DNA of 64,000 nt from Pseudochrobactrum kiredjianiae (lineage in GTDB: Bacteria > Pseudomonadota > Alphaproteobacteria > Rhizobiales > Rhizobiaceae), in assembly GCF_030362795.1 (NCBI RefSeq), contig NZ_JAUCBM010000005.1, forward strand, positions 62,001 through 126,000, read 5' to 3'. Positions within the stretch are counted from its first letter, which is position 1; each line of letters opens with the position of its first letter. Below the pieces are notes generated by a model, which saw only the letters and a list, made by a program, of their open reading frames with translations, was not told the origin of the DNA and ran no database searches. This document shows, piece after piece, positions 1 to 64,000 of this stretch. The translations under genes were made by a program, and so were the position numbers.

Positions 1-101
1 GCTCCGGTTCTCAAGAACCACCATTTTCGCCTCGTCATAACCCAAATCTCAAGCTGCTCTGCAGAGCGCTTCGATCTTTGGGATGCTTGAATGGACGTGA
101 A
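1..101. other. Window edge, no gene established
   Basis: This stretch lies downstream of dusA on the minus strand. A minus-strand ATG at 24-22, preceded by GAGG at good spacing, could open a further gene that runs out of the window (first residues MVVLENRS), but eight codons are too few to identify anything. A 12-bp perfect palindrome, GCTCTGCAGAGC, sits at 55-66. Nothing else is supported. Confidence 0.3.
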
Positions 102-1148
102 TTATTCCGCCGCCTGTTCCGCACGGGCGGCGTTGTTTTCTTCCACTTCCGCAGCGGTTTCACACATCACCTGATAGGCTTTACGGATGGTTTTGCTGTC
201 CGCATCATTGCGCGTGGCATCCGTCGAGAGAATCTGCCGCCAGCGGCGTGATCCGGCCTGCCCCTGAAACAACCCGACCATATGACGTGAAACATGCGTG
301 AGACGGCCACCATCAGCAATATGCCGGTCTGAATAATCACACATAATATCCAGCACATCCTCCATGGAGAGAGGGGCGGTTTCATCACCATAAACAAGGC
401 GATCCACGTCGCGCAGAACCATTGGTGTATGATAGGCGGTTCTGCCCATCATAACGCCGTCTGTATGCTGTAAATGGAGCGCTGTTGCCTCCATACTGGT
501 AATGCCGCCATTAATGCCGATAAAATGCTGCGGATAATCCTGTTTCAGACGATACACGCGGTCATAGTCCAGTGGCGGGATATCGCGGTTCTCTTTCGGT
601 GATAGTCCCTGCAACCATGCTTTACGGGCGTGTACCCAGAGCGCGTCTGCACCCTCTGCAATTACCATGCGGCTGAGTTCCGACAGTGCGACTTCCTGAT
701 CCTGATCGTCCACGCCGATACGGCATTTTACTGTGACCGGAATGTTCACTGTCTGCTTCATCGCGGCAACGCAATCTGCAACCAGCTGTGGTGTCAGCAT
801 CAAACAGGCACCGAAAGCACCGGATTGCACGCGATCTGACGGGCAGCCGACATTGAGATTGATCTCATCATAGCCGAAGGACTCGCCGATTTTTGCTGCT
901 TCCGAAAGCTTCACCGGATCAGAGCCGCCAAGCTGCAAAGCGACCGGATGTTCTTGATCGGAGAAGCCTAGCAAACGGTCGCGTTTGCCATGAATAGCGG
1001 CATCAGCCACCACCATTTCCGTATAGAGCAGGGTATGGCGTGTCAGAAGACGATGCAGAAAACGGCAATGCCTGTCCGTCCAGTCGAGCATGGGCGCTAT
1101 GGAAAAGGTTTTGGCGGCATAGAGTTTAGCTGGTGTGGTCACAATCAT
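102..1148 (-). CDS. dusA: tRNA-dihydrouridine(20/20a) synthase DusA
   Basis: This FMN-dependent, NADPH-using enzyme reduces uridine 20/20a in the tRNA D-loop to dihydrouridine in the cytoplasm. The 348-residue protein has the Dus TIM barrel with the early FMN motif SIAPMLDWTDRHCR, the active-site motif LNVGCPSDR (catalytic Cys about residue 102), and the phosphate-binding GINGGI and GVMMGR motifs of the C-terminal half of the barrel. The wording APMLDWTDRHCR is typical of DusA rather than DusB or DusC. The length is normal for the family. It is monocistronic or the first gene before whatever lies left of the window; the next gene upstream, a retropepsin-like protease, is on the same strand 56 bp away. 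Identification is firm. Confidence 0.95.
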   Translation of the reverse strand: MIVTTPAKLYAAKTFSIAPMLDWTDRHCRFLHRLLTRHTLLYTEMVVADAAIHGKRDRLLGFSDQEHPVALQLGGSDPVKLSEAAKIGESFGYDEINLNVGCPSDRVQSGAFGACLMLTPQLVADCVAAMKQTVNIPVTVKCRIGVDDQDQEVALSELSRMVIAEGADALWVHARKAWLQGLSPKENRDIPPLDYDRVYRLKQDYPQHFIGINGGITSMEATALHLQHTDGVMMGRTAYHTPMVLRDVDRLVYGDETAPLSMEDVLDIMCDYSDRHIADGGRLTHVSRHMVGLFQGQAGSRRWRQILSTDATRNDADSKTIRKAYQVMCETAAEVEENNAARAEQAAE

Positions 1149-1204
1149 CTTCTTTATGTGTCGTTTCAGGCGGACATACTCATTATGGGCGAATCTGTCC
1201 AGTT

Positions 1205-1909
1205 TTAGTCGGTCAGGATCAGTTGATCTCGTTGCACACTATAGGCGCTCAGGCTGTTCATGAAGTTCATCCCCAGCAAACTGCCGCTGAGCTGCCCCTC
1301 CTGCGAGACCAGAGCCCGCAAATCATAGCGGACGATATTGCCGATTTTTATTTCCTGCAAAGGCACCGTCGCAGCCATAGTACGGCCATTGGCAGTACTG
1401 ACCGGAACCGTATATTTGAGATTGCTGGTATCAATGCCAACTCTCTGCGCATCGGCCTGCGTCAGCACGATGGTTGAGGCACCGGTATCGACCATGAAGT
1501 TGACGCGCTGGTCATTGACCAGAGCATTAACCTCAAAATGTCCATTTGCAGACTGGCTGATGCTGACAATCTCCGAGCCATCTGCATTGTTACTGCTGAT
1601 GGCAGTGCCGGGTATCAGACCGGCAGTGACGCGGTTAGCGATGTTTTTCAGCTCATATTGATATTGATAGCCGGTGACGAGGCCGAGAATAATCACTGCC
1701 CAGATCGCAATATTGCGCATGACGTGATTGAGCGGGATGCCGGAGCCAAGCAGACCGGCCGCCACAACAACGCCGAAAATGCTCATATAGGCCGCATCGG
1801 CAAAATCATCATTGGCAAGGCCAAGCGTGGTGCCGCTCTCATCATTGATGATCAGCACAAGTATAAGAACAGCAATTGCCGCGATAACCAGCCAGAATAA
1901 ACGGTTCAT
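1205..1909 (-). CDS. Membrane-anchored retropepsin-like aspartic protease (TIGR02281 type)
   Basis: The protein is predicted to be an inner-membrane protein with a single-domain (clan AA) aspartic protease facing the periplasm. The N-terminal half has about three hydrophobic segments (the first begins right after the start with MNRLFWLVIAAIAVLIL). The C-terminal half carries the active-site motif FMVDTGAST followed by the flap-like stretch NGRTMAATVPL and the second signature LLGMNFMNSL. One DTG motif per chain means the active enzyme should be a dimer. I prefer ATG 1909 (234 residues) because AGGAA lies upstream of it and the transmembrane segment starts there; a start at 1948 would add 13 residues. 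The natural substrate is unknown. It is divergent from cobT. Confidence 0.8.
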   Translation of the reverse strand: MNRLFWLVIAAIAVLILVLIINDESGTTLGLANDDFADAAYMSIFGVVVAAGLLGSGIPLNHVMRNIAIWAVIILGLVTGYQYQYELKNIANRVTAGLIPGTAISSNNADGSEIVSISQSANGHFEVNALVNDQRVNFMVDTGASTIVLTQADAQRVGIDTSNLKYTVPVSTANGRTMAATVPLQEIKIGNIVRYDLRALVSQEGQLSGSLLGMNFMNSLSAYSVQRDQLILTD

Positions 1910-2089
1910 ATAATCAGTGTTCCTGAAACTGTCAGATAATTGTACCAAACGATTTTATGCACTCTATATGGAGGCTTTAGGCTACGGGCACAATAATTTC
2001 ATTTTTCAGCACTTTGAAAAACTGTGAGCAGGGCGTATAGCAGGCACAAATGAATTTCCCCCAATACGGTTAATGACGGATTTAATAAC

Positions 2090-3115
2090 GTGAGTAACAG
2101 CGGACTGCCATTTGATGATTTTCGTGAACTGATCAGCCAGCTTCCGTCGCAAAGCGAATTTGCCAGTGAAGCGGTTCGCGATCGTGAAGCGCGTTTGAGC
2201 AAGCCTGTCGGCTCGTTGGGACGTCTGGAAGAGATCGCAGAATGGCTGGCTGCATGGAGCGGTAAAGCCAAGCCGCAGATTATGCGCCCGCTGGTTGCGA
2301 TTTTTGCCGGTAACCATGGTGTGCTGGCACAGGGCGTAAGCTCGCAGCCGCAATCGCTGACGATGGATATGGTCAATAATTTTGCTGCCGGTGGTGCTGC
2401 AATTAACCAGATTTGCATTACCAATGATCTGGGCTTGAAGGTTTTTGATCTCGCGCTTGAGCATCCTACAGAAGACATTACTATGAGTGCGGCCATGGAT
2501 GAGCGCACTTGTGCCGCCACAATGGCTTTCGGCATGGAAGCGATTGCCGGTGGTACGGATCTACTCTGCATTGGTGAAATGGGCGTTGGCAATACAACAA
2601 TTGCTGCTGCGATGTCTCTGGCGCTGTTTGGCGGACAGGCTGAGGACTGGGTTTCACTAGCTGCCGGTGAAGATGCAAGCATTTTGTCTGCTAAAATCGC
2701 TGCCGTGAAAAAAGCTGTTGCCCTCAATGAAGGTAACTTACGTGATCCGCTGGAAGTGCTGCGTCGTCTGGGTGGCCGTGAACTGGCTGCAATCACCGGT
2801 GCTATTCTGGCCGCACGTGCTGAGAAAATTCCGGTACTGATTGATGGTTATGTCGCCAGTGCCGCCGCTGCAATTCTACTGGCGATGAATGGTGAAGCTC
2901 TGGATCATTGCCTGTTCTCCCATGTTTCTGCGGAGCAGGGCCATCGCCTGTTGCTGGAGAAAATGGGCAAAGCCCCATTGCTTGATCTGAATATCAGCCT
3001 CGGCTCCGGCGTTGGTGCAGCACTTGCGGCAGGTCTGGTTAAAACCGCCGCTCAATGCCATATCGCAATGGCAACTGCCGAAGATGCCGGCATGAATGGG
3101 CGCAGCGTTTCTTAA
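2090..3115 (+). CDS. cobT: Nicotinate-nucleotide:dimethylbenzimidazole phosphoribosyltransferase
   Basis: CobT makes alpha-ribazole phosphate from dimethylbenzimidazole and nicotinate mononucleotide for the lower loop of cobalamin. The 341-residue protein starts at GTG and shows the family motifs KPVGSLGRLEE, FAGNHGV and GEMGVGNTT (this last one carries the substrate-pocket Glu). The C-terminal motif that normally reads RLGEGTGAALA, whose Glu is the proposed general base, reads SLGSGVGAALA here, with Ser at about residue 306. The rest of the protein is intact, so this may be a lineage change or an enzyme with altered activity. It is a single gene, followed by a strong terminator; no cobalamin riboswitch is visible in the 140 bp upstream. 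Confidence 0.9.
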   Translation: MSNSGLPFDDFRELISQLPSQSEFASEAVRDREARLSKPVGSLGRLEEIAEWLAAWSGKAKPQIMRPLVAIFAGNHGVLAQGVSSQPQSLTMDMVNNFAAGGAAINQICITNDLGLKVFDLALEHPTEDITMSAAMDERTCAATMAFGMEAIAGGTDLLCIGEMGVGNTTIAAAMSLALFGGQAEDWVSLAAGEDASILSAKIAAVKKAVALNEGNLRDPLEVLRRLGGRELAAITGAILAARAEKIPVLIDGYVASAAAAILLAMNGEALDHCLFSHVSAEQGHRLLLEKMGKAPLLDLNISLGSGVGAALAAGLVKTAAQCHIAMATAEDAGMNGRSVS

Positions 3116-3140
3116 AAGAGCTTACACTCAGAAAAACGAA

Positions 3141-3171
3141 AATCCGGCAGCGTCAGCGAGCCGGATTTTTT
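3141..3171 (+). terminator. Rho-independent terminator of cobT
   Basis: AATCCGGC (3141-3148) pairs with GCCGGATT (3160-3167), followed by a T run. Confidence 0.85.
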
Positions 3172-3423
3172 GTATTGGCTATATGTTTTATCATTCAAAG
3201 TGAAAATTAAATCGCAAATACTGCAATTAATTGCGGTTGTGCGCTGCGCTGGTGTTTTTATGATGTGACCATAGTGAGAGACGGAGCATTTTAAAGACAG
3301 GCGGCAATTTTACTGAAAGTTATATTTGCTGAAGCAACAGCCGGAGGGGTATATTTTACGCTGGTATATCCGCGATCATTTTACAATTCATATTAGGGTA
3401 TGTTTTATGTCGCCTGTAGCATG

Positions 3424-3460
3424 AATGGCACTATCCTTAACCGTGAAGGATAGTGCCATT
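3424..3460. terminator. Perfect 15-bp hairpin, likely terminator of the Lrp-type gene
   Basis: AATGGCACTATCCTT (3424-3438) and AAGGATAGTGCCATT (3446-3460) pair perfectly around a 7-nt loop, 12 bp past the stop of the minus-strand regulator. No real T run follows on either strand, so a terminator role is inferred from position. Confidence 0.5.
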
Positions 3461-3471
3461 TGCTGTCATTG

Positions 3472-3951
3472 TTAGTTGCCGTCTTTATCGAGGATCATAT
3501 AATCCAGCGGCAATTCTGTGGTATATTTGATCTGTTCCATCGCGAAAGATGAGGACACATTGCGGATTTCGATCTTGCTGATTAGGCGTTTATAAAACGC
3601 ATCATAAGCACCAATATCCGGCACAACCACGCGCAGCAGATAATCAATATCACCGCTCATGCGGTAGAATTCTACGACTTCCGGAAATTCCTGAACGACC
3701 TCAGCAAAGCGTTTCAGCCATTCATGACTGTGCGAACTGGTGCGAACAGAAACAAAGACTGTGACGCGCGCATTAATCCGAACCGGATCAAGCACAGCAA
3801 CACGGCGTTTGATGATGCCGTCTTCTTCCAGCTTCTGAATACGGCGCCAGCACGGGGTGGTGGAAAGACCAACTTTTTTAGCAATATCTGCTACTGCCAG
3901 CGTTGCATCTTCCTGCAACAGACGGAGAATTTTTCTGTCTAGCCTGTCCAT
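3472..3951 (-). CDS. Lrp/AsnC family transcriptional regulator
   Basis: This 159-residue DNA-binding regulator has an N-terminal helix-turn-helix (residues about 1-60, LDRKILRLLQEDATLAVADI, with recognition-helix region GLSTTPCWRRIQKL) and a C-terminal RAM ligand-binding domain (about 70-150, with SGDIDYLLRVVVPD, the segment where amino-acid effectors bind). Members form dimers to octamers and respond to amino acids. No divergently transcribed target is adjacent (the upstream neighbour, the glycosylase gene, is on the same strand), so the target is not predictable from context. The family is clear; the effector is unknown. Confidence 0.9.
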   Translation of the reverse strand: MDRLDRKILRLLQEDATLAVADIAKKVGLSTTPCWRRIQKLEEDGIIKRRVAVLDPVRINARVTVFVSVRTSSHSHEWLKRFAEVVQEFPEVVEFYRMSGDIDYLLRVVVPDIGAYDAFYKRLISKIEIRNVSSSFAMEQIKYTTELPLDYMILDKDGN

Positions 3952-4072
3952 TTTGCCTCACAATCAGCGCCAAATGCGGTGTTTTTAAAACTGTATACCT
4001 TATGAAGGAGTGCAGCAGTAAACGCGAAGAATATAATACTCGTCATAAGGTTAAAGTTAGAAAATATTTCTA

Positions 4073-4732
4073 CTAGGTCAATAGCTGCCGGATTTTTTGA
4101 CGAAGCACCGGCAAAAGCTCGTTTTCAAACCACGGATTACGGTTCAACCAGCCGCTATTGCGCCATGACGGATGCGGCAATGGCAGGACTGCGGGGCCTT
4201 CATTCTGATTGCTCTCAATATAGCGCCGCCAGTTCATGACTGTCTCAGTCATATTGAGTGGTTTTTTCTGCGCCTGCAAATAATCTTGGTAGGTCGGATT
4301 GCGGTTGAGGTGGTAGGTCTGGGCATGACTGCCAATGGCGATAATCAACTCGAGCTGTGGCATCAGTGCAAAAAGCTGGTCATGCCATGTCAGGCGGCAC
4401 TCGCGCCGTGGCGGCAGGTCGCCGCCATGTTTGTCGTAGCCTGGAAAGCAGAACCCCATCGGAATAATGGCAAAGCGCTCAGTGTCGTAAAATTCCTCGG
4501 AGCTAACATCGAGCCATTGGCGTAGCCGTGTGCCGGAGGGGTCATTAAACGGAATGCCGGTCTTATGCACACGAATGCCCGGAGCCTGACCGCAAATGGC
4601 AATTCTGGCCGTAGCAGAAGATATACAGACAGGATTAGGCTCATGATCCAGCTTTTTGCCATTGAGCGGCTGATCACGACAGATCGTACATTTGTCTATT
4701 CGCTGCTGAAGCAGTTGAAGTTCTGCTGTCAT
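4073..4732 (-). CDS. Uracil-DNA glycosylase family protein
   Basis: The protein belongs to the uracil-DNA glycosylase superfamily, which removes uracil or related lesions from DNA. The 219-residue product has motif A as ICGQAPGIRVHKTGIPFND and the C-terminal DNA-intercalation motif as PHPSWRN. A CxxC (CTIC) near the N terminus recalls the iron-sulfur families 4 and 5, but I cannot see four clearly placed cysteines, so the subfamily is left open. I place the start at ATG 4732, one base after the stop of the upstream nuclease gene; a longer frame to 4894 would overlap that gene by 160 bp. The pair is probably translationally coupled. Confidence 0.75.
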   Translation of the reverse strand: MTAELQLLQQRIDKCTICRDQPLNGKKLDHEPNPVCISSATARIAICGQAPGIRVHKTGIPFNDPSGTRLRQWLDVSSEEFYDTERFAIIPMGFCFPGYDKHGGDLPPRRECRLTWHDQLFALMPQLELIIAIGSHAQTYHLNRNPTYQDYLQAQKKPLNMTETVMNWRRYIESNQNEGPAVLPLPHPSWRNSGWLNRNPWFENELLPVLRQKIRQLLT

Positions 4733-4733
4733 A

Positions 4734-5420
4734 TTACCTTTGGCTCTGGTTACGGTCATTATAACGGGGCTGATTGTTTTTACGCCATTTGGCCGGTCGT
4801 TCAAAATTACCTGCCCACAGGCCGCGTTTATTTTTACGGGCATCAGCTTCTTCCCGCTGGTAGAGACCATAAGAAACAGCCCAGCCTTGTGCAACCATAG
4901 TACGGTTCAGATCAATGTCTCCGGCTTTGCAGTAAGCGAGAATGCGTTTGTACTGGTCGCGCCCTTCAGAGGTGCAGGTAACTGTTTGCCCGCCGATCAA
5001 CTTGCGTAATTCTGCCGTGGCATAATCTCCACAGGCATAGGCTTTACCGTTCAGATCGCAGCTTTGTGCGGATTCCGGCGTATCCATGCCTTTGAAACGA
5101 ATACGTTGTCCCTGTATGGCAATGGTGTCGCCATCATAAATATGCAGGCTGCTGCCGCGCCCGCTTAATTGTGCAGGGGCGGGCTGGGTGCGATTAGTGG
5201 CTGAGCTTTCAGGTCTGAAGGGACTGTCCGGTGAAAGCAGGCCAGGCCAGTCGGGCATAAATGTTTGCAATGCTGCATAAATGCCAAGCAGCAGTAATGC
5301 TGCCGCAATGCCGGAGCGGCGCAAAAAGGAATAGGGCGTGCGCTGCGGCCTGCGATATTGGCGGCGCGGTGTCCGTGGTCTGTAAGGCTGAGGTCTGCGA
5401 CCGGATGTTGGTGGTTTCAT
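4734..5420 (-). CDS. Thermonuclease (SNc/TNase) family protein, membrane-anchored
   Basis: This is a staphylococcal-nuclease-like protein of 228 residues. The basic, Arg/Pro-rich N terminus is followed by one transmembrane segment (SGIAAALLLLGIYAALQTF, about 36-54), so the nuclease domain should be periplasmic. The SNc domain (about 92-205) has the metal-site stretch DGDTIAIQGQRIRFKGMDTPES and the later GRDQYKRILAYC with the catalytic Arg; four cysteines (CDLNGKAYACG, VTCTSE, YCKAG) could form disulfides. It is immediately upstream of the glycosylase gene on the same strand. The substrate, RNA or DNA, cannot be told. Confidence 0.85.
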   Translation of the reverse strand: MKPPTSGRRPQPYRPRTPRRQYRRPQRTPYSFLRRSGIAAALLLLGIYAALQTFMPDWPGLLSPDSPFRPESSATNRTQPAPAQLSGRGSSLHIYDGDTIAIQGQRIRFKGMDTPESAQSCDLNGKAYACGDYATAELRKLIGGQTVTCTSEGRDQYKRILAYCKAGDIDLNRTMVAQGWAVSYGLYQREEADARKNKRGLWAGNFERPAKWRKNNQPRYNDRNQSQR

Positions 5421-6047
5421 GCGGCGACTATAAAGCGCTCTGCTTTGAAGAAAAGAGACTTATCAGAAGAGACGGCTGAATATTTCAAACCAGATGCCGG
5501 AAAGGAAAGAATCGGTTTTGAAGAGTGATTCTTCGCAAAATCCCAATTTGTAGGGAAAGTGGCATTTATAATTATTTACTTAACTATAATTCGCAACGTG
5601 CTGGCAACTATGGCGTGCTGAAAGCGCTTTTAGCGTGGGATTCAAGGGGGTGAACTTATATATACGTACAAATTTGTGTTGTTTTGGTAACAGTATTTAT
5701 CTTTCACACGAGGTATGGTTGAGCAGACGGACTTGGCCTATTTCCCGCCATAAATGCGGGGCACCGATAGACAGCAGACAAAGTTCAGTCGTAGCAGAGT
5801 GATAAACAATCTTTGTTTTTTATTGAGGTCGGTAATTGCATAACAGTCGTTTTTATCAAAGAAATCCGCAGCTTAAGGAGCAGTTCTGTACTGTTGCTGC
5901 AATTGCGGAACAGATTGAAACAACTTTGCTGAGCCGATCTGCTGCACGGGTCGTAATCTTGCCTGAAAAACGGGCTAATTTTTCTCATCTCGTTAACTTG
6001 TCTTTAACCAAACTTGTTTTGGCGAATGATAATGAAAGAATGCTGTC
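5421..6047. other. Divergent intergenic region upstream of exoR
   Basis: This 627-bp AT-rich region must hold the promoters of the nuclease gene (minus) and exoR (plus). I find no repeat element in it. The only open frame of note is the 71-codon frame at 5836-6051, listed separately. No sigma-factor site is clear enough to name. Confidence 0.4.
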
Positions 6048-6051
6048 GTGA
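5836..6051 (+). CDS. Possible small protein overlapping exoR start
   Basis: A 71-codon frame begins at TTG with GAGG seven bases upstream and ends with a TGA that overlaps the exoR start as GTGA, the arrangement typical of translational coupling. The product (ending LVLANDNERMLS) has no signal peptide or membrane segment and I do not recognise it. The codon use (AGA, CGA, TTA present) is less biased than in neighbouring genes, which argues against a highly conserved gene. It may instead be leader sequence of exoR. Confidence 0.35.
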   Translation: MHNSRFYQRNPQLKEQFCTVAAIAEQIETTLLSRSAARVVILPEKRANFSHLVNLSLTKLVLANDNERMLS

Positions 6052-6827
6052 TCGGGTCGTTTAAGAAAATCGCTTATTCTGTCTGTGGTGCTGGTGTTGC
6101 GCTCACTGTTGTGTGCAGCAGCGCATTCGCTTTCGATATTCCGGATAATGCGGACAAGAAAAGCAATCCGTTTGAAGTTTTCAAATTCGGTGTGTCTGCC
6201 TTCAAAAGCGGCCATAAAGATGAAGCCGTGAAAGCTCTGCGCTATGCAGCAGATCAGGGGCATCCGGGTGCAAACTGGAAACTCGCGAGCATGTATGCTC
6301 AGGGTGACGGCGTTCCGGAAGATGATTACGAAGCCTATAAGATTTTCGAAAAGATCGTTCACGAAGGTGCAGAGCCTGGTTCAGAGAATGAATCTTATGT
6401 TGCCGGTGCGCTGGTTCAGCTTGCCCGCTACATGAAGCGTGGTATTCCTGACTCCCCTGTGAATTCTAATCCGGATATGGCGCGCGATCTTTATACGCAG
6501 GCCGCATCTAATTTCGGTGATCCGACTGCGCAGTTTGAATTGGGCGCGATGTTGCTCAAGGGAGATGGCGTGGAAAAGAATACCACACAGGCCGCACGCT
6601 GGTTCCGCCTGTCTGCCAATAAAGGCAATGCCAATGCGCAGGCCATGCTCGGCAATATGTTGTTTCAGGCCGGTAAGACCGTTCGCGGACTGGCGATGCT
6701 GACCTCAGCGTTTGAGCGCTGCTCCGATAAGGATTGCGATTGGATTCGCTCTATGCAGGAGCAAGCATTCTCTGTCGCCGGTGAAGCAGATCGCCGCAAT
6801 GCCATTGCTCTGATTGGCCAGCATTAA
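6048..6827 (+). CDS. exoR: ExoR, periplasmic Sel1-repeat regulator
   Basis: ExoR is the periplasmic protein that in Sinorhizobium and Agrobacterium binds and holds down the ExoS-ChvI (in Brucella BvrS-BvrR) two-component system; its proteolysis switches on exopolysaccharide and represses motility. The 259-residue product has a Sec signal peptide (cleavage after SSAFA) and Sel1/TPR-like helices, e.g. AADQGHPGANWKLASMYAQG, AASNFGDPTAQFELGAMLL and SANKGNANAQAMLGNMLF, plus the ExoR-like C-terminal stretch VRGLAMLTSAFERCS. The GTG at 6048 is the only usable start because the frame is closed just upstream (6033). xth follows convergently, as in rhizobia. Confidence 0.85.
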   Translation: MIGSFKKIAYSVCGAGVALTVVCSSAFAFDIPDNADKKSNPFEVFKFGVSAFKSGHKDEAVKALRYAADQGHPGANWKLASMYAQGDGVPEDDYEAYKIFEKIVHEGAEPGSENESYVAGALVQLARYMKRGIPDSPVNSNPDMARDLYTQAASNFGDPTAQFELGAMLLKGDGVEKNTTQAARWFRLSANKGNANAQAMLGNMLFQAGKTVRGLAMLTSAFERCSDKDCDWIRSMQEQAFSVAGEADRRNAIALIGQH

Positions 6828-6965
6828 GAAATTGCTGGCAATGTCTTAGGAGAGAAAGCGAGTGCTATCTCTCAAGCGCAAAGACCCATTTTGCCATGAT
6901 GTGTTTTAGCAAAATGATTCAAGTTAAAGTGCTATAAGCTTATAATCTTTGAGATAATTTTATTT

Positions 6966-7745
6966 TCAGCAGGCGAGCTGAATAACAACCGGCACATGGT
7001 CTGACGGTTTGTCCCATCCGCGTGTATGTTTCTCGATTTCCGCACCTTCAAGCATATTGGCTGCTTCCGGCGACAACATCAGATGGTCAATGCGGATGCC
7101 GTTGTTCTTTGGCCATGCACCTGCCTGATAATCCCAGAACGAGAACATTTGTTCGTCGCTGACATTGCGGATCGCATCGTAAAAGCCGAGATTAGCAAGA
7201 CGACGAAATGCCTGTTTGCTCTGGGGCAGAAACAATGCATCATTCACCCAGTTTTCCGGATGTTTGGCATCAATCGGCTGCGGGATGATATTATAGTCAC
7301 CGGCAAGCACCAGTGGCTCTTCCAGTTCCAGACGCTCTTTCGCCCAATCTTCCAGACGCTGCATCCAGCCAAGCTTATACGGGTATTTTTCTGTATCTAC
7401 CGGATTGCCGTTTGGCAGATAGAGCGAAACCACGCGGATCACGCCTTTGTCTGTGGTGAAGACAGCTTCGATAAAACGCGACTGCTCATCACTGTCATCG
7501 CCCGGCAAACCGCGATTAACCTCAACCGGTGAAACCTTGGAAAGAATAGCAACGCCGTTGAAGCCTTTCTGGCCGTGGGTTTCCACATGATAGCCGAGTG
7601 CTTCAATTTCCAGTCGCGGGAACAGGTCGTCTACGGATTTGATTTCCTGAAGGCAGGCAACATCCGGCTGACATTCCTGCAACCAATGCAGCAGATTTTC
7701 GATACGTGCTTTGACGCCATTAATATTCCACGTAGCAATTTTCAA
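6966..7745 (-). CDS. xth: Exodeoxyribonuclease III
   Basis: The enzyme cuts DNA at apurinic/apyrimidinic sites and degrades 3' ends in base-excision repair. The 259-residue protein is a complete endonuclease/exonuclease/phosphatase-fold domain with KIATWNINGVKARI (metal Asn), CLQEIK (catalytic Glu), GDYNIIPQPID (Asp/Asn), and the C-terminal RIDHLMLS and SDHVPV (catalytic Asp-His pair). It faces exoR tail to tail and is followed upstream by erpA on the same strand, 82 bp away. Confidence 0.93.
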   Translation of the reverse strand: MKIATWNINGVKARIENLLHWLQECQPDVACLQEIKSVDDLFPRLEIEALGYHVETHGQKGFNGVAILSKVSPVEVNRGLPGDDSDEQSRFIEAVFTTDKGVIRVVSLYLPNGNPVDTEKYPYKLGWMQRLEDWAKERLELEEPLVLAGDYNIIPQPIDAKHPENWVNDALFLPQSKQAFRRLANLGFYDAIRNVSDEQMFSFWDYQAGAWPKNNGIRIDHLMLSPEAANMLEGAEIEKHTRGWDKPSDHVPVVIQLAC

Positions 7746-7827
7746 AGCCGTATCCCCGTATTGATTTGGTATAAAAAAGCTGCCGCAGTGCAGATCGTGC
7801 GGCAGTTATATAATGAGCAGAAGCCGG

Positions 7828-8154
7828 TCAGATAGCGAAGCTGACGCCGCATCCGCAGGAGGAGGTCACATTCGGATTGTTGATCTGAAAGGATTGTCCC
7901 ATCAGGTCGTCGATAAAATCAATGATTGATCCGTCAATATAAGGCACGGAAATACTGTCGATCAGCACTTTGGCGCCGTCTTTTTCGATAATCAGATCAT
8001 CGTCATTGGTGTCATCGACGAGATCAAACTTGTAAGAAAAACCGGAGCAACCGCCGCCTTCAACGGAAATACGCAAGGCCGATTTATCGGCTTGCTTCTG
8101 CAGGATTTTGACAATGCGCTTTGCAGCGGCATCGGATACGGAAATGTCCGTCAT
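7828..8154 (-). CDS. erpA: Iron-sulfur cluster insertion protein (HesB/IscA/ErpA family)
   Basis: This A-type carrier delivers Fe-S clusters to target enzymes. The product of 108 residues has the three conserved cysteines in GGGCSGF and the C-terminal SSCGCGVSF. The start at ATG 8154 is chosen because AAGGTG lies seven bases upstream; a GTG at 8163 would sit on that ribosome binding site. It is divergent from dgt. The ErpA name rests on similarity and context; IscA cannot be excluded from the sequence alone. Confidence 0.85.
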   Translation of the reverse strand: MTDISVSDAAAKRIVKILQKQADKSALRISVEGGGCSGFSYKFDLVDDTNDDDLIIEKDGAKVLIDSISVPYIDGSIIDFIDDLMGQSFQINNPNVTSSCGCGVSFAI

Positions 8155-8435
8155 AATGGTCACCTTAAAATCTTGGGCGGTTCAAATTCCGCACAGGATA
8201 TGTTTTGATAGACCCTTAATATAGGTCAGAGGCGCTGAGGGTGCAATCACCCGATACAGCCATCGACGCTAAAGTTTTATCATGCGCAGCGGATCAGACC
8301 TGTTATTTAGCGTCGTAATTGTGATAATGCAGTATGGTGTATTGATTGCGGAAGACATGAACTGCCTTTCGCTGGAATACTGATTTTTAGTGATGAAGCA
8401 TCGATTGATAATACTCGGTAATAACAGGAAAAATA

Positions 8436-9632
8436 ATGGACACTATCGGTTTCGGTTATCGTGAACGCGCTCCTTATGCATGCGATCCGGCGCAAACGCG
8501 CGGACGCCTTGTGCATGAGACCGAGAGCCGAACACGCACGCCTTATCAGCGTGACCGTGATCGTATTATCCATTCTACCGCTTTCCGACGATTAAAGCAC
8601 AAAACACAGGTGTTTATCGCGCATGAAGGCGACCATTACCGCACAAGGCTGACTCATACGATTGAGGTGGCGCAGATTGCCCGTGCTTTGGCGCGCGCAT
8701 TGCGGCTGGATGAAGATCTGGCCGAAGCGGTAGCGCTTGTGCATGATTTCGGCCATACGCCGTTTGGTCATACGGGCGAAGACGCGCTGAATGAGAAAAT
8801 GGCGGACTATGGCGGCTTTGATCATAATGCGCAGTCGCTGCGTATCGTGACTCTGCTTGAAAAACGCTATGCGGAATTTGACGGGCTTAATCTGTCATGG
8901 GAGACGCTGGAAGGGCTGGTCAAACATAACGGCCCTCTGTCAGGCCCTTATTCAGACGGCGAGCCGGTGCCGGGATCAATTCTCAAATATAATGAGCGTT
9001 TTGATCTCGAGCTTTCCGGTTTTGCCAGTCTTGAGGCGCAATGCGCGGCGATTGCCGATGACATTGCCTATAATGCTCATGATATTGATGATGGTTTGCG
9101 CTCCGGTTTGCTCACGTTGGAGCAACTCGAAGAGGTGCCGCTGACGGGGAGTATTCTTCAGGAAGTACAGCGCCTCTATCCGAAACTTGATCCGGTGCGT
9201 CGCGGCCATGAGCTGATGCGCAGGCAGATTACACGGATGGTGGAAGATGTGATTTCCCATGCGCAAGAGCAGATCAAGAAATTTAATCCGCAAAGCGTGG
9301 ATGATGTGCGTGCGGCCAGTGAGATGATGGTTGGCTTTTCGCCGGATATGGCTGTTGCCGAGAAAACCCTCAAAAAGTTTCTCTACCAAAATCTCTATTT
9401 TAACGCGCAGGTCGTGCCGATCCGCAAAAATGCAGATCAGGTCGTGAAAGACCTGTTTGATCGCTATATGGCCGATCCTGATGCGATGCCTGCCGATTGG
9501 CGGGCAGGTGTTGCCGGCAATGAAACATCGGCCTTTGCGCGTCAGATTGCGGATTTTCTCGCTGGTATGACTGATAATTATGCCGTGCGTGAACACCGAC
9601 GATTGTTTGACCATACGCCCGACTTGGCTTAA
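8436..9632 (+). CDS. dgt: Deoxyguanosinetriphosphate triphosphohydrolase-like protein
   Basis: This HD-domain enzyme hydrolyses dNTPs to the nucleoside and triphosphate. The 398-residue protein has [20 protein letters not shown] and [19 protein letters not shown] in its N-terminal part, then the metal-binding HD motif [15 protein letters not shown] (about residues 104-118) and, later, [17 protein letters not shown] (catalytic Asp). The shorter, dGTPase-like type is usual in alphaproteobacteria, and its true nucleotide preference is often broad. ATG 8436 has AGGA seven bases upstream. argS follows on the same strand. Confidence 0.92.
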
Positions 9633-9760
9633 ACGGGCTGCAAAACTGCCATTTCTGACTGTGTGATTTGCTAAGTGCTATGCTTTTCAAACGCGCGACG
9701 TTCAATTGATTGAATGTGAATTGCGGCTTGCTCCGCATTTATGTTCCGACAGGACAGATT

Positions 9761-11518
9761 ATGAATATCTTTGCTGATTTCGATGTTAAAATTAAAAAGA
9801 CACTGCAAGATCTTGGATTAAAAGATAAAGACGGCGGTGAACTGGATGTCTCCCGTGTTGGCGTTGAGCCACCGCGCGATGCGACGCATGGTGATATTTC
9901 CACCAATGCTGCCATGGTGCTTTCCAAGGCTGTCGGCGCTAATCCGCGTGAACTGGCTGTAAAAATTGCCGAAGCGCTGCAGGGCGATGCCGATGTTGCA
10001 TCTGTTGATGTGGCTGGACCCGGCTTTATTAACCTGCGTTTGAATGATGATTACTGGCAGCGTCAGCTCGGTGTGATGCTGGCTGCAGGCACTAATTACG
10101 GTCGTTCCAAAATGGGCGGCGAGCGCAAGGTCAATGTGGAATATGTCTCCGCTAACCCGACCGGTCCGATGCATGTCGGTCATTGCCGTGGCGCGGTTGT
10201 CGGCGATGTGCTGGCCAATCTGCTGAGCTTTGCCGGTTATGATGTGACCAAGGAATATTATATCAATGATGCCGGTGCGCAGATTGATGTTGTCGCCAAA
10301 TCTGTGATGCTGCGCTACCGCGAAGCGCTGGGTGAAGATATTGGTGAAATTCCTGCCGGTCTCTATCCGGGTGATTATCTGGTGCCGCTTGGTCAGGAAC
10401 TGGCCAAGGAGTTTGGTTCATCTCTGCTGGAGAAGCCGGAAGACGAAGTTCTGCCGCTGGTGAAAGAACGTGCGATTGATGCCATGATGGCGCTGATCCG
10501 CGATGATCTGGCCTCGCTCAATGTGCATCATGACCTGTTCTTCTCCGAGCGCAGCCTGCATGCAGATCATGCCAAGCTGATCCGTACCGCGATTAATGAT
10601 CTGACGCTGAAGGGGCACGTTTATAAGGGCAAACTGCCACCGCCAAAAGGCCAGCTGCCGGACGATTGGGAAGATCGTGAGCAGACTTTGCTGCGCTCGA
10701 CAGAAGTCGGCGATGATATGGATCGTGCGCTGGTTAAATCTGACGGCAGCTTCACTTATTTTGCCGCTGACGTTGCTTATTTCAAAAACAAGTTCGACCG
10801 TGGCTTTGAGGAAATGATCTATGTGCTCGGTGCGGATCATGGCGGCTATATCAAACGTCTGGAAGCTGTGGCCAAGGCTGTTGCCGAAGGAAAGGCTGAG
10901 CTGACAGTGCTGATCTGCCAAATGGTCAAGCTGTTCCGTGATGGTGAGCCGGTGCGTATGTCCAAGCGTTCAGGCCAGTTCATTACGCTGCGTGATGTGG
11001 TGGATGAGGTTGGCTCCGATGCAGTGCGTTTCATGATGCTTTACCGCAAAAATGATGCGTCGCTGGATTTCGACTTTGCCAAGGTCACAGAGCAGTCCAA
11101 AGACAATCCGGTCTTCTACGTGCAATATGCTTCTGCGCGTGCGAACTCGGTTTTCCGTCAGGCCAAAGAACAGCTTGGTCTGGAAACAATCGAGCGTGAA
11201 GAGGCTGCCAAACACCTGTCATTGCTCACCGATGAGAGCGAAGTGGCGCTGGTGCGTAAGCTCGCTGAATACCCGCGCCTCATTGAAACTGCGGCTATCC
11301 ATCAGGAGCCGCACAGGCTCGCATTTTACCTCTATGACCTCGCCAGCGCGTTCCATTCTCAGTGGAATCGTGGCTCTGACAACGCGGACTTACGTTTTAT
11401 TAAGGTTAACGATACAAACTTGTCACTTGCCAGGTTAGGGCTTGTGCAGGTTGTTTCTGATGTCTTGGTATCCGGATTGTCGATTATCGGCGCGGACGCT
11501 CCGACAGAAATGCGCTGA
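9761..11518 (+). CDS. argS: Arginyl-tRNA synthetase
   Basis: This class I synthetase charges tRNA-Arg. The 585-residue protein has the N-terminal Add-1 domain for tRNA recognition, the HIGH-like motif in [20 protein letters not shown], the MSKRSGQF version of KMSKS, and the C-terminal DALR anticodon-binding domain (ending [17 protein letters not shown]). I use ATG 9761, preceded by AGGACAG, rather than the upstream in-frame ATG at 9710, because homologues begin with MNIFADF-like sequence. It lies upstream of the SPOR gene and has its own terminator. Confidence 0.95.
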
Positions 11519-11567
11519 ACAGGGTGAGGGCGGTTTAAATATCGCCCCCGAATATTCAGGGAAAGAC

Positions 11568-11608
11568 CGGCACGAATGGCGCATTTGCTGCGTTTTCGTG
11601 CCGTTTTT
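11568..11608 (+). terminator. Terminator after argS
   Basis: CGGCACGAA (11568-11576) pairs with TTCGTGCCG (11595-11603), followed by TTTTT. A smaller GGGCG/CGCCC hairpin lies just before it (11529-11547). Confidence 0.75.
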
Positions 11609-11706
11609 GCAGGAAACTACTGTCAATTTTTGCCCACATTGCCTTGCTATATTGCAATGATAAGGGAGACGTCGGCGGGCGCTCCAGTTGAAATTAGGAA
11701 AACGCC

Positions 11707-14700
11707 ATGACTGACAGTAGCGTGACGGGCCGCAATCAGAATCACAGTGATGTTCGCGACGAATCGGCGCGGGATAATGATCCGCTGTTTGAATTGTCGC
11801 GCATTTTTGGCTTTGATGAACCGGCAGAACAAAAAAATATTTATACACCGCAGGCTGAACCGGAATTGTCTTCCGAAATGAGCCTTGAGCGGGAATTGAT
11901 GGCAGGTTTTGACGCTGACTTTGCAACAGACTTTGCTGCAGAGCCCGAGCCTTTGGCGAGTAATTACCAGCCTGAGCCTTTGGCGAGTAGCTATCGACCA
12001 GAGCCAGCGGCGAGTAATTACCAACCAGAGCCAGTGGTGAGCAGCTATCAGCCTATGCAGCAGGATTATCGTCCCGCTGCACCGGCCGCCAGTGAGAGTC
12101 GTTCTGCACAGCGTGTTGTCGAGCCGCATTTTAGCGGCTATGCGCCTTTGCAGCGTGCCTATGCGCCGCAGGCACCTGCTGATAGTTTTGTTGACCAGCA
12201 ACCGGCCGCTGAGCCGGAAGCAACGCAATATTATGCAGAGCCGGACTATGCACAAGCTACCCCTGCGGCTTCGCAGGATTCCTATTATTCAGCTTATTCC
12301 GATCTGCCGCAGGCACCGGCATTCTCTGAGCCGGTTCAGGATGATTATTTCACCTCGCTGGATAACGCTCTGAACGAGAGCTTTACTGATGAGCCTGCAC
12401 CGCAGCCGCTTGCAGATACATCTGCTTTCGACCTGTCGGAAATTGGCCGTGAGCCGCAGCACGAGTTTATTGCACCGTCCTACAGTGATGCTTTTGCACA
12501 AAGTAAAGCCTTTAGCGAGGCTGCGCAGCCGGCAGCTGCCAGCTTTGAAGACGAGTTGTCGTTCTTGTTGCAGGATGCTGCTCCCGTTGCTGCACCGGTG
12601 CAGCCTGTAGCGCCGCGCTATGAGGAACCTGTTTATACTCAGGCACCAAGTGCCTATCAACCGGCTGCTTATAGTGAGCCGGTTATTCCGCAGACCGATT
12701 TTGCTCCGCTTTTTGACGCGCCTGCACCGGACGTTGCACCTGTTGTGACACGCTTTGATGAGCAGGAAACTGCTGTAGAGAGCAATTATGCAACCGCACC
12801 AGCCGCTGATTTTGACCAGATTGATGATGAGTTTTTTGCTGCACCCGATCTGAGCCATCTGCCGAACCGCACATCTGCACCACAATCCAATTGGGATGCG
12901 GAGCAAGCGGATGATGGTGCCGTGAACTCCTTTGCGGATTTGTTTGGTGCCAGCTCTCAGCCTGATACAGCTGTGCAGACTGAGACTGACAATAGCTATC
13001 AGCCGGAGCAGGCTGTTTCCTATGAGGAGCAGCAAAGCGAGAGCTTCGATTTTGCGGATGATTTTTACAGTGTAGAAGAAACCAATACTGTAGCAGAACA
13101 GGCTTACGCGCCTGAACCGGTTGCTCTGCTGTCACATAATGCTGTGCGCGGTTACTCTTCCTACACATTCGGTGCGGCAACGCCAGCTGCTGCCGGTACG
13201 GAAAGTGTCGTCGGCCAGTATCATACACCTGAATCAACCTATGATGCAGCGCCTGTTGCAGCAGTGCCGGTTGTGTCTGCACCAGCTTATGAGGAACCTG
13301 CCGCGGCAGATAATTTCTTCAATAATGATGATTTTGATTTCTCATTTGATGAGGATATTCAGCCGGAGAATGATTTCTCTGTCGCTGAAGAAGAGCTGAC
13401 ATTTGAACTGCCGGAAGAACCTGAAGTTCCTGCCTATGAGCCGGTTCAGTCGTCTGCGCGCAAGTCCTATACACCGGCTCCGGATATCGAAACTGTTGTC
13501 GTCTCCGAAAATAAAGTTGAGCAAACGCAATCATTGGATTTGCCTGAAGTCAGCTATGGTGATGATGCCAAGGCAACGGGACTGAATAGTCTCGAATCTG
13601 AATTTGCTGAAATTTTCAGCACGATCAGTGTCAATGAAGCTGCCGCGCCGGATACAACCAGTGAGGCTGATAAGGCGTTTGAGAATATTCTGCAGGATAA
13701 TTTTGCAGAATTTCATGCTGCCAAAAAAGCTGAACCACAACAGCCTGAAGCCGATCATGGTTACGGCACTTTGGCAGGCGCAGCAGCCGGTCTGGCCGGT
13801 GCTGCTGTTGCAGGTACGGCAATGCGCGGTTCTGCACCGCAGGCGCGTACAGACGCTGCTGGCAATGCCACGCAGGATGATTATTATAATCATTGGGCTG
13901 CGCAAGGTGCGCAGAACAATGATTTTGATACCTATAATCTGAACGAGAATTTTGCTCGTGACGAAGAAGAATATGCCGAAGTGCGCCCGCACGAAAAAGC
14001 GCAGCAGCGTAAGCCGCTGTTCTGGGCAGGTGTTGCCGCAGCAGCTCTGATCGTTGTGGGCGGCGGTTATTATATGCTCAAATCCGGCGGTGTTGTTGGT
14101 GGCGAGCCTGAAGTGCTGCGCGCTGATAGCCAGCCTGTTAAAATGCAGCCGGAAAATCCGGGTGGCGCAATTGTTCCTAATCAGGACAAGGCCGTCTACG
14201 ATCAGGTTTCCGGTACAAAACCTGCCGCACCGGAACAGAAAACACTGATTAATACCGAAGAAGAGCCGGTTGATGTTGGTCTTCTCGCCGGACAGGATGT
14301 GGAAGAAGATCGTCTGATGGCTGAAGAGGCCACCAATAACGGTAATTCTGCACCGGCAGCTGCTAAACCTTCGGCTCAGGAAGCTGAACGTGAACTCGTC
14401 ACGCCGCGTACTGTGCGCACGATGGTTGTGCGTGCAGATGGTACAATTGTCCCAAGTGAAGCACCAGCTGCACCGAGTAAACCTGCTCCGACCGATACCG
14501 GTCTTGATGAGGCTTCGCGCCTGATCAGCCAGAGTGCAGTTCCTGAGCGTCTGGGTACAGATAAACCGGCAGCATCAACACAAAGTGCTGCAGCGCCGCG
14601 TGTTGTGCAGACACAGACCTTCACCGCTTCCGGTGAGCAGGTTAAACCAACTGCGGCACCTGTGGTGCCGTCCCGTCCTGCTGAACAGCCAGTCAATGTT

Positions 14701-15039
14701 GTCGGTAATGTTGAGCGTCCTGCCCAAAACCAGAATCAGGCGCTTCAGCAGGTTGCCAATGCCAATGTACCGGCAGCCAATACTGCGGCTCCGGCAGGCA
14801 CATGGTTCATTCAGGTGGCCTCGCAGCCAAGTGCAGAACTGGCACAGAAAAACTACGCCAACCTGACCACGCGCTACGGAAATATTATTGGTGGCAAGGG
14901 TGTGGATATTAAAAAAGCAGATATTCCGGGCAAAGGCACCTATTACCGTGTCCGTATTCCGGGCGGTTCAAAAGCTGAAGCCGCTGCGCTCTGCGATCGT
15001 CTGAAATCAGCCGGTGGCAGCTGCTTCCCGACGCTCTGA
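11707..15039 (+). CDS. Large SPOR-domain inner-membrane protein
   Basis: This 1110-residue protein should sit in the inner membrane with a very long cytoplasmic part and a periplasmic C-terminal SPOR domain, which binds denuded glycan strands at the division septum. Residues 1 to about 765 are low-complexity, rich in Ala, Glu, Pro, Gln, Tyr, Ser and Asp, with tandem ten-residue repeats around 82-118 (units like EPLASSYRPE, EPAASNYQPE). A Gly/Ala helix lies near 687-705. The single transmembrane segment is about 769-790 (LFWAGVAAAALIVVGGGYYML), followed by a Pro/Ala/Glu linker and the SPOR domain at about 1030-1110 (GTWFIQVASQPS to GSCFPTL). It sits between argS and nagZ, as in related alphaproteobacteria, and likely acts in cell division. 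Confidence 0.88.
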   Translation: MTDSSVTGRNQNHSDVRDESARDNDPLFELSRIFGFDEPAEQKNIYTPQAEPELSSEMSLERELMAGFDADFATDFAAEPEPLASNYQPEPLASSYRPEPAASNYQPEPVVSSYQPMQQDYRPAAPAASESRSAQRVVEPHFSGYAPLQRAYAPQAPADSFVDQQPAAEPEATQYYAEPDYAQATPAASQDSYYSAYSDLPQAPAFSEPVQDDYFTSLDNALNESFTDEPAPQPLADTSAFDLSEIGREPQHEFIAPSYSDAFAQSKAFSEAAQPAAASFEDELSFLLQDAAPVAAPVQPVAPRYEEPVYTQAPSAYQPAAYSEPVIPQTDFAPLFDAPAPDVAPVVTRFDEQETAVESNYATAPAADFDQIDDEFFAAPDLSHLPNRTSAPQSNWDAEQADDGAVNSFADLFGASSQPDTAVQTETDNSYQPEQAVSYEEQQSESFDFADDFYSVEETNTVAEQAYAPEPVALLSHNAVRGYSSYTFGAATPAAAGTESVVGQYHTPESTYDAAPVAAVPVVSAPAYEEPAAADNFFNNDDFDFSFDEDIQPENDFSVAEEELTFELPEEPEVPAYEPVQSSARKSYTPAPDIETVVVSENKVEQTQSLDLPEVSYGDDAKATGLNSLESEFAEIFSTISVNEAAAPDTTSEADKAFENILQDNFAEFHAAKKAEPQQPEADHGYGTLAGAAAGLAGAAVAGTAMRGSAPQARTDAAGNATQDDYYNHWAAQGAQNNDFDTYNLNENFARDEEEYAEVRPHEKAQQRKPLFWAGVAAAALIVVGGGYYMLKSGGVVGGEPEVLRADSQPVKMQPENPGGAIVPNQDKAVYDQVSGTKPAAPEQKTLINTEEEPVDVGLLAGQDVEEDRLMAEEATNNGNSAPAAAKPSAQEAERELVTPRTVRTMVVRADGTIVPSEAPAAPSKPAPTDTGLDEASRLISQSAVPERLGTDKPAASTQSAAAPRVVQTQTFTASGEQVKPTAAPVVPSRPAEQPVNVVGNVERPAQNQNQALQQVANANVPAANTAAPAGTWFIQVASQPSAELAQKNYANLTTRYGNIIGGKGVDIKKADIPGKGTYYRVRIPGGSKAEAAALCDRLKSAGGSCFPTL

Positions 15040-15200
15040 TTTGATAAAAATGGTAAATGCTTATGAAATGCGCTGTGTATGGTCAAAATACGCAGCGCAT
15101 TTTCTCTTTATGGGTTATGCAGAGAGCATTATTGAATTTGTTACAGTATCGCGGGCATCGAACTGCGAAATGTTTGAAAAAGGCGAGGAGCATTGCCGCA

Positions 15201-16226
15201 ATGACATTTAAAGCCATGATTACCGGTTTCGAAGGTACAATGCTGACCGAAGCCGAGCAGGAACTGTTCCGCCGTATTCGCCCTTGGGGCTTTATTCTGT
15301 TTGCCCGCAATGTGGAAAGTCTGGAACAATTGCGCGCGCTGACCACGCAAATCCGCGAAGTCACCGGTCGCGATGAAACCCTGATTTTCATCGATCAGGA
15401 AGGCGGTCGTGTACAGCGTCTGCGTCCGCCACTGGTGCCGAATTATCCGTCTGCATCGCAGATTGGTGCGCTTTATAATCAGGATGAAGAGCAGGGTATG
15501 CGCGCTGCATGGTTGCTCGGTCGCCTCCATGCGTTTGACCTGATGAGCGTTGGCATTAATGCCAATTGCCTGCCAGTGCTGGATGTACCGGTAGAGGGCT
15601 CTCATGAGGTGATCGGATCGCGTGCCTATTCTCATGATCCGGAAATCGTTGCCGTATTGGGCAATGCCACAGCAGAAGGCCTGATGGCCGGTGGTGTGTT
15701 GCCGGTAATGAAACATATGCCTGGGCATGGTCGCGCTTTTGCCGATAGCCATAAAGAATTGCCGAGCGTTGATGCACCTTTGAGCGAACTCTGCGCTCGC
15801 GATTTCGTGCCGTTCTGCCAGCTGGATGATCTGCCAGCAGCGATGACCGCGCATATTGTTTATAAAGCGCTTGATCCGGAACGTCCCGCAACACTGTCGC
15901 CGGTTGTGATCAATTGCGTCATCCGCGATATGCTGGACTATGATGGTCTGTTGATGAGCGATGATATTTCGATGAAGGCGCTATCCGGCGATTTGGCTGA
16001 TATTGCCCGTGATATTATTGAAGCCGGTTGCGATGTGGTTCTGCATTGCAGTGGCGTGCTGGAAGAAACCATTGCGGTTGCTGCAGCGATTCCTGAATTG
16101 AAAGATGAAAGCCTGCGCCGTGCAGAACTGGCAGAAGTCTTTGCAGGGGAAGCTGATCTCAGTAATGAGGCCGCAATTCGTGCTGAATTCAATGCGTTTT
16201 TTCCTGCAGAAGTTGCAACGGCTTAA
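15201..16226 (+). CDS. nagZ: Beta-N-acetylhexosaminidase NagZ
   Basis: NagZ is a cytoplasmic GH3 enzyme that removes GlcNAc from anhydromuropeptides in peptidoglycan recycling. The 341-residue protein has FIDQEGGRVQRLRPP (substrate Asp and Arg), the GH3 signature KHMPGHGRAFADSHKELP (the His of the flexible catalytic loop) and the nucleophile in LLMSDDISMKAL. The start at ATG 15201 is preceded by GAGGAG ten bases upstream and matches the family N terminus (MTFKAMITGFEG); a longer frame to 15057 adds an unconserved 48 residues. It heads a run nagZ-scpA-scpB-tatABC on the same strand. Confidence 0.92.
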   Translation: MTFKAMITGFEGTMLTEAEQELFRRIRPWGFILFARNVESLEQLRALTTQIREVTGRDETLIFIDQEGGRVQRLRPPLVPNYPSASQIGALYNQDEEQGMRAAWLLGRLHAFDLMSVGINANCLPVLDVPVEGSHEVIGSRAYSHDPEIVAVLGNATAEGLMAGGVLPVMKHMPGHGRAFADSHKELPSVDAPLSELCARDFVPFCQLDDLPAAMTAHIVYKALDPERPATLSPVVINCVIRDMLDYDGLLMSDDISMKALSGDLADIARDIIEAGCDVVLHCSGVLEETIAVAAAIPELKDESLRRAELAEVFAGEADLSNEAAIRAEFNAFFPAEVATA

Positions 16227-16259
16227 ACGATAAACAGGCAATAAAATATTGGTTGGGCG

Positions 16260-17156
16260 ATGAGTAGTGATACTGCAAAAAATACCGGCACGCAGGCACC
16301 AAAGGCAGATATGCCGATGGATGATCTGTGGCAGGCAGAAGCAGCATTGATCATCCCGCCTGATAGTGCGGAAGATCTGACCCTGCATGTGGATGTGCAG
16401 GGGTTTGAAGGTCCGATGGATTTGCTGCTGCATCTGGCGCGCAACCAGAAGGTCGATCTGACACAGATTTCTGTGCTGGCTTTGGCTGAGCAATATCTGA
16501 AATTCATTGAGCTGGCGCGCGATCGCAAGCTGGAATTGGCTGCTGACTATCTGGTGATGGCGGCATGGCTGGCTTATCTCAAATCCCGTCTGCTGATTCC
16601 GAAAGTTAAAGACGAGGATGGCGAGACCGGTGAGCAACTGGCTTCTGTTTTGCAATTCCGTTTGAAACGCCTCGAGGCGATGCGCGATGCGGCAGGCACG
16701 CTGGTTAATCGTGATCGGTTGGGGCGCGATGTTTTTGCCCGCGGCATGCCGGAAACAGTGCTGGTGGAAAAGACTAGTCTTTACAGCGGATCACTTTATG
16801 ATTTGCTGACAGCCTATGCATCACAGCGGCAAAGACAGGCTGTCTCTCATGTGCAGATTGCCAAACGAACAGTCTGGTCACTGAAAGAAGCGCGTGTGTT
16901 GCTGGTGCGTATGGTCGGCGAATTACAGGACTGGGTGGCGCTGGATGCCTTTTTGCTGGATTATATTGCGCGGCCTGAAGATCGGGCGAGTGCAATAGCC
17001 AGTTCCTTCGCCGCCAGTCTGGAACTGGTGCGAGAAGGGAAAATGCAATTGCGCCAGAATGCTGCTTTTGAGCCGATTTTTGTTCGTGCTGCTGAGCGCA
17101 AGACAAGCGAAACCAAATCAGATGATGCAAGTAGTGAAACCAAGGATGAAGCGTGA
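16260..17156 (+). CDS. scpA: Segregation and condensation protein A
   Basis: ScpA is the kleisin that bridges the SMC head domains in the bacterial condensin complex. The 298-residue product has an N-terminal extension of about 40 residues, then the kleisin signature VQGFEGPMDLLLHLARNQKV, the helix ELAADYLVMAAWLAYLKSRL and a C-terminal winged-helix part (YIARPEDRASAIASSFAASL). The last codons overlap the GTG of scpB by four bases, as expected for partners made in fixed ratio. Confidence 0.92.
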   Translation: MSSDTAKNTGTQAPKADMPMDDLWQAEAALIIPPDSAEDLTLHVDVQGFEGPMDLLLHLARNQKVDLTQISVLALAEQYLKFIELARDRKLELAADYLVMAAWLAYLKSRLLIPKVKDEDGETGEQLASVLQFRLKRLEAMRDAAGTLVNRDRLGRDVFARGMPETVLVEKTSLYSGSLYDLLTAYASQRQRQAVSHVQIAKRTVWSLKEARVLLVRMVGELQDWVALDAFLLDYIARPEDRASAIASSFAASLELVREGKMQLRQNAAFEPIFVRAAERKTSETKSDDASSETKDEA

Positions 17157-17881
17157 CTGAGAATTCTACTGATTCCGCAATCGGCGAAGATGGTGACGTT
17201 GTTGCTCTGCCAGCGCGTGAAGCCTTGGGCGATGTCGTGCGGATGGTGGAGGCGATTATATTTGCATCCTCCGAGCCGGTAACTGAGAAAATGCTGCTTG
17301 AGCGTCTGCCGGTTGAGGTAGACCTGCTGCCGGTGCTGAAATTGTTGCAGGGCGAATATCGTCTGCGCGGTGTTAATTTGGTCAAATCCGGTGATGGCTG
17401 GGCATTTCGTACCGCCTCGGACCTAAGCTTTTTGATGAGCCGCGATCAGGTGAAACAGAAGAAACTGTCCCGCGCAGCGCTCGAAGTGCTGGCAATCATT
17501 GCTTATCATCAGCCTGTCACCCGTGCTGAAATGGAAGATATTCGCGGTGTGGAGACATCCAAAGGCACATTGGATGTGCTGATGGAAACAGGTTGGGTGA
17601 AGCTGCGCGGACGCAGACGCACGCCGGGTCGTCCGGTGACCTATGGGACGACCGATAATTTTCTCGATCATTTTGGTCTTGGAGAGATTCGCGATCTTCC
17701 GGGCATGGATGAATTGCGCGGAGCAGGGTTGCTCTCGGCTCGTTTGCCGTCGAATTTCTCTGTGCCGATGCCGAGCGTGCGTCCTGATGAGCTACTTGCT
17801 GATGAAGATCCGCTGACTGCCGGTGATATTGAAGAACTGGGGCTGTTTATGCCCAAAGTAGAAGATGACGAGAGTAATTAG
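17153..17881 (+). CDS. scpB: Segregation and condensation protein B
   Basis: ScpB dimers bind the centre of ScpA in the SMC-ScpAB complex. The 242-residue protein has two winged-helix domains (VRMVEAIIFASSEPVTEKML and LSRAALEVLAIIAYHQPVTR) and the conserved EDIRGVETSKGTLDVLMETG and RRTPGRPVTYGTTDNFLDHF stretches. The GTG start overlaps the scpA stop (GTGA). A 277-bp gap with no recognisable element separates it from tatA. Confidence 0.92.
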   Translation: MTENSTDSAIGEDGDVVALPAREALGDVVRMVEAIIFASSEPVTEKMLLERLPVEVDLLPVLKLLQGEYRLRGVNLVKSGDGWAFRTASDLSFLMSRDQVKQKKLSRAALEVLAIIAYHQPVTRAEMEDIRGVETSKGTLDVLMETGWVKLRGRRRTPGRPVTYGTTDNFLDHFGLGEIRDLPGMDELRGAGLLSARLPSNFSVPMPSVRPDELLADEDPLTAGDIEELGLFMPKVEDDESN

Positions 17882-18158
17882 GGCTTTGATTGCCGCATAA
17901 ACTGTTAAAATCGTCATAATTCTGTGTTTGTAAACTTCTAAGCAGCGGCGGCATTTATGGTGCGGACAGGCCGTGACAAGGCATCTGCTGGTTGTTTCTG
18001 CGCATATTGGATACTTATTTTTGTGACTATGCTGTAGAACAAAGAGAAAATTTGCCAGTTCTGTTTGAACAATGCTGTGTTTGCGCTTAAATAGAGACTG
18101 AATTTGGATAATCCTGCTCCGGTATTAATGATCCGAGAGAGCATTTAGGGGATATGAG

Positions 18159-18383
18159 ATGGGTAGTTTTTCGATCTGGCACTGGCTTATTGTTCTGGCA
18201 GTAGTGCTGCTGCTGTTTGGCCGTGGTAAAATCCCTGAACTGATGGGCGATGTGGCCAAGGGCATCAAAAACTTCAAGCAGGGCATGAATGAACCTGAAG
18301 AAACCGATGTTGCTTCTTCCAATACGATCGACAACGAGACCGGTGAACAGGTCAAACCGACTAAAAAAACGACTAAATCGTAA
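18159..18383 (+). CDS. tatA: Sec-independent translocase subunit TatA
   Basis: TatA polymerises to form the pore-like part of the twin-arginine translocase. The 74-residue protein has the N-terminal membrane helix [15 protein letters not shown], the [11 protein letters not shown] hinge, an amphipathic helix ([12 protein letters not shown]) and a polar tail. It is first of the tatABC set. Confidence 0.93.
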
Positions 18384-18489
18384 TTACGGATCATTCTGCC
18401 GGATTGCACCGTGATGCGGTGCAATTGATTTTCAGCCAAAGTTCACAAGGCTTTGGCTGAAGGCGGACAGATGATGAAATGGAACGCCG

Positions 18490-19113
18490 ATGTTAGATAT
18501 AGGCTGGTCGGAGCTTCTGGTAATTGCGGTTGTTATGATCGTTGTTGTCGGCCCGAAGGATCTTCCGAAAATGTTGCGTGCCTTTGGTAAGGCCACAGCA
18601 AAACTGCGTGCTACAGCAAGCGAGTTTCGCACACATTTCGATGATGCTATGCGCGAAGCGGAGCTGGATGAGGTCAAAAAGACCATTGACGGCGTTAAGC
18701 AATATGACCCGCGCAAAACGGTAACGGATATTTTTGAACCGGTGCGTTCAGCCGGTGACGACCTGCGCGCCAGCCTGAATAATGCATCGCCTAAGCCGGA
18801 TGAAACACCGGCTGTTCCGATGGATAGTCCGCTCGATCTTTCAGATATGAAAGAGGAACAGGCAAAAGCTGCACCCGTTGCAGCTGAACCGGCGAAAAAA
18901 GCGGCTAAGCCAAGGGCGAAAAAGGCAATAACAGAACCATCCGCAGAGCCAGTTGTGAAACCTGCCGCTAAGCCAGCGCCTAAGAAAACGACACCTAAGA
19001 AAGCGGCCGCTGTAATGCCTGCGGAAGCTAAGACAGCAGCGCCTAAGAAAGCTGCAACGCCGCGCGCTAAGCCTGCGGCCAAAACCACGAAAAAGACAGG
19101 AACTGAGCAGTGA
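18490..19113 (+). CDS. tatB: Sec-independent translocase subunit TatB
   Basis: TatB works with TatC to receive twin-arginine signal peptides. The 207-residue protein has the TatB-type helix GWSELLVIAVVMIVVVGPKD with its Glu, an amphipathic helix (LPKMLRAFGKATAKLRAT), and a long Ala/Lys/Pro-rich tail (about 130-207) that is common in alphaproteobacterial TatB. The stop overlaps the tatC GTG start. Confidence 0.93.
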   Translation: MLDIGWSELLVIAVVMIVVVGPKDLPKMLRAFGKATAKLRATASEFRTHFDDAMREAELDEVKKTIDGVKQYDPRKTVTDIFEPVRSAGDDLRASLNNASPKPDETPAVPMDSPLDLSDMKEEQAKAAPVAAEPAKKAAKPRAKKAITEPSAEPVVKPAAKPAPKKTTPKKAAAVMPAEAKTAAPKKAATPRAKPAAKTTKKTGTEQ

Positions 19114-19946
19114 GCAGTGATCAGGATGAAATAGACCAGAGCTCTGCACCATTGCTTGAGCATCTGATTGAGCTGCGCCGTCGCCTGATCTGGTCGATCG
19201 TGGCCTTTTTTCTTGCCTTTGTATTGTGTTTTGCTTTCGCTAAACATCTCTTCAATATGCTGGTTCTGCCTTATCAATGGGCGCTGGACTGGGCAGGAAT
19301 GGATCGCAGCAAAGCCGCATTGATCTACACCGCACCGCAGGAGTTCTTTTTCACGCAGGTGAAAGTGGCGATGTTTGGCGGTTTGGTTCTTGCCTTTCCG
19401 ATGATCGCTGCGCAGATTTACAAGTTTGTGGCGCCTGGTCTTTATAAGCATGAACGCATGGCGTTTTTGCCGTTTCTGATTGCTTCACCATTGCTGTTTT
19501 TGCTGGGTGGCGCTCTGGTTTATTTCTTCTTCACGCCGATGGTGATGTGGTTCTTCCTCGCCATGCAGCAATCCGGTGTCGATGGTGAAGTGCAGATTTC
19601 ACTGTTGCCGAAGGTTTCGGAATATCTCAGCCTGATTATGACGCTGATCTTCGCTTTTGGTCTGGTTTTCCAGTTGCCGGTCATCACATCGCTGATGGCA
19701 AAGGTCGGGCTGGTAACAGCGCAGGGGCTGCGGGATAAACGCAAATATGCGATTGTGATTGCCTTTGTTGTGGCAGCCGTACTGACGCCGCCTGATCCGG
19801 CGAGCCAGATCGGTCTTGCTATACCGGCGATCCTGCTCTACGAAATTTCGATCTGGCTGGCACAGATGATTGAGAAAAAACGTACACAGGCGGAAATTCT
19901 CAACAGTCTTACGCCGGAAGATGACAGTGAGCAGAAATCCTCCTGA
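19110..19946 (+). CDS. tatC: Sec-independent translocase subunit TatC
   Basis: TatC is the polytopic inner-membrane receptor for twin-arginine signals. The 278-residue protein has six predicted membrane helices, the N-terminal LLEHLIELRRRLIWS, the EFFFTQVKVAMFGG loop and the conserved FAFGLVFQLPV helix. It starts at GTG with a four-base overlap with tatB. The amidohydrolase at 36.5 kb is one likely substrate in this window. Confidence 0.95.
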   Translation: MSSDQDEIDQSSAPLLEHLIELRRRLIWSIVAFFLAFVLCFAFAKHLFNMLVLPYQWALDWAGMDRSKAALIYTAPQEFFFTQVKVAMFGGLVLAFPMIAAQIYKFVAPGLYKHERMAFLPFLIASPLLFLLGGALVYFFFTPMVMWFFLAMQQSGVDGEVQISLLPKVSEYLSLIMTLIFAFGLVFQLPVITSLMAKVGLVTAQGLRDKRKYAIVIAFVVAAVLTPPDPASQIGLAIPAILLYEISIWLAQMIEKKRTQAEILNSLTPEDDSEQKSS

Positions 19947-19968
19947 TTTTGATTATATAATCAGAGAC

Positions 19969-20073
19969 TAGAGCGCCGTGTGCCAGACTTGGCACACAAA
20001 GGTCGCTCTAACACTTTAAAATTAGAGCATAATTTTTCTTTAAACTGATTCAAGTTTAAGGAATTATGCTCTA
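19969..20073 (-). repeat. 105-bp two-hairpin repeat, copy 1
   Basis: This element is bounded by TA and made of two palindromic modules. The module called H2 here (19969-20010) has TAGAGCG/CGCTCTA ends and an inner GTGTGCC/GGCACAC stem. H1 (20022-20073) has TAGAGCATAA/TTATGCTCTA ends and an inner TTAAACT/AGTTTAA stem. They are joined by ACACTTTAAAAT. Orientation is called minus because H1 to H2 reads on the minus strand. It lies between tatC and serS and runs into the tat terminator. Confidence 0.9.
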
Positions 20074-20097
20074 AAGGCAGCATAAGTGCTGCCTTTT
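20073..20097 (+). terminator. Terminator after tatC
   Basis: AAAGGCAGCA and TGCTGCCTTT form a 10-bp stem with a 4-nt loop, followed by a short T run. It abuts repeat copy 1. Confidence 0.75.
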
Positions 20098-20205
20098 CAC
20101 GCATCACGCTGCGCGTAAATTTTATCGTGGCTGTGATATAAGATGGTGTCGTAATCGCGAATTGTGATTGCGGTGAATTGAAACCTATAAATAACGGTAC
20201 TTCCA

Positions 20206-21486
20206 ATGCTGGACATTAAATGGATACGCGAAAACCCTGAAGCTCTTGATGCTGCCCTTAATAAGCGCGGAGCCTCTGCTGTGTCCTCCGATGTGTTGGC
20301 GCTGGATGAAGCCCGCCGTCAGCATATTGCGAAGGTGCAGGAAGCGCAGGAGCGTCGCAACGCCGCGTCGAAAGAAATCGGCAAGGCGATGGCTGAAAAA
20401 GATATGGCGACTGCTGAGCGCATTAAAGCAGAAGTTGCCGAGCTGAAAACCTTTCTCATGGAAGCTGAAGAAGAAGAACGTCGTCTCGACAAAGCGCTGA
20501 ATGATGTTCTCTCAGGTCTGCCGAATGTGCCTTATGACAGCGTTCCTGTTGGCAAAGACGAGAATGATAATGTCGAAACACGCCGTGTCGGCAATATCCG
20601 TAATTACGGTTTTGCGCCAAAAGAACATTTTGAACTGGGCGAAGCGCTCGGTCTGATGGATTTTGAACGGGCAACACGCATGTCCGGTTCGCGCTTCACC
20701 GTGCTGAAAGGCGGGCTGGCACGTCTGGAACGTGCGCTTGGCCAATTCATGCTTGATTTGCACACCACGGAACATGGTTATTCTGAAACTATGGTGCCGC
20801 TGATGGTGCGCGATGATGCGGTTTATGGCACCGGTCAGTTGCCGAAATTCTCGGAAGACCTGTTCCGCACAACGGATGGCCGCTGGCTGATCCCGACCGC
20901 AGAGGTGCCGCTCACCAACCTCGTGAATGGTGAGATCGTGGATGCGGCTGAACTGCCGATGCGTGTGACTGCTCTGACACCTTGCTTCCGCTCGGAAGCC
21001 GGTTCTGCCGGTCGTGATACACGCGGTATGCTGCGCCAGCACCAGTTCTGGAAAGTGGAAATGGTGTCGGTTACCGATGCTGAAACCTCGGAAGCCGAGC
21101 TGGAACGTATGACCGGTTGTGCTGAAGAAGTTCTGAAGCGTCTTGGTCTGCCATTCCGCACCGTTACACTTTGCACCGGTGATATGGGCTTTGGCGCACA
21201 GAAAACCTACGATATTGAAGTATGGTTGCCGGGGCAGAATACCTTCCGTGAAATCTCCAGCTGCTCGGTCTGTGGTGATTTTCAGGGACGCCGCATGAAT
21301 ACGCGCTACCGCGCTGCCGGTGAAAAATCGACCCGTTTTGTGCATACACTCAACGGTTCCGGTGTTGCTGTTGGCCGTGCGCTGATTGCAGTGATGGAAA
21401 ACTATCAGGAAGAAGATGGCAGCATCAGCATTCCTGAGGTTCTGGTGCCTTATATGGGCGGCATGACCCGTATTGAAAAAGCCTGA
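20206..21486 (+). CDS. serS: Seryl-tRNA synthetase
   Basis: This class II synthetase charges tRNA-Ser (and tRNA-Sec where present). The 426-residue protein has an N-terminal coiled-coil arm (about 30-105), motif 2 with [20 protein letters not shown], and motif 3 as [17 protein letters not shown]. It has normal length and a clear terminator at 21508. Palindromic repeats in opposite orientation lie on both sides of it. In Brucella the next gene is surE; here it is absent and pcm follows. Confidence 0.96.
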
Positions 21487-21507
21487 TATTCAGGTCTGAA
21501 ATAAGAA

Positions 21508-21539
21508 AATGCCGGAGGCTCAAATCTCCGGCATTTTTT
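21508..21539 (+). terminator. Terminator after serS
   Basis: AATGCCGGAG pairs with CTCCGGCATT across an 8-nt loop and is followed by a T run. Confidence 0.9.
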
Positions 21540-21588
21540 ATTGCTGCAAATTATCTCTGAATTTACAATTTTGAACGATGATGCCGTT

Positions 21589-21693
21589 TAGAGCATAATT
21601 CCTTAAACTTGGATCAGTTTAAGGTAAAATTATGCTCTAATTTTAAAGTGTTAGAGCGACCTTTGTGTGCCAAGTCTGGCACACGACGCTCTA
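21589..21693 (+). repeat. 105-bp two-hairpin repeat, copy 2
   Basis: This is the same element as copy 1 in the opposite orientation: H1 at 21589-21640, the linker TTTTAAAGTG, then H2 at about 21652-21693. The full length is again 105 bp from TA to TA. It sits between serS and pcm, ending about 30 bp before the pcm start. Confidence 0.9.
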
Positions 21694-21724
21694 ATGATGG
21701 AAATTGCGGGTCAGAGCTAGAGGC

Positions 21725-22402
21725 ATGAATATTCATATGCAGGCAAATACGGGTAAATATCGCATGAGTGGCAAAGAAGGCTTTGCTTCTTTTGTGTTGC
21801 GTATGCGCAGCCGTGGTCTGCATGATCCGCGTTTGTTTGCGGCAATTGAAGCCACGCCACGCCATCACTTTATCAATTCAGCCTATCAGGATTTTGCCTA
21901 TAGCAACCGTGTATTACCTTTGCCTTGCGGCGAATCAATTGAAGGGCTGGACGATCAGGCACGCTTTCTTTCTGCGCTTTCGATTGAGCCGGGGCATCGG
22001 GTGTTGGAAATTGGCACGGGTTCCGGTTTTACTGCCAGTGTCATGGCGCGGCTTGCAGCGCGTGTGACAACGATTGAGCGTTATAAGACGCTGGCAGAGG
22101 CTGCGCGTAACCAGTTTCAGGCGCATCAGATTGAAAATATCGTTTGTAAACATGCAGATGGCCGTCATGGTGTTGCCGGTGGCCCTTATGACCGGATTAT
22201 TGTCTGGCTTGCTTCTGATGCGTTGCCACGACAGTACCTTGACCTGTTGGCGACACATGGGGTGCTTATTGCACCGGTCGGGCAGGGCGATGGCCAGCAG
22301 GTTATGTGCCGCATGGCTAAAGTCGGCAGCCGTTTTGAGCGGGAAGATTTGATGACAGTGCGTTATCAGCCGTTCATTGAAGGCTCTGCCGCATTTCTCT
22401 GA
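21725..22402 (+). CDS. pcm: Protein-L-isoaspartate O-methyltransferase
   Basis: The enzyme methylates isoaspartyl residues in aged proteins using S-adenosylmethionine. The product has EATPRHHFINSAYQDFAYSN near the N terminus, PLPCGESI, the SAM motif VLEIGTGSGFTASVMA, and LATHGVLIAPVGQGDGQQ towards the C terminus. Starts at 21725, 21737 and 21764 are all possible because none has an ideal ribosome binding site; the frame upstream is limited by repeat copy 2. The usual partner surE is not next to it. Confidence 0.85.
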   Translation: MNIHMQANTGKYRMSGKEGFASFVLRMRSRGLHDPRLFAAIEATPRHHFINSAYQDFAYSNRVLPLPCGESIEGLDDQARFLSALSIEPGHRVLEIGTGSGFTASVMARLAARVTTIERYKTLAEAARNQFQAHQIENIVCKHADGRHGVAGGPYDRIIVWLASDALPRQYLDLLATHGVLIAPVGQGDGQQVMCRMAKVGSRFEREDLMTVRYQPFIEGSAAFL

Positions 22403-22408
22403 ATTTAT

Positions 22409-22513
22409 TAGAGCGCCGTGTGCCATACCTGGCACACAAAGGCCGCTCTAACACTTTAAAATTAGAGCATAATTTTACCTTAAACTGATTCAAGTTTAAG
22501 GGATTATGCTCAA
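22409..22513 (-). repeat. 105-bp two-hairpin repeat, copy 3
   Basis: H2 (22409-22450, inner stem GTGTGCC/GGCACAC) is followed by ACACTTTAAAAT and H1 (22462-22513), whose last TA has decayed to CA. It begins six bases after the pcm stop. The rest of the 322-bp gap to the next gene is AT-rich and probably holds that gene's promoter. Confidence 0.88.
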
Positions 22514-22724
22514 AGTTATTTTTAGCGAAAACATTGTCGTGCCATGATTTCAGTGGCGAATGAGACTTTTATCGTGCGACGCAATGCATGAAATATGTCT
22601 GATTTAGCGGATATGGTATCTGTTTCGTGAATCTTTTAATTTTTTTACGGCAATCTTAACCAGCGAGTAACATTAACGCGCTTTAATAAGTCTACTTAGA
22701 ATTTCGGGTATGGACGGGTTGAAT

Positions 22725-24140
22725 ATGCGTAAAACTGTTTTGCATCATACGTCCGAGCGTCTTCTGCGCCATAGCGCGGTCATCCTGCTTGCAGGTTTGG
22801 TTGCTGGCTGTAGCGGAGATATGACACGCTTTACGGACGGCCTTACGACTGGATCGACGAATAATCAACGCGCGGTTATGCAGTCACAGAATCAGTCTTA
22901 TCAGCAGAATAACAATGCGGGTAATTATCCGGTTGCTCCTGCCACGCAGCGTATTGCCTCGGGCAATGTGCAGCGTAATGATTTGCCGCCGGTAGGAGCT
23001 GCTGCTCCGATGGCTGCGGCACAGAGCAATGTGCAAAACACGGTTCAGTCCGTGCGTGATCAGGCATCCCAGCAGGTTGCTATGGCTGGCGGCAATATGA
23101 CCAATGCGGTTACTGCTTCTGCCAGCAGCGCTATGGTGCAGCCGGGTGAAACGCTTTATGGCGTGGCACGTCGTTTGAATGTGTCGCCGAATGAACTGAT
23201 GGCTGCCAATAATATCACTGATCCGAATATGCTTCGCGCAGGACAGTCTTTGACAGTTCCGGGTGTGAAAGCTGCTGGTGGTGCATTGGTGGCTGCGGCA
23301 ACGAATGGCGGTACACAGACCCTCGGACAGCTGAAATCAAACGGCACACAGGCCGTTGCTGATGCCAAACTGGCTGCAACCAATAAAGTGAATAATGCTG
23401 TTGCTTCTGCGACCGGTGGTTACACCGTACAGAGCGGCGATACGCTCCATGCGATTGCCCAGCGCAATGGCGTGACAGCTGCAGCTCTCAAGCAGGCCAA
23501 TGGTATGTCTGACGGTACCATTCGCGTCGGCCAGTCACTGGTTATTCCTGTTTCTGCTCCGGCTGCGGCAACGCAGGTTGCTGCTGTGGCGAAGCCGGTA
23601 CAGGCTGCCGTTGATACGACTGTTAAAACCGCATCGACACCTCCGGCTGCTGCCAAACAGGTGCCGGATGGCAGCGTGAAGCCTTATACACCGCCGCAGG
23701 CGAGCAATAAGGTGATCGAAGAAGCCGAGCAGGATGTTGCTATGGCACCATCCGCAACCGGCATTTCGCAGATGCGCTGGCCGGTGCGCGGTAAGGTTCT
23801 GACTAGCTTTGGTCAGCGTGACGGCGGTGTGGTGAATGATGGTATCGACATTATGGTACCGGAAGGCACAGCGGTTAAAGCAGCTGAAAACGGCGTGGTT
23901 ATCTATGCCGGTGATGGTCTGAAGGAATTTGGTCAGACAGTTCTGGTGCGTCATGAAAACGGTCTGGTTACGGTCTATGGCCATAACAGCAAGATCAATG
24001 TTGCACGCGGTCAGAAAGTCCGTCGCGGCGAAGAAATTGCCCGCTCAGGTATGAGTGGTAATGCCAAGTCGCCGAAGCTGCATTTCGAAGTGCGTAAGAA
24101 TTCAACGCCGGTTAATCCGTCGAAATATCTGGAAACCTGA
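22725..24140 (+). CDS. LysM/M23 lipoprotein, NlpD/DipM-like amidase activator
   Basis: This is a predicted lipoprotein (lipobox LVAGC about residues 25-29) of 471 residues, with two LysM peptidoglycan-binding domains (MVQPGETLYGVARRLNVSP at about 138; YTVQSGDTLHAIAQRNGVT at about 233) and a C-terminal LytM/peptidase M23 domain (from about 350). The metal-site residues are degenerate: the HxxxD motif reads NDGID (N371, D375) and the HxH motif reads KLH (K451). It is therefore probably not a peptidase but an activator of amidases, like NlpD and EnvC. AmiC, a candidate client, is encoded at 57.9 kb. An ATG at 22710 is an alternative start. Confidence 0.87.
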   Translation: MRKTVLHHTSERLLRHSAVILLAGLVAGCSGDMTRFTDGLTTGSTNNQRAVMQSQNQSYQQNNNAGNYPVAPATQRIASGNVQRNDLPPVGAAAPMAAAQSNVQNTVQSVRDQASQQVAMAGGNMTNAVTASASSAMVQPGETLYGVARRLNVSPNELMAANNITDPNMLRAGQSLTVPGVKAAGGALVAAATNGGTQTLGQLKSNGTQAVADAKLAATNKVNNAVASATGGYTVQSGDTLHAIAQRNGVTAAALKQANGMSDGTIRVGQSLVIPVSAPAAATQVAAVAKPVQAAVDTTVKTASTPPAAAKQVPDGSVKPYTPPQASNKVIEEAEQDVAMAPSATGISQMRWPVRGKVLTSFGQRDGGVVNDGIDIMVPEGTAVKAAENGVVIYAGDGLKEFGQTVLVRHENGLVTVYGHNSKINVARGQKVRRGEEIARSGMSGNAKSPKLHFEVRKNSTPVNPSKYLET

Positions 24141-24167
24141 TTTTCAGAGCATATTACAAGTTAGTAA

Positions 24168-24199
24168 AAAGCCCGCTGTATGATGCAGCGGGTTTTTTT
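24168..24199 (+). terminator. Terminator after the LysM/M23 gene
   Basis: AAGCCCGCTG and CAGCGGGTTT flank a short loop, followed by seven Ts. Confidence 0.88.
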
Positions 24200-24202
24200 G
24201 TT

Positions 24203-24246
24203 CTAGAGCGTGTTGCGTTTAATTGTACCTACTGCGCTCGCTCTAG
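24203..24246. repeat. Short inverted repeat ending CTAGAGCG/CGCTCTAG
   Basis: An 8-bp perfect inverted terminal repeat encloses an unrelated interior (TGTTGCGTTTAATTG...). It shares the TAGAGCG end with the two-hairpin family and lies about 60 bp from a solo H2 module. Confidence 0.55.
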
Positions 24247-24307
24247 ATTCTTTTAATTGTCGCATGTTCGCGAACGTTAAATGAATCCATTTAACTGCGA
24301 CATGCTT

Positions 24308-24349
24308 TAGAGCGCCGTGTGCCAGACTTGGCACACAAAGGTCGCTCTA
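24308..24349 (-). repeat. Solo H2 module of the two-hairpin repeat
   Basis: These 42 bp match H2 of copy 1 apart from context (inner stem GTGTGCC/GGCACAC). No H1 module is attached. It lies just past the stop of the minus-strand ATPase gene. Confidence 0.85.
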
Positions 24350-24360
24350 ATATTTAAAAA

Positions 24361-25227
24361 CTACGCTTTGAGAGAAATGCCGAGCCTGCCTGCCAGATCC
24401 TGCACATATTGCCAGGCAACACGGCCTGAACGATTGCCGCGTGTGGTTGACCACTCCAGTGCTTCAGCATGAAGTTTTTCAATGGGATAGTTGAAGCCGT
24501 AATGCGCGGCATAGCCGTCAACCATCGCCAGATAATCGCTCTGATTGCATTTATGGAAGCCAAGCCAAAGACCAAAACGATCGGAAAGTGAGACTTTTTC
24601 TTCTGTTGCTTCAGACGGATTAATGGCGCTTGAGCGTTCATTATCAATCATGTCGCGTGGCATCAGATGGCGGCGGTTGGATGTCGCGTAAAAGATCACA
24701 TTTTCCGGACGGCCTTCAACGCCGCCTTCAAGCGCTGCTTTGAGCGATTTGTAGGATGTGTCGTCATGGTCGAAGGACAGATCATCGCAGAAAAGAATGA
24801 AGCGATAGTCACTGTCTTTGATGAGGTTCATCAGAGCTGGCAGACTGTCAATATCCTCGCGGTGAATTTCAACCAGTTTCAGCGGTTTTGCTGTGGTTTT
24901 ATTGACGGATGACTGGGCAGCTTTGACCAATGATGATTTGCCCATACCACGTGCGCCCCAGAGCAGCACATTATTGGCAGGCAGACCACGGGCAAAACGC
25001 TCGGTATTATCAACCAGTTGATCGCGGACATGATCCACGCCATGAATAAGGCCGAGATCAATGCGGTTGACCTTATGCACCGGCGACAGCTCTAAACGGG
25101 ATGGATCCCAGACAAAAGTGTCCGCACTCTCAGCTTGCAGCGGCTTTGGTGTTGGTGGCGCCATACGCTCCAAAACAGCCAGCAGCTGGTCCAGTTTTGC
25201 GCTCAGTATTTGCTCAGTCGTGTTCAT
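24361..25227 (-). CDS. DUF815 family P-loop ATPase
   Basis: This is an AAA-type ATPase of 288 residues, function not established. It shows Walker A as LWGARGMGKSSLV, Walker B as FILFCDDLSF, a sensor-1-like YATSNRRHL, and an arginine-rich SDRFGLWLGFHKC. I use ATG 25227 (MNTTEQIL), since homologues start near there; the frame stays open to 25293. It is convergent with the LysM/M23 gene and divergent from yajC. Confidence 0.82.
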   Translation of the reverse strand: MNTTEQILSAKLDQLLAVLERMAPPTPKPLQAESADTFVWDPSRLELSPVHKVNRIDLGLIHGVDHVRDQLVDNTERFARGLPANNVLLWGARGMGKSSLVKAAQSSVNKTTAKPLKLVEIHREDIDSLPALMNLIKDSDYRFILFCDDLSFDHDDTSYKSLKAALEGGVEGRPENVIFYATSNRRHLMPRDMIDNERSSAINPSEATEEKVSLSDRFGLWLGFHKCNQSDYLAMVDGYAAHYGFNYPIEKLHAEALEWSTTRGNRSGRVAWQYVQDLAGRLGISLKA

Positions 25228-25646
25228 TTTTATGCCTGTATTTTCTATCCGGAGCATTCTTGTATTCTGTCGGATGAGGGCGGCAGGATGCAAGAATGCT
25301 CGGATATGTTCCCAAAAATGTTTGTCCGTTACGGATGATGCAACTGTAGCAAGATTATTTTCTTTGAATAGTACCCACGGGTACGGTTGCGAAAAAATAT
25401 CTTATTTTGCTCGTGAATATTGGCCGTCGCGAAAAAAATGCTGGCCGGACTGGTAAAGTGGGTCGGGAATTTGCATCTATGGTTGCATAACGGCGTATAA
25501 CCGTTGTAATGCGCAGTGAATAAATTTGATGTCTGCCGCTGAAATACGGGGCTTTGACTACATAATTCCCTAACCCGACACCGGTTTAAGGAATTCTGCA
25601 GTCGAGAAACATCAGACAGTTTTCAGTTTGACGAGGAGTCACTTTC
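25228..25646. other. Divergent intergenic region upstream of yajC
   Basis: This 419-bp AT-rich region must contain the yajC and DUF815 promoters. It holds one solo H1 repeat module (listed) and a small hairpin, AACGG/CCGTT, near 25491-25507. No gene is supported. Confidence 0.5.
25557..25602. repeat. Solo H1 module of the two-hairpin repeat
   Basis: CATAATTCC at 25561 and GGTTTAAGGAATT near 25583 align with H1 of copy 1 at roughly 30 of 39 positions, and the outer GACT/AGTC ends pair. No H2 follows, so the module occurs alone here. Confidence 0.6.
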
Positions 25647-25991
25647 ATGTTTGTTACCCCTGCTTATGCTCAGACCGCCGGCGGCGGTGCTTTCGGCCCT
25701 GATATGCTGATGAGCATTCTGCCTTTCATTCTTATTTTTGTTGTTATGTATTTCCTGATTATCCGCCCGCAGCGGACTCAGATGAAAAAACGCGGCGAAA
25801 TGCTCACAAATATCCGCCGCAACGATACAATCGTTACCGGTGGCGGCATTCTCGCTAAAGTGACTAAAGTGATTGATGATAACGAACTGGAAGCAGAAAT
25901 TGCTGATGGCGTTAAGATCCGCGTACTGCGTTCGACAATCGGTGATGTTCGCACCCGTGGCGAACCGGTTGCTGACAACAAAAACAAGTAA
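25647..25991 (+). CDS. yajC: Preprotein translocase subunit YajC
   Basis: YajC is a small inner-membrane partner of SecDF. The 114-residue protein has an N-terminal Ala/Gly-rich stretch, one membrane helix (MSILPFILIFVVMYFLI), then RPQRTQMKKRGEML and the conserved NDTIVTGGGILAKVTKV. GAGGAG lies upstream of the ATG. A strong terminator follows, so secDF must also have its own promoter. Confidence 0.95.
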   Translation: MFVTPAYAQTAGGGAFGPDMLMSILPFILIFVVMYFLIIRPQRTQMKKRGEMLTNIRRNDTIVTGGGILAKVTKVIDDNELEAEIADGVKIRVLRSTIGDVRTRGEPVADNKNK

Positions 25992-26011
25992 GCACACTTG
26001 CTGATTTGATT

Positions 26012-26041
26012 AAAAAGCGCGGTTCATCCGCGCTTTTTTTA
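26012..26041 (+). terminator. Terminator after yajC
   Basis: AAAAGCGCGG pairs with CCGCGCTTTT and is followed by further Ts. Confidence 0.9.
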
Positions 26042-26279
26042 TTTTAAAATACAAAAGCTTTGTGCTGCAAGGCAACATTATCATTTTAAAATTTACCGCA
26101 TAAGCCCACGTACCTGCTGAGATTCTTACGAATCACGTATAAGGTTAACCAAAGAGGTGGTGTGGGCAGGATTTTCCGTGTTTTATTCGACGGTGTTCTC
26201 ATTACATTGCTGTAATTTCTGATCCTGTTTGTTGCGCACCTCATGCGAAACAGCATAAATTTTGACGGATGGATTGCCG

Positions 26280-28529
26280 ATGCTCTATTTCCCGCGCTGG
26301 AAATCGGTTCTGATCTGGCTGGTCGTGCTGGCCGGTTTTATCTTTGCTTTGCCGAATTTCTTCTCCGCACAGCAATTATCCAGCTTGCCTGCCGGTTTCC
26401 CAAAAGGACAGATCATCACTGGTCTTGATCTGACAGGTGGTACGCGTGTGGTGCTGGCATCACCGAAAGTGACTGCTGAAAATCTGGATAAGACGGCTGC
26501 GGTTATGTCTGACCGTCTGACTGAGCTTGGCTACGATAATGCCCGCATTACTGTGCAGAATAAAAATCAGATTCGCGCTGAAGTGCCGGACGTTTATGAC
26601 GCGCAGCTGATCAAAGATCTGCTGAGCCTGACAGGCGAGATCAATTTCCGTCAGGCAAAAGAAATCACGACACCTGACCCGCTGGCTGAAGGGCTGGTGC
26701 CGCAGGATTCAGAAATCATCTATTCTTTTGATGAACCGCCGGTCGGTTACATCGTCAAAAAAGCACCTATTTTGACCGGCACCGATATTGCCGATGCTGA
26801 AGTGGGCGTGAACAGTAATCAGGATTCGGTGATTACGATTTCACTGACTGAAGCAGCAACGAAGAAACTGGCTGATTTCAGCGGTAAGAATGCCGGTGCT
26901 GTTATGGCGGTGGTGATTGATAATCAGATCGTTTCGGCACCACGTATTCGTGAAGCTATTACATCGGGCAATTTGCAGATTACCGGTGATTTTGATCTGG
27001 AAACGCTGAGCAATCTTGGTGTGGTTCTCCGCTCCGGCCCTCTGGCCGCACCGGTTGAAGTGCTGGAAGAACGTAGCATTGCCTCGGCTCTTGGTCAGAA
27101 CTATGCAAGCTATGGTCTGATTACTGCACTGAGCGCGCTGATCGTTGTCGCGTTGTTTATGGTGCTGTCTTATGGCCTGCTTGGTGTAATTTCGGTGATT
27201 GCGCTTGGCGTTAATGTGATGCTGGTTGTGGCTGTGGTGTCTTTCTTCGGTGTGGCTGTGGGGCTTGCCACCATTGCCGGTCTGGTGCTGACCATCGGTA
27301 TGGCTGTTGACAGTAACATCCTGCTGTTTGAAAAAATCCGCGAAGATCGCCGCAATGGTTATTCCGTTGTGCAGGCGATTGAATCCGGCTTTTCCCGCGC
27401 CCGTGCCTGCGTGATCGATGCGAATTTGACCACATTGATTGCAGCTTTGGTACTGCTGATGTTCGGTAGCGGCCCGCTGCATGAATTTGCGATCATCGTG
27501 ACAATCGGTGTTGTGACGACTTTGTTCACGACGTACACTTTCTCGCGTTTGCTGATTTCGCTTTGGGTGCGTCAGTCCAAGCCGACAACCATTCCTGCGC
27601 GTCTGCTCAAGCTGGTGCCGACCAACACCAAAATCAGCTTTATGAAGCTGAGCGGTATTACCGGTGCAATTTCGGCGGTGGCTTGTGTTACTGCCCTTGG
27701 TTTGTATTTCACGCTGGGACTGAATTACGGTATCGATTTCGATGGTGGTTCTTCCGTTGAGTTGCAGTCCCGTGAGGGTGCCGTTGATCTGGAAGATATC
27801 AGTCAGCGTCTGTCCGAACTGAATATTGCTAATGCACGCGTTGTGCAGGGTAAGAATGAAAATCTGGCTGAATTGCAGATTGGCACGCAGGATTCCGGTG
27901 ATGATGCCGAGCAGACTGTTGTGGTGAAGCTGCGTGATGAGTTCGAGCAGGATTATGAGTTCCGCCGTGTTGAAGTGGTTGGGCCGACTATATCCGAACA
28001 CCTGTCCCGCATCGGTAATGCAGCGCTTGGCCTGTCGCTGATCGGTGTTTTTGCCTATCTCTGGATGCGTTTCCGCTGGCAGTTTGCTGTCGGTGCGGTT
28101 CTGGCGACTGTGCATGATATTATCATCATGATCGGCGTTTTTGCCCTGTTCCGTCTGGAATATAATTTGTGGAGCCTCGCGGCGCTGCTGACAGTGCTTG
28201 GCTATTCGCTGAATGATACGGTGGTGGTCTATGACCGTGTGCGCGATAATCTGCGCCGCTATCCGCAAATGCGCGTGAGCATGCTGGTGGATGCAGCAAT
28301 CAACCAGACGCTGTCACGTACAATCCTGACATCGCTGGTGACCGTTTTGGCACTGATTCCGCTATATATTTTCGGTGGCGCAGATATCGGCTCTTTCGCC
28401 ATTATGATGGCGCTGGGGATTATTATCGCGACCTATTCATCGGTCTATATTGCGGGGCCGTTGTTGTGGTTGCTGGGTATTCGTCCGTCTGACGTGATTG
28501 AGCCTGCAGAAACCAAAACGGTTGGCTGA
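26280..28529 (+). CDS. secDF: Fused protein-export protein SecD-SecF
   Basis: SecD and SecF use the proton gradient to pull exported proteins through SecYEG; here they are one polypeptide of 749 residues, a fusion seen in Brucella and other Rhizobiales. The SecD half has ITGLDLTGGTRVVL in its first periplasmic region and the membrane motif GMAVDSNILLFEKIREDRR. The SecF half begins near 455 with LNYGIDFDGGSSVEL and has LGYSLNDTVVVYDRVRDNLR. Twelve membrane helices are expected. ATG 26280 is preceded by GGATGGA; an in-frame TTG at 26262 is less likely. Confidence 0.95.
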   Translation: MLYFPRWKSVLIWLVVLAGFIFALPNFFSAQQLSSLPAGFPKGQIITGLDLTGGTRVVLASPKVTAENLDKTAAVMSDRLTELGYDNARITVQNKNQIRAEVPDVYDAQLIKDLLSLTGEINFRQAKEITTPDPLAEGLVPQDSEIIYSFDEPPVGYIVKKAPILTGTDIADAEVGVNSNQDSVITISLTEAATKKLADFSGKNAGAVMAVVIDNQIVSAPRIREAITSGNLQITGDFDLETLSNLGVVLRSGPLAAPVEVLEERSIASALGQNYASYGLITALSALIVVALFMVLSYGLLGVISVIALGVNVMLVVAVVSFFGVAVGLATIAGLVLTIGMAVDSNILLFEKIREDRRNGYSVVQAIESGFSRARACVIDANLTTLIAALVLLMFGSGPLHEFAIIVTIGVVTTLFTTYTFSRLLISLWVRQSKPTTIPARLLKLVPTNTKISFMKLSGITGAISAVACVTALGLYFTLGLNYGIDFDGGSSVELQSREGAVDLEDISQRLSELNIANARVVQGKNENLAELQIGTQDSGDDAEQTVVVKLRDEFEQDYEFRRVEVVGPTISEHLSRIGNAALGLSLIGVFAYLWMRFRWQFAVGAVLATVHDIIIMIGVFALFRLEYNLWSLAALLTVLGYSLNDTVVVYDRVRDNLRRYPQMRVSMLVDAAINQTLSRTILTSLVTVLALIPLYIFGGADIGSFAIMMALGIIIATYSSVYIAGPLLWLLGIRPSDVIEPAETKTVG

Positions 28530-28567
28530 GAAGTAAGCCATAAATAACAATAAGTTTTGTCTGTAGC

Positions 28568-28613
28568 GATAGAGCCTTTGCTATGTTCAGTTGAACATAG
28601 CAAAGGCTCTATC
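28568..28613. repeat. Perfect 22-bp inverted repeat after secDF
   Basis: The arms 28568-28589 and 28592-28613 (GATAGAGCCTTTGCTATGTT... and its complement) pair over all 22 bases around a 2-base centre. It lies 39 bp after the secDF stop and may serve as its terminator, although no long T run follows. Confidence 0.8.
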
Positions 28614-28633
28614 TTCTTCACTATCCGCACATC

Positions 28634-28672
28634 TTAATCCGAAAACCGGTTTCCACTTTTCGGGATGTGCTC
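28634..28672. repeat. Rhizobiales-type AACCGGTTTCC intergenic motif
   Basis: The run AATCCGAAAACCGGTTTCCA followed by CTTTTCGGGATGTGCTC matches a motif I know to be scattered between genes in many Rhizobiales genomes. The CGAAAA/TTTTCG arms pair. Confidence 0.65.
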
Positions 28673-28763
28673 TGCGCTGCGGGCAAAACTGTTTAAAGCC
28701 TGTGGCAAAATACCCATATTGCTGTAGAAGGGGCGCAACGTGACAAATTTTGTGCCTGATACT

Positions 28764-28864
28764 GAGCATTTCCAGCAAAAGTGGGAACCGGTTTTGCGTT
28801 AGGAAATGCGTAAAACAATTAGATAGAGCATTTCCAATGATTCAATTTATACTGGAAATGCTAT
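28764..28864. repeat. Rhizobiales-type GAGCATTTCC palindromic element
   Basis: GAGCATTTCC and GGAAATGC occur twice in alternation (28764, 28802; 28827, 28855), enclosing AAAGTGGGAACCGGTTTT in the first pair. It looks like two nested or tandem copies of a small palindrome ending about 25 bp before the next start codon. Confidence 0.7.
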
Positions 28865-28888
28865 AGCTTGATCTGAATAAAGAGAGAC

Positions 28889-29281
28889 ATGATGAACACT
28901 GGTATTGAAATCCGCGAAGCGCATTTTCCGGGGCGTGCCCCGATTGATGCCTATGGCAATGGCGGGTTTCGTTTTGCGGAAATGTCGCATCGTGGTTCAT
29001 TGTTGTGCTTGCCATCCGGCGTTCACGGCTGGGAGCCTGCACAGTCGCCGCTTCTGACTGTGAATGATCTGGAACTCATCCTCGAACAGGCAAGTGATAT
29101 TGAAATTCTGCTGGTTGGTACAGGTATGGATCTGCGTCGGATTCCGGAAGATGTTAAGGCGATTTTGCGCGAGCATCGCATTACCTCCGATCCGATGAGC
29201 ACCGGTGCTGCTGTGCGTACTTATAATGTGCTGCTGGCGGAAGACCGTGCTGTTGCGGCTGCTCTGATTGCTGTGGAGTGA
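28889..29281 (+). CDS. Mth938/DUF498 domain protein, NDUFAF3 homologue
   Basis: This small cytoplasmic protein (130 residues) belongs to the Mth938/DUF498 family, which includes the human complex I assembly factor NDUFAF3. Visible features are the family-typical IDAYGNGGFRFAEMSHRGSLL, the ILLVGTGMDLRRIPEDV core, and the C-terminal STGAAVRTYNVLLAEDRAVAA. Two adjacent ATG codons (28889 and 28892) are both possible starts. It is followed after three bases by the NDUFAF6-like gene, and secDF lies upstream; this secDF neighbourhood is known from other alphaproteobacteria. Confidence 0.85.
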   Translation: MMNTGIEIREAHFPGRAPIDAYGNGGFRFAEMSHRGSLLCLPSGVHGWEPAQSPLLTVNDLELILEQASDIEILLVGTGMDLRRIPEDVKAILREHRITSDPMSTGAAVRTYNVLLAEDRAVAAALIAVE

Positions 29282-29284
29282 GCT

Positions 29285-30157
29285 GTGGCTGAAACCGAGA
29301 ATAAGGTTGCCCTGACAGCAACTGAGACTGATCATTACCAGCATTGTCTGCAATTTTTGCGCCAAAGTGATTTTGACCGCTATCTGGCTGTGCTTTATGC
29401 GCCGGAAGACAAGCGTCCGGCATTGGCGGCGCTTTATGCCTTTAATGCCGAAATCGCCCGTATCCGTGATGTGGTGCATGATGCTTTGCCGGGTGAGGTG
29501 CGTCTGCAATGGTGGCGCGATCTCATCAATGGCACTGAACATGGCGCGGTGACCGGTAATCCGGTGGCTGCTTTATTGCTGCAAGCTATTCAGGATTATC
29601 AGCTGCCGCGCAGTGTCTTCGATGCCTATTGTGAGGCAAGGATTTTCGATCTTTATAATGACGCAATGCCGAGCCGCAATGATCTGGAAGGCTATTGCGG
29701 TGAAACAGCCTGTGCGATTTTGCAGATGGCAGCAATGATACTGGATGCGGATGCAGCCAAATCATCAGCTGAACTGTCCGGTCATGCCGGTGTGGCTCAG
29801 GCGGTTAGCGGTTTGCTGCGTTTGATGCCGTTGCATCGCCGTCGCGGGCAGGTCTATGTGCCGGAAGATATGTTGCAGGCAGTGGGCGTGAGTGCTGAGC
29901 AGTTTATCAAAGGTGATGACAAACAAGCCATGCAGCGTGTGGTGAGCGTGCTGACCGCGCTGGCGCAGGAACATTATGCAGCCTTTGAAAAACAGCTGAT
30001 GTCTGCCAGCCTGAAAGCGGCCTATTTGCCGGTGCGTCTGGTGCCGCTGGTACTGAAACGTGCAGAGAAGAAGGCCGAACAGGTCGCGGAGCAGGGCATT
30101 GATCTGTCGCAATTTCGGCGTCAGTGGACTTATCTGAAAGCTTCTTTCAAAGCATAA
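29285..30157 (+). CDS. Squalene/phytoene synthase family protein, NDUFAF6-like
   Basis: This 290-residue all-helical protein has the squalene/phytoene synthase fold, but its wording (ARIRDVVHDALPGEVRLQWW, and DLYNDAMPSRNDLEGYCGET) resembles the complex I assembly factor NDUFAF6 more than true carotenoid or squalene enzymes. Asp-rich motifs are partly kept (DVVHD, DLYND). It starts at GTG three bases after the Mth938 gene, so the two are one operon. No other isoprenoid gene is near. A role in complex I assembly is inferred from homology and this pairing. Confidence 0.82.
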   Translation: MAETENKVALTATETDHYQHCLQFLRQSDFDRYLAVLYAPEDKRPALAALYAFNAEIARIRDVVHDALPGEVRLQWWRDLINGTEHGAVTGNPVAALLLQAIQDYQLPRSVFDAYCEARIFDLYNDAMPSRNDLEGYCGETACAILQMAAMILDADAAKSSAELSGHAGVAQAVSGLLRLMPLHRRRGQVYVPEDMLQAVGVSAEQFIKGDDKQAMQRVVSVLTALAQEHYAAFEKQLMSASLKAAYLPVRLVPLVLKRAEKKAEQVAEQGIDLSQFRRQWTYLKASFKA

Positions 30158-30161
30158 ACAT

Positions 30162-30266
30162 TACAGCATAATTCCTTAAACTTGAATCAGTTTCAGGTAA
30201 AATTATGCTGTAAATATAAAGTGTTAGAGCGACCTTTGTGCGCCCAAGTGGGCGCACGGCGCTCTA
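30162..30266 (+). repeat. 105-bp two-hairpin repeat, copy 4
   Basis: H1 has TACAGCATAA/TTATGCTGTA ends (30162-30213), so both outer arms have changed together relative to copies 1-3 (AGAGC to ACAGC). H2 (about 30225-30266) has an inner stem GTGCGCCC/GGGCGCAC instead of GTGTGCC/GGCACAC, again with paired changes. The total length is 105 bp. Confidence 0.9.
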
Positions 30267-30298
30267 AAAAAGCCGGAGATTTAATCTCCGGCTTTTTT
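30267..30298. terminator. Bidirectional terminator between convergent genes
   Basis: AAAAAGCCGGAGA and TCTCCGGCTTTTT form a strong stem with T runs on both strands. It serves the NDUFAF6-like gene (plus) and trmFO (minus), and it abuts repeat copy 4. Confidence 0.9.
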
Positions 30299-30303
30299 AA
30301 ATA

Positions 30304-31707
30304 TTATTGCTGTTCTTCCAACCAGACTTTGAAGTCACTTAAAGCACGCGCACTCAGTGCTCGTTTTTTAGCCTGCGTTTTTTCTTTACCACGCAAACGC
30401 ACGCCTTCCTGTTTTGGAACTGTAATTTCCGGAAACAGGCCGAAATTCACATTCATCGGCTGGAATGAGCGTTTACCCGGTTCGTCATTGCTGACGAGGT
30501 GGCCGCCGGTGATGTGATTGAGCAAAGCACCAAAGGCCGAAGTGACCGGAGGCGGAGCCAGCGTTTCACCACGCTGCTGTGCTGCCGCAAAGCGACCGGC
30601 AAGCAGGCCCATTGCCGAGGATTCCACATAGCCTTCACAACCGGTGATCTGACCGGCAAAACGAATCTGTGGTCGTGATTTCAGACGCAGATTGGTATCC
30701 AGCAGTATCGGCGAGTTGAGATAGGTATTGCGATGCAGGCCGCCGAGGCGGGCAAATTCTGCATTTTCCAGACCCGGAATCATACGCAAAATGGCAGTTT
30801 GTTCGCCATATTTCAACTTAGTCTGGAAGCCGACCATATTATAGAGTGTGCCGAGCGCATTATCCTGACGCAACTGCACGACTGCATAGGCCTTAACATC
30901 CGGATTATGGGCGTTGGTCAGCCCCATTGGTTTCATCGGGCCATGGCGCAATGTTTCAGGACCACGCTCTGCCATGACTTCAATCGGCAGGCAGCCGTCA
31001 AAATAAGGTGTCCCTTCCCATTCCTTGAATTCGGTTTTTTCACCGTCAATCAAGGCCTGAATAAAGGCTTCATACTGCTCTTTATCCATCGGGCAATTGA
31101 TATAGTCTTTGCCAGTGCCGCCCGGGCCGACTTTGTCGTAGCGCGACTGGAACCAGCAGACATCCATATTGATACTGTCGAAATGGATAATCGGCGCAAT
31201 CGCATCAAAGAAGGCGAGAGAATCGGCTTCAGTTTCCTGCGCGATTGCCTCCGCCAGTTCTGCGGCCGTAAGCGGCCCCGTGGCAATGATCGTCGTGCCC
31301 CAGTCTTCCGGCGGCAGACCAGCAACCACTTCACGCTGGATAGTGATGAGCGGATGTGCTTCGAGCTTTGCGGTGACTGCATCGGAAAAACCGTCGCGGT
31401 CAACAGCGAGCGCACCGCCTGCCGGAACCTGATTGGCATCGGCGCAAGCCATAATCAGCGAATTGGCCAGACGCATTTCTGCATGCAGCACGCCGACGGC
31501 ATTGGTTTCAGCATCATCCGAACGGAAGGAGTTGGAGCAGACAAGCTCTGCCAGTCCTTGCGTCTTGTGCGCATCTGTGCCGCGCACGGGGCGCATTTCG
31601 TGAATGATGACGGGAATACCGGCGCTGGCAATCTGCCATGCTGCTTCGCTGCCTGCCAAGCCGCCGCCGATAATGTGAACTGGTGAAAAAGATGATGAAC
31701 TGGACAT
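30304..31707 (-). CDS. trmFO: tRNA (uracil-54-C5)-methyltransferase, folate/FAD-dependent
   Basis: TrmFO makes ribothymidine at position 54 of the tRNA T-loop using methylenetetrahydrofolate and FADH2. The 467-residue protein has the FAD-binding motif [18 protein letters not shown] right after the start, the catalytic-region cysteine in [24 protein letters not shown], and the C-terminal [17 protein letters not shown] 31707 fits the family start; the frame is open further upstream but runs up to the terminator of the sRNA array. Confidence 0.94.
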
Positions 31708-31788
31708 GCTTTGTCCAATACCGCTTTTACGGCTCTGCTTCAATTGCCTGAATGTCTGATCACAGGCTTTTGCTATGGCGCGAGACAT

Positions 31789-31833
31789 AAAAAAATAGCT
31801 TCGTCGCAGGAGGGAAGGCGACGAAGCTATTTT
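31789..31833 (-). terminator. Terminator hairpin of the sRNA array
   Basis: The arms AAAATAGCTTCGTCGC (31792-31807) and its exact complement (31818-31833) make a 16-bp stem; on the minus strand a T7 run follows. The 10-nt loop also carries the CCCTCC motif, so the terminator is at the same time the last member of the array. Confidence 0.9.
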
Positions 31834-32040
31834 AGGGAGGGACTGATATGGAGGTATCAGTCAGCGCAGAATGTGAGATTTCAATAGGGAATGAAACCTG
31901 TCAGCGCTTTATGCCTGCTGAAAAACGGGAGGAACGACAGCAGGCAATAAAACATGACCGGTACGGGAGGAGGAATACCGGCCATGAAAGGGGAGGATGT
32001 TGTATCCGTCTGCGCCGGTAATCGGGAGGAAACTCCGGCG
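31789..32040 (-). ncRNA. Tandem CCUCCC-loop hairpin array (CcsR/cuckoo-like sRNAs)
   Basis: Read on the minus strand, directly downstream of the DUF1127 gene, is a series of hairpins whose loops carry CCUCCC-type (anti-Shine-Dalgarno) motifs. In transcript order they are: stem 32040-32013 with loop containing TTTCCTCCCG; CATCCTCCCC near 31998-31989 after a small GGAT/ATCC hairpin; stem 31985-31954 with TTCCTCCTCCCG; stem 31950-31909 with TTCCTCCCG; a weak hairpin near 31890; stem 31862-31841 with CCTCCA followed by CCCTCCC; and the terminal 16-bp stem 31833-31792 with loop CTTCCCTCCT and a run of seven T. CcsR RNAs of Rhodobacter and the cuckoo RNAs of related bacteria have this loop motif and lie next to DUF1127 genes, so these are likely their counterparts, processed from the DUF1127 mRNA. 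Confidence 0.8.
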
Positions 32041-32117
32041 AAGCTATCTTGTAACTCAGCTCACTATCAGTTCCGGCGAATTCCTGAAGCTGACAGTTTT
32101 ACCAAGCGGTCTTTTAA

Positions 32118-32270
32118 TTACATGCCAGCTGTGTTGGACTTGCGGGCAATGTAAGGAATGTCGGAGCGGGAGATGCCAAGATCACCGAGTTCACGGTTGG
32201 ACAAACGGTTCAGTTCGGAAACTGTATCACGGTAACGGCGCCAGTTGTTGAAAGAGCGAATGATGTTCAT
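32118..32270 (-). CDS. DUF1127 small protein (YjiS-like)
   Basis: This 50-residue basic protein (MNIIRSFNNWRRYRDTVSEL to the C terminus) has the DUF1127 core of an Arg-rich amphipathic helix followed by LSNRELGDLGISRSDIPYI. Small DUF1127 proteins are RNA-binding or affect RNA turnover; in Rhodobacter the homologue CcaF1 is co-transcribed with CcsR sRNAs. GAGGG eight bases before ATG 32270 marks the start; the frame stays open to 32393 but without support. The hairpin array follows on the same strand. Confidence 0.85.
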   Translation of the reverse strand: MNIIRSFNNWRRYRDTVSELNRLSNRELGDLGISRSDIPYIARKSNTAGM

Positions 32271-32710
32271 TTTTAAAACCCTCGATTGTGTTTCGTTGTG
32301 TTGTGTAATCTGTTGTCCTGTATATAGCCCGTGGGTTCGGAAATGAGGAGAGACAAGTTTGCATAGCTCCTCTGCGAGCCTTGCAAGCCTCATTTAAACG
32401 ATTTAAATCGCTATTTTGTCGCTATTTGAACATGATTGGCCGGTTGGGAAATTTTCGTTCGTTTAAAAGAATTTGCACGCAATTTTTATGCGGATAAGCA
32501 AAGTTCTTGTCACAAAAACATCACGCATGGGTTGTGTATGGTTTTTGACGTTTCAAGAGCTATGCAGGCGGAACAGGGGTGTGGCTGTGCCGGATGATGA
32601 ATGCGGTATCTGAAACTTGCCCGACAATAGAAAATACAGCTTTTTACACCCGATTATTGAGTGCTTGAAAGCGGTCGGTTTTCGTGTGAACCTCTCTGGC
32701 AGACACGAGA
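32271..32710. other. Divergent intergenic region, DUF1127 gene and membrane-protein gene
   Basis: This 440-bp AT-rich region should contain the promoter of the DUF1127/sRNA operon and that of the rightward gene at 32711. Apart from the possible site listed at 32361-32387 I see no repeat or RNA gene. Confidence 0.4.
32361..32387 (-). promoter_or_regulatory. Possible RpoH-type promoter of the DUF1127/sRNA operon
   Basis: On the minus strand CTTGCA (32387-32382) is followed, with 17 bases between CTTG and CTAT, by CTATGC (32366-32361). This resembles alphaproteobacterial heat-shock sigma-factor sites, the type that drives the Rhodobacter CcsR operon. It lies about 90 bp before the ATG. This is a pattern match only. 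Confidence 0.3.
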
Positions 32711-33151
32711 ATGGCTTGTTTACGGGGGAGGTCAGGTCGCTTGTTGAGTTTGCCTGTACTGATTGGCATGATTGCTGCCGGTATTATCGCCGGTGTGCTG
32801 GCCGTTCATTTTTTGGGCGGCAACAAGCAGAGTGTTTTAAACAGCGATACAGAGGTGATTGCGCGTTTCCGGCAGGATTATCCGGAGAGTTCAATCGGCA
32901 TAATTTATTTTACGCGGGATCACCGCGCAGCTTTTTTTGATTTGCCGCAGCAGGGCACTGGCATTGTCCATGGGGTCGGTGCGAAGTTTCTGACACGTAT
33001 CTTACAGACTGGCGATATTCAGGAAATCCGCAAACAGGACGAAACCAGACTGTTTCTGCGCATGCATGACTTTACATGGCCAGCGGCTACATTTTCTTTC
33101 AAAGATAAAAAGACCCGTGATGTGGTGTGTGACTGGCTGGCAAGAACGTAA
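32711..33151 (+). CDS. Hypothetical membrane-anchored protein
   Basis: I do not recognise this 146-residue protein. After a basic start it has one membrane helix (LPVLIGMIAAGIIAGVLAVHFLGG, about 14-37) and a soluble, probably periplasmic domain of about 105 residues with the stretch DLPQQGTGIVHGVGAKFLTR and a single Cys near the end. It ends 23 bp before the sterol desaturase-family gene, so the two are probably an operon. Confidence 0.65.
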   Translation: MACLRGRSGRLLSLPVLIGMIAAGIIAGVLAVHFLGGNKQSVLNSDTEVIARFRQDYPESSIGIIYFTRDHRAAFFDLPQQGTGIVHGVGAKFLTRILQTGDIQEIRKQDETRLFLRMHDFTWPAATFSFKDKKTRDVVCDWLART

Positions 33152-33174
33152 AAATAAGAAGGGGAGTGGTCTTC

Positions 33175-34113
33175 ATGAATGAACCGGCATTCTTCGACGT
33201 GACACTGCTGGCAGTGCCGCTTTATCTCCTTGCTATTATGATTGAGCTGGTTGTGGTGCGGTATTGGCACCGCAAGGGCGAGTTTGAGACCCGCGATGCA
33301 CTGACAAGCTTGTTGATGGGAACCGGTAATGTGGTTGCCGGTTTATTGCTCGGCTTTGTCTCGGTGACGACCTTGTTGTGGGTATGGCAGTTCCGGTTTT
33401 TCGATTTAGGGCTGCATTGGTGGGTATTTGTTGCAGCCTTTATCTTCGATGATTTGCGTTATTACTGGTATCACCGCATCGCCCATCGGGTGCGCTGGGT
33501 CTGGGCAGAGCATGTCAATCATCATTCCAGCCAGCACTATAATCTCACCACGGCTTTGCGTCAGTCATGGACAGGGCAAATTACCGGCATGTTCATTCTG
33601 CAAGTGCCGCTGGTGCTGCTTGGCTTTCATCCGGCGGTGATTGCCTTTGTCTATGGTTTTAACCTGATCTATCAATTCTGGATTCATACAGAGGCAATCG
33701 GCAAAATGTGGAAGCCTGTTGAGCTTATCTTCAATACGCCATCGCATCACCGTGTGCATCATGCAACCAATCCGCGTTATCTGGATGCGAATTTTGCCGG
33801 TACACTGATTATCTGGGACAGACTATTCGGCACCTTCGTCGAGGAGCTGCCGGAGGATATGCCGCGCTATGGCATTGTGCGGAATATCGGCACATTCAAT
33901 CCGGTGCGGGTGGCATTTCATGAATGGGTCGGAATGTTGAAAGATGTGTTTGCACCGGGGCTGAGCCTGCGCCAAAGGCTGATGTATATGGCTGCGCCAC
34001 CGGGCTGGAGCCATGATGGCAGCCGCAAAACATCGGAAGATCTGAAAGCAGATTATGTGCGACTGCATCCTGAAGAGGCAGGAAAACCGGGATTGCCTGA
34101 AAGCCGTTCTTAA
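33175..34113 (+). CDS. Sterol desaturase/fatty acid hydroxylase family protein
   Basis: This is an integral-membrane di-iron oxygenase of 312 residues. The histidine boxes are present: YHRIAHRV (HxxxH), EHVNHHSSQHYN (HxxHH) and HHRVHHATNPRY (HxxHH), between about four to six membrane helices. The family hydroxylates or desaturates lipids; the substrate here is unknown. I prefer ATG 33175 because GGGGAG lies at good spacing before it, rather than the GTG at 33166. Confidence 0.88.
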   Translation: MNEPAFFDVTLLAVPLYLLAIMIELVVVRYWHRKGEFETRDALTSLLMGTGNVVAGLLLGFVSVTTLLWVWQFRFFDLGLHWWVFVAAFIFDDLRYYWYHRIAHRVRWVWAEHVNHHSSQHYNLTTALRQSWTGQITGMFILQVPLVLLGFHPAVIAFVYGFNLIYQFWIHTEAIGKMWKPVELIFNTPSHHRVHHATNPRYLDANFAGTLIIWDRLFGTFVEELPEDMPRYGIVRNIGTFNPVRVAFHEWVGMLKDVFAPGLSLRQRLMYMAAPPGWSHDGSRKTSEDLKADYVRLHPEEAGKPGLPESRS

Positions 34114-34125
34114 TTTAACACGATT

Positions 34126-34205
34126 ATAGCGGTTCAAGTTAAGACTGAAACATTGGAACCGCTGTAATTATTTGTTTTATGCATTGTTCCAAGTAAAGCC
34201 GCTTT
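34126..34205. repeat. GCGGTT..AACCGC palindromic repeat, copy A
   Basis: TAGCGGTTC pairs with GAACCGCT and is followed by GTAATTATTTGTTTTATGCA. The whole stretch aligns with the element at 51986-52086, with the same order of arms and AT-rich spacer, so it is a second dispersed family. Confidence 0.7.
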
Positions 34206-34218
34206 GTGCTTTTACCGC

Positions 34219-34321
34219 TACAACATCATTCCTTAAACTTGAAACAGTTTAAGGAATGATGTTGTAGTATAAAATATTAGAGCGACCTTGTGTAGCGCCC
34301 AAGAGGGCGCACGGCGCTCTA
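34219..34321 (+). repeat. 103-bp two-hairpin repeat, copy 5
   Basis: H1 (34219-34268) has outer arms TACAACATCATTCC/GGAATGATGTTGTA, fully compensated against other copies. H2 (34279-34321) has inner arms GCGCCC/GGGCGC. The final TA is directly followed by an ATG that could be mistaken for a gene start. Confidence 0.88.
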
Positions 34322-34354
34322 ATGCTTTTAAAACGGCTTATACAGGAATGTCAT

Positions 34355-35518
34355 TTGTCCTTATTTGTTTCGCTGGCACGACAGATTGATCAATGGCAGT
34401 CGCAAGGACTGCTTGATCAGGAAACCGCAGACAGACTGCGTCTTGATGTGAAGACTCGTCATAACGGGTTTGGTATGGGTGGTGTGCTCGCAGTGCTTGG
34501 CTCATTACTGCTTGGCGCAGCGCTGATCTTGTTTATTGCGGCGAACTGGGAGGTCATCCCCCGCATTTGGCGCGTGGCGCTGATCCTGTTTATTATGTGG
34601 GGCGGTTATCTCGGTGGTGCATGGTTGCAGCAGCGGGATGAGAACAGATTGGCGGCAATCTTCGCGCCGTCGCTCTACTTGCTCTCGGCTATTACCTATG
34701 GTGCTGGTATCGCGCTGGTCGGACAGATGTATCATATGTCCGGTGATATGACGACGGCAGCACTGACATGGGGCATTGGTGTGCTGATTGCAGGTGTTCT
34801 GCTGCGCGCACCAATCCTGACAGCAGCAGCATTGGGCATCGGTGGTTTTTATCTCTACACGGTTTTGAGCGAGCTTGGCGGACAGATTAATCTGGTTGCA
34901 TCCTATCGCTGGGTTTTGCCGCTTTATATTGCCGTTTGTGCCGCAGCGATTATTTATACTAAGGCTGACAAAGCCATGCATTTACTGGCGATGCTGACAC
35001 TGGCCTATTTTCTGGCTTTGTATTTCGATCTGGAAAGCGCTGTCACTTTGGTGCTGATGATCGTGCTTGGCACTGTTCTGATTATCTGTCAGGGGCGCTG
35101 GCCGGCTTTTGAGCGCTATAGTTACGGCTTTGGCGCACAGCTTGCCGGTTATGGTCTGGCCGCATTGTTGCTGGCGCTGTTCATCTTTCAGGTTGAGCAT
35201 AAAGGGGTGTTCAATAATTATGAAGCGGGGGCTGATGCTGTCTATTCGCTGGTAGCAATTGCTGTCTGCGTGTTTGCTCTGATTATTGCGGGTGAGAAAA
35301 GTGGCCAGTTGCGCTGGTTTGCCTATGCCGGTTTCTCGCTGCATGTGTTGTATTTGGCAACGGTGACTGTGGGCACAATGATCGGCACATCGGGTGTCTT
35401 CCTGATCGGCGGTCTTCTGGTGATGGGGCTGGCTTATCTGGTTACCCGTATGGAAAAATATCTGCATGGCTCAGCTGTCAAAGCGGTGTCCGTTCATGAT
35501 GGGGAGCAGCAGCCATGA
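34355..35518 (+). CDS. DUF2157 multi-pass membrane protein
   Basis: This is a polytopic inner-membrane protein of unknown role. The N-terminal soluble part (RQIDQWQSQGLLDQETADRL) is the DUF2157 head, followed by about ten membrane helices and a short polar tail. I propose the TTG at 34355 (387 residues), which has AGGA seven bases upstream; the ATG at 34322 touches the end of repeat copy 5, has no ribosome binding site of its own and adds 11 residues. Its last codon overlaps the start of the GDYXXLXY gene by four bases. Confidence 0.8.
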   Translation: MSLFVSLARQIDQWQSQGLLDQETADRLRLDVKTRHNGFGMGGVLAVLGSLLLGAALILFIAANWEVIPRIWRVALILFIMWGGYLGGAWLQQRDENRLAAIFAPSLYLLSAITYGAGIALVGQMYHMSGDMTTAALTWGIGVLIAGVLLRAPILTAAALGIGGFYLYTVLSELGGQINLVASYRWVLPLYIAVCAAAIIYTKADKAMHLLAMLTLAYFLALYFDLESAVTLVLMIVLGTVLIICQGRWPAFERYSYGFGAQLAGYGLAALLLALFIFQVEHKGVFNNYEAGADAVYSLVAIAVCVFALIIAGEKSGQLRWFAYAGFSLHVLYLATVTVGTMIGTSGVFLIGGLLVMGLAYLVTRMEKYLHGSAVKAVSVHDGEQQP

Positions 35519-36096
35519 ACCTTCTTAAAAAGCGCTGGCTTTATGTCGCTGCCATTATCGCGGCATTGTTGCAAACCATTGTCATGCTGGCGGGCGTGCA
35601 GCAGCGTATCAGTATTTTGCGTAATGGCACTGAAGTGGTGTTGCGTACAATGCCTGTTGATCCGCGCGATCTGATGCGCGGAGATTTTGTGACGCTGAGC
35701 TATGAGATTTCCCGTCTGCCTGCACGCCTCATCAGTGGTGAGCCGCCACACAAAAGCGGGCTGAACTACATTTATGTCGTGGTGGCCAAACAGGCCGATG
35801 GTGTGTGGGCTGCAGACCGTGCGCAGTATACCCGTCCTGATGCACTGAAAGACAATGAAATGGTACTGCGCGGTGAGGTGGAAGCGCCGTTCCAGATCTA
35901 TGACGAGAACTCCACGATTCCTGTCGTCTATGGCATTGAGCGCTATTATGTGCCGGAAGGTGAGGGGTTGGCAGTTGAGCATGCACAGCGGGACAGTGCA
36001 GTGGATATTGTTTTGTCGGTAAATGAGAAGGGTGTTGCTGCCATCAGAGCGCTCAGAATCGACGGAAAACAGGTGTTTGACGAGCCGTTGTTCTGA
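35515..36096 (+). CDS. GDYXXLXY domain protein
   Basis: This 193-residue protein has one N-terminal membrane helix (WLYVAAIIAALLQTIVMLAGV) and a soluble domain with the family signature DLMRGDFVTLSYEI (residues about 52-65) and a later YYVPEGEGLAVE. GDYXXLXY proteins regularly follow DUF2157 proteins, and here the genes overlap by four bases, so they probably act together in the membrane. The function is unknown. Confidence 0.85.
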   Translation: MNLLKKRWLYVAAIIAALLQTIVMLAGVQQRISILRNGTEVVLRTMPVDPRDLMRGDFVTLSYEISRLPARLISGEPPHKSGLNYIYVVVAKQADGVWAADRAQYTRPDALKDNEMVLRGEVEAPFQIYDENSTIPVVYGIERYYVPEGEGLAVEHAQRDSAVDIVLSVNEKGVAAIRALRIDGKQVFDEPLF

Positions 36097-36494
36097 TGCA
36101 GACTATAAAAGGGGGATGATAAGATCTGTGTATGACGGGATCATATCAAAAATAATCTGTTTTCCCCCTTTGACCTCTGAAAATTGAATGCTATAGAGCG
36201 CGCACATCAGAAGCACGCTTGCTTCGGTTGCGGATATGGCGAAATTGGTAGACGCACCAGATTTAGGTTCTGGCGGGAGACCGTGGGGGTTCGAGTCCCT
36301 CTATCCGCACCACTTTTATTTCCTGAAAATCTGTCTTTATATTCACTGCAGGAAATATATCCTGCCGGATGATAGTAAATTTCATAAATTCTAAAACTTT
36401 ATGCCCGAAGTTTCGGCTTGTATTAATATAAGCTGACATTCGTATAGATTATGCGGATGCAGGTTTTGGAAAATTTATGGAAAGGCAGTGAGCC
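36097..36494. other. Region around tRNA-Leu
   Basis: Besides the tRNA at 36230-36312, the 130 bp before it and the 180 bp after it show no gene, repeat or integrase attachment duplication. The short frames that cross the tRNA are not real. Confidence 0.5.
36230..36312 (+). tRNA. tRNA-Leu (anticodon UAG)
   Basis: The acceptor arms GCGGATA (36230-36236) and TATCCGC (36302-36308) pair, with discriminator A and an encoded CCA. The anticodon stem-loop CCAGATTTAGGTTCTGG gives anticodon TAG. The T-loop GTTCGAGTC is present, and the extra arm (class II) fits leucine. Confidence 0.95.
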
Positions 36495-37961
36495 ATGAGA
36501 AACTATAGTGCGCGATACCGGCAATATGCTCATGGTTTCGGATGTTTGTGTCATAGTCCTGAAATTACACAGTTGAATGAGCGCATCAGTCAGGGACTGA
36601 GCCGTCGTTCTGTGTTGAGTGGCCTTGCGGCAGTGATGGCCGGTGCAGTGGTTGCTGATCCGGTGTCAGCCTTGGCGCAAATGCCAGCTGCTTCAGTTGC
36701 CCAGCCTGTTTTGCTAACAAATTTACGTATTTTTGACGGTAAATCATCCAAGCTGATTGAAAGGCAACAAGTTCTGATCAGCGGTGGGAAAATTGCAGAA
36801 ATTCTCAAAGCCTCAGAAAAAGTTGCAGACGCCAAAGTAATTGATTGCGGTGGTCGCGTCTTGATGCCGGGGCTGATTGATGCCCATTGGCACAGTATTC
36901 TGGCGGCTATTCCGCAAATGGTGGCGATGACTTCTGATATCGCCTATGTGCATCTTGTTGCAGCACAGGAAGCGCAGCGCACGCTGATGCGTGGTTTTAC
37001 GACAGTGCGCGATATGGGCGGGCCGTCTTTTGCGCTCAAACGTGCGGTTGATGAAAAGCGGATTCCGGGGCCGCGCATTTATCCGTCCGGCGCAATGGTA
37101 TCTCAGACCTCCGGTCATGGCGATTTCCGTCAGCGCAGTGATATTCCGCGCCATAGCGCCAATGATCTGAGTATAGCGGAATCAGCGGGCATTGCCGCTA
37201 TTGCAGACGGTGAGGCAGAAGTGCTGCGCCGTGTACGCGAACAGCTGATGCTGGGGGCGAGCCAGATCAAGATTATGGTTGGCGGCGGCGTTGCATCTGC
37301 CTATGATCCGCTGGATTCCTTGCAGTTTACCGAGCCAGAAATCCGTGCGGCTGTGATGGCTGCCAAGGATTGGGGCACTTATGTCTGTGCGCATGTTTAT
37401 ACATCAGCAGGCATTCAGCGTGCGCTCGCCTGCGGTGTGCAGTCGATTGAGCATGGTCAGCTTGCGGATGAGGAAACTGTCAAGCAAATGGCTGATGCCG
37501 GTGCATGGTGGAGTATTCAGCCGTTTTTGGCAGATGAAGATGCCAATGTTTATGCCTCACAGGTACAAAGCGATCAGCAGAAGATGATTGCAGAAGGTAC
37601 GATCCGCGCCTTTGAACTGGGGCCGAAACATAATGTAAAAATGGCATGGGGTACGGATATCCTGTTCAATCCGAAGGGTACCGCTTCTCAGGGACGTCAG
37701 TTGGCGAAACTGTCGCGCTGGTTTGAAAATGCCGATGTGCTGAAAATGGCAACCAGTACCAATGCGGAGTTGCTGGCAATGTCAGGCAACCGCAATCCTT
37801 ATGCTGGTGCTATCGGCGTGATTGAAAAAGGTGCAATGGCGGATATGCTGCTGATTGATGGCAATCCGCTGGAAGATATTTCTCTGATTGCTGATCCTGA
37901 CAAAAATATGAAGCTGATCATCAAAGACGGTGTGATTTATAAAAATACACTGGCTGCATGA
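36495..37961 (+). CDS. Tat-exported amidohydrolase family protein
   Basis: This 488-residue metal-dependent amidohydrolase (imidazolonepropionase-like) carries a twin-arginine signal SRRSVLSGLAAVMAGAV at about residues 36-52, with cleavage after ALAQ-like sequence, so it should reach the periplasm folded. The amidohydrolase barrel has the first metal motif PGLIDAHWHS, the conserved GFTTVRDMG and SIEHGQLAD, and the late metal Asp in AWGTDILFN. The substrate is unknown (peptide- and carbamate-like compounds are hydrolysed by relatives). Confidence 0.88.
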   Translation: MRNYSARYRQYAHGFGCLCHSPEITQLNERISQGLSRRSVLSGLAAVMAGAVVADPVSALAQMPAASVAQPVLLTNLRIFDGKSSKLIERQQVLISGGKIAEILKASEKVADAKVIDCGGRVLMPGLIDAHWHSILAAIPQMVAMTSDIAYVHLVAAQEAQRTLMRGFTTVRDMGGPSFALKRAVDEKRIPGPRIYPSGAMVSQTSGHGDFRQRSDIPRHSANDLSIAESAGIAAIADGEAEVLRRVREQLMLGASQIKIMVGGGVASAYDPLDSLQFTEPEIRAAVMAAKDWGTYVCAHVYTSAGIQRALACGVQSIEHGQLADEETVKQMADAGAWWSIQPFLADEDANVYASQVQSDQQKMIAEGTIRAFELGPKHNVKMAWGTDILFNPKGTASQGRQLAKLSRWFENADVLKMATSTNAELLAMSGNRNPYAGAIGVIEKGAMADMLLIDGNPLEDISLIADPDKNMKLIIKDGVIYKNTLAA

Positions 37962-38032
37962 GCCTTTGATGCGATGTGTATTTCTGCGGCCGGACTTTCC
38001 GGCCGTATTGGTGTGAAGTTTGGGAAACTGAA

Positions 38033-38470
38033 ATGCGTACCGGTAAAATGAAACTGATTGCATCGGCTGTCACGATGGTTGCGCTGTTTTCCGGCTCAGC
38101 TGCTTATGCCTTTACAGCAGGTGACTATTATCTGCCGGTCAGCGCAGAGGCTAAGGCCATTACCGGCGATATTCAGATTGATGATTTCAGTATCCGTTTT
38201 GAAACCGGTGCAACGTTGAAATTCTCTGAGCTGGTTGCAGAGACATTTGAAGTTGACGGGAAAGAGCTATCTGCATCGGTATATCGTGTTGCCCAACCTG
38301 CTGATCCTGCTCTGAAGGATGGCAAGCCGCTATGTGGTAAGGGTGATGTCTCTTACATTGTCTATTGGATGGCGATGCCGGAGCAGGTCACGATCGGCGT
38401 TTTTACCGGTGATAAGCCGCCTCGTCATGATGCGGAACGCTGCACAGCATATATTTACAAGAGCCGGTGA
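38033..38470 (+). CDS. Hypothetical secreted protein
   Basis: I do not recognise this 145-residue protein. It has a Sec signal peptide (MKLIASAVTMVALFSGSAAYA at about 6-26) and a mature part of about 119 residues with two cysteines (CGKGD and AERCTAY) that could form a disulfide. The later ATG at 38048 is a second possible start. It ends before a bidirectional terminator. Confidence 0.7.
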   Translation: MRTGKMKLIASAVTMVALFSGSAAYAFTAGDYYLPVSAEAKAITGDIQIDDFSIRFETGATLKFSELVAETFEVDGKELSASVYRVAQPADPALKDGKPLCGKGDVSYIVYWMAMPEQVTIGVFTGDKPPRHDAERCTAYIYKSR

Positions 38471-38499
38471 GGGCGTCAGGCCATAATTATTCAAAGCAT

Positions 38500-38533
38500 A
38501 AAAAACCGCTCTGATTGCCAGAGCGGTTTTTTG
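38500..38533. terminator. Bidirectional terminator
   Basis: AAAAAACCGCTCTG and CAGAGCGGTTTTTT form a stem with T runs on both strands, between two convergent genes for secreted proteins. Confidence 0.9.
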
Positions 38534-38552
38534 TATGTGATTATCAACTGTC

Positions 38553-39050
38553 TTACAGTTTGCTTTCGAGCAGAGTGGTCAGCGCTTTTGTACGCGGTTC
38601 AATATCACCGGCATTGGAAAAAGGCTTCCAGTTGATTGTCAGCTTGCCGTCTTCAAATGTCAGGCCATCCGCATAATTAGAAGCCGGTGCGGTTTTCTCA
38701 TCATAGAGAATGGTGACTGATTTCAGCTTTTCTTGCAGCGCAGCCTTGCCCATATCATCGGCTGCAATGGCTTTAAATGAGCGGATCACAGGTTCAATAA
38801 CCGTGTTTTGCAGATAATCTGCATTGGTATAAGAATCTGCATAACCTGGCAGTGCAAGACTGTTGAGGTTCAGCTCAATCGCCACCGGAAATCCTGCTGC
38901 TTCCTGAATGGATTTTTCAGAGGCTGGCCAGACGTCTTTAGCATAGGCGGCAATCGCACGGCGTTCCGCAAGACCTGCTTCCTGAGCATAGGCGCTTACA
39001 GCGGTGAATGGCAAAAGCAGTGACAGCAAAGCAATGAAACGAAATTTCAT
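38553..39050 (-). CDS. Hypothetical secreted protein
   Basis: I do not recognise this 165-residue protein. The signal peptide (FIALLSLLLPFTAVSAYA) is clear, and the mature part is soluble, without cysteines or motifs I can name. It is convergent with the previous small secreted protein. Confidence 0.7.
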   Translation of the reverse strand: MKFRFIALLSLLLPFTAVSAYAQEAGLAERRAIAAYAKDVWPASEKSIQEAAGFPVAIELNLNSLALPGYADSYTNADYLQNTVIEPVIRSFKAIAADDMGKAALQEKLKSVTILYDEKTAPASNYADGLTFEDGKLTINWKPFSNAGDIEPRTKALTTLLESKL

Positions 39051-39680
39051 CAGGTTAATTCCTTGAAACAGAAAATATGTACGGTTTTATTCTTGCGAAA
39101 GTCACGATAGACAACGCGTCTATGGTTGCGCCCTTTATCAAATCTGATGATCGCAGAGAAGAGCCGGTTTTGAGCAGCCGGTTTCATAGCGGGGCTTTAC
39201 GCAAGGGCACATTTGTTTTTGAAGCAGGTGCAAGAGAGCGGGGAAGCCGGATTTTATGGAAATGGCTGATTTTCCTGATCTGAAAGCACTAAAATCCGGT
39301 TGTTTGCATGGCGAATATTCAATCGCATCTTGTGTTTTGCGGGCGCTGATTGTAATGGGTTTGCGATAAATGGGATTCTGGTGCAATGCTGTGGCACAGG
39401 CTCCGACACGAAATGTGGCGGTATGCTGTTGAATGAGCAGACATTGTGCAGGAAATTCAATAGCAGAAATCAGGTATGGCTGCTTTAAATCCGTACCATT
39501 TATATATAGAGTCGCGGCCGTTCATCGGCGGATTTTATATCCGTTCAGGGATGTCACATAGCCTTTGCGCATTTTTGTGCGCGGTGTGTGGCAACAGAAA
39601 AACAAGAAATTTCGCTAACTACGGCGACAGCAGTCATGCGGCCGGCCATGCGAAACGAAGACAAAAGTGAAGGTTTGGAC
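39051..39680. other. Gap upstream of tig
   Basis: I see nothing I can identify in these 630 bp: no repeat of the families described here, no RNA gene and no open frame with a supported start. It must hold the tig promoter and that of the minus-strand secreted protein. An in-frame extension of tig to 39588 has no similarity to known trigger factors. Confidence 0.5.
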
Positions 39681-41096
39681 ATGCAGGTTACCGAAACGCT
39701 CAATGAAGGGCTGAAGCGCGAGATCAAAGTCGTGGTTCCGGCACAGGATCTTGAAGCAAAGCTCGCTGAGCGCCTCGAAACCGCTCGCGGTCGCGCTAAG
39801 ATCGATGGCTTCCGTCCTGGTAAAGTACCTTCAGCACATCTGCGTAAGATGTACGGCAAGTCTTTCATGGCTGAGATCGTGAACGAAATTCTGAACGATT
39901 CAACCCGTTCGATCCTTGCTGAACGCAACGAAAAAGCTGCAACCCAGCCAGAAGTTGCAATGAGCGAAGACGAAGCAGAAGCTGAAAAGGTTCTGGCCGG
40001 TAAAGCTGACTTCGAATTCACCATGAATTACGAAGTTCTGCCAGCGATCGAAATCAAAGACGTTTCCGGTCTTAAAGTGACCCGTGAAGTTGTTGATATT
40101 TCTGACGAAGAAGTTGAAGAGCAGGTTAAGAAAATCGCTTCTTCCGCACGCACTTTTGAAACTAAAAAGGGCAAAGCTGAAGATGGCGACCGCGTAACCA
40201 TGGATTACCTTGGTAAGCTCGGTGACGAACCGTTTGAAGGCGGCGCTGATCAGGATGCCCAGCTGGTTCTCGGTTCAGGCCAGTTCATTCCGGGCTTTGA
40301 AGATCAGCTGATCGGTGTAAAAGCCGGTGACGAAAAGCAGATCAAAGTAACTTTCCCAGAAAATTACGGCGCTGCACATCTGGCCGGTAAAGAAGCAACC
40401 TTCGACGTTACTGTGAAGGAAGTTGCTAAAGCTGCTGAGCTGGAACTGAACGACGAAGTTGCAAAGAAGCTGGGCATTGAAAGCCTTGAGCGTCTGCGTG
40501 CAGTTGTTCGCGAACAGATCGAAGGTCAGTATGGCCAGATCACCCGTCAGAAAGTTAAGCGTCAGATCCTCGACGGTCTGGATGCAGAATATCAGTTTGA
40601 TACACCAGAACGTCTGGTTAACGCTGAGTTCAACAACATCTGGCAGCAGATCAATTTCGACCTGCAGCAGGCTGGTAAGACTTTTGAAGACGAAGAAACC
40701 ACTGAAGAAGCTGCTCGCGAAGAATATCGCAAGCTGGCTGAGCGCCGTGTACGTCTTGGTCTGGTTCTCTCCGAAATCGGCGAAAAAGCCGGTGTAGAAG
40801 TAACCGAAGAAGAACTGCAGCGCGCTGTATACGATCAGGTTCGTCGTTACCCAGGTCAGGAACAGCAGGTTTATGAATTCCTGCGTAAGACTCCTGATGC
40901 GGTTGCTAACCTGCGCGCACCAATCTTTGAAGAAAAGGTTGTTGATCACCTGCTCGGCACAATCGAAGTCACCGACAAAAAAGTGACCAAAGAAGAGCTG
41001 ACAGCTGATGAAGAAGGCGCAGAAGATGCAAAGCCTGCTAAAAAAGCTGCTCCAAAGAAAAAAGCAGCTAAAAAAGCTGACGATGCAGCTGAATAA
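39681..41096 (+). CDS. tig: Trigger factor
   Basis: This ribosome-bound chaperone is also a peptidyl-prolyl isomerase. The 471-residue protein has the N-terminal ribosome-binding domain (signature [19 protein letters not shown]), the FKBP-like PPIase domain (about 158-245, [20 protein letters not shown]), a long helical C-terminal chaperone domain and a Lys/Ala-rich tail. ATG 39681 with AAGG upstream matches the family start MQVTETL. Codon use is strongly biased, as for a highly expressed gene. Confidence 0.96.
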
Positions 41097-41119
41097 TCAG
41101 TCCGCATAGAATTACGAGA

Positions 41120-41147
41120 AAGCCGCGTTGCAAAACGCGGCTTTTTT
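41120..41147 (+). terminator. Terminator after tig
   Basis: GCCGCGTT pairs with AACGCGGC (41122-41141) across a GCAA tetraloop and is followed by a T run. Confidence 0.9.
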
Positions 41148-41200
41148 GTTGGCTAGTGTATAATATTTGCAGATCGCGTTAATCAGGCAGGAACGGTGAG

Positions 41201-41677
41201 ATGGCTGTGAAACCACACTATCATTTATGCAAAGTGCTGAGTGGTGATATGGCGCTGCCTGTATGGTCGCATGCCGTTACCTTGGTGCCGTTCCGGCCAG
41301 ATGTGCCGGAGATGATTGCGGCACTTCATGCTATGCTCACCAGCTCCTATGAGGCCGTTGGCGATCATGTGCCATCATTGAATGTATGGTGGCAGGCATT
41401 GTCTGAAGATGCCGAATATGAAACTGCGCTGATCTTTCCGGTTATGAACGGGAAGGGTGAGTTGATTGCTTTCGCGCATTGCTGGAATAGCGGTTTTATC
41501 AAGGATATAGTCGTGCAGCCTTCATGGCGCAGGCAAGGCATTGCTGAGGCACTGCTGCTGCATTGCTTTCAGGTGTTTTATGCGCGTGGGGCAGATAAAA
41601 TCTGCCTCAAAGTCGATCAGAATAATCCTTTTGGTGCGGAGCGCCTTTATCGTCGGCTGGGCATGACGGATGAGTGA
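41201..41677 (+). CDS. GNAT family N-acetyltransferase
   Basis: This 158-residue acetyltransferase has the acetyl-CoA signature DIVVQPSWRRQGIAEALL (Q-R-x-x-G-x-A) and the C-terminal strand-helix ICLKVDQNNPFGAERLYRRLGM. The substrate is not predictable; it stands alone between tig and gatB. Confidence 0.8.
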   Translation: MAVKPHYHLCKVLSGDMALPVWSHAVTLVPFRPDVPEMIAALHAMLTSSYEAVGDHVPSLNVWWQALSEDAEYETALIFPVMNGKGELIAFAHCWNSGFIKDIVVQPSWRRQGIAEALLLHCFQVFYARGADKICLKVDQNNPFGAERLYRRLGMTDE

Positions 41678-41923
41678 TCGTGCTGTGAGGTCATTTATCT
41701 TTACAAGCACATGCTTTGTTACAGGAATTTGCATTTTTTCTGTCAATGCAGGGTGCACTGGCGTGGCAGAATGTTTATACTTCGCGCAATGATAGTTGAT
41801 CCGCGCTGAAACAATACTGAAATCCCAGAGAACACTTGCCAGTCAGGCCGGTTTGTTTTAGCCAGAAGCATGAGAAAACGGCTGAGTATTGCTCGTGCCG
41901 CAAAAACAGAGATTTAAGAGCCC

Positions 41924-43423
41924 ATGTCCCTTATCGATACACGCACGCCAGACCCGAAACGCCTGATCTCCGGTGCCACCGGTGACTGGGAAGTGGTGAT
42001 CGGGATGGAAGTCCATGCGCAGGTGACTTCCAATTCCAAATTGTTCTCCGGTGCAGCCAACGAATTTGGCGCGGAACCAAACGCCAATGTTTCGCTGATT
42101 GATGCCGCAATGCCGGGCATGCTGCCGGTGATCAACGCAGAATGCGTGGCGCAGGCCATTCGTACCGGTCTTGGACTGAAAGCACAGATCAATCTGAAGT
42201 CGGTTTTCGATCGTAAAAACTATTTCTATCCGGATCTGCCGCAGGGCTACCAGATTTCTCAGTTCAAACAGCCAATCGTTGGCGAAGGTACCGTGATTGT
42301 ATCTGTCGGCCCTGATTCCAAAGGCCAGTTTGAAGATGTTGAAGTCGGCATTGAACGCGTGCATCTGGAGCAGGATGCCGGTAAGTCGATTCATGACCAG
42401 CATCCAAGCATGTCTTTTGTTGACCTGAACCGTTCAGGCGTGGCGCTGATGGAAATCGTTTCCAAGCCGGATATCCGCTCATCTGATGAAGCACGCGCTT
42501 ATATGACCAAGCTGCGCAGCATTCTGCGTTATCTCGGTACTTGCGACGGTAATATGGACGAAGGTTCCATGCGTGCCGACGTTAACGTCTCTGTGCGTCG
42601 CCCGGGCGGTGAATTCGGCACACGTTGCGAAATCAAGAACATGAACTCCATCCGCTTCATTGGTCAGGCGATTGAGTATGAAGCCCGTCGTCAGATCGGT
42701 ATTCTGGAAGATGGTGGCAAGATCGATCAGGAAACCCGTCTTTATGATGCGGTAAAGGGTGAAACCCGCTCAATGCGCTCTAAAGAAGAAGCGCATGATT
42801 ACCGCTATTTCCCGGACCCTGATCTGCTGCCGCTGGAATTCACACAGGCCTATGTTGATGAACTGGCTGCCGGTTTGCCGGAACTGCCGGATGATAAGAA
42901 GAACCGTCTGGTTGAAACACTGGGACTGTCTGTTTATGACGCCTCAATCCTGATTACTGAAAAAGCCATTGCTGACTATTTCGAATCGGTTGCAGATGGC
43001 CGTGACGGTAAAGTTGCAGCAAACTGGGTTATCAATGATCTGCTCGGCGCTTTGAACAAGGCAGGTAAGGATATTGAGTCTGCTCCGGTTACGCCGCAGC
43101 AGCTCGGTGGCATTCTTGATCTGATCAAAGAAGGCACAATTTCCGGTAAGATCGCCAAAGACCTGTTTGAGATCGTCTGGAACGAGGGCGGCGATCCTAA
43201 AGAGATCGTTGAAGCCCGCGGCATGAAGCAGGTCACTGATACCGGTGCGATTGAAAAAGCCGTTGATGAAATCATCTCTGCTAATCCGGAAAAAGCGGCT
43301 CAGGCTCAGGAGAAACCAACCTTGGCTGGCTGGTTCGTTGGTCAGGTGATGAAAGCAACCGGCGGTAAAGCAAACCCGCAGGCTGTGAATGATCGGGTTA
43401 AAGCGAAACTGGGCATCGAATAA
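41924..43423 (+). CDS. gatB: Asp/Glu-tRNA amidotransferase subunit B
   Basis: GatB is the kinase/tRNA-binding subunit of GatCAB, which converts Glu-tRNA-Gln and Asp-tRNA-Asn to the amides. The 499-residue protein has [10 protein letters not shown] near the start, [30 protein letters not shown] and the helical tail ending [18 protein letters not shown]. Its stop overlaps the start of the following GNAT gene (TAATG). gatA and gatC are not in this window. Confidence 0.95.
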
Positions 43424-43926
43424 TGTGGCTACGCTCCGCAAATAAAGATGATCTGAGGGCTGTGCATCAGTTGCTGGTCAAGACCTGGCATGCCACATTT
43501 GATGATGTGCTGGGTGTTGAGACCGTCAATAAGGTCACGGGCGGGTATCATTCTGTTGCCGCACTGACCCGCAATCTGGCTAAGCCTTATTCGGAATTTG
43601 TTGTGGCAGATGACGGCGAGGGCAACCTCGTCGGCATGGCTTTTGCCAGTCAGAGTAAAGCCGGAATTGCGGAGCTGCATCAGCTTTATGTCGATCCGGA
43701 GCAGCAGGTTCAGGGTATCGGCACCATGCTGCTGGCAGAAATCGAGATGGCTTTTCCTGATGTGGAGAAGCTGGCACTTGATGTGATTGCGAAGAATCAG
43801 AAAGCTCTGGATTTCTATAGTCGCAAGGGTTTTGAAAAGACCGGCGAGACGAAAGACTGGGGCACACTGAAACTTGATATCAATGTTATCAAAATGGAAA
43901 AGCCGCTGACCGGCTGGTCTATGTGA
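43423..43926 (+). CDS. GNAT family N-acetyltransferase
   Basis: This 167-residue protein shows ELHQLYVDPEQQVQGIGTML, the acetyl-CoA site (Q-x-x-G-I/x-G), and VIAKNQKALDFYSRKGFEKT. It overlaps gatB by one base, suggesting coupled translation. The substrate is unknown. Confidence 0.85.
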   Translation: MWLRSANKDDLRAVHQLLVKTWHATFDDVLGVETVNKVTGGYHSVAALTRNLAKPYSEFVVADDGEGNLVGMAFASQSKAGIAELHQLYVDPEQQVQGIGTMLLAEIEMAFPDVEKLALDVIAKNQKALDFYSRKGFEKTGETKDWGTLKLDINVIKMEKPLTGWSM

Positions 43927-43952
43927 TTTTTTGCTCTGAAATCCGACCTTTA

Positions 43953-43982
43953 TCACCGTTGCGATAGCCGTTAAAACGGTGA
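43953..43982. terminator. Hairpin after the gatB-GNAT pair
   Basis: TCACCGTT and AACGGTGA pair around a 14-nt loop; there is no T run, so a terminator role is uncertain. Confidence 0.4.
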
Positions 43983-44114
43983 TTACAGGCAGGATATGCT
44001 CTGAAGAGCGGCAACTTGACCCTTGCGCAGAGCCGCAGATAAGGTCATAAGCAGGGAATAATCTGCATGATCCTGTGCCTTGATGGTCAGGATAGTTCAG
44101 GATCTGGAAGTGCT

Positions 44115-44510
44115 ATGAAAAAATTTATTACTCAGGTCTTCACCTGGTGGAACAGCCAGACTATTGGCACCCGTCTTCATACCTGGCGCAAAGGTAAGCG
44201 CGTTGGTGAGGATGAGTTTGGCAATGTCTATTACACCGGTGGCAAAGATTCTGAAGGTCGCACACGCCGTTGGGTTATCTTTAACGGTTACAGCGAAGCC
44301 AGCGCAATTCCTGCCGGCTGGCATGGTTGGATGCATCACCGCACCGATACACCGCCGACTGAAGAAAACTATCAGCCACGCGAATGGCAGAAGGCGCACC
44401 AGCAAAATCTGACTGGTACACCACAGGCTTATCGCCCGCAGGGTGCAATTTCGGCTTCCGGTCAGCGTCCTGCTGTTACCGGCGATTACGACGCCTGGAC
44501 ACCGAATTGA
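44115..44510 (+). CDS. NADH:ubiquinone oxidoreductase subunit NDUFA12 family
   Basis: This 131-residue protein is the bacterial form of the complex I accessory subunit NDUFA12 (B17.2). It has TRLHTWRKGKRVGEDEFGNV, YYTGGKD, RRWVIFNGYSEASAIPAGWH and GWMHHRTDTPPTE, the family core. ATG 44115 with GGAAG upstream is chosen over an upstream ATG at 44067. Such accessory subunits are known from alphaproteobacterial complex I. Confidence 0.92.
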   Translation: MKKFITQVFTWWNSQTIGTRLHTWRKGKRVGEDEFGNVYYTGGKDSEGRTRRWVIFNGYSEASAIPAGWHGWMHHRTDTPPTEENYQPREWQKAHQQNLTGTPQAYRPQGAISASGQRPAVTGDYDAWTPN

Positions 44511-44532
44511 TCTGAATTTCGACAAAATGAGC

Positions 44533-44570
44533 AGGCGGCAACTTAAGAAGTGTGCCGCCTTTGCATTTTT
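44533..44570 (+). terminator. Terminator after the NDUFA12 gene
   Basis: AGGCGGCA (44533-44540) pairs with TGCCGCCT (44553-44560), followed by TTGCATTTTT. Confidence 0.75.
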
Positions 44571-44725
44571 ACAGGATATTTCCGGGCATTTGGTTCTGCT
44601 AATCAGGCTTGGGGAAAACTATGCTTAGTTGTGTTTTTTCTCACAAATGCCGTAAAGAACAGGCTAATTTCCTGCTGGTGCTTTCTTGCACCATTTAAGC
44701 AACCAGTACCAAAGGCAGAATGTGA

Positions 44726-45166
44726 ATGAATGTTTCTTCCGGACGAAATTTTGGAGCAACATTTCTGCTGGTTGCAGGACTTGCGGTTTCAGGTCTGAGC
44801 ATCGCAGGGCTGGGCGGGCTTTCTGAAGCCAAAGCCGAACGCATTGCCAATAAAGTTGCCGAGTTTTCCGGTCTTGATAAAATTACCGGACGTATTACGA
44901 CTTTTGATGTTTATATCAATGAAACGGTGCAGTTCGGTGCGCTGCAGGTAACGCCTAAGGTTTGCTACAGCCGCTCTGAAAGTGAAGCGCCGCGCACAGA
45001 CAGCTTTGTGCAGGTAGATGAAATCACCCTTGATCGTAAAATCCGCCGTATCTTTTCCGGCTGGATGTTTGCCGATAGTCCGGGTCTGAATGCTGTTGAT
45101 CATCCGGTTTATGATATCTGGCTGAAAAACTGCAAACAGACTTCCGATATTCCGGCACCGAAATAA
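44726..45166 (+). CDS. DUF2155 domain secreted protein
   Basis: This 146-residue protein has an N-terminal signal or anchor helix (FLLVAGLAVSGLSIAGLGG) and the DUF2155 core: ITGRITTFDVYINETVQFGA, then VTPKVCYSRSESEAPRTD and RIFSGWMFADSPGLNAVDHP, with two conserved cysteines likely disulfide-bonded. The function is unknown. The NDUFA12-DUF2155 order is common in alphaproteobacteria. The IS begins ten bases after its stop. Confidence 0.85.
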   Translation: MNVSSGRNFGATFLLVAGLAVSGLSIAGLGGLSEAKAERIANKVAEFSGLDKITGRITTFDVYINETVQFGALQVTPKVCYSRSESEAPRTDSFVQVDEITLDRKIRRIFSGWMFADSPGLNAVDHPVYDIWLKNCKQTSDIPAPK

Positions 45167-45262
45167 CTCTCGTTTAGAGCGTTTCCCTGACTGATTGAAT
45201 CGATGGCTTTGCAAATCAGTCACTTTCTGATTCAAGCTATCTGCCGATGGAGGTCGGCAGAT

Positions 45263-45625
45263 ATGTCGCGAGCCCTTTCCGTTGATCTTCGCATACGTGT
45301 AGTGGCCGCCGTTAACGGCGGCGCATCGCATCGAGAGGCTGCTGAGCGTTTCGGTGTAAGTGCAGCCAACGTTAGCCGTTGGCGTAACCTTCAACTCCAG
45401 CAGGGAAATGTTCGACCCGGTCCACTGGGCGGCGACCGCAACTCCCACAAGACAGAAGCGCATGCCGATCAGATTATGACCTGGCTCGGCGAACACAAGG
45501 ACGGCACTCTCTTCGAACTTCGCAATGATTTGGCTGCCCAAGGCATCGTAATCAGCAAGTCGGCATTGCATCGCTTTCTTGTCCGGAACGAACAAACGCG
45601 CAAAAAAAGACTGGCCATGCGGTAG
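45263..45625 (+). CDS. IS630 transposase, N-terminal frame (OrfA)
   Basis: This 120-residue frame encodes the DNA-binding part: a helix-turn-helix (NGGASHREAAERFGVSAANV, then SRWRNLQ) that binds the element ends, and a second winged-helix-like region (IVISKSALHRFLVRNEQ). GGAGG precedes ATG 45263. The frame ends shortly after an A7 run (45602-45608), where the reading shifts by -1 into the catalytic frame; the residues after the shift (KKTGHAVEQSRPDV) continue the family sequence. Confidence 0.88.
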   Translation: MSRALSVDLRIRVVAAVNGGASHREAAERFGVSAANVSRWRNLQLQQGNVRPGPLGGDRNSHKTEAHADQIMTWLGEHKDGTLFELRNDLAAQGIVISKSALHRFLVRNEQTRKKRLAMR

Positions 45626-45702
45626 AGCAAAGCCGTCCAGACGTTCTGGAAAAACGGCAATGCTGGTTCGAGGAGCAACTCGATCTCTATCCAGAGCGTC
45701 TC

Positions 45703-46209
45703 GTGTTCATCGACGAGACCTGGACGGCGACCAATATGACCCGTAGTTATGGGCGATGCCGCAAGGGCGAGCGGTTGCGGATGGGTTTTCCTCACGGTCA
45801 TCGCAAGACGACCACATTGGTTGCGGGGCTGCGCAGCACAGGAATGGTCGCGCCACTTATCATCGATGGCCCCATCAACGGTGAGTGGTTCGAGGCATAT
45901 GTCGCTCAGGTATTGGTTCCAACATTGAAACCAGGTGACGTTGTCATCCTCGATAATCTGTCCAGCCACAAACGGCCCGCAGCAAGGGAGTTGATTGAGG
46001 CGGTCGGCGCGACAATGATGTTCCTTCAGCCCTACAGCCCAGACTTCAACCCCATCGAAAAGGCATTCTCCAAGCTGAAGGCGCTTTTACGAAAGGCTGC
46101 CGAGAGAACAGTCAATGGACTTTGGGATCGCATCGGCAAGCTGGTTGATCTCATCGAACCGCAAGAGGCGCTAAACTACTTCAAATCGTGCGGATACGAT
46201 CCAATATGA
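45703..46209 (+). CDS. IS630 transposase, catalytic frame (OrfB)
   Basis: This is the DDE domain: LVFIDETWTATNM (first Asp), VVILDNLSSHK (second Asp) and YSPDFNPIEKAFSKLK (Glu). The given start is a GTG within the frame; the functional protein is probably the -1 fusion with OrfA, whose frame joins upstream near 45607 with no stop between. All three catalytic residues are present. Confidence 0.88.
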   Translation: MFIDETWTATNMTRSYGRCRKGERLRMGFPHGHRKTTTLVAGLRSTGMVAPLIIDGPINGEWFEAYVAQVLVPTLKPGDVVILDNLSSHKRPAARELIEAVGATMMFLQPYSPDFNPIEKAFSKLKALLRKAAERTVNGLWDRIGKLVDLIEPQEALNYFKSCGYDPI

Positions 46210-46273
46210 AAGGGAAACGCTCTAAAATATGCATAATATTTGCTGAGCGGTCAGAGCTTTGTCTGATCGCGCT

Positions 46274-46885
46274 TCAGAACTGTGCCGGCGTTAAAATCGC
46301 TGGCAGCAGCATTTCCTCATAGGCTTTCGCCGGAATTTCAATCGCGCCAAAGCGCTGCAAATGCTCAGTGGTAAATTGGGTGTCCAGCAGCTTGAAGCCG
46401 TTTGCCCGCAGGCGCTCCACCAGATGCACAAGGCAAATCTTGGAAGCATCTGTTGCATGACTGAACATGCTTTCGCCGAAGAACGCACCGCCAAGTGATA
46501 CGCCGTAAAGACCACCAACCAGTTGCTCACCCTGCCATGCTTCCACTGAATGGCAATGTCCGGCCTTGTGAAGACCTATATAACCTTGGCGGATGGTCTG
46601 ATTGATCCAGCTTCCGGCCTCAGGATCAAGCCGTATGGCGCACCCGTCCAGAACCTGTTCAAAGGCCGTGTCATAGCGGATTTCAAACGGAGCGCGTTTG
46701 ACTGTTTTTTGCAGGCTGCGGGAGATGTGGAACTTATCGAGCGGGATAATGCCGCGTTGTTCCGGACGTACCCAGAAAATTTCCGGATCATCAGCACTTT
46801 CTGACATAGGGAAAATGCCGGAGGCGTAAGCCCGGAGCAGTAGCTCCGGACTTAAATCTTGAGGAGGGGATTTGCGTCCCGCCAC
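46274..46885 (-). CDS. aat: Leucyl/phenylalanyl-tRNA-protein transferase
   Basis: Aat adds Leu or Phe to N-terminal Lys/Arg of proteins, marking them for ClpAP. The 203-residue protein has [20 protein letters not shown], the [19 protein letters not shown] core and [11 protein letters not shown]. It starts at GTG five bases after accC, so it is part of the accBC transcript. The insertion sequence lies just beyond its stop. Confidence 0.92.
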
Positions 46886-46890
46886 CAGAG

Positions 46891-48246
46891 TTAGCGACCT
46901 GAAGCGGCCTGCTTTTCCAGATATTTCTCAAGCCAGTGGATATCATAATCGCCATTGGCGATATCCGGATTGGAAATCAAATCCTGAAAAAGCGGAAGGG
47001 TCGTATCAACACCATCAACAACAAACTCATCAAGCGCACGGCGCAGACGCATCAGACATTCGACGCGGTTACGGCCATGAACGATCAGCTTGCCGATCAT
47101 GCTGTCATAGTAAGGCGGAATTTTATAACCACTATACACGCCGGAATCGACACGAATGCCGAGACCGCCCGGTGTGTGGTAATGGTTGATCGTGCCTGGT
47201 GATGGCGTAAATGTACGCGCATTTTCCGCATTGATACGGCATTCAATCGCATGACCGGAGAAGCGTACTTCTTCCTGCTTGATCGAAAGACCAAGACCGG
47301 CAGCAATACGAATTTGCTCATGAACCAGATCAATACCGGTAATGGCTTCGGTAATCGTGTGCTCCACCTGAAGACGGGTGTTCATTTCAATGAAATAAAA
47401 CTCGCCGTTTTCGTAAAGGAATTCGATTGTACCGGCACCGCGATAACCGAGTTCTGCAACCGCATTGGCGCAGATCATACCGATCTTGTCGCGTGCTTCA
47501 GCATTCAGAGCAGGGGAGTTTGCTTCTTCCCAGACTTTCTGGTGACGGCGCTGCAAGGAACAGTCGCGTTCGCCCAGATGCACAGCTTTACCGGCACCAT
47601 CGCCAACGATCTGTACTTCAATGTGACGTGGTTTTTCGAGATATTTCTCGATGTACACAGCATCATCACCAAATGCAGCCGCAGCTTCCGAGCGTGCAGT
47701 ATTATAGGCAACGGAAATGTCTTCTGCGGTTTTGGCAACCTTCATCCCGCGACCACCGCCACCGGAAGAGGCTTTGATGATAACCGGATAACCGATTTCG
47801 GCCGCAATGCGGGCTGCATCCTGTTCGCTTGCCACACCGCCGTCAGAACCCGGAACAACCGGAATACCAAGACGTTTTGCAGTCTTTTTCGCCTCAATCT
47901 TATCGCCCATGATGCGGATATGCGCAGCGGTTGGTCCGATAAAGGTAATGTCGTGTGCTTCGAGAATTTCTGCGAATTTCGCGTTCTCGGATAGGAAGCC
48001 GTAACCCGGATGGATTGCATCCGCGCCGGTGATTTCGCAGGCAGCAACGATCTGATGAATGTTCAGATAGCTGTCGCGCGATGGCGGCGGGCCGATACAA
48101 ACGCTTTCATCTGCAAGACGCACATGCATGGCATCCGCATCAGCAGTGGAGTGAACGGCAACAGTCTTGATGCCAAGCTCCTTACAGGCGCGCAGCACCC
48201 GCAGGGCAATTTCGCCGCGATTGGCTATGAGGATTTTTTGAAACAT
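46891..48246 (-). CDS. accC: Biotin carboxylase subunit of acetyl-CoA carboxylase
   Basis: AccC carboxylates biotin on AccB with ATP and bicarbonate, the first step of fatty acid synthesis. The 451-residue protein has [20 protein letters not shown], the glycine-rich ATP loop [14 protein letters not shown], the ATP-grasp stretch [20 protein letters not shown] and [16 protein letters not shown] precedes the ATG at five bases. Confidence 0.96.
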
Positions 48247-48351
48247 CGGTGCTCCTGCCTCAGCATGATCTGACTAGCAGACTATGCATTAAATCAAATG
48301 GGTCAACGATGGCTGTATTGTTGCCAACACAGCCGCGATCTTTGTGAGATC

Positions 48352-48819
48352 TTACTCGATGACGATAAGCGGTTCGCCGAATTCAACCGGCTGGCTGTCA
48401 CCAACCAGAATAGCAGTCACAGTACCTGCACGCGGTGCAGCAATCTGGTTCATGGTCTTCATCGCTTCGATGATCAGAACAGTCTGACCTTCTTTAACGG
48501 CCTGACCGACTTCGATGAACTGTTTTGCACCTGGTGCAGGTGCCAGATAGGCTGTGCCGACCATTGGGGAAGGAACAGCATTCTTGGACTTGTCTGCTGC
48601 CTTTGGTGCTTCTGCCGCAGGCGCTGCTGCAACCGGTGCCGCCATAGCCGGAGCCGGAGCAAAATACTGCTGAGGAGCAGCCTGCACTGTGACATTACGC
48701 GAAACGCGAATGCGCAGATCGTCCTGTTCAACTTCGATTTCTGTCAGATCGGTATCTTTGAGGATGTTCGCGAGATCGCGAATAACCGCTTGATCGATAC
48801 CGGAGCTTTTATTTGTCAT
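48352..48819 (-). CDS. accB: Biotin carboxyl carrier protein
   Basis: This is the biotin-bearing subunit of acetyl-CoA carboxylase. The 155-residue protein has an N-terminal dimer region, an Ala/Pro-rich linker (about 47-83) and the biotinyl domain with the attachment motif EAMKTM (Lys 121) and the thumb-like PAPGAKQF. It is followed by accC in the same transcript. Confidence 0.96.
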
Positions 48820-48859
48820 GGGTCTTGCCCCTTTACCGCTAATATATTGTTGTTTGTTT

Positions 48860-48897
48860 TAGAGCATAAGCCTGACGGTCAGGGCACGTTATGCTGG
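48860..48897. repeat. Short palindrome, possibly a decayed repeat
   Basis: AGAGCATAA and TTATGCT close a 38-bp element whose interior does not match H1. The outer ends resemble the two-hairpin family, but this is not certain. Confidence 0.35.
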
Positions 48898-48934
48898 TTT
48901 GGTATGCGTGGCATAATCCACTGTGAAAATCCGG

Positions 48935-49384
48935 TCAACTTTCAGGATTACGCTGATAACCCGCGAGAGCGCGAAGCCCCATCAAATAACCTTCTGCCCC
49001 AAAGCCGCATAAAACAGCTTTGGCAACCGGAGAAACGAAGGATTTGTGGCGAAACTCTTCACGGGCATGAATATTAGAGAGGTGTACCTCTACGACAGTC
49101 ACCTGTGCTGCGCGAATGGCATCAAGCAGCGCAATAGATGTGTGGGTATATGCAGCAGGATTGATTAAAACCTGCGCGCCTTTTTCACCGGCTTCCTGAA
49201 TCCATGTGACCAGATCGCCTTCGTGATTAGACTGACGGAAATCAATTTCCACACCCAGCTTCTCAGCTTCTTTACGGCAATTCGCGTGAATATCATCAAG
49301 GGTCGTCGAGCCGTAAATTGCCGGTTCTCTTTTTCCGAGCATATTCAGGTTCGGGCCGTTCAAAATGAAAATCACTTGTGCCAT
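48935..49384 (-). CDS. aroQ: Type II 3-dehydroquinate dehydratase
   Basis: The enzyme dehydrates 3-dehydroquinate in the shikimate pathway. The 149-residue protein has the type II signatures ILNGPNLNMLGKREPAIYG (active Tyr), FRQSNHEGDLVTWIQEA, INPAAYTHTSIAL and EVHLSNIHAREEFRHKSF. It usually precedes accB, as here. Confidence 0.95.
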   Translation of the reverse strand: MAQVIFILNGPNLNMLGKREPAIYGSTTLDDIHANCRKEAEKLGVEIDFRQSNHEGDLVTWIQEAGEKGAQVLINPAAYTHTSIALLDAIRAAQVTVVEVHLSNIHAREEFRHKSFVSPVAKAVLCGFGAEGYLMGLRALAGYQRNPES

Positions 49385-49473
49385 CGGGTGCGCTGTCGCT
49401 TTGCAATTCCGTTGTTCGGATAACTTCAGTCTGTCTGAAGTCTTTATCCCTACCCATATAATGGGGAATGCTT

Positions 49474-49518
49474 TGCGGTTAAAGCCTGTAAATCATATCC
49501 GTACAGGCTTTAACCGCA
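49474..49518. repeat. Perfect 17-bp hairpin between dsbA-like gene and aroQ
   Basis: TGCGGTTAAAGCCTGTA (49474-49490) pairs with its exact complement (49502-49518) around 11 bases. On the minus strand it follows the DsbA-like gene and could end its transcript, although there is no T run. Confidence 0.75.
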
Positions 49519-49563
49519 TTTTCTGGCACTAAATTCAAATTTTATAGATAAAATTGTGGCGGT

Positions 49564-50337
49564 TTATTTCTTTTGGCCGTTTAACTGACGCTGTTCAGCG
49601 ATTTTTTCGCTCAAAACATCGTGACCGACAGCACCCGGAACCAGCTCATTGCCGATAATGTAAGACGGTGTGCCGGAAATATTGAGCGCCTGCGCCACGG
49701 TATAAGCATTCTGGAAAGAGGTTACGACCTCTTTGCTTTTCATCAGTTCACGCAGTTTGGCTTCATTCGCACCCAGAGAAACTGCGATTTTCAAAGCGCT
49801 TTCTTCTGTCGAGCTTTTTGGCTCATTCATCAGTGCCTGATGCAATTCCATATATTTTTCAGGCATTAAGCGCTTAAATGCCTGTGCCACGAGGTGGGTA
49901 CGCATGGAATCAGGGCCAAGAATCGGGAACTCTTTCAGCACAAAACGCAAATTCGGATCGGCTTTGATCAGCTCGTGCATATCCGGCATTGCGCGTTTGC
50001 AATAACCGCAATTGTAATCGTAAAATTCAACAATGGTCACATCACCCTTCGGGTTGCCGTAAACCGCATCATTGGCATCTTTGAAAATCGAATCATGATT
50101 TTCTGTGATAATTTTCGTCTGGCTTTCACGGGCAGACGCGGATTGCTTGGCTTCCAGAGCGTCCTGTACTTCCAGCATCACCTCCGGATTAGCGATCAGA
50201 TATTCGCGGACGATCTTTTCAACAGCGGCTTTATCCAGTGGTTTGGCATCTTGTGCATGGCTCACTGCAACTGCGGAAACCAGAGTGGCTGCGCTGAAAA
50301 TAGTGGTGGCAAGACGGCGCTTGAATTGAATGGTCAT
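49564..50337 (-). CDS. DsbA family thiol:disulfide protein
   Basis: This is a periplasmic thioredoxin-fold protein of 257 residues with a Sec signal peptide (ending SHAQD), a helical N-terminal segment (LDKAAVEKIVREYLIANPEV) and the redox motif NCGYCKRAMPD (Cys110-Cys113). It has the cis-Pro loop SGTPSYIIG near the C terminus. The class acts as a disulfide oxidase or isomerase of envelope proteins; no DsbB is in the window. Confidence 0.88.
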   Translation of the reverse strand: MTIQFKRRLATTIFSAATLVSAVAVSHAQDAKPLDKAAVEKIVREYLIANPEVMLEVQDALEAKQSASARESQTKIITENHDSIFKDANDAVYGNPKGDVTIVEFYDYNCGYCKRAMPDMHELIKADPNLRFVLKEFPILGPDSMRTHLVAQAFKRLMPEKYMELHQALMNEPKSSTEESALKIAVSLGANEAKLRELMKSKEVVTSFQNAYTVAQALNISGTPSYIIGNELVPGAVGHDVLSEKIAEQRQLNGQKK

Positions 50338-50450
50338 AGGATCACTCCGGATAAACCGGCCTTATAGTTTGGGTTAAGACTGCGAATCCGGCAGGCGGAC
50401 TATGTTTGCTGAGCATAGTACAGGGAGGCGAGAGGCTCTCCCTGTTTGCA

Positions 50451-51899
50451 TTATTTCTTTTTGGTTTTCGTATTGATGATATCCTGCGCACGCAGCCAGT
50501 CTGCTGAACCGGATTTCAATTGTTTCTGAGCACGGGTTGCGAAAATCTTGGCTTCATTGATGTTGCCGGCATAATAATGCTGATCTGCAGTGGCCAGATC
50601 GGCAAGCCCCATCTGGCCGGACTGGCCATAGGCCTGTGCCAGATAGCCATAGCCTTCTGAAAACTCAGGATCTCTGGTGACGCCTGCCTTTAACTCGGTG
50701 ATCGCTGCCTGCATATTGGCTTTGTTGCCTGTGAGCATCAATGCGCGGCCATAGCTCATACGAATGAGGCTAGATTTACGCGGATCAAGAGCGGCAGCCT
50801 GTTTAAACTCGGCAGCAGCGCCAGCCGGATTGTTGGCTTTCAGTAGAATGTCGCCCTTCATTTCACGGAAATAAGGATTTTTCGGCTGCTCTTTAATCAG
50901 GGCATCAATTTTCGGAATTGCATTACGGGCATTTCCGTTGAGAAATGTGGCAATTGCATCGCCGTAGCGTGCGCCTAAGCCGCGCGGATTTTTGCGGAAG
51001 ATACGCTGTAATGAGCCCATGCCGCCCGAATAGGCTGCAATTTTTGCCCGTGCCAGATCATGACGCTCTTGCAGGCTTTCCGGATCTTTTTTCTCAAAAT
51101 AAGGGCTTTGCTGTGCCAGAGTCGACAGATTGGCGATGCGCTCTCGCGGCAATGGGTGGCTGACACGATAAGCATCAACCTGTGTGCCGCTGATCGACAG
51201 GGCGCTGGCAAAACGCTCGAATGTCACCAGCATGCCTTTGGCCGATTGGCCGGTTTTATTGAGGTAGTTGATCGCAGAACGGTCAGCGGCTGCTTCTTCC
51301 GAGCGCTGATAGGACAGCAGGCTACGCATGGCGATTTCACCGCCGCCAGCCGCAATACCGCCACCGGCACCGGCAATGGCGCTGTTCCGCGTAGCTGCAC
51401 CGGCAATACCCGCACCAAGGCCGAGCAGAGTGCCGATAACGGCCATTGTCTTGGCTTGTTTCAACTGTTCGCGCAGCCGATCCTGATGACCACCGGCAAG
51501 GTGGCCGGTTTCATGTGCGATAACGCCGATAATCTCATTCGGTGTTTCAGATTGGAGCAAGGCGCCGGTATTGATGAAGATGCGGCGTCCGTCGACAAAA
51601 GCGTTGAAACTCTGGCTGTTGACCAGAATTGTTTTGATGCGCTGTTTGCCAAGCCCTGCCGCATTGAGAATTGGTGTTGTGTAGTCGCTGACAAGTGCTT
51701 CGATTTCCGCATCACGGACAATGGGTACTGAACGGGATTGTGCAGAGGCTGTGAAGGCAGAGCTTGCGAGAACTGCCGCAGAAATCATCAGCGAGAGTGG
51801 CAGGCGTAGCATCTGCTTAGAACTATTGCGGGCATGAACCGGCACGGATGCTGCCGGTTGTGGCGCAGGCGTGGTACGAAGAAAATCGGTTTTGGCCAT
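50451..51899 (-). CDS. M48 family metalloprotease with TPR repeats (BepA-like)
   Basis: This 482-residue periplasmic zinc metalloprotease has a signal-like helix at about 30-53 (MLRLPLSLMISAAVLASSAF), the zinc motif HETGH (129-133), the third-ligand region RSEEAAADRSAINYL, and TPR-type helices in the C-terminal third (DILLKANNPAGAAAEFKQAA). The architecture resembles BepA/YfgC, which looks after outer-membrane protein assembly. I use ATG 51899; the next codon upstream (TTG, 51902) and an internal Met at residue 30 are alternatives. Confidence 0.87.
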   Translation of the reverse strand: MAKTDFLRTTPAPQPAASVPVHARNSSKQMLRLPLSLMISAAVLASSAFTASAQSRSVPIVRDAEIEALVSDYTTPILNAAGLGKQRIKTILVNSQSFNAFVDGRRIFINTGALLQSETPNEIIGVIAHETGHLAGGHQDRLREQLKQAKTMAVIGTLLGLGAGIAGAATRNSAIAGAGGGIAAGGGEIAMRSLLSYQRSEEAAADRSAINYLNKTGQSAKGMLVTFERFASALSISGTQVDAYRVSHPLPRERIANLSTLAQQSPYFEKKDPESLQERHDLARAKIAAYSGGMGSLQRIFRKNPRGLGARYGDAIATFLNGNARNAIPKIDALIKEQPKNPYFREMKGDILLKANNPAGAAAEFKQAAALDPRKSSLIRMSYGRALMLTGNKANMQAAITELKAGVTRDPEFSEGYGYLAQAYGQSGQMGLADLATADQHYYAGNINEAKIFATRAQKQLKSGSADWLRAQDIINTKTKKK

Positions 51900-52377
51900 C
51901 AATAAAATCCCGTTTCATAAACCATCAGGAGCAGGTTACCGCAAGCGGCAGGCGTGAATCAGCAACATCAATGATAATGCTGTTTTAGAGCGGTTTCAGT
52001 TAATATTGAAACGTTGAAACCGCTGTATCTTTTGTTTTACGCGCATTTTATCCTGAAAACCGCTTCACACTTTTCGGAATGCGCTAACTGATGCGACACG
52101 AAAAACAGAATTATATATTCTGCGTATCTTTCATGCCTGTGTTCGCGGTTTTATTCATGGCATTTCAGGCCTTTTTTATGACCTAAACTGAAGTCAGGCT
52201 TAAGAAGCCTAAAGTTTCACGGTGTTTTATCATTTCAGGCTCATATTTTGTGACTATCGGATGGTTGTTGCATGGGGCTGTTCGGGCTATGCAACTGGCA
52301 TATTCTTAATCCCTGTATGTCTGTTGTGTGTTTCTTGCAGAAACGACTGTCTCAGGGGCGTTTTGAAGGGCTGAAAA
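51900..52377. other. Divergent intergenic region
   Basis: These 478 bp separate the M48 gene (minus) and the aminotransferase gene (plus). Besides the GCGGTT repeat at 51986 I see no gene or RNA. Promoters for both genes should lie here. Confidence 0.45.
51986..52086. repeat. GCGGTT..AACCGC palindromic repeat, copy B
   Basis: TAGAGCGGTTTCA pairs with TGAAACCGCT and is followed by GTATCTTTTGTTTTACGCGC, then CGAAAAGTGTGAAGCGG-type sequence read on the other strand. It aligns with copy A at 34126 through the first 65 bases; its tail resembles the Rhizobiales AACCGGTTTCC motif. Confidence 0.7.
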
Positions 52378-53526
52378 GTGAGAGTTTTTTCCTACCGGAG
52401 TGATGTCGATCCGTTTCATGCCATGGATGTGCTGGCGGAAGCCAACCGGCGCCGTGCGGAAGGCGCACCAATGATTTCAATGGCCGTTGGTCAGCCTGCC
52501 GATCCGGCGCCGTTGCGTGTGCGTGAAGCCGCGCAAAAGGCACTTGTTGATGGCAAAATCGGCTATACGGATGCACTTGGCCTGATTGGTCTGCGCGAAG
52601 CCATTGCTGCTCACTATGCAGAACATTATGGCGTTGAAGTCAGCCCGCAGCGCATTGCTGTGACTACGGGTTCGTCTGCCGCTTTTAATCTGGCATTTCT
52701 GACCTATTTTGATCCGGGTGACCGTGTGGCGATTACCCGCCCCGGATATCCGGCCTATCGCAATATTCTGAAAGCGCTTGGCGTTGAGGTTGTTGAGATT
52801 GGCACCGGCGAAGGGATCAGCCCCAATTTAACTGCCGAAAGCCTGATTGCTGCGCATGAAGAGAAGCCGCTGAAAGGCGTGTTGTTTGCGAGCCCTGCAA
52901 ATCCGACCGGCGCAATTATTGAAGATGATGAACTTAAAGCTATTCTGGAAGCCGCACGGGAACGCAATATTCGTGTGATCTCCGATGAGATCTATCATCG
53001 TCTGACCTATGACCGTCCTGATAAAACCGCACTGGCTTTTGATAATAATGTGACGGTTATCAACTCCTTCTCCAAATATTATTGCATGACCGGCTGGCGT
53101 ATCGGCTGGATGGTGCTGCCGGAAGAAGCCGTGCGTCCGAATGAGCGCATTGCGCAAAGCTTGTATATTTCTGCGCCGGAATTATCGCAGATTGCTGCTA
53201 TTGAAGCATTTAAAGCGTCTGATGAGCTGGATGTTATCAAACAGCGCTATGCGCTGAACCGCTCGATCCTTGGTGAGCATCTGCCGAAAATGGGGCTGAC
53301 ATTAGCAGCGCCTATGGACGGGGCTTTCTACGCCTATTGTGATGTATCGCGTTTTACCAATGACAGTATGGCGTTTGCCCGCAAAATGATTGCCGAGATT
53401 AATGTGGCCGCAACACCGGGGCTGGATTTCGACCCGCTGGAAGGCAACCGCACGATGCGCTTCTCTTATGCCGGAACCGCAGATGAAATGCGTGAAGCGA
53501 TGCGTCGTCTGGAAGGCTGGCTCTGA
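52378..53526 (+). CDS. Class I/II PLP-dependent aminotransferase
   Basis: This fold-type I aminotransferase of 382 residues has the N-terminal AVGQPADPAP, GYTDALGLIGLREAIAAHY, ASPANPTG and the PLP lysine in INSFSKYYCMTGWRIGW (Lys 233). It starts at GTG. It belongs with aspartate/aromatic-type enzymes; the amino-acid substrate cannot be read from the sequence. Confidence 0.9.
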   Translation: MRVFSYRSDVDPFHAMDVLAEANRRRAEGAPMISMAVGQPADPAPLRVREAAQKALVDGKIGYTDALGLIGLREAIAAHYAEHYGVEVSPQRIAVTTGSSAAFNLAFLTYFDPGDRVAITRPGYPAYRNILKALGVEVVEIGTGEGISPNLTAESLIAAHEEKPLKGVLFASPANPTGAIIEDDELKAILEAARERNIRVISDEIYHRLTYDRPDKTALAFDNNVTVINSFSKYYCMTGWRIGWMVLPEEAVRPNERIAQSLYISAPELSQIAAIEAFKASDELDVIKQRYALNRSILGEHLPKMGLTLAAPMDGAFYAYCDVSRFTNDSMAFARKMIAEINVAATPGLDFDPLEGNRTMRFSYAGTADEMREAMRRLEGWL

Positions 53527-53576
53527 AATCAATGATTAAGTGATGCGGGTTTGGATTTTCTAACATTACTACAATA

Positions 53577-53607
53577 AAAAAAGCCGCCGGAAATTCCGGC
53601 GGCTTTT
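53577..53607. terminator. Bidirectional terminator, aminotransferase and rne
   Basis: AAAAGCCGCCGGAA and TTCCGGCGGCTTTT make a strong stem with T runs on both strands. Confidence 0.9.
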
Positions 53608-53636
53608 TTATATTCTATACTATAAATATAAAGTGT

Positions 53637-53680
53637 TAGAGCGAGCTTGTGTAGCGCCCAAGAGGGCGCACAGTACTCTA
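53637..53680 (+). repeat. Solo H2 module with linker remnant
   Basis: H2 (inner arms GCGCCC/GGGCGC, like copy 5) lies next to the rne stop codon. It is preceded by the TATAAATATAAAGTG linker, but H1 is missing, replaced by the terminator. The right outer arm has decayed (AGTACTCTA). Confidence 0.8.
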
Positions 53681-53684
53681 AGGC

Positions 53685-56684
53685 TTAAAAGAAGCCTTTT
53701 TTCTGCCACCAACCGCCGCGCTTAGGCTGGTCAGATGGTTCTTCTTTCTTTTCAGATGGAGCAACCTGCGAGGTTACCACCGGCTTGGAAGCTTCCTGTG
53801 TGCTGCTACGTACACGTGCAGGCTTTTCAGGTGCTGGTTCAGCGGTAACTGGTTCCGCAGCCTCTGTCACAACAACAGCTTCAACGACTTCAGCCTGTGC
53901 CTCTGTAACCGGTTCTACTGCCTTTTTAGCGCGAGGCTTACGGGCAGGCTTGGCTGGCTTTTCCGCAGCTTTCTTGCGTGTGGTTTTAGCTGGAGCCTCA
54001 TCGGATACAGCTTCAACGACAGGGGCTTCAACTTCCGCAACAACCGATTCTGCAACAGTATCCGCTACTGTCACAATGGCTTCAACTACAGTTTCAGCTT
54101 CCGGCGCAGGTGCAGCTTTAGCAGAACGTGGCTTGGCAGCGCGCTTGCGCGTTGGCTTGCCGGTTTTCTTGTCCGACTCTGCAGGTGCCGCGGTTTCTGT
54201 AACAGTCTCAACCTTGGCAGACGCATGCTTTCTTGGTTGTGCAGTCGTTGCTGCCGGTTTTGTATTTGGCGTGAAGCCCACAAATTCCGGTTTTGGCAGC
54301 GGCTGTGCAGCTTTTTCGGCTGCCTGTTTATGCGCATTCAGACGCGAGATAGCTTCATCACGGCTGAAACCGATAAACTCAACCGCAGGTGTGCGGGTAT
54401 TTTCATATTCACCACGACGGTTTTTACGTCCGCCACGGCGGCCACGACGACGCTTCTTGCGACGATCTTCTTCAGACATGGACGCATTATCATCCGTGTC
54501 AGAGGCATCATCACTGTCATCTTCATCCGCTGCATTGTCGTCCTGCGCATCAGACGCATCACGATCGCGGCCATTCCGACGGCGACGGCGACGACGGCTG
54601 CGTTTGCGGTCATCAGCAGATTCTTCACGTGATGTCTCATCATCGGAAGAACCGGCTTCTGCCTCACCTTCATCTTCAACGTCGATGATTTCCGGATCGT
54701 TTTCTTCGTCATAAGGCATGAACTGGATGGTCTGCGGAACCGGATTAAGCGGACCGGCAGCCGGTGTGCCTTTATCAATAGCGAGATGCTGATGACCAAC
54801 AGTTTCATCAATCTGCAATTCAATGGTCAGACCGAAGCGGCTTTCCATTTCTGCCAGCAGATGACGTTTATGGTTCAACACATAAAGCGCTGTCGCCTGC
54901 GGTGCGCGAACAATAATATTGTTCTGCGAATTGCGCTGCAGGAATTCTTCAATCGAGCGGATGACATGCAGTGCCATCGAGGAATCCGAGCGGATCATAC
55001 CGGTGCCTGCGCAATGCGGACAAGGCTGCATGGTGCTTTCCAGCACGGAAGCGCGGATACGCTGACGCGACATTTCCAGCAGACCGAAATGCGAAATGCG
55101 GCCAACCTGAATGCGGGCGCGATCATCTTTCAGGCAATCTTTCATGCGTTTTTCAACGGCACGATTGTTGCGCTTTTCTTCCATATCAATGAAGTCAACC
55201 ACAACCAGACCGGCAAGGTCGCGCAGACGCAGCTGGCGTGCAACTTCTTCCGCTGCTTCCAGATTTGTCTGAAGTGCAGTTTCTTCAATCGAATTTTCAC
55301 GGGTCGAGCGACCGGAGTTCACGTCAATCGCCACCAAAGCTTCGGTCTGGTTGATGATGATGTAACCACCGGATTTCAGCGTCACCTGCGGGTGCAGCAT
55401 ACGGTCGAGCTGTGCTTCAATGCCTGTGCGGGCAAAGATCGGCGTTGTTTCACGGTATGGCTGAACAACACGCGCATGGGTCGGCATCAGCATCCGCATG
55501 AAATCTTTAGCTTCACGGTAGCCGGTTTCACCAGCCACCAGAATGTCCGTGATGTCTTTATTATAAAGATCACGGATCGAGCGCTTGATCAGATTGCCTT
55601 CTTCATAGACGAGGGCAGGTGCCTGCGACTGCATGGTGAGTGTGCGGACATTGTCCCACATGCGCATCAGATATTCATAGTCACGGCGCACTTCAGCCTT
55701 GGTGCGATTGGCACCGGCTGTACGCAGGATTACACCCATGCCCTGCGGCACTTCGAGTTCCTTGACGATATCTTTCAGGCGCTTGCGATCCTGAATATTG
55801 GTAATTTTACGCGAAATGCCGCCACCGCGCGCAGTGTTTGGCATCAGAACAGAATAACGGCCTGCAAGGGACAGATAGGTTGTGAGAGCCGCGCCTTTAT
55901 TGCCGCGCTCTTCTTTAACCACCTGAACCAGAACAATCTGGCGGCGCTTGATAACGTCCTGAATCTTGTAATGTTTACGATGAACGCGATTGCTGCCTGG
56001 CAGTTCTTCCATCGCATCTTCAGCGCCGACTGATTCAACCTGATCATCTTCATCATCATGGTCGTCATCATCGTCATCGCTGTCGGATACATGCTGCTTG
56101 CGCGGCGCTTTCTCACGGATCACCGGCTGATCGGAAGAAGCGGCCATAACAGCTGCATTGTCTTCCGCATCATCATTTGCGGTTTCCTGAGCCGCTTTCA
56201 ACTGAGCCTGAGCATAGGCTTCCTGTGCTTGTGCAGCGAAATCGCCGACAAATTCAGGCGCAGGAATCTGCGGAGCTGTAACATTGTTCCGATTGTTGTT
56301 CTGGTGACGGTTGCGACCGGAGCCACGACGATCATTGTGGCTGCGACGACCACGACGCGGCGCTTCTTCACGTTCGTCTTCATCTTCTTCACGTGCTGCA
56401 CGGGCTTCTGCTTCAAGCAGTGCTTTACGGTCAGCTTCCGGAATCTGGTAATAGTCCGGATGAATTTCCGAGAAGGCGAGGAAGCCATGGCGGTTGCCGC
56501 CATATTCCACGAATGCAGCCTGCAATGATGGCTCAACGCGTGTGACGCGTGCCAGATAAACATTGCCCTTTAATTGTTTTTTATGCTCAGATTCAAAATC
56601 GAATTCTTCGATTTTATTGCCGCGCACCACAACAACGCGCGTTTCCTCCGGGTGGGAGGCATCGATAAGCATTTTGTTCGACAT
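53685..56684 (-). CDS. rne: Ribonuclease E
   Basis: This essential endoribonuclease acts in mRNA decay and rRNA/tRNA processing. The 999-residue protein has an N-terminal S1 domain (about 35-285) split by a large, charged, low-complexity insert (about 90-240, rich in Glu, Asp, Arg, Asn), the DNase I-like catalytic core with VDVNSGRST (metal Asp) and VVDFIDMEEKRNN (second Asp), the zinc-link CPHCAGTG, and a long C-terminal region of acidic, Arg-rich (SRRRRRRRNGR) and Lys/Ala-rich stretches that should scaffold the degradosome. The insert in S1 is typical of alphaproteobacteria. Confidence 0.95.
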   Translation of the reverse strand: MSNKMLIDASHPEETRVVVVRGNKIEEFDFESEHKKQLKGNVYLARVTRVEPSLQAAFVEYGGNRHGFLAFSEIHPDYYQIPEADRKALLEAEARAAREEDEDEREEAPRRGRRSHNDRRGSGRNRHQNNNRNNVTAPQIPAPEFVGDFAAQAQEAYAQAQLKAAQETANDDAEDNAAVMAASSDQPVIREKAPRKQHVSDSDDDDDDHDDEDDQVESVGAEDAMEELPGSNRVHRKHYKIQDVIKRRQIVLVQVVKEERGNKGAALTTYLSLAGRYSVLMPNTARGGGISRKITNIQDRKRLKDIVKELEVPQGMGVILRTAGANRTKAEVRRDYEYLMRMWDNVRTLTMQSQAPALVYEEGNLIKRSIRDLYNKDITDILVAGETGYREAKDFMRMLMPTHARVVQPYRETTPIFARTGIEAQLDRMLHPQVTLKSGGYIIINQTEALVAIDVNSGRSTRENSIEETALQTNLEAAEEVARQLRLRDLAGLVVVDFIDMEEKRNNRAVEKRMKDCLKDDRARIQVGRISHFGLLEMSRQRIRASVLESTMQPCPHCAGTGMIRSDSSMALHVIRSIEEFLQRNSQNNIIVRAPQATALYVLNHKRHLLAEMESRFGLTIELQIDETVGHQHLAIDKGTPAAGPLNPVPQTIQFMPYDEENDPEIIDVEDEGEAEAGSSDDETSREESADDRKRSRRRRRRRNGRDRDASDAQDDNAADEDDSDDASDTDDNASMSEEDRRKKRRRGRRGGRKNRRGEYENTRTPAVEFIGFSRDEAISRLNAHKQAAEKAAQPLPKPEFVGFTPNTKPAATTAQPRKHASAKVETVTETAAPAESDKKTGKPTRKRAAKPRSAKAAPAPEAETVVEAIVTVADTVAESVVAEVEAPVVEAVSDEAPAKTTRKKAAEKPAKPARKPRAKKAVEPVTEAQAEVVEAVVVTEAAEPVTAEPAPEKPARVRSSTQEASKPVVTSQVAPSEKKEEPSDQPKRGGWWQKKGFF

Positions 56685-57941
56685 ATGTGTTTTTCCTTCC
56701 GGCGGAAAAACGTAAATCCAGAGGAACCAAGGGCTCTGACAAAGAGACGGCCAGAGACGCTACCTGAGCGCTGGTTCGTGTATATGCGTGATTGCCGGAT
56801 AAATTGAGCTTCTCCGGAACGCAGAGTACAGTCTTCACGCGCTGATGCCTTGCGGCACTCGCGATTTTCAGGCTGGTACTGGTCAAGTCTGCATGACCCA
56901 TAGCGGTTCCGATCGAAACGACCTCGAAAGACCTGATAAACAGGCCGATTATAGTGCCGCATCAATCCTTGAGGATAAAAAATGCAGCAATTCAAAAGTT
57001 TTGCGGCATTTTAAACGGCGTTGATAACAACGCACGATGCCGTAGATAACAGATTGCCGATTATGATTTCTCACATAGCCTGCAGTCTTTATGAGCTGTG
57101 GCCGGTGAAACCGTACCAGAGCTAAATCCTTCTTCGGTTACGCTTACCGCCGAATAATTTATGAAATTATCCTCCAAGCGGTTGTGCAGTTTTCTGACGA
57201 TTTTCATCGTCAGGTTCTGTGCTGATCTGCCACGATAAGAGCCTGTCCGCGGGTGTAAACCGGACGCTGAACAGAGAATGATTCCGATGGCAAATCTGTA
57301 ACCTGATAATGCTTTTAGGACCTGATCGATCCTGTGACAAGCAGAATATAATAGAGTGTTGCCCGTTGTTCAAATGAATAATCTGCGGATTTTTAAATTT
57401 AATGTTTTATTTCAATTAATTAGAGGCTTGGTTTAGAAAATGTCTCGGGCCGTTTGCAGCGATAGTTCGCAATCAAATTCTAAGCCGGCTTTGTTCGCTG
57501 GAAGATTTATTCAGCCTCATCATTTAATGCTGCAAAGAGCTGAAATTTGAACGCAAATAAAAACAATTATTCTGTTATGAAAATGATGCGCCTGACAAAG
57601 TATTTCATTAACTATAAAGCTCTAATTTCAAATGCGGATGCCTGACAGATATGGCAGTGCGTTTCTCGGGTGAATTGCGTTTGAGTGGTTTAAAATTTGC
57701 TATGGTGCTGTGAGGTGCCATGTATCTGCCGTAAAGACAGCCATAGTGCCGGATGAAAATGCAGATCATTTCTGCCTCTACAGCATAATTTCATATATTT
57801 GAATCAGTCTAAGGTGAAATTATGCAGCAAATATAATGTGTTAAAGTGACCTTTGTGCGCTCAAGAGGGCGCTCTAAAGCGATAGTCCCGTACGAATAAA
57901 GCCACCATGAAATTCAGCCTAACCGCAGTTTGATCAAGACA
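56685..57941. other. 1.26-kb divergent gap between rne and amiC
   Basis: This is the longest gene-free stretch in the window. The 300-400 bp next to rne probably are its 5' leader, which in other bacteria is long and folded for autoregulation by RNase E; short stems are visible (e.g. TTTTTCC/GGAAAAA at 56690-56713). Repeat copy 6 lies at 57779-57876. Between about 57000 and 57770 I see only AT-rich sequence, one 8-bp stem (CTGACGAT/ATCGTCAG, 57194-57213) and no supported gene. Confidence 0.5.
57779..57876 (+). repeat. Two-hairpin repeat, copy 6 (98 bp, eroded)
   Basis: H1 (57779-57830) has ACAGCATAATTTC/GAAATTATGC arms; H2 (from about 57840) has lost part of its outer arm (TTAAAGTGACC) and has GCGCTC/GGGCGC inside. 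It is the most degraded full copy, 66 bp upstream of the amiC start. Confidence 0.75.
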
Positions 57942-59219
57942 ATGTTTTTTAAAATTTCTGACAACCCGTTTGCCGGCATTTTGTCTGATTTTCTCAGTTA
58001 CAGACAAAATGCATTTACAGTGATGTTGGCAGCTCTGGTGGTAATGCTGCCAATGCGGGCGAGTGTTGCTGCGCAAAATACGGCTGAATTGTCGGCGCTG
58101 ACATTTCGGATGGCCGGAGATGAACTGCGCAGCCGTATTGTGGTGATGTTTGATGGTGAACCAAAAGCGCAAACGCATCTTCTTGAACGCCCGCATCGTC
58201 TTGTTATTGATCTGCCAGAGACAAATTTCGGCTTTGATAAAGAATCACTTGAGCCGCGGGGACTGATCACAGAAGTGCGCTATGGTTTGATCGCGCAAAA
58301 CCGCTCGCGTCTGATTTTGAATGCGAAAGGCCCGTTTAAAGTTGAGAAGCTTGAGGTTCTTAAAAACGAATCTTCAGCGGGTTACCGGATGGTTGTTGAT
58401 ATTGTTGCCAGCTCTAACCGTGAGTTTGCGCAGGCTCTAGCCTCAAACACCAATGCCGATGCTGCACTGGATGCGGGAGAGGCGGGTACGTCTCCGGGGA
58501 TTAGTGACACGTTGGGTTCCAGCCATCAATTTACGGTTATGATTGATCCGGGGCATGGCGGTATTGATAGCGGTGCTGAGAGTGTAGCTGGCACCTTAGA
58601 GAAAAATGTAACGCTTGCTTTTGGTCGTGAGCTTCGCGATGAACTCATGAAGAATAAAGACATTAATGTGCTGATGACCCGCGAGGATGATACGTTTTTG
58701 CGTTTGAGTGAGCGTGTGCGTCTGGCGCGCCAGCATGATACCGATCTGTTTATTTCGCTCCATGCGGATACGATCAGTCATAAGGATATTCGCGGTGCAA
58801 CGGTTTATACGCTTTCAGACAAGGCGTCTGATGATGTGGCGCGCGCTATGGCGGAACGTGAAAATAATTCGGATGCCAGTGCGGGCATCTATAATGAAGA
58901 AGCGCCGGTGGTTCACGATATATTGATGGAATTGACGCAGCGCGAAACCCATTCATTCTCGCTGAATTTTGCTGACGGGCTGGTTAAATCTTTGCAGGGT
59001 GAGGTTAATCTTATCAATAATCCTCATCGTTTTGCCGGGTTTCAGGTGTTACGTGCGCCGGATGTTCCGTCTGTTTTGGTGGAAATCGGTTATTTATCTA
59101 ATAAAGATGATGAGAAGCTGCTAAAAGACATAGCGTGGCGTAAACGGGCTGTAGAGCGAATTTCCCATGCTGTGGCTAAGTACTATACCTTGCGTAACAA
59201 TGTGCAGGCTCAGCCTTGA
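57942..59219 (+). CDS. amiC: N-acetylmuramoyl-L-alanine amidase (AmiC type)
   Basis: This periplasmic zinc amidase cleaves septal peptidoglycan for daughter-cell separation. The protein has a signal sequence (AFTVMLAALVVMLPMRASVA), an AMIN targeting domain (about 45-140, with ELSALTFRMAGDELRSRIVV) and the Amidase_3 domain with the zinc and catalytic residues in MIDPGHGGIDSG, TLEKNVTLAF, FISLHADT and LVEIGYLSN. A helical insert between the third and fourth motifs (SDKASDDVARAMAE to VHDILMELTQRE) is the autoinhibitory region of the E. coli AmiA/B/C type, which needs LytM-factor activation. Starts at 57930 (TTG), 57942 (ATG) and an internal Met are possible. Confidence 0.9.
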   Translation: MFFKISDNPFAGILSDFLSYRQNAFTVMLAALVVMLPMRASVAAQNTAELSALTFRMAGDELRSRIVVMFDGEPKAQTHLLERPHRLVIDLPETNFGFDKESLEPRGLITEVRYGLIAQNRSRLILNAKGPFKVEKLEVLKNESSAGYRMVVDIVASSNREFAQALASNTNADAALDAGEAGTSPGISDTLGSSHQFTVMIDPGHGGIDSGAESVAGTLEKNVTLAFGRELRDELMKNKDINVLMTREDDTFLRLSERVRLARQHDTDLFISLHADTISHKDIRGATVYTLSDKASDDVARAMAERENNSDASAGIYNEEAPVVHDILMELTQRETHSFSLNFADGLVKSLQGEVNLINNPHRFAGFQVLRAPDVPSVLVEIGYLSNKDDEKLLKDIAWRKRAVERISHAVAKYYTLRNNVQAQP

Positions 59220-59558
59220 AGATTGAGACGTGCCAATAAAGTTGAGTTGTGCAAAAAAAGTTGCGTCAAAAGCGTCACAGAAATGAATAAAGAGTTAAAA
59301 ACAGTAAATTCATCTTGTCTTTGACGCATTTGCTGTTCACTACCCGTTTGCACCTTAGTGTCAGGCTATGGCTTATGCATTTATTCTGTTTGAGTAGTTT
59401 GGTTTTTGCTCAGATCAGGGTAGAGAATAGGTGGCTTGGAGGAGTTCAACAGGAATAAAATGTTTTAGCGCTGCAAAGCCTGCTAAATTTGCCTGTGAAT
59501 TTTTACTAAGTTGATGATATATAATGCAGATAATCTGAAACGGAACACCGGATAAAAT
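59220..59558. other. Gap upstream of mrcA
   Basis: These 339 bp hold no repeat or gene I can support. GGAGGAG near 59437 is not followed by a usable frame. Confidence 0.45.
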
Positions 59559-62021
59559 ATGGTACGGCTTATCGGATATTTTTTCGGCATCGGTACGGTG
59601 CTAATGCTGATCGTGGCGGGGGGCGTTGCTTTTTTCGTCAACAGCATAAGCAAGGATCTGCCGGATTACGAAGTGCTGGCCAAATATGAGCCGCCGGTGA
59701 CAACGCGCGTTCATGCTGCAGACGGTAGTCTGATGGCTGAATATTACAAAGAACGCCGCATGTTCTTGCCGATTCAAGCTGTGCCGGATCGCGTAAAAGC
59801 GGCATTCGTTTCTGCAGAAGATAAAAGCTTTTATCAGCATCACGGTCTGGATTATCTCGGCCTGACCCGTGCGATGAGCACGAATATTGTCAATAAGCTG
59901 ACCGGTAATGACCGCCGCCCTGTGGGTGCGTCTACCATTACCCAGCAGGTTGCCAAGAATATGCTGCTCTCGTCCGAGCAGACCTATGACCGTAAAATCA
60001 AGGAAGCGATTGTTGCGCTGCGTATGGAGCGCACTTTCACCAAAGACCAGATTCTTGAGCTGTATCTCAATGAAATGTTCTTCGGTATGGGCGCTTACGG
60101 TATTGCCGGTGCCGCGCTAACCTATTTTGACAAGTCCGTGAATGAACTGACCATCAGCGAATCTGCCTATCTGGCTGCATTGCTCAAAGGTCCTGCAAAC
60201 TATCATCCGTATCGCTATGCCCAGCGCGCTGTCGAGCGCCGCAACTGGGTTATTGAGCGTATGGCGGAAAATGGCTTCATCAGTGCAGAAGATGCGAAAG
60301 AAGCCAAAGAAACACCGCTTGGCGTGAAACCGCATAATGCCGATGAACGCCTGTTCGCCAGTGAATATTTCGCTGAGGAAGTGCGTCGCCAGATCGTTTC
60401 GCGTTATGGCAATGCTTCTCTGCTCGAAGGCGGTCTTTCGGTGCGTACAACGCTTGATCCGCAATTGCAGATCAAAGCGCGTAAGACATTGCATAACGGT
60501 TTTATCCGCTATGACGAAGCGCAAGGCTATCGTGGTCCTGTTAAAAAACTGCCGATGAATGCCGATTGGGGACAGGAACTGGGCGAAGTTGCCGGTCTGA
60601 CCGACGTGCCTGAGTGGCAATTGGCGGTGGTTCTGGATGCGACACCGGATGTGCTGGAGATCGGACTTCAGCCTGTCCGTGATCCTTCAGGAAAAATCAG
60701 TGAAGAGCGTGTGACGGGGCGTGTAGCCGCTGCCGATATGAAATGGGCAATGCGCATGAATATCGCTGGCAAGCGTTCAACAGCTAAATCTCCGGCTGGT
60801 GTGCTTGATGTCGGCGATGTGATCTATGTCGAGAAAAAAGACGGTAATGCTTATCGTTTGCGTCAGGTGCCGAAAATCTCCGGTGCGCTGGTTGCCATGG
60901 ACCCGCATACCGGCCGCGTGCTGGCTATGGTTGGTGGTTTCTCCTATGCGCAGTCGGAATTTAACCGTGCAACGCAGGCTTATCGTCAGCCGGGTTCTGC
61001 TTTCAAACCTTTTGTCTATGCCGCTGCATTGGATAATGGCTATACGCCTGCATCCGTGGTGCTTGATGGCCCGATCTCTGTCGATCAGGGCGGTTCGCTC
61101 GGCGTATGGAGCCCGAAAAACTACTCCGGTAAGTTCTCAGGCCCTTCAACATTACGCTACGGTATTGAGCAATCACGTAACCTGATGACTGTGCGTCTGG
61201 CACAGGATATGGGCATGAAAACCGTTGCGGAATATGCAGAACGCTTTGGTATCTATGACAAGATGATGCCGGTGCTTGCCATGTCGCTTGGTGCCGGTGA
61301 AACCACTGTGCTGCGTATGGTGACAGGCTATTCGATTATGGCGAATGGCGGACGTTCGATCACGCCTTCGATGATTGACCGTGTGCAGGATCGTTACGGT
61401 AAGACCATTTTCAAACATGATATGCGTCAGTGCCAGAATTGTAATGCGGAAGAGTGGAATAATCAGGAAGAGCCTGAGCTGATTGATGATCGCGATCAGG
61501 TGCTTGATCCGATGACTGCTTATCAGATCACTTCTATGATGGAAGGTGTTGTTAAGCGCGGTACTGCCCGTATGTTGCTCAGCCTTAATCGTCCGCTTGC
61601 CGGTAAAACCGGTACGACAAATGATGAAAAAGATGCATGGTTTGTAGGCTTTACGCCGGATATGGTTGTTGGTCTTTACCTTGGTATGGATCAGCCGGCA
61701 GCGCTTGGTCGTGGCGGTACAGGTTCCGGTCTTGCGGTTCCGGTGTTCAAGGATTTCATGACCGTTGCAATGGCTAATGCGCCGAAAGTTGATTTCCGTG
61801 TTCCTGAAGGCATGACCATGATTGCGATTAACCGTCGTACAGGTATGCGCGCAACGCCGGGTGGCCCGGATGTGATTATGGAAGCCTTTAAACCGGGTAC
61901 AGGCCCTGCTGATAGCTATTCTGTTATCGGTGCGGATAGTTTCCAGGAAGGTTCGCCGGTGCAGCCGCAATCACCACAGGCCAATAAGGCAATCAATTCC
62001 GGATCGGGTGGTCTTTATTAA
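59559..62021 (+). CDS. mrcA: Penicillin-binding protein 1A
   Basis: This bifunctional peptidoglycan synthase is anchored in the inner membrane. The 820-residue protein has one N-terminal membrane helix, the GT51 glycosyltransferase domain (SAEDKSFYQHHGLDYLG with catalytic Glu87; GASTITQQVAKNMLL; LYLNEMFFG), an OB-like insert, and the transpeptidase domain with SAFK (Ser480), the SRN motif in EQSRNLMTVR and KTGTTNDEKDAW. It follows amiC, as in Brucella, and both act on the same wall. Confidence 0.96.
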   Translation: MVRLIGYFFGIGTVLMLIVAGGVAFFVNSISKDLPDYEVLAKYEPPVTTRVHAADGSLMAEYYKERRMFLPIQAVPDRVKAAFVSAEDKSFYQHHGLDYLGLTRAMSTNIVNKLTGNDRRPVGASTITQQVAKNMLLSSEQTYDRKIKEAIVALRMERTFTKDQILELYLNEMFFGMGAYGIAGAALTYFDKSVNELTISESAYLAALLKGPANYHPYRYAQRAVERRNWVIERMAENGFISAEDAKEAKETPLGVKPHNADERLFASEYFAEEVRRQIVSRYGNASLLEGGLSVRTTLDPQLQIKARKTLHNGFIRYDEAQGYRGPVKKLPMNADWGQELGEVAGLTDVPEWQLAVVLDATPDVLEIGLQPVRDPSGKISEERVTGRVAAADMKWAMRMNIAGKRSTAKSPAGVLDVGDVIYVEKKDGNAYRLRQVPKISGALVAMDPHTGRVLAMVGGFSYAQSEFNRATQAYRQPGSAFKPFVYAAALDNGYTPASVVLDGPISVDQGGSLGVWSPKNYSGKFSGPSTLRYGIEQSRNLMTVRLAQDMGMKTVAEYAERFGIYDKMMPVLAMSLGAGETTVLRMVTGYSIMANGGRSITPSMIDRVQDRYGKTIFKHDMRQCQNCNAEEWNNQEEPELIDDRDQVLDPMTAYQITSMMEGVVKRGTARMLLSLNRPLAGKTGTTNDEKDAWFVGFTPDMVVGLYLGMDQPAALGRGGTGSGLAVPVFKDFMTVAMANAPKVDFRVPEGMTMIAINRRTGMRATPGGPDVIMEAFKPGTGPADSYSVIGADSFQEGSPVQPQSPQANKAINSGSGGLY

Positions 62022-62063
62022 GACCGGACATCAAGGGAAATATTGACAGGCTTTATCACAATC

Positions 62064-62103
62064 AGCATACAGGCACTCTGAGCAGTGCCTGTATGCTTTT
62101 TTG
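62064..62103 (+). terminator. Terminator after mrcA
   Basis: AGCATACAGGCACT and AGTGCCTGTATGCT form a 14-bp stem, followed by six Ts. Confidence 0.92.
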
Positions 62104-62150
62104 TTAAAGTCATGCACTGACTACAAATCAATGATAAAGGAGCCGCAGCT

Positions 62151-63279
62151 ATGCGTGCCGAGATTGAGAACTTGGTTGTCGAAATCAAGCAGGCCATAAG
62201 CCTGCTGAGGAGGCATCTTTGACTGGGATCAGTCACTGAAGAAACTCGAATATCTGAATAGCCGTGCTGAAGATCCAAACCTGTGGAACGATCCGCAGGA
62301 AGCCCAAAAGCTGATGCGTGAACGCCAACAACTGGATGACAGCATCAACGGTATTCTCGCGCTGACCCGCTCGCTTGAAGATAATATCGAGCTGATTGCC
62401 ATGGGTGAAGAAGAGGGCGATAAGTCCATCATCACTGATGCGGAAAACGCTATTCGTGAGATTAAGGCTGATCTTGATAAGCGCCAGATTGAAATGCTGC
62501 TCAGCGGTGAAGCTGACGGCAATGATGCTTATCTGGAAGTTCATGCCGGTGCCGGTGGTACGGAAAGTCAGGACTGGGCGTCCATTCTTCTGCGCATGTA
62601 TTCGCGCTGGGGTGAGCGCGATGGCCGCAAAGTGGAAGTTCTGGAAGTTCAGAACGGGGAAGAAGCGGGTATTAAATCCGCAACGATCCTCGTGAAAGGC
62701 CATAACAGCTACGGTATGCTGAAAACAGAATCAGGCGTGCATCGTCTGGTACGTATTTCGCCGTTTGATTCCAATGCGCGCCGTCACACGTCTTTTGCCA
62801 GTATCTGGGTCTATCCTGTAATCGACGACAATATTGAAGTCGCGGTTACAGAATCAGATGTACGTATTGATACATACCGCGCTTCCGGTGCGGGCGGTCA
62901 GCACGTTAACACCACAGATTCGGCTGTTCGTATTACGCATATTGCTACCGGCATTGTGGTGCAGTGTCAGACACAGCGTTCGCAGCATAAAAATAAAGAG
63001 CAGGCATGGTCGATGCTTCGTGCCCGTCTTTATGAAGAAGAGCTGAAGAAGCGTGAAGATGCTGCCAATGAGGTTAACTCATCCAAGACCGATATCGGTT
63101 GGGGACATCAGATTCGTTCTTATGTCATGCAGCCTTATCAGTTGGTCAAAGACCTGCGTACCGGTGTTGAAAGCACAAGCCCTGATGATGTGCTGGATGG
63201 TGATCTGGATGAATTCATGGAAGCAGCTTTGGCACAGCGTGTGCATGGCACGGATGCCGATGTGCAGGACATTGATTGA
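62151..63279 (+). CDS. prfB: Peptide chain release factor 2, programmed +1 frameshift
   Basis: RF2 ends translation at UGA and UAA. The gene is in two frames: ATG 62151 to CTT at 62217-62219, then TGA (62220), with reading resumed in +1 at GAC 62221. The shift site AGGAGGCATCTTTGAC has the stimulatory Shine-Dalgarno-like AGGAGG just before CTT TGA, the classic RF2 autoregulation device. The joined protein has 375 residues, with the GGQ motif in [12 protein letters not shown] and a stop-recognition loop in the middle. AAGGAG precedes the ATG. The second frame alone would give a truncated protein. Confidence 0.96.
62208..62222 (+). promoter_or_regulatory. RF2 programmed frameshift site
   Basis: AGGAGG, CAT, CTT and the in-frame TGA: low RF2 lets ribosomes slip +1 on CTT, so RF2 controls its own synthesis. 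Confidence 0.95.
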
Positions 63280-63299
63280 TCTGATTAAATGATCAAAAC

Positions 63300-63337
63300 A
63301 AAAAACGCCGCTAAGTTTAGCTTAGCGGCGTTTTTTA
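63300..63337 (+). terminator. Terminator after prfB
   Basis: ACGCCGCTAAG and CTTAGCGGCGT pair around TTTAG and are followed by a T run; A-rich sequence on the other side makes it usable in both directions. Confidence 0.9.
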
Positions 63338-63384
63338 TTATCAGAGCGAGCGCCGTGTGGCAGGTTAAGCGTGACACACTCTCG

Positions 63385-63741
63385 TTATTTCGGCACTGGT
63401 CCGGTGATAAAAGGGTCAATACCGGCAAAACTGGCTGGCAGATCGAGGTCGGCCGCACCTTCATGAAATTTGGCAGTATAGGCCTGATCCGGCATTGGCG
63501 GCATCGGCTGTGCAACGGCCACTTGTTCAGTCTGCAATGTCAGGCCTGTTTCTGATAGCGGTGCTTGGGCAGGCAGTACGGATGCAGCTAAAGCACCGGC
63601 AACAAGCGCACTGGCTGCGATGCTGTAGCCGAGCAGGCCGGCCAGCAGAAAACTACCTGCACGGCGTTGTAAGCGCAGCAGTGTCGCAGAGGCGGATATG
63701 TTTGAACCGTTGCGGGCCATGATCTTACCTGTGACTGACAT
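63385..63741 (-). CDS. Hypothetical membrane protein
   Basis: I do not recognise this protein of about 118 residues. It has a basic N terminus, one membrane or signal segment (AGSFLLAGLLGYSIAASALVAGALAASVL) and a Pro-rich polar tail (PMPPMPDQAYTAKF). GGAG seven bases before ATG 63741 supports this start; ATG 63765 is also possible. It is convergent with prfB. Confidence 0.65.
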   Translation of the reverse strand: MSVTGKIMARNGSNISASATLLRLQRRAGSFLLAGLLGYSIAASALVAGALAASVLPAQAPLSETGLTLQTEQVAVAQPMPPMPDQAYTAKFHEGAADLDLPASFAGIDPFITGPVPK

Positions 63742-64000
63742 CGTCTTACTCCGTGGAGCGTACATGGTGTTCTGCCTTTCGTAAAAGAGCAGTTCTGTGA
63801 TCAGCTTTCGGACAGGTTTGCGGATTTTGTATGGCAGGAAGATTGAACTTTTCTGCTTCGCAAAGGTTGCCGGAGCGGATCACTTTTTTAATTATAACAA
63901 ACTGTGTTCATGGGTAAAACTGTTCTGGACTGTTGCTCAGATCATACACCGTTACAGAGTTAATAAAGGGTTTCCATTGCTGAAATAATCATCACTTCAG
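63742..64000. other. Window end
   Basis: The last 235-260 bp hold the upstream region of the minus-strand hypothetical gene. A 63-codon plus-strand frame at 63797-63988 has no supporting ribosome binding site or recognisable product, so it is not called a gene. Confidence 0.35.

What the first reader, a model, noticed from the sequence alone, without database searches (positions are those of the whole stretch)
31789..32040. Tandem CCUCCC-loop hairpin array behind a DUF1127 gene
On the minus strand at least five hairpins in 250 bp share one feature: the loop carries TCCTCCC or a close variant, complementary to Shine-Dalgarno sequences, while the stems differ in sequence. The last hairpin is also a terminator. 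Position and loop motif match the CcsR RNAs of Rhodobacter and the cuckoo RNAs of alphaproteobacteria. Stems that diverge while loops stay the same mean the loop is what is under selection.
Basis: partly seen in the sequence, partly recalled or inferred. Interest (0 to 1): 0.85.

Follow-up and report, generated by a model that had tools for sequence, protein, structure and literature searches.

The report
Diverged anti-Shine-Dalgarno hairpin RNA array
Behind a small bacterial gene lies a row of RNA hairpins whose loops look able to block the ribosome-binding sites of other genes; this is a drifted copy of a regulatory RNA family already known from related soil and symbiotic bacteria.

Summary
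On the minus strand at 32043-31792 lie five hairpins with CCUCC in the loop (UCCUCCC in three), the last terminator-like. The stretch folds 10.6 SD below shuffles; none of 2000 shuffles gave two such hairpins. The anatomy is that of the known alpha-proteobacterial αr14/NfeR1, CcsR and cuckoo RNAs; "same aSD loop, different stems" is already in print. Rfam ar14 matches twice, below its cut-off (32.5 and 31.8 against 58.8 bits). Behind DUF1127 and upstream of trmFO, Brucella rhizosphaerae, B. endophytica and Phyllobacterium carry canonical arrays over the cut-off. This genome also holds two canonical copies, one behind its other DUF1127 gene. The window array is a remodelled copy. Across seven genomes of the genus three loop motifs are kept; two are lost in some genomes although their stems stay, so "the loop is what is selected" is only partly right. 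Most likely it is the processed 3' UTR of the DUF1127 mRNA, silencing mRNAs by pairing with Shine-Dalgarno sequences (inferred). All three arrays have a VtlR/LsrB-like promoter box: exact in 7 of 7 for the stand-alone copy, exact in 4 of 7 for the second, one mismatch for the window's. LsrB activation of NfeR1 is already published.

The parts
32361..32373 (+). VtlR/LsrB-box-like site (GCATAGCTCCTCT read on the + strand, opposite to the operon; one mismatch to GCAT-N3-TG-N3-T)
   Evidence: Same position, one mismatch, 7 of 7 genus copies; consensus from passages of PMC7486931; aligned with the promoter of the second DUF1127 gene, whose box is exact in 4 of 7. One mismatch alone is near chance.
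32322..32327 (-). probable -10 element CTATAT (in GGGCTATATACAGG, 32330-32317)
   Evidence: Identical in the 7 genus copies, shared with the second DUF1127 promoter, positioned; the consensus scan found no sigma-70 pair in 31700-32500.
32118..32270 (-). DUF1127 gene, 50 codons
   Evidence: Pfam PF06568 1.2e-16; protein 100% identical in the six other same-genus genomes searched.
32063..32097 (-). HP0: hairpin just behind the stop codon, loop without aSD motif
   Evidence: 94.6% of cells paired over 7 genomes.
32010..32043 (-). HP1: aSD hairpin, loop AGTTTCCTCCCGATTA; CCTCC kept in 4 of 7 genomes; the least stable of the five in longer folds
31990..31996 (-). linker CCTCCCC, first two bases in a weak 4-bp hairpin in the MFE
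31953..31986 (-). HP2: aSD hairpin with the full motif TCCTCCTCCC; loop identical in 7 of 7
31912..31946 (-). HP3: aSD hairpin, loop TCGTTCCTCCCGTTTTT; CCTCCC in 7 of 7, full CCTCCTCCC in G003
31863..31908 (-). HPv: long variable hairpin, no aSD motif here; the shortened forms in G004 and G006 hold CCTCC
31841..31862 (-). HP4: hairpin with loop CCTCCA; stem invariant, motif in 3 of 7 (C-runs in the other four)
31835..31840 (-). unpaired linker CCTCCC between HP4 and HP5
31792..31833 (-). HP5: 16-bp hairpin with loop CTTCCCTCCT running into seven T: last aSD hairpin and terminator-like end
   Evidence: TCCCTCCT in 7 of 7; four base pairs with changes on both sides

Best explanation
The array is the 3' untranslated part of the DUF1127 mRNA and a diverged copy of the αr14/NfeR1-CcsR-cuckoo RNAs. 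A VtlR/LsrB-type regulator probably switches on one transcript holding the DUF1127 frame and the hairpins, ending at HP5. An endonuclease such as RNase E would cut it into stable hairpin RNAs. Their unpaired UCCUCCC or UCCCUCC loops would pair with purine-rich Shine-Dalgarno sequences of several mRNAs and block translation. Shown here: hairpins, loop motif, their conservation and covariation, synteny with canonical arrays, canonical copies in the same genome. Inferred from relatives: transcription, processing, pairing, activation. This copy kept three aSD loops and is losing or changing two, so it probably still acts, with a narrower or shifted set of targets than the two canonical copies.
For: Chance excluded. 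Rfam ar14 twice, E 3.7e-4 and 5.2e-4 for an 801-base search. Two canonical copies above the cut-off in the same genome, at G000:C1:558903-559018 and C2:310951-311072; the second follows the other DUF1127 gene. Of the 80 trmFO loci that one search kept (of 590 found), 46 have at least two CCTCCC-loop hairpins within at most 2.5 kb upstream; the same count on the reverse complement gives 0 of 80 and on reversed sequence 3 of 80. Of the 20 of these 80 loci that I sent to Rfam, 18 have an ar14 match over the cut-off, Brucella and Phyllobacterium among them. Over seven genomes 97.8% of cells pair (slid controls at most 46.1%) and 6 pairs change on both sides (shuffle mean 2.8, reached by 6 of 500). 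HP2, HP3 and HP5 motifs kept in 7 of 7. Published relatives, seen as abstract and passages: NfeR1 silences ntrB through its aSD motifs and is activated by LsrB; CcsR1-4 are processed from the 3' UTR of a DUF1127 mRNA with RNase E (passages).
Against: No expression data. Both Rfam matches fall well below the gathering score. One of five loops has the full CCUCCUCCC. HP1 and HP4 loops are not conserved, and HP1 is not in the MFE of the whole presumed transcript. The box in front of this operon has a mismatch. Over 148 DUF1127 promoters the box is as common without a CCTCCC hairpin in the 900 nt downstream (36 of 71) as with one (38 of 77), so box and array are not tied to each other. In 24 of the 46 trmFO loci with an array the DUF1127 gene lies only downstream of the array. 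Start codons preceded by the loop's complement GGGAGGA (52, control 7) are not clearly commoner than those with CGGAGGA (45, control 4), TGGAGGA (40, control 10) or AGGAGGA (36, control 8), so no target set stands out.
Confidence: 0.65

Rival explanations
1. A decaying paralogue: with two canonical copies elsewhere in the genome, this array is under relaxed selection, and only the terminator and mRNA-protecting hairpins still matter.
For: Loops of the two canonical copies are unchanged in 7 of 7 genomes, whereas HP1 and HP4 of this array lost CCTCC in 3 and 4 of 7.
Against: HP2 loop identical in 7 of 7, HP3 and HP5 motifs in 7 of 7; stems of the five aSD hairpins average 90.4% column identity and their loops 77.5%, against 59.8% for the columns outside all stems and outside these loops; compensatory pairs in HP5.
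Confidence: 0.17
2. The C-rich loops are protein or RNase landing sites (for DUF1127/CcaF1-like protein or RNase E) that govern decay and maturation of the DUF1127 mRNA itself; aSD pairing is incidental.
For: [quoted passage not shown] In HP4 the stem is constant and the loop becomes a C-run.
Against: In S. meliloti NfeR1 lowers an ntrB reporter while the mutant variant NfeR1abc does not (passages of PMC10746234). The stand-alone copy without DUF1127 keeps the same loops (C1).
Confidence: 0.12
3. Only a strong multi-hairpin 3' end (terminator plus stabilising hairpins) without regulatory role.
For: The last hairpin has the form of an intrinsic terminator; hairpins would slow 3'-5' decay (general knowledge).
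Against: Recurrence of one loop word in unrelated stems, found upstream of trmFO in 46 of 80 loci on the strand of trmFO and in 0 of 80 on the other.
Confidence: 0.05

Closest known systems
αr14 / NfeR1 (Rfam RF02344 ar14), S. meliloti
   Same: Hairpins with aSD motif in unpaired loops, stems of different sequence; NfeR1 is LsrB-activated and a VtlR/LsrB-like box lies here; two canonical ar14 copies lie in the same genome.
   Different: Published αr14 RNAs have three hairpins, each with CCUCCUCCC; here five aSD hairpins plus two others, one full motif, scores below the Rfam cut-off, and a place behind DUF1127.
CcsR1-4 of Rhodobacter sphaeroides (3' UTR of ccaF1, a DUF1127 gene)
   Same: Tandem aSD hairpins behind a DUF1127 gene, terminator at the end (cotranscription here is presumed).
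   Different: CcsR has an RpoHI/RpoHII promoter (legend in PMC10253847); here a VtlR/LsrB-like box, RpoH sites were not searched systematically. RS0680a, a CcsR-type RNA, has two stem loops (PMC3927594 section 2.7); that RS0680a is CcsR is recalled.
Cuckoo RNAs / CIN1 loci; SmelA075-SmelA099 family
   Different: The defining cuckoo paper (PMC4615179) is not held and its matchers could not be run; loops here have drifted.

Membership tests
Rfam RF02344 ar14 (αr14) | Score at or above the gathering score of 58.8 bits | tested here: not met
   32.5 and 31.8 bits; the same-genus copies at this locus score at most 42.0
Rfam RF02344 ar14 (αr14) | Three hairpins, each with identical CCUCCUCCC in the loop (PMC10746234 passage) | tested here: not met
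   Five aSD hairpins; full motif in HP2 only; UCCUCCC also in HP1 and HP3, looser variants in HP4 and HP5
Rfam RF02344 ar14 (αr14) | Shared genomic place with bona fide αr14 arrays | tested here: met
   Arrays over the cut-off behind DUF1127 and upstream of trmFO: L064 (85.1 bits) and L065 (100.9) within about 0.35 kb of the trmFO match, L066, L067, L069 (110-115) about 1.9 kb and L068 (83.6 and 61.2) about 1.1 kb upstream of it
Cuckoo / SmelA075-099 family | Hairpin modules, varying in number, with aSD loops and variable stems (PMC3927594 section 2.7) | tested here: met
   with the caveat that two of the five loops are not conserved in the genus
Cuckoo / SmelA075-099 family | Match to the thermodynamic matchers of the cuckoo paper | not testable with these tools
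   PMC4615179 is not held
CcsR / CIN1 locus | Position directly behind a short DUF1127 gene | tested here: met
   DUF1127 32270-32118, first aSD hairpin from 32043
CcsR / CIN1 locus | Cotranscription and RNase E processing | not testable with these tools
   No expression data
LsrB/VtlR-activated sRNA | Box GCAT-N3-TG-N3-T upstream of the promoter | tested here: inconclusive
   One mismatch, same place in 7 of 7; the stand-alone copy exact in 7 of 7, the second DUF1127 copy exact in 4 of 7

The most novel reading that the evidence does not exclude
In Brucellaceae and neighbours the VtlR/LsrB-activated small DUF1127 genes are two-in-one transcripts, a small protein plus an aSD hairpin RNA, so effects credited to the DUF1127 proteins of VtlR regulons (such as sugar use) may in part come from the RNA. 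In this genus one of the three VtlR/LsrB-linked arrays is being re-tooled: its loops moved from CCUCCUCCC to UCCUCCC, UCCCUCCU and C-runs and so point to another set of Shine-Dalgarno sequences.
Probability: 0.3. Interest if true: 0.5.

Novelty: new variant of a known kind. Interest (0 to 1): 0.32.

Why it matters
It shows a known aSD RNA module evolving: one copy of three in a genome has extra hairpins and drifting loops while the loops of the other two are unchanged over the genus, which lets one ask which loop words are needed for which targets. It also shows that a covariance-model cut-off misses a copy whose synteny is clear, and it links the VtlR/LsrB box with DUF1127 promoters and aSD arrays. 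Otherwise it adds a member to a system whose mechanism is already published.

Tried and rejected
1. A uORF attenuator in the DUF1127 leader, as in S. meliloti duf1127-1 (passages of PMC12218461), with the loops pairing to its GAGGAG: given up, because the conserved block holding GAGGAG-CT-ATG lies upstream of the probable -10 element (32327-32322) and aligns with the promoter of the second DUF1127 gene, so it is more likely operator than leader. The start site itself is not known.

2. A special excess of GGGAGGA Shine-Dalgarno sites, as would fit a loop-tuned target set: not seen against the three other NGGAGGA words. AAGGAGG gave 36 against a control of 19.

3. Candidate targets: 30 of the 52 GGGAGGA-ATG sites became loci; 24 of these 30 start an open frame of at least 60 codons, of which I scanned ten with NCBIfam. 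One is a glutathione-independent formaldehyde dehydrogenase (TIGR02819, over its cut-off); three resemble transporter parts (families below their curated cut-offs), and three of the ten gave no family at 1e-20. This recalls the C1 and ABC-transporter targets of CcsR and NfeR1, but ten picked from 52 prove nothing.

4. Pattern box-spacer-CTATAT in the own genome: 3 matches, control 1, none at the arrays; it reads only one orientation of the box. The 16S tail GGATCACCTCCTTTCT was not found in this draft assembly, so the likeness of the loops to the 16S anti-SD is from general knowledge.

5. Association of box and array over 148 promoters: none.

Full report
Observation. The minus strand between the DUF1127 gene (32270-32118; Pfam PF06568, 1.2e-16) and the trmFO-like gene (30304-31788; Pfam GIDA; the name trmFO is recalled) holds five hairpins with CCTCC in the loop, at 32043-32010, 31986-31953, 31946-31912, 31862-31841 and 31833-31792. 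TCCTCCC is in three loops, one of them with the full CCTCCTCCC; looser variants (CCTCCA, CTTCCCTCCT) are in two. The 268-nt stretch folds at -98 kcal/mol, z = -10.6, with 0 of 200 shuffles as good. In 2000 dinucleotide shuffles 18 gave one hairpin of this quality and none gave two. The last hairpin runs into seven T, four of them paired. Two more hairpins lie in the stretch without the motif here: HP0 (32097-32063) and HPv (31908-31863). In the fold of the presumed whole transcript (531 nt, z = -8.6) HP2, HP3, HP4 and HP5 keep mean pair probabilities of 0.95-0.97, HPv 0.69, and HP1 0.42 with none of its pairs in the MFE.

Family. A scan of the whole window at Rfam's gathering scores found one tRNA and nothing else, but a permissive scan of 801 bases put RF02344 ar14 on top, twice, at 32.5 and 31.8 bits (gathering 58.8), E 3.7e-4 and 5.2e-4. 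In the genome of the window ar14 reaches its cut-off at two other places, C1:558903-559018 and C2:310951-311072; a further match at C3:134677-134789 is weak (24.6 bits). The C2 copy lies directly behind the one other DUF1127 gene found in this genome; around the C1 copy no DUF1127 was found. Of 21 genomes searched 16 had a match at E 0.1 or better and 12 one over the cut-off; of the 14 control genomes one rang, below the cut-off (Thermus composti).

Synteny. The 80 best of 590 trmFO relatives in named genomes were kept. Of the 80, 46 have at least two hairpins with CCTCCC loops in the at most 2.5 kb upstream (less where the contig ends), 217 hairpins in all, 169 of them with CCTCCTCCC; a few of the 217 are strays outside the arrays. 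The reverse complement of the same stretches gives 0 of 80 and the reversed sequence 3 of 80. In 21 of the 46 the array starts within 450 nt of a DUF1127 start, in 24 the DUF1127 gene lies only downstream of the array start, in one none is in view. Brucella rhizosphaerae (L064, 85.1 bits) and Brucella endophytica (L065, 100.9) are canonical next to trmFO; Phyllobacterium (L066, L067, L069, 110-115) is canonical behind DUF1127 about 1.9 kb upstream of trmFO. So the window's genus carries a remodelled array at an old site. That genus is probably not Brucella itself: trmFO identity is 84-85% to the two Brucella species listed and 96% to the MAG of L063, though may leave out very near genomes.

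Conservation. Seven genomes of the genus, the window's included, were aligned over 347 columns. With the structure of the window 97.8% of 459 cells pair; sliding the partners by 1-3 columns gives 24-46%; six pairs change on both sides (shuffle mean 2.8; 6 of 500 shuffles reach it) and the covariation score is reached by 1 of 500 shuffles; 'further pair types' was not above shuffles (484 of 500 reach it). Loop by loop: HP2 identical in 7 of 7; HP3 keeps CCTCCC in 7 of 7 and shows the full CCTCCTCCC in G003; HP5 keeps TCCCTCCT in 7 of 7; HP1 keeps CCTCC in 4 of 7; HP4 in 3 of 7, with C-runs in the other four although its eight pairs never vary. HPv, without motif in the window, holds CCTCC in G004 and G006. 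Stems of the five aSD hairpins average 90.4% column identity, their loops 77.5%, columns outside all stems and these loops 59.8%. The two canonical copies behave differently: in 7 of 7 genomes all three aSD loops are unchanged, while stems show changes, compensatory ones included.

Promoter. Published passages give GCAT-N3-TG-N3-T as the VtlR box, confirmed in B. abortus and proposed for A. tumefaciens (PMC7486931); that VtlR is the orthologue of S. meliloti LsrB is implied there and recalled. DUF1127 genes are named as VtlR targets in B. melitensis (PMC12595884). I collected 148 distinct DUF1127 upstream stretches of 220 nt from loci L001-L142 (duplicates by the last 120 nt and hits with under 220 nt upstream were dropped before the count). 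The box occurs exactly in 74 of 148, the backwards pattern in 3, the complement pattern in 3, permuted patterns in 3.5 on average with a maximum of 24, and in 3.1% of shuffled stretches; 72 of 76 box occurrences lie 81-140 nt before the inferred start codon. Many of the genomes are close relatives, so these are not 74 independent events. In this genus the stand-alone array has an exact box in 7 of 7, the second DUF1127 gene in 4 of 7 (the window's genome among them), the window's gene one with a single mismatch in 7 of 7 at the same position. A one-mismatch site alone is near chance; its weight rests on conservation and on alignment with the second promoter. Box and array do not go together over the whole set: 38 of 77 with a CCTCCC hairpin in the 900 nt downstream, 36 of 71 without.

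Mechanism. The αr14 RNAs have three hairpins with CCUCCUCCC in unpaired regions and differing stems; NfeR1, the studied one, silences ntrB by pairing at its translation initiation region through these motifs and is activated by LsrB (PMC10746234, abstract and passages). CcsR1-4 are processed from the 3' UTR of a DUF1127 mRNA, with RNase E and the DUF1127 protein CcaF1 in the maturation (PMC10253847 and PMC8625941, passages). That aSD-loop hairpins with variable stems form one family with several copies per genome was printed in 2011 (PMC3927594, section 2.7 read whole). I take the same mechanism for this array. Transcription, processing and pairing are inferred. No target set stands out: GGGAGGA 4-10 nt before ATG occurs 52 times (control 7), CGGAGGA 45 (4), TGGAGGA 40 (10), AGGAGGA 36 (8).

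What is new. Not the kind of thing: loops, stems, DUF1127 linkage, mechanism and LsrB activation are in print. New as far as I can tell is this remodelled copy in a Brucellaceae genus. A search for papers holding both VtlR and CcsR found none in the held library; one for at least two of LsrB, CcsR, cuckoo RNA, SmelA075 and RSs0680a found four, among them the NfeR1 paper. The cuckoo paper itself is not held and may describe these loci.

Noticed in passing
32399-32410: Palindrome CGATTTAAATCG in the conserved promoter block; one of the seven genus copies differs in one base.
   Followed up: no
32551-32565: GCATAGCTCTTGAAA (minus strand) is the same in five of seven genus copies and one base off in the other two, near the divergent ORF at 32711; it resembles the start of a VtlR-type box.
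   Followed up: no
45238-45263: Ten-base-pair perfect hairpin with loop CCTCCA on the minus strand, outside the array.
   Followed up: no
L010 1501-1616: Stand-alone canonical aSD array of the same genome (three hairpins) with an exact VtlR/LsrB-like box starting 62 nt before the first hairpin, in 7 of 7 genus copies.
   Followed up: yes
L099 about 1630-2390: An Aurantimonas locus upstream of trmFO carries 12 aSD-loop hairpins in tandem, yet no ar14 match over the cut-off.
   Followed up: partly
L085: An Agrobacterium tumefaciens trmFO locus has two DUF1127 genes, both with an exact VtlR-type box, but no CCTCCC-loop hairpin by my criterion.
   Followed up: no
L158 316-1503: A glutathione-independent formaldehyde dehydrogenase gene has GGGAGGA, the exact complement of the loop UCCUCCC, before its start codon; the R. 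sphaeroides CcsR RNAs act on C1 metabolism (passage).
   Followed up: partly
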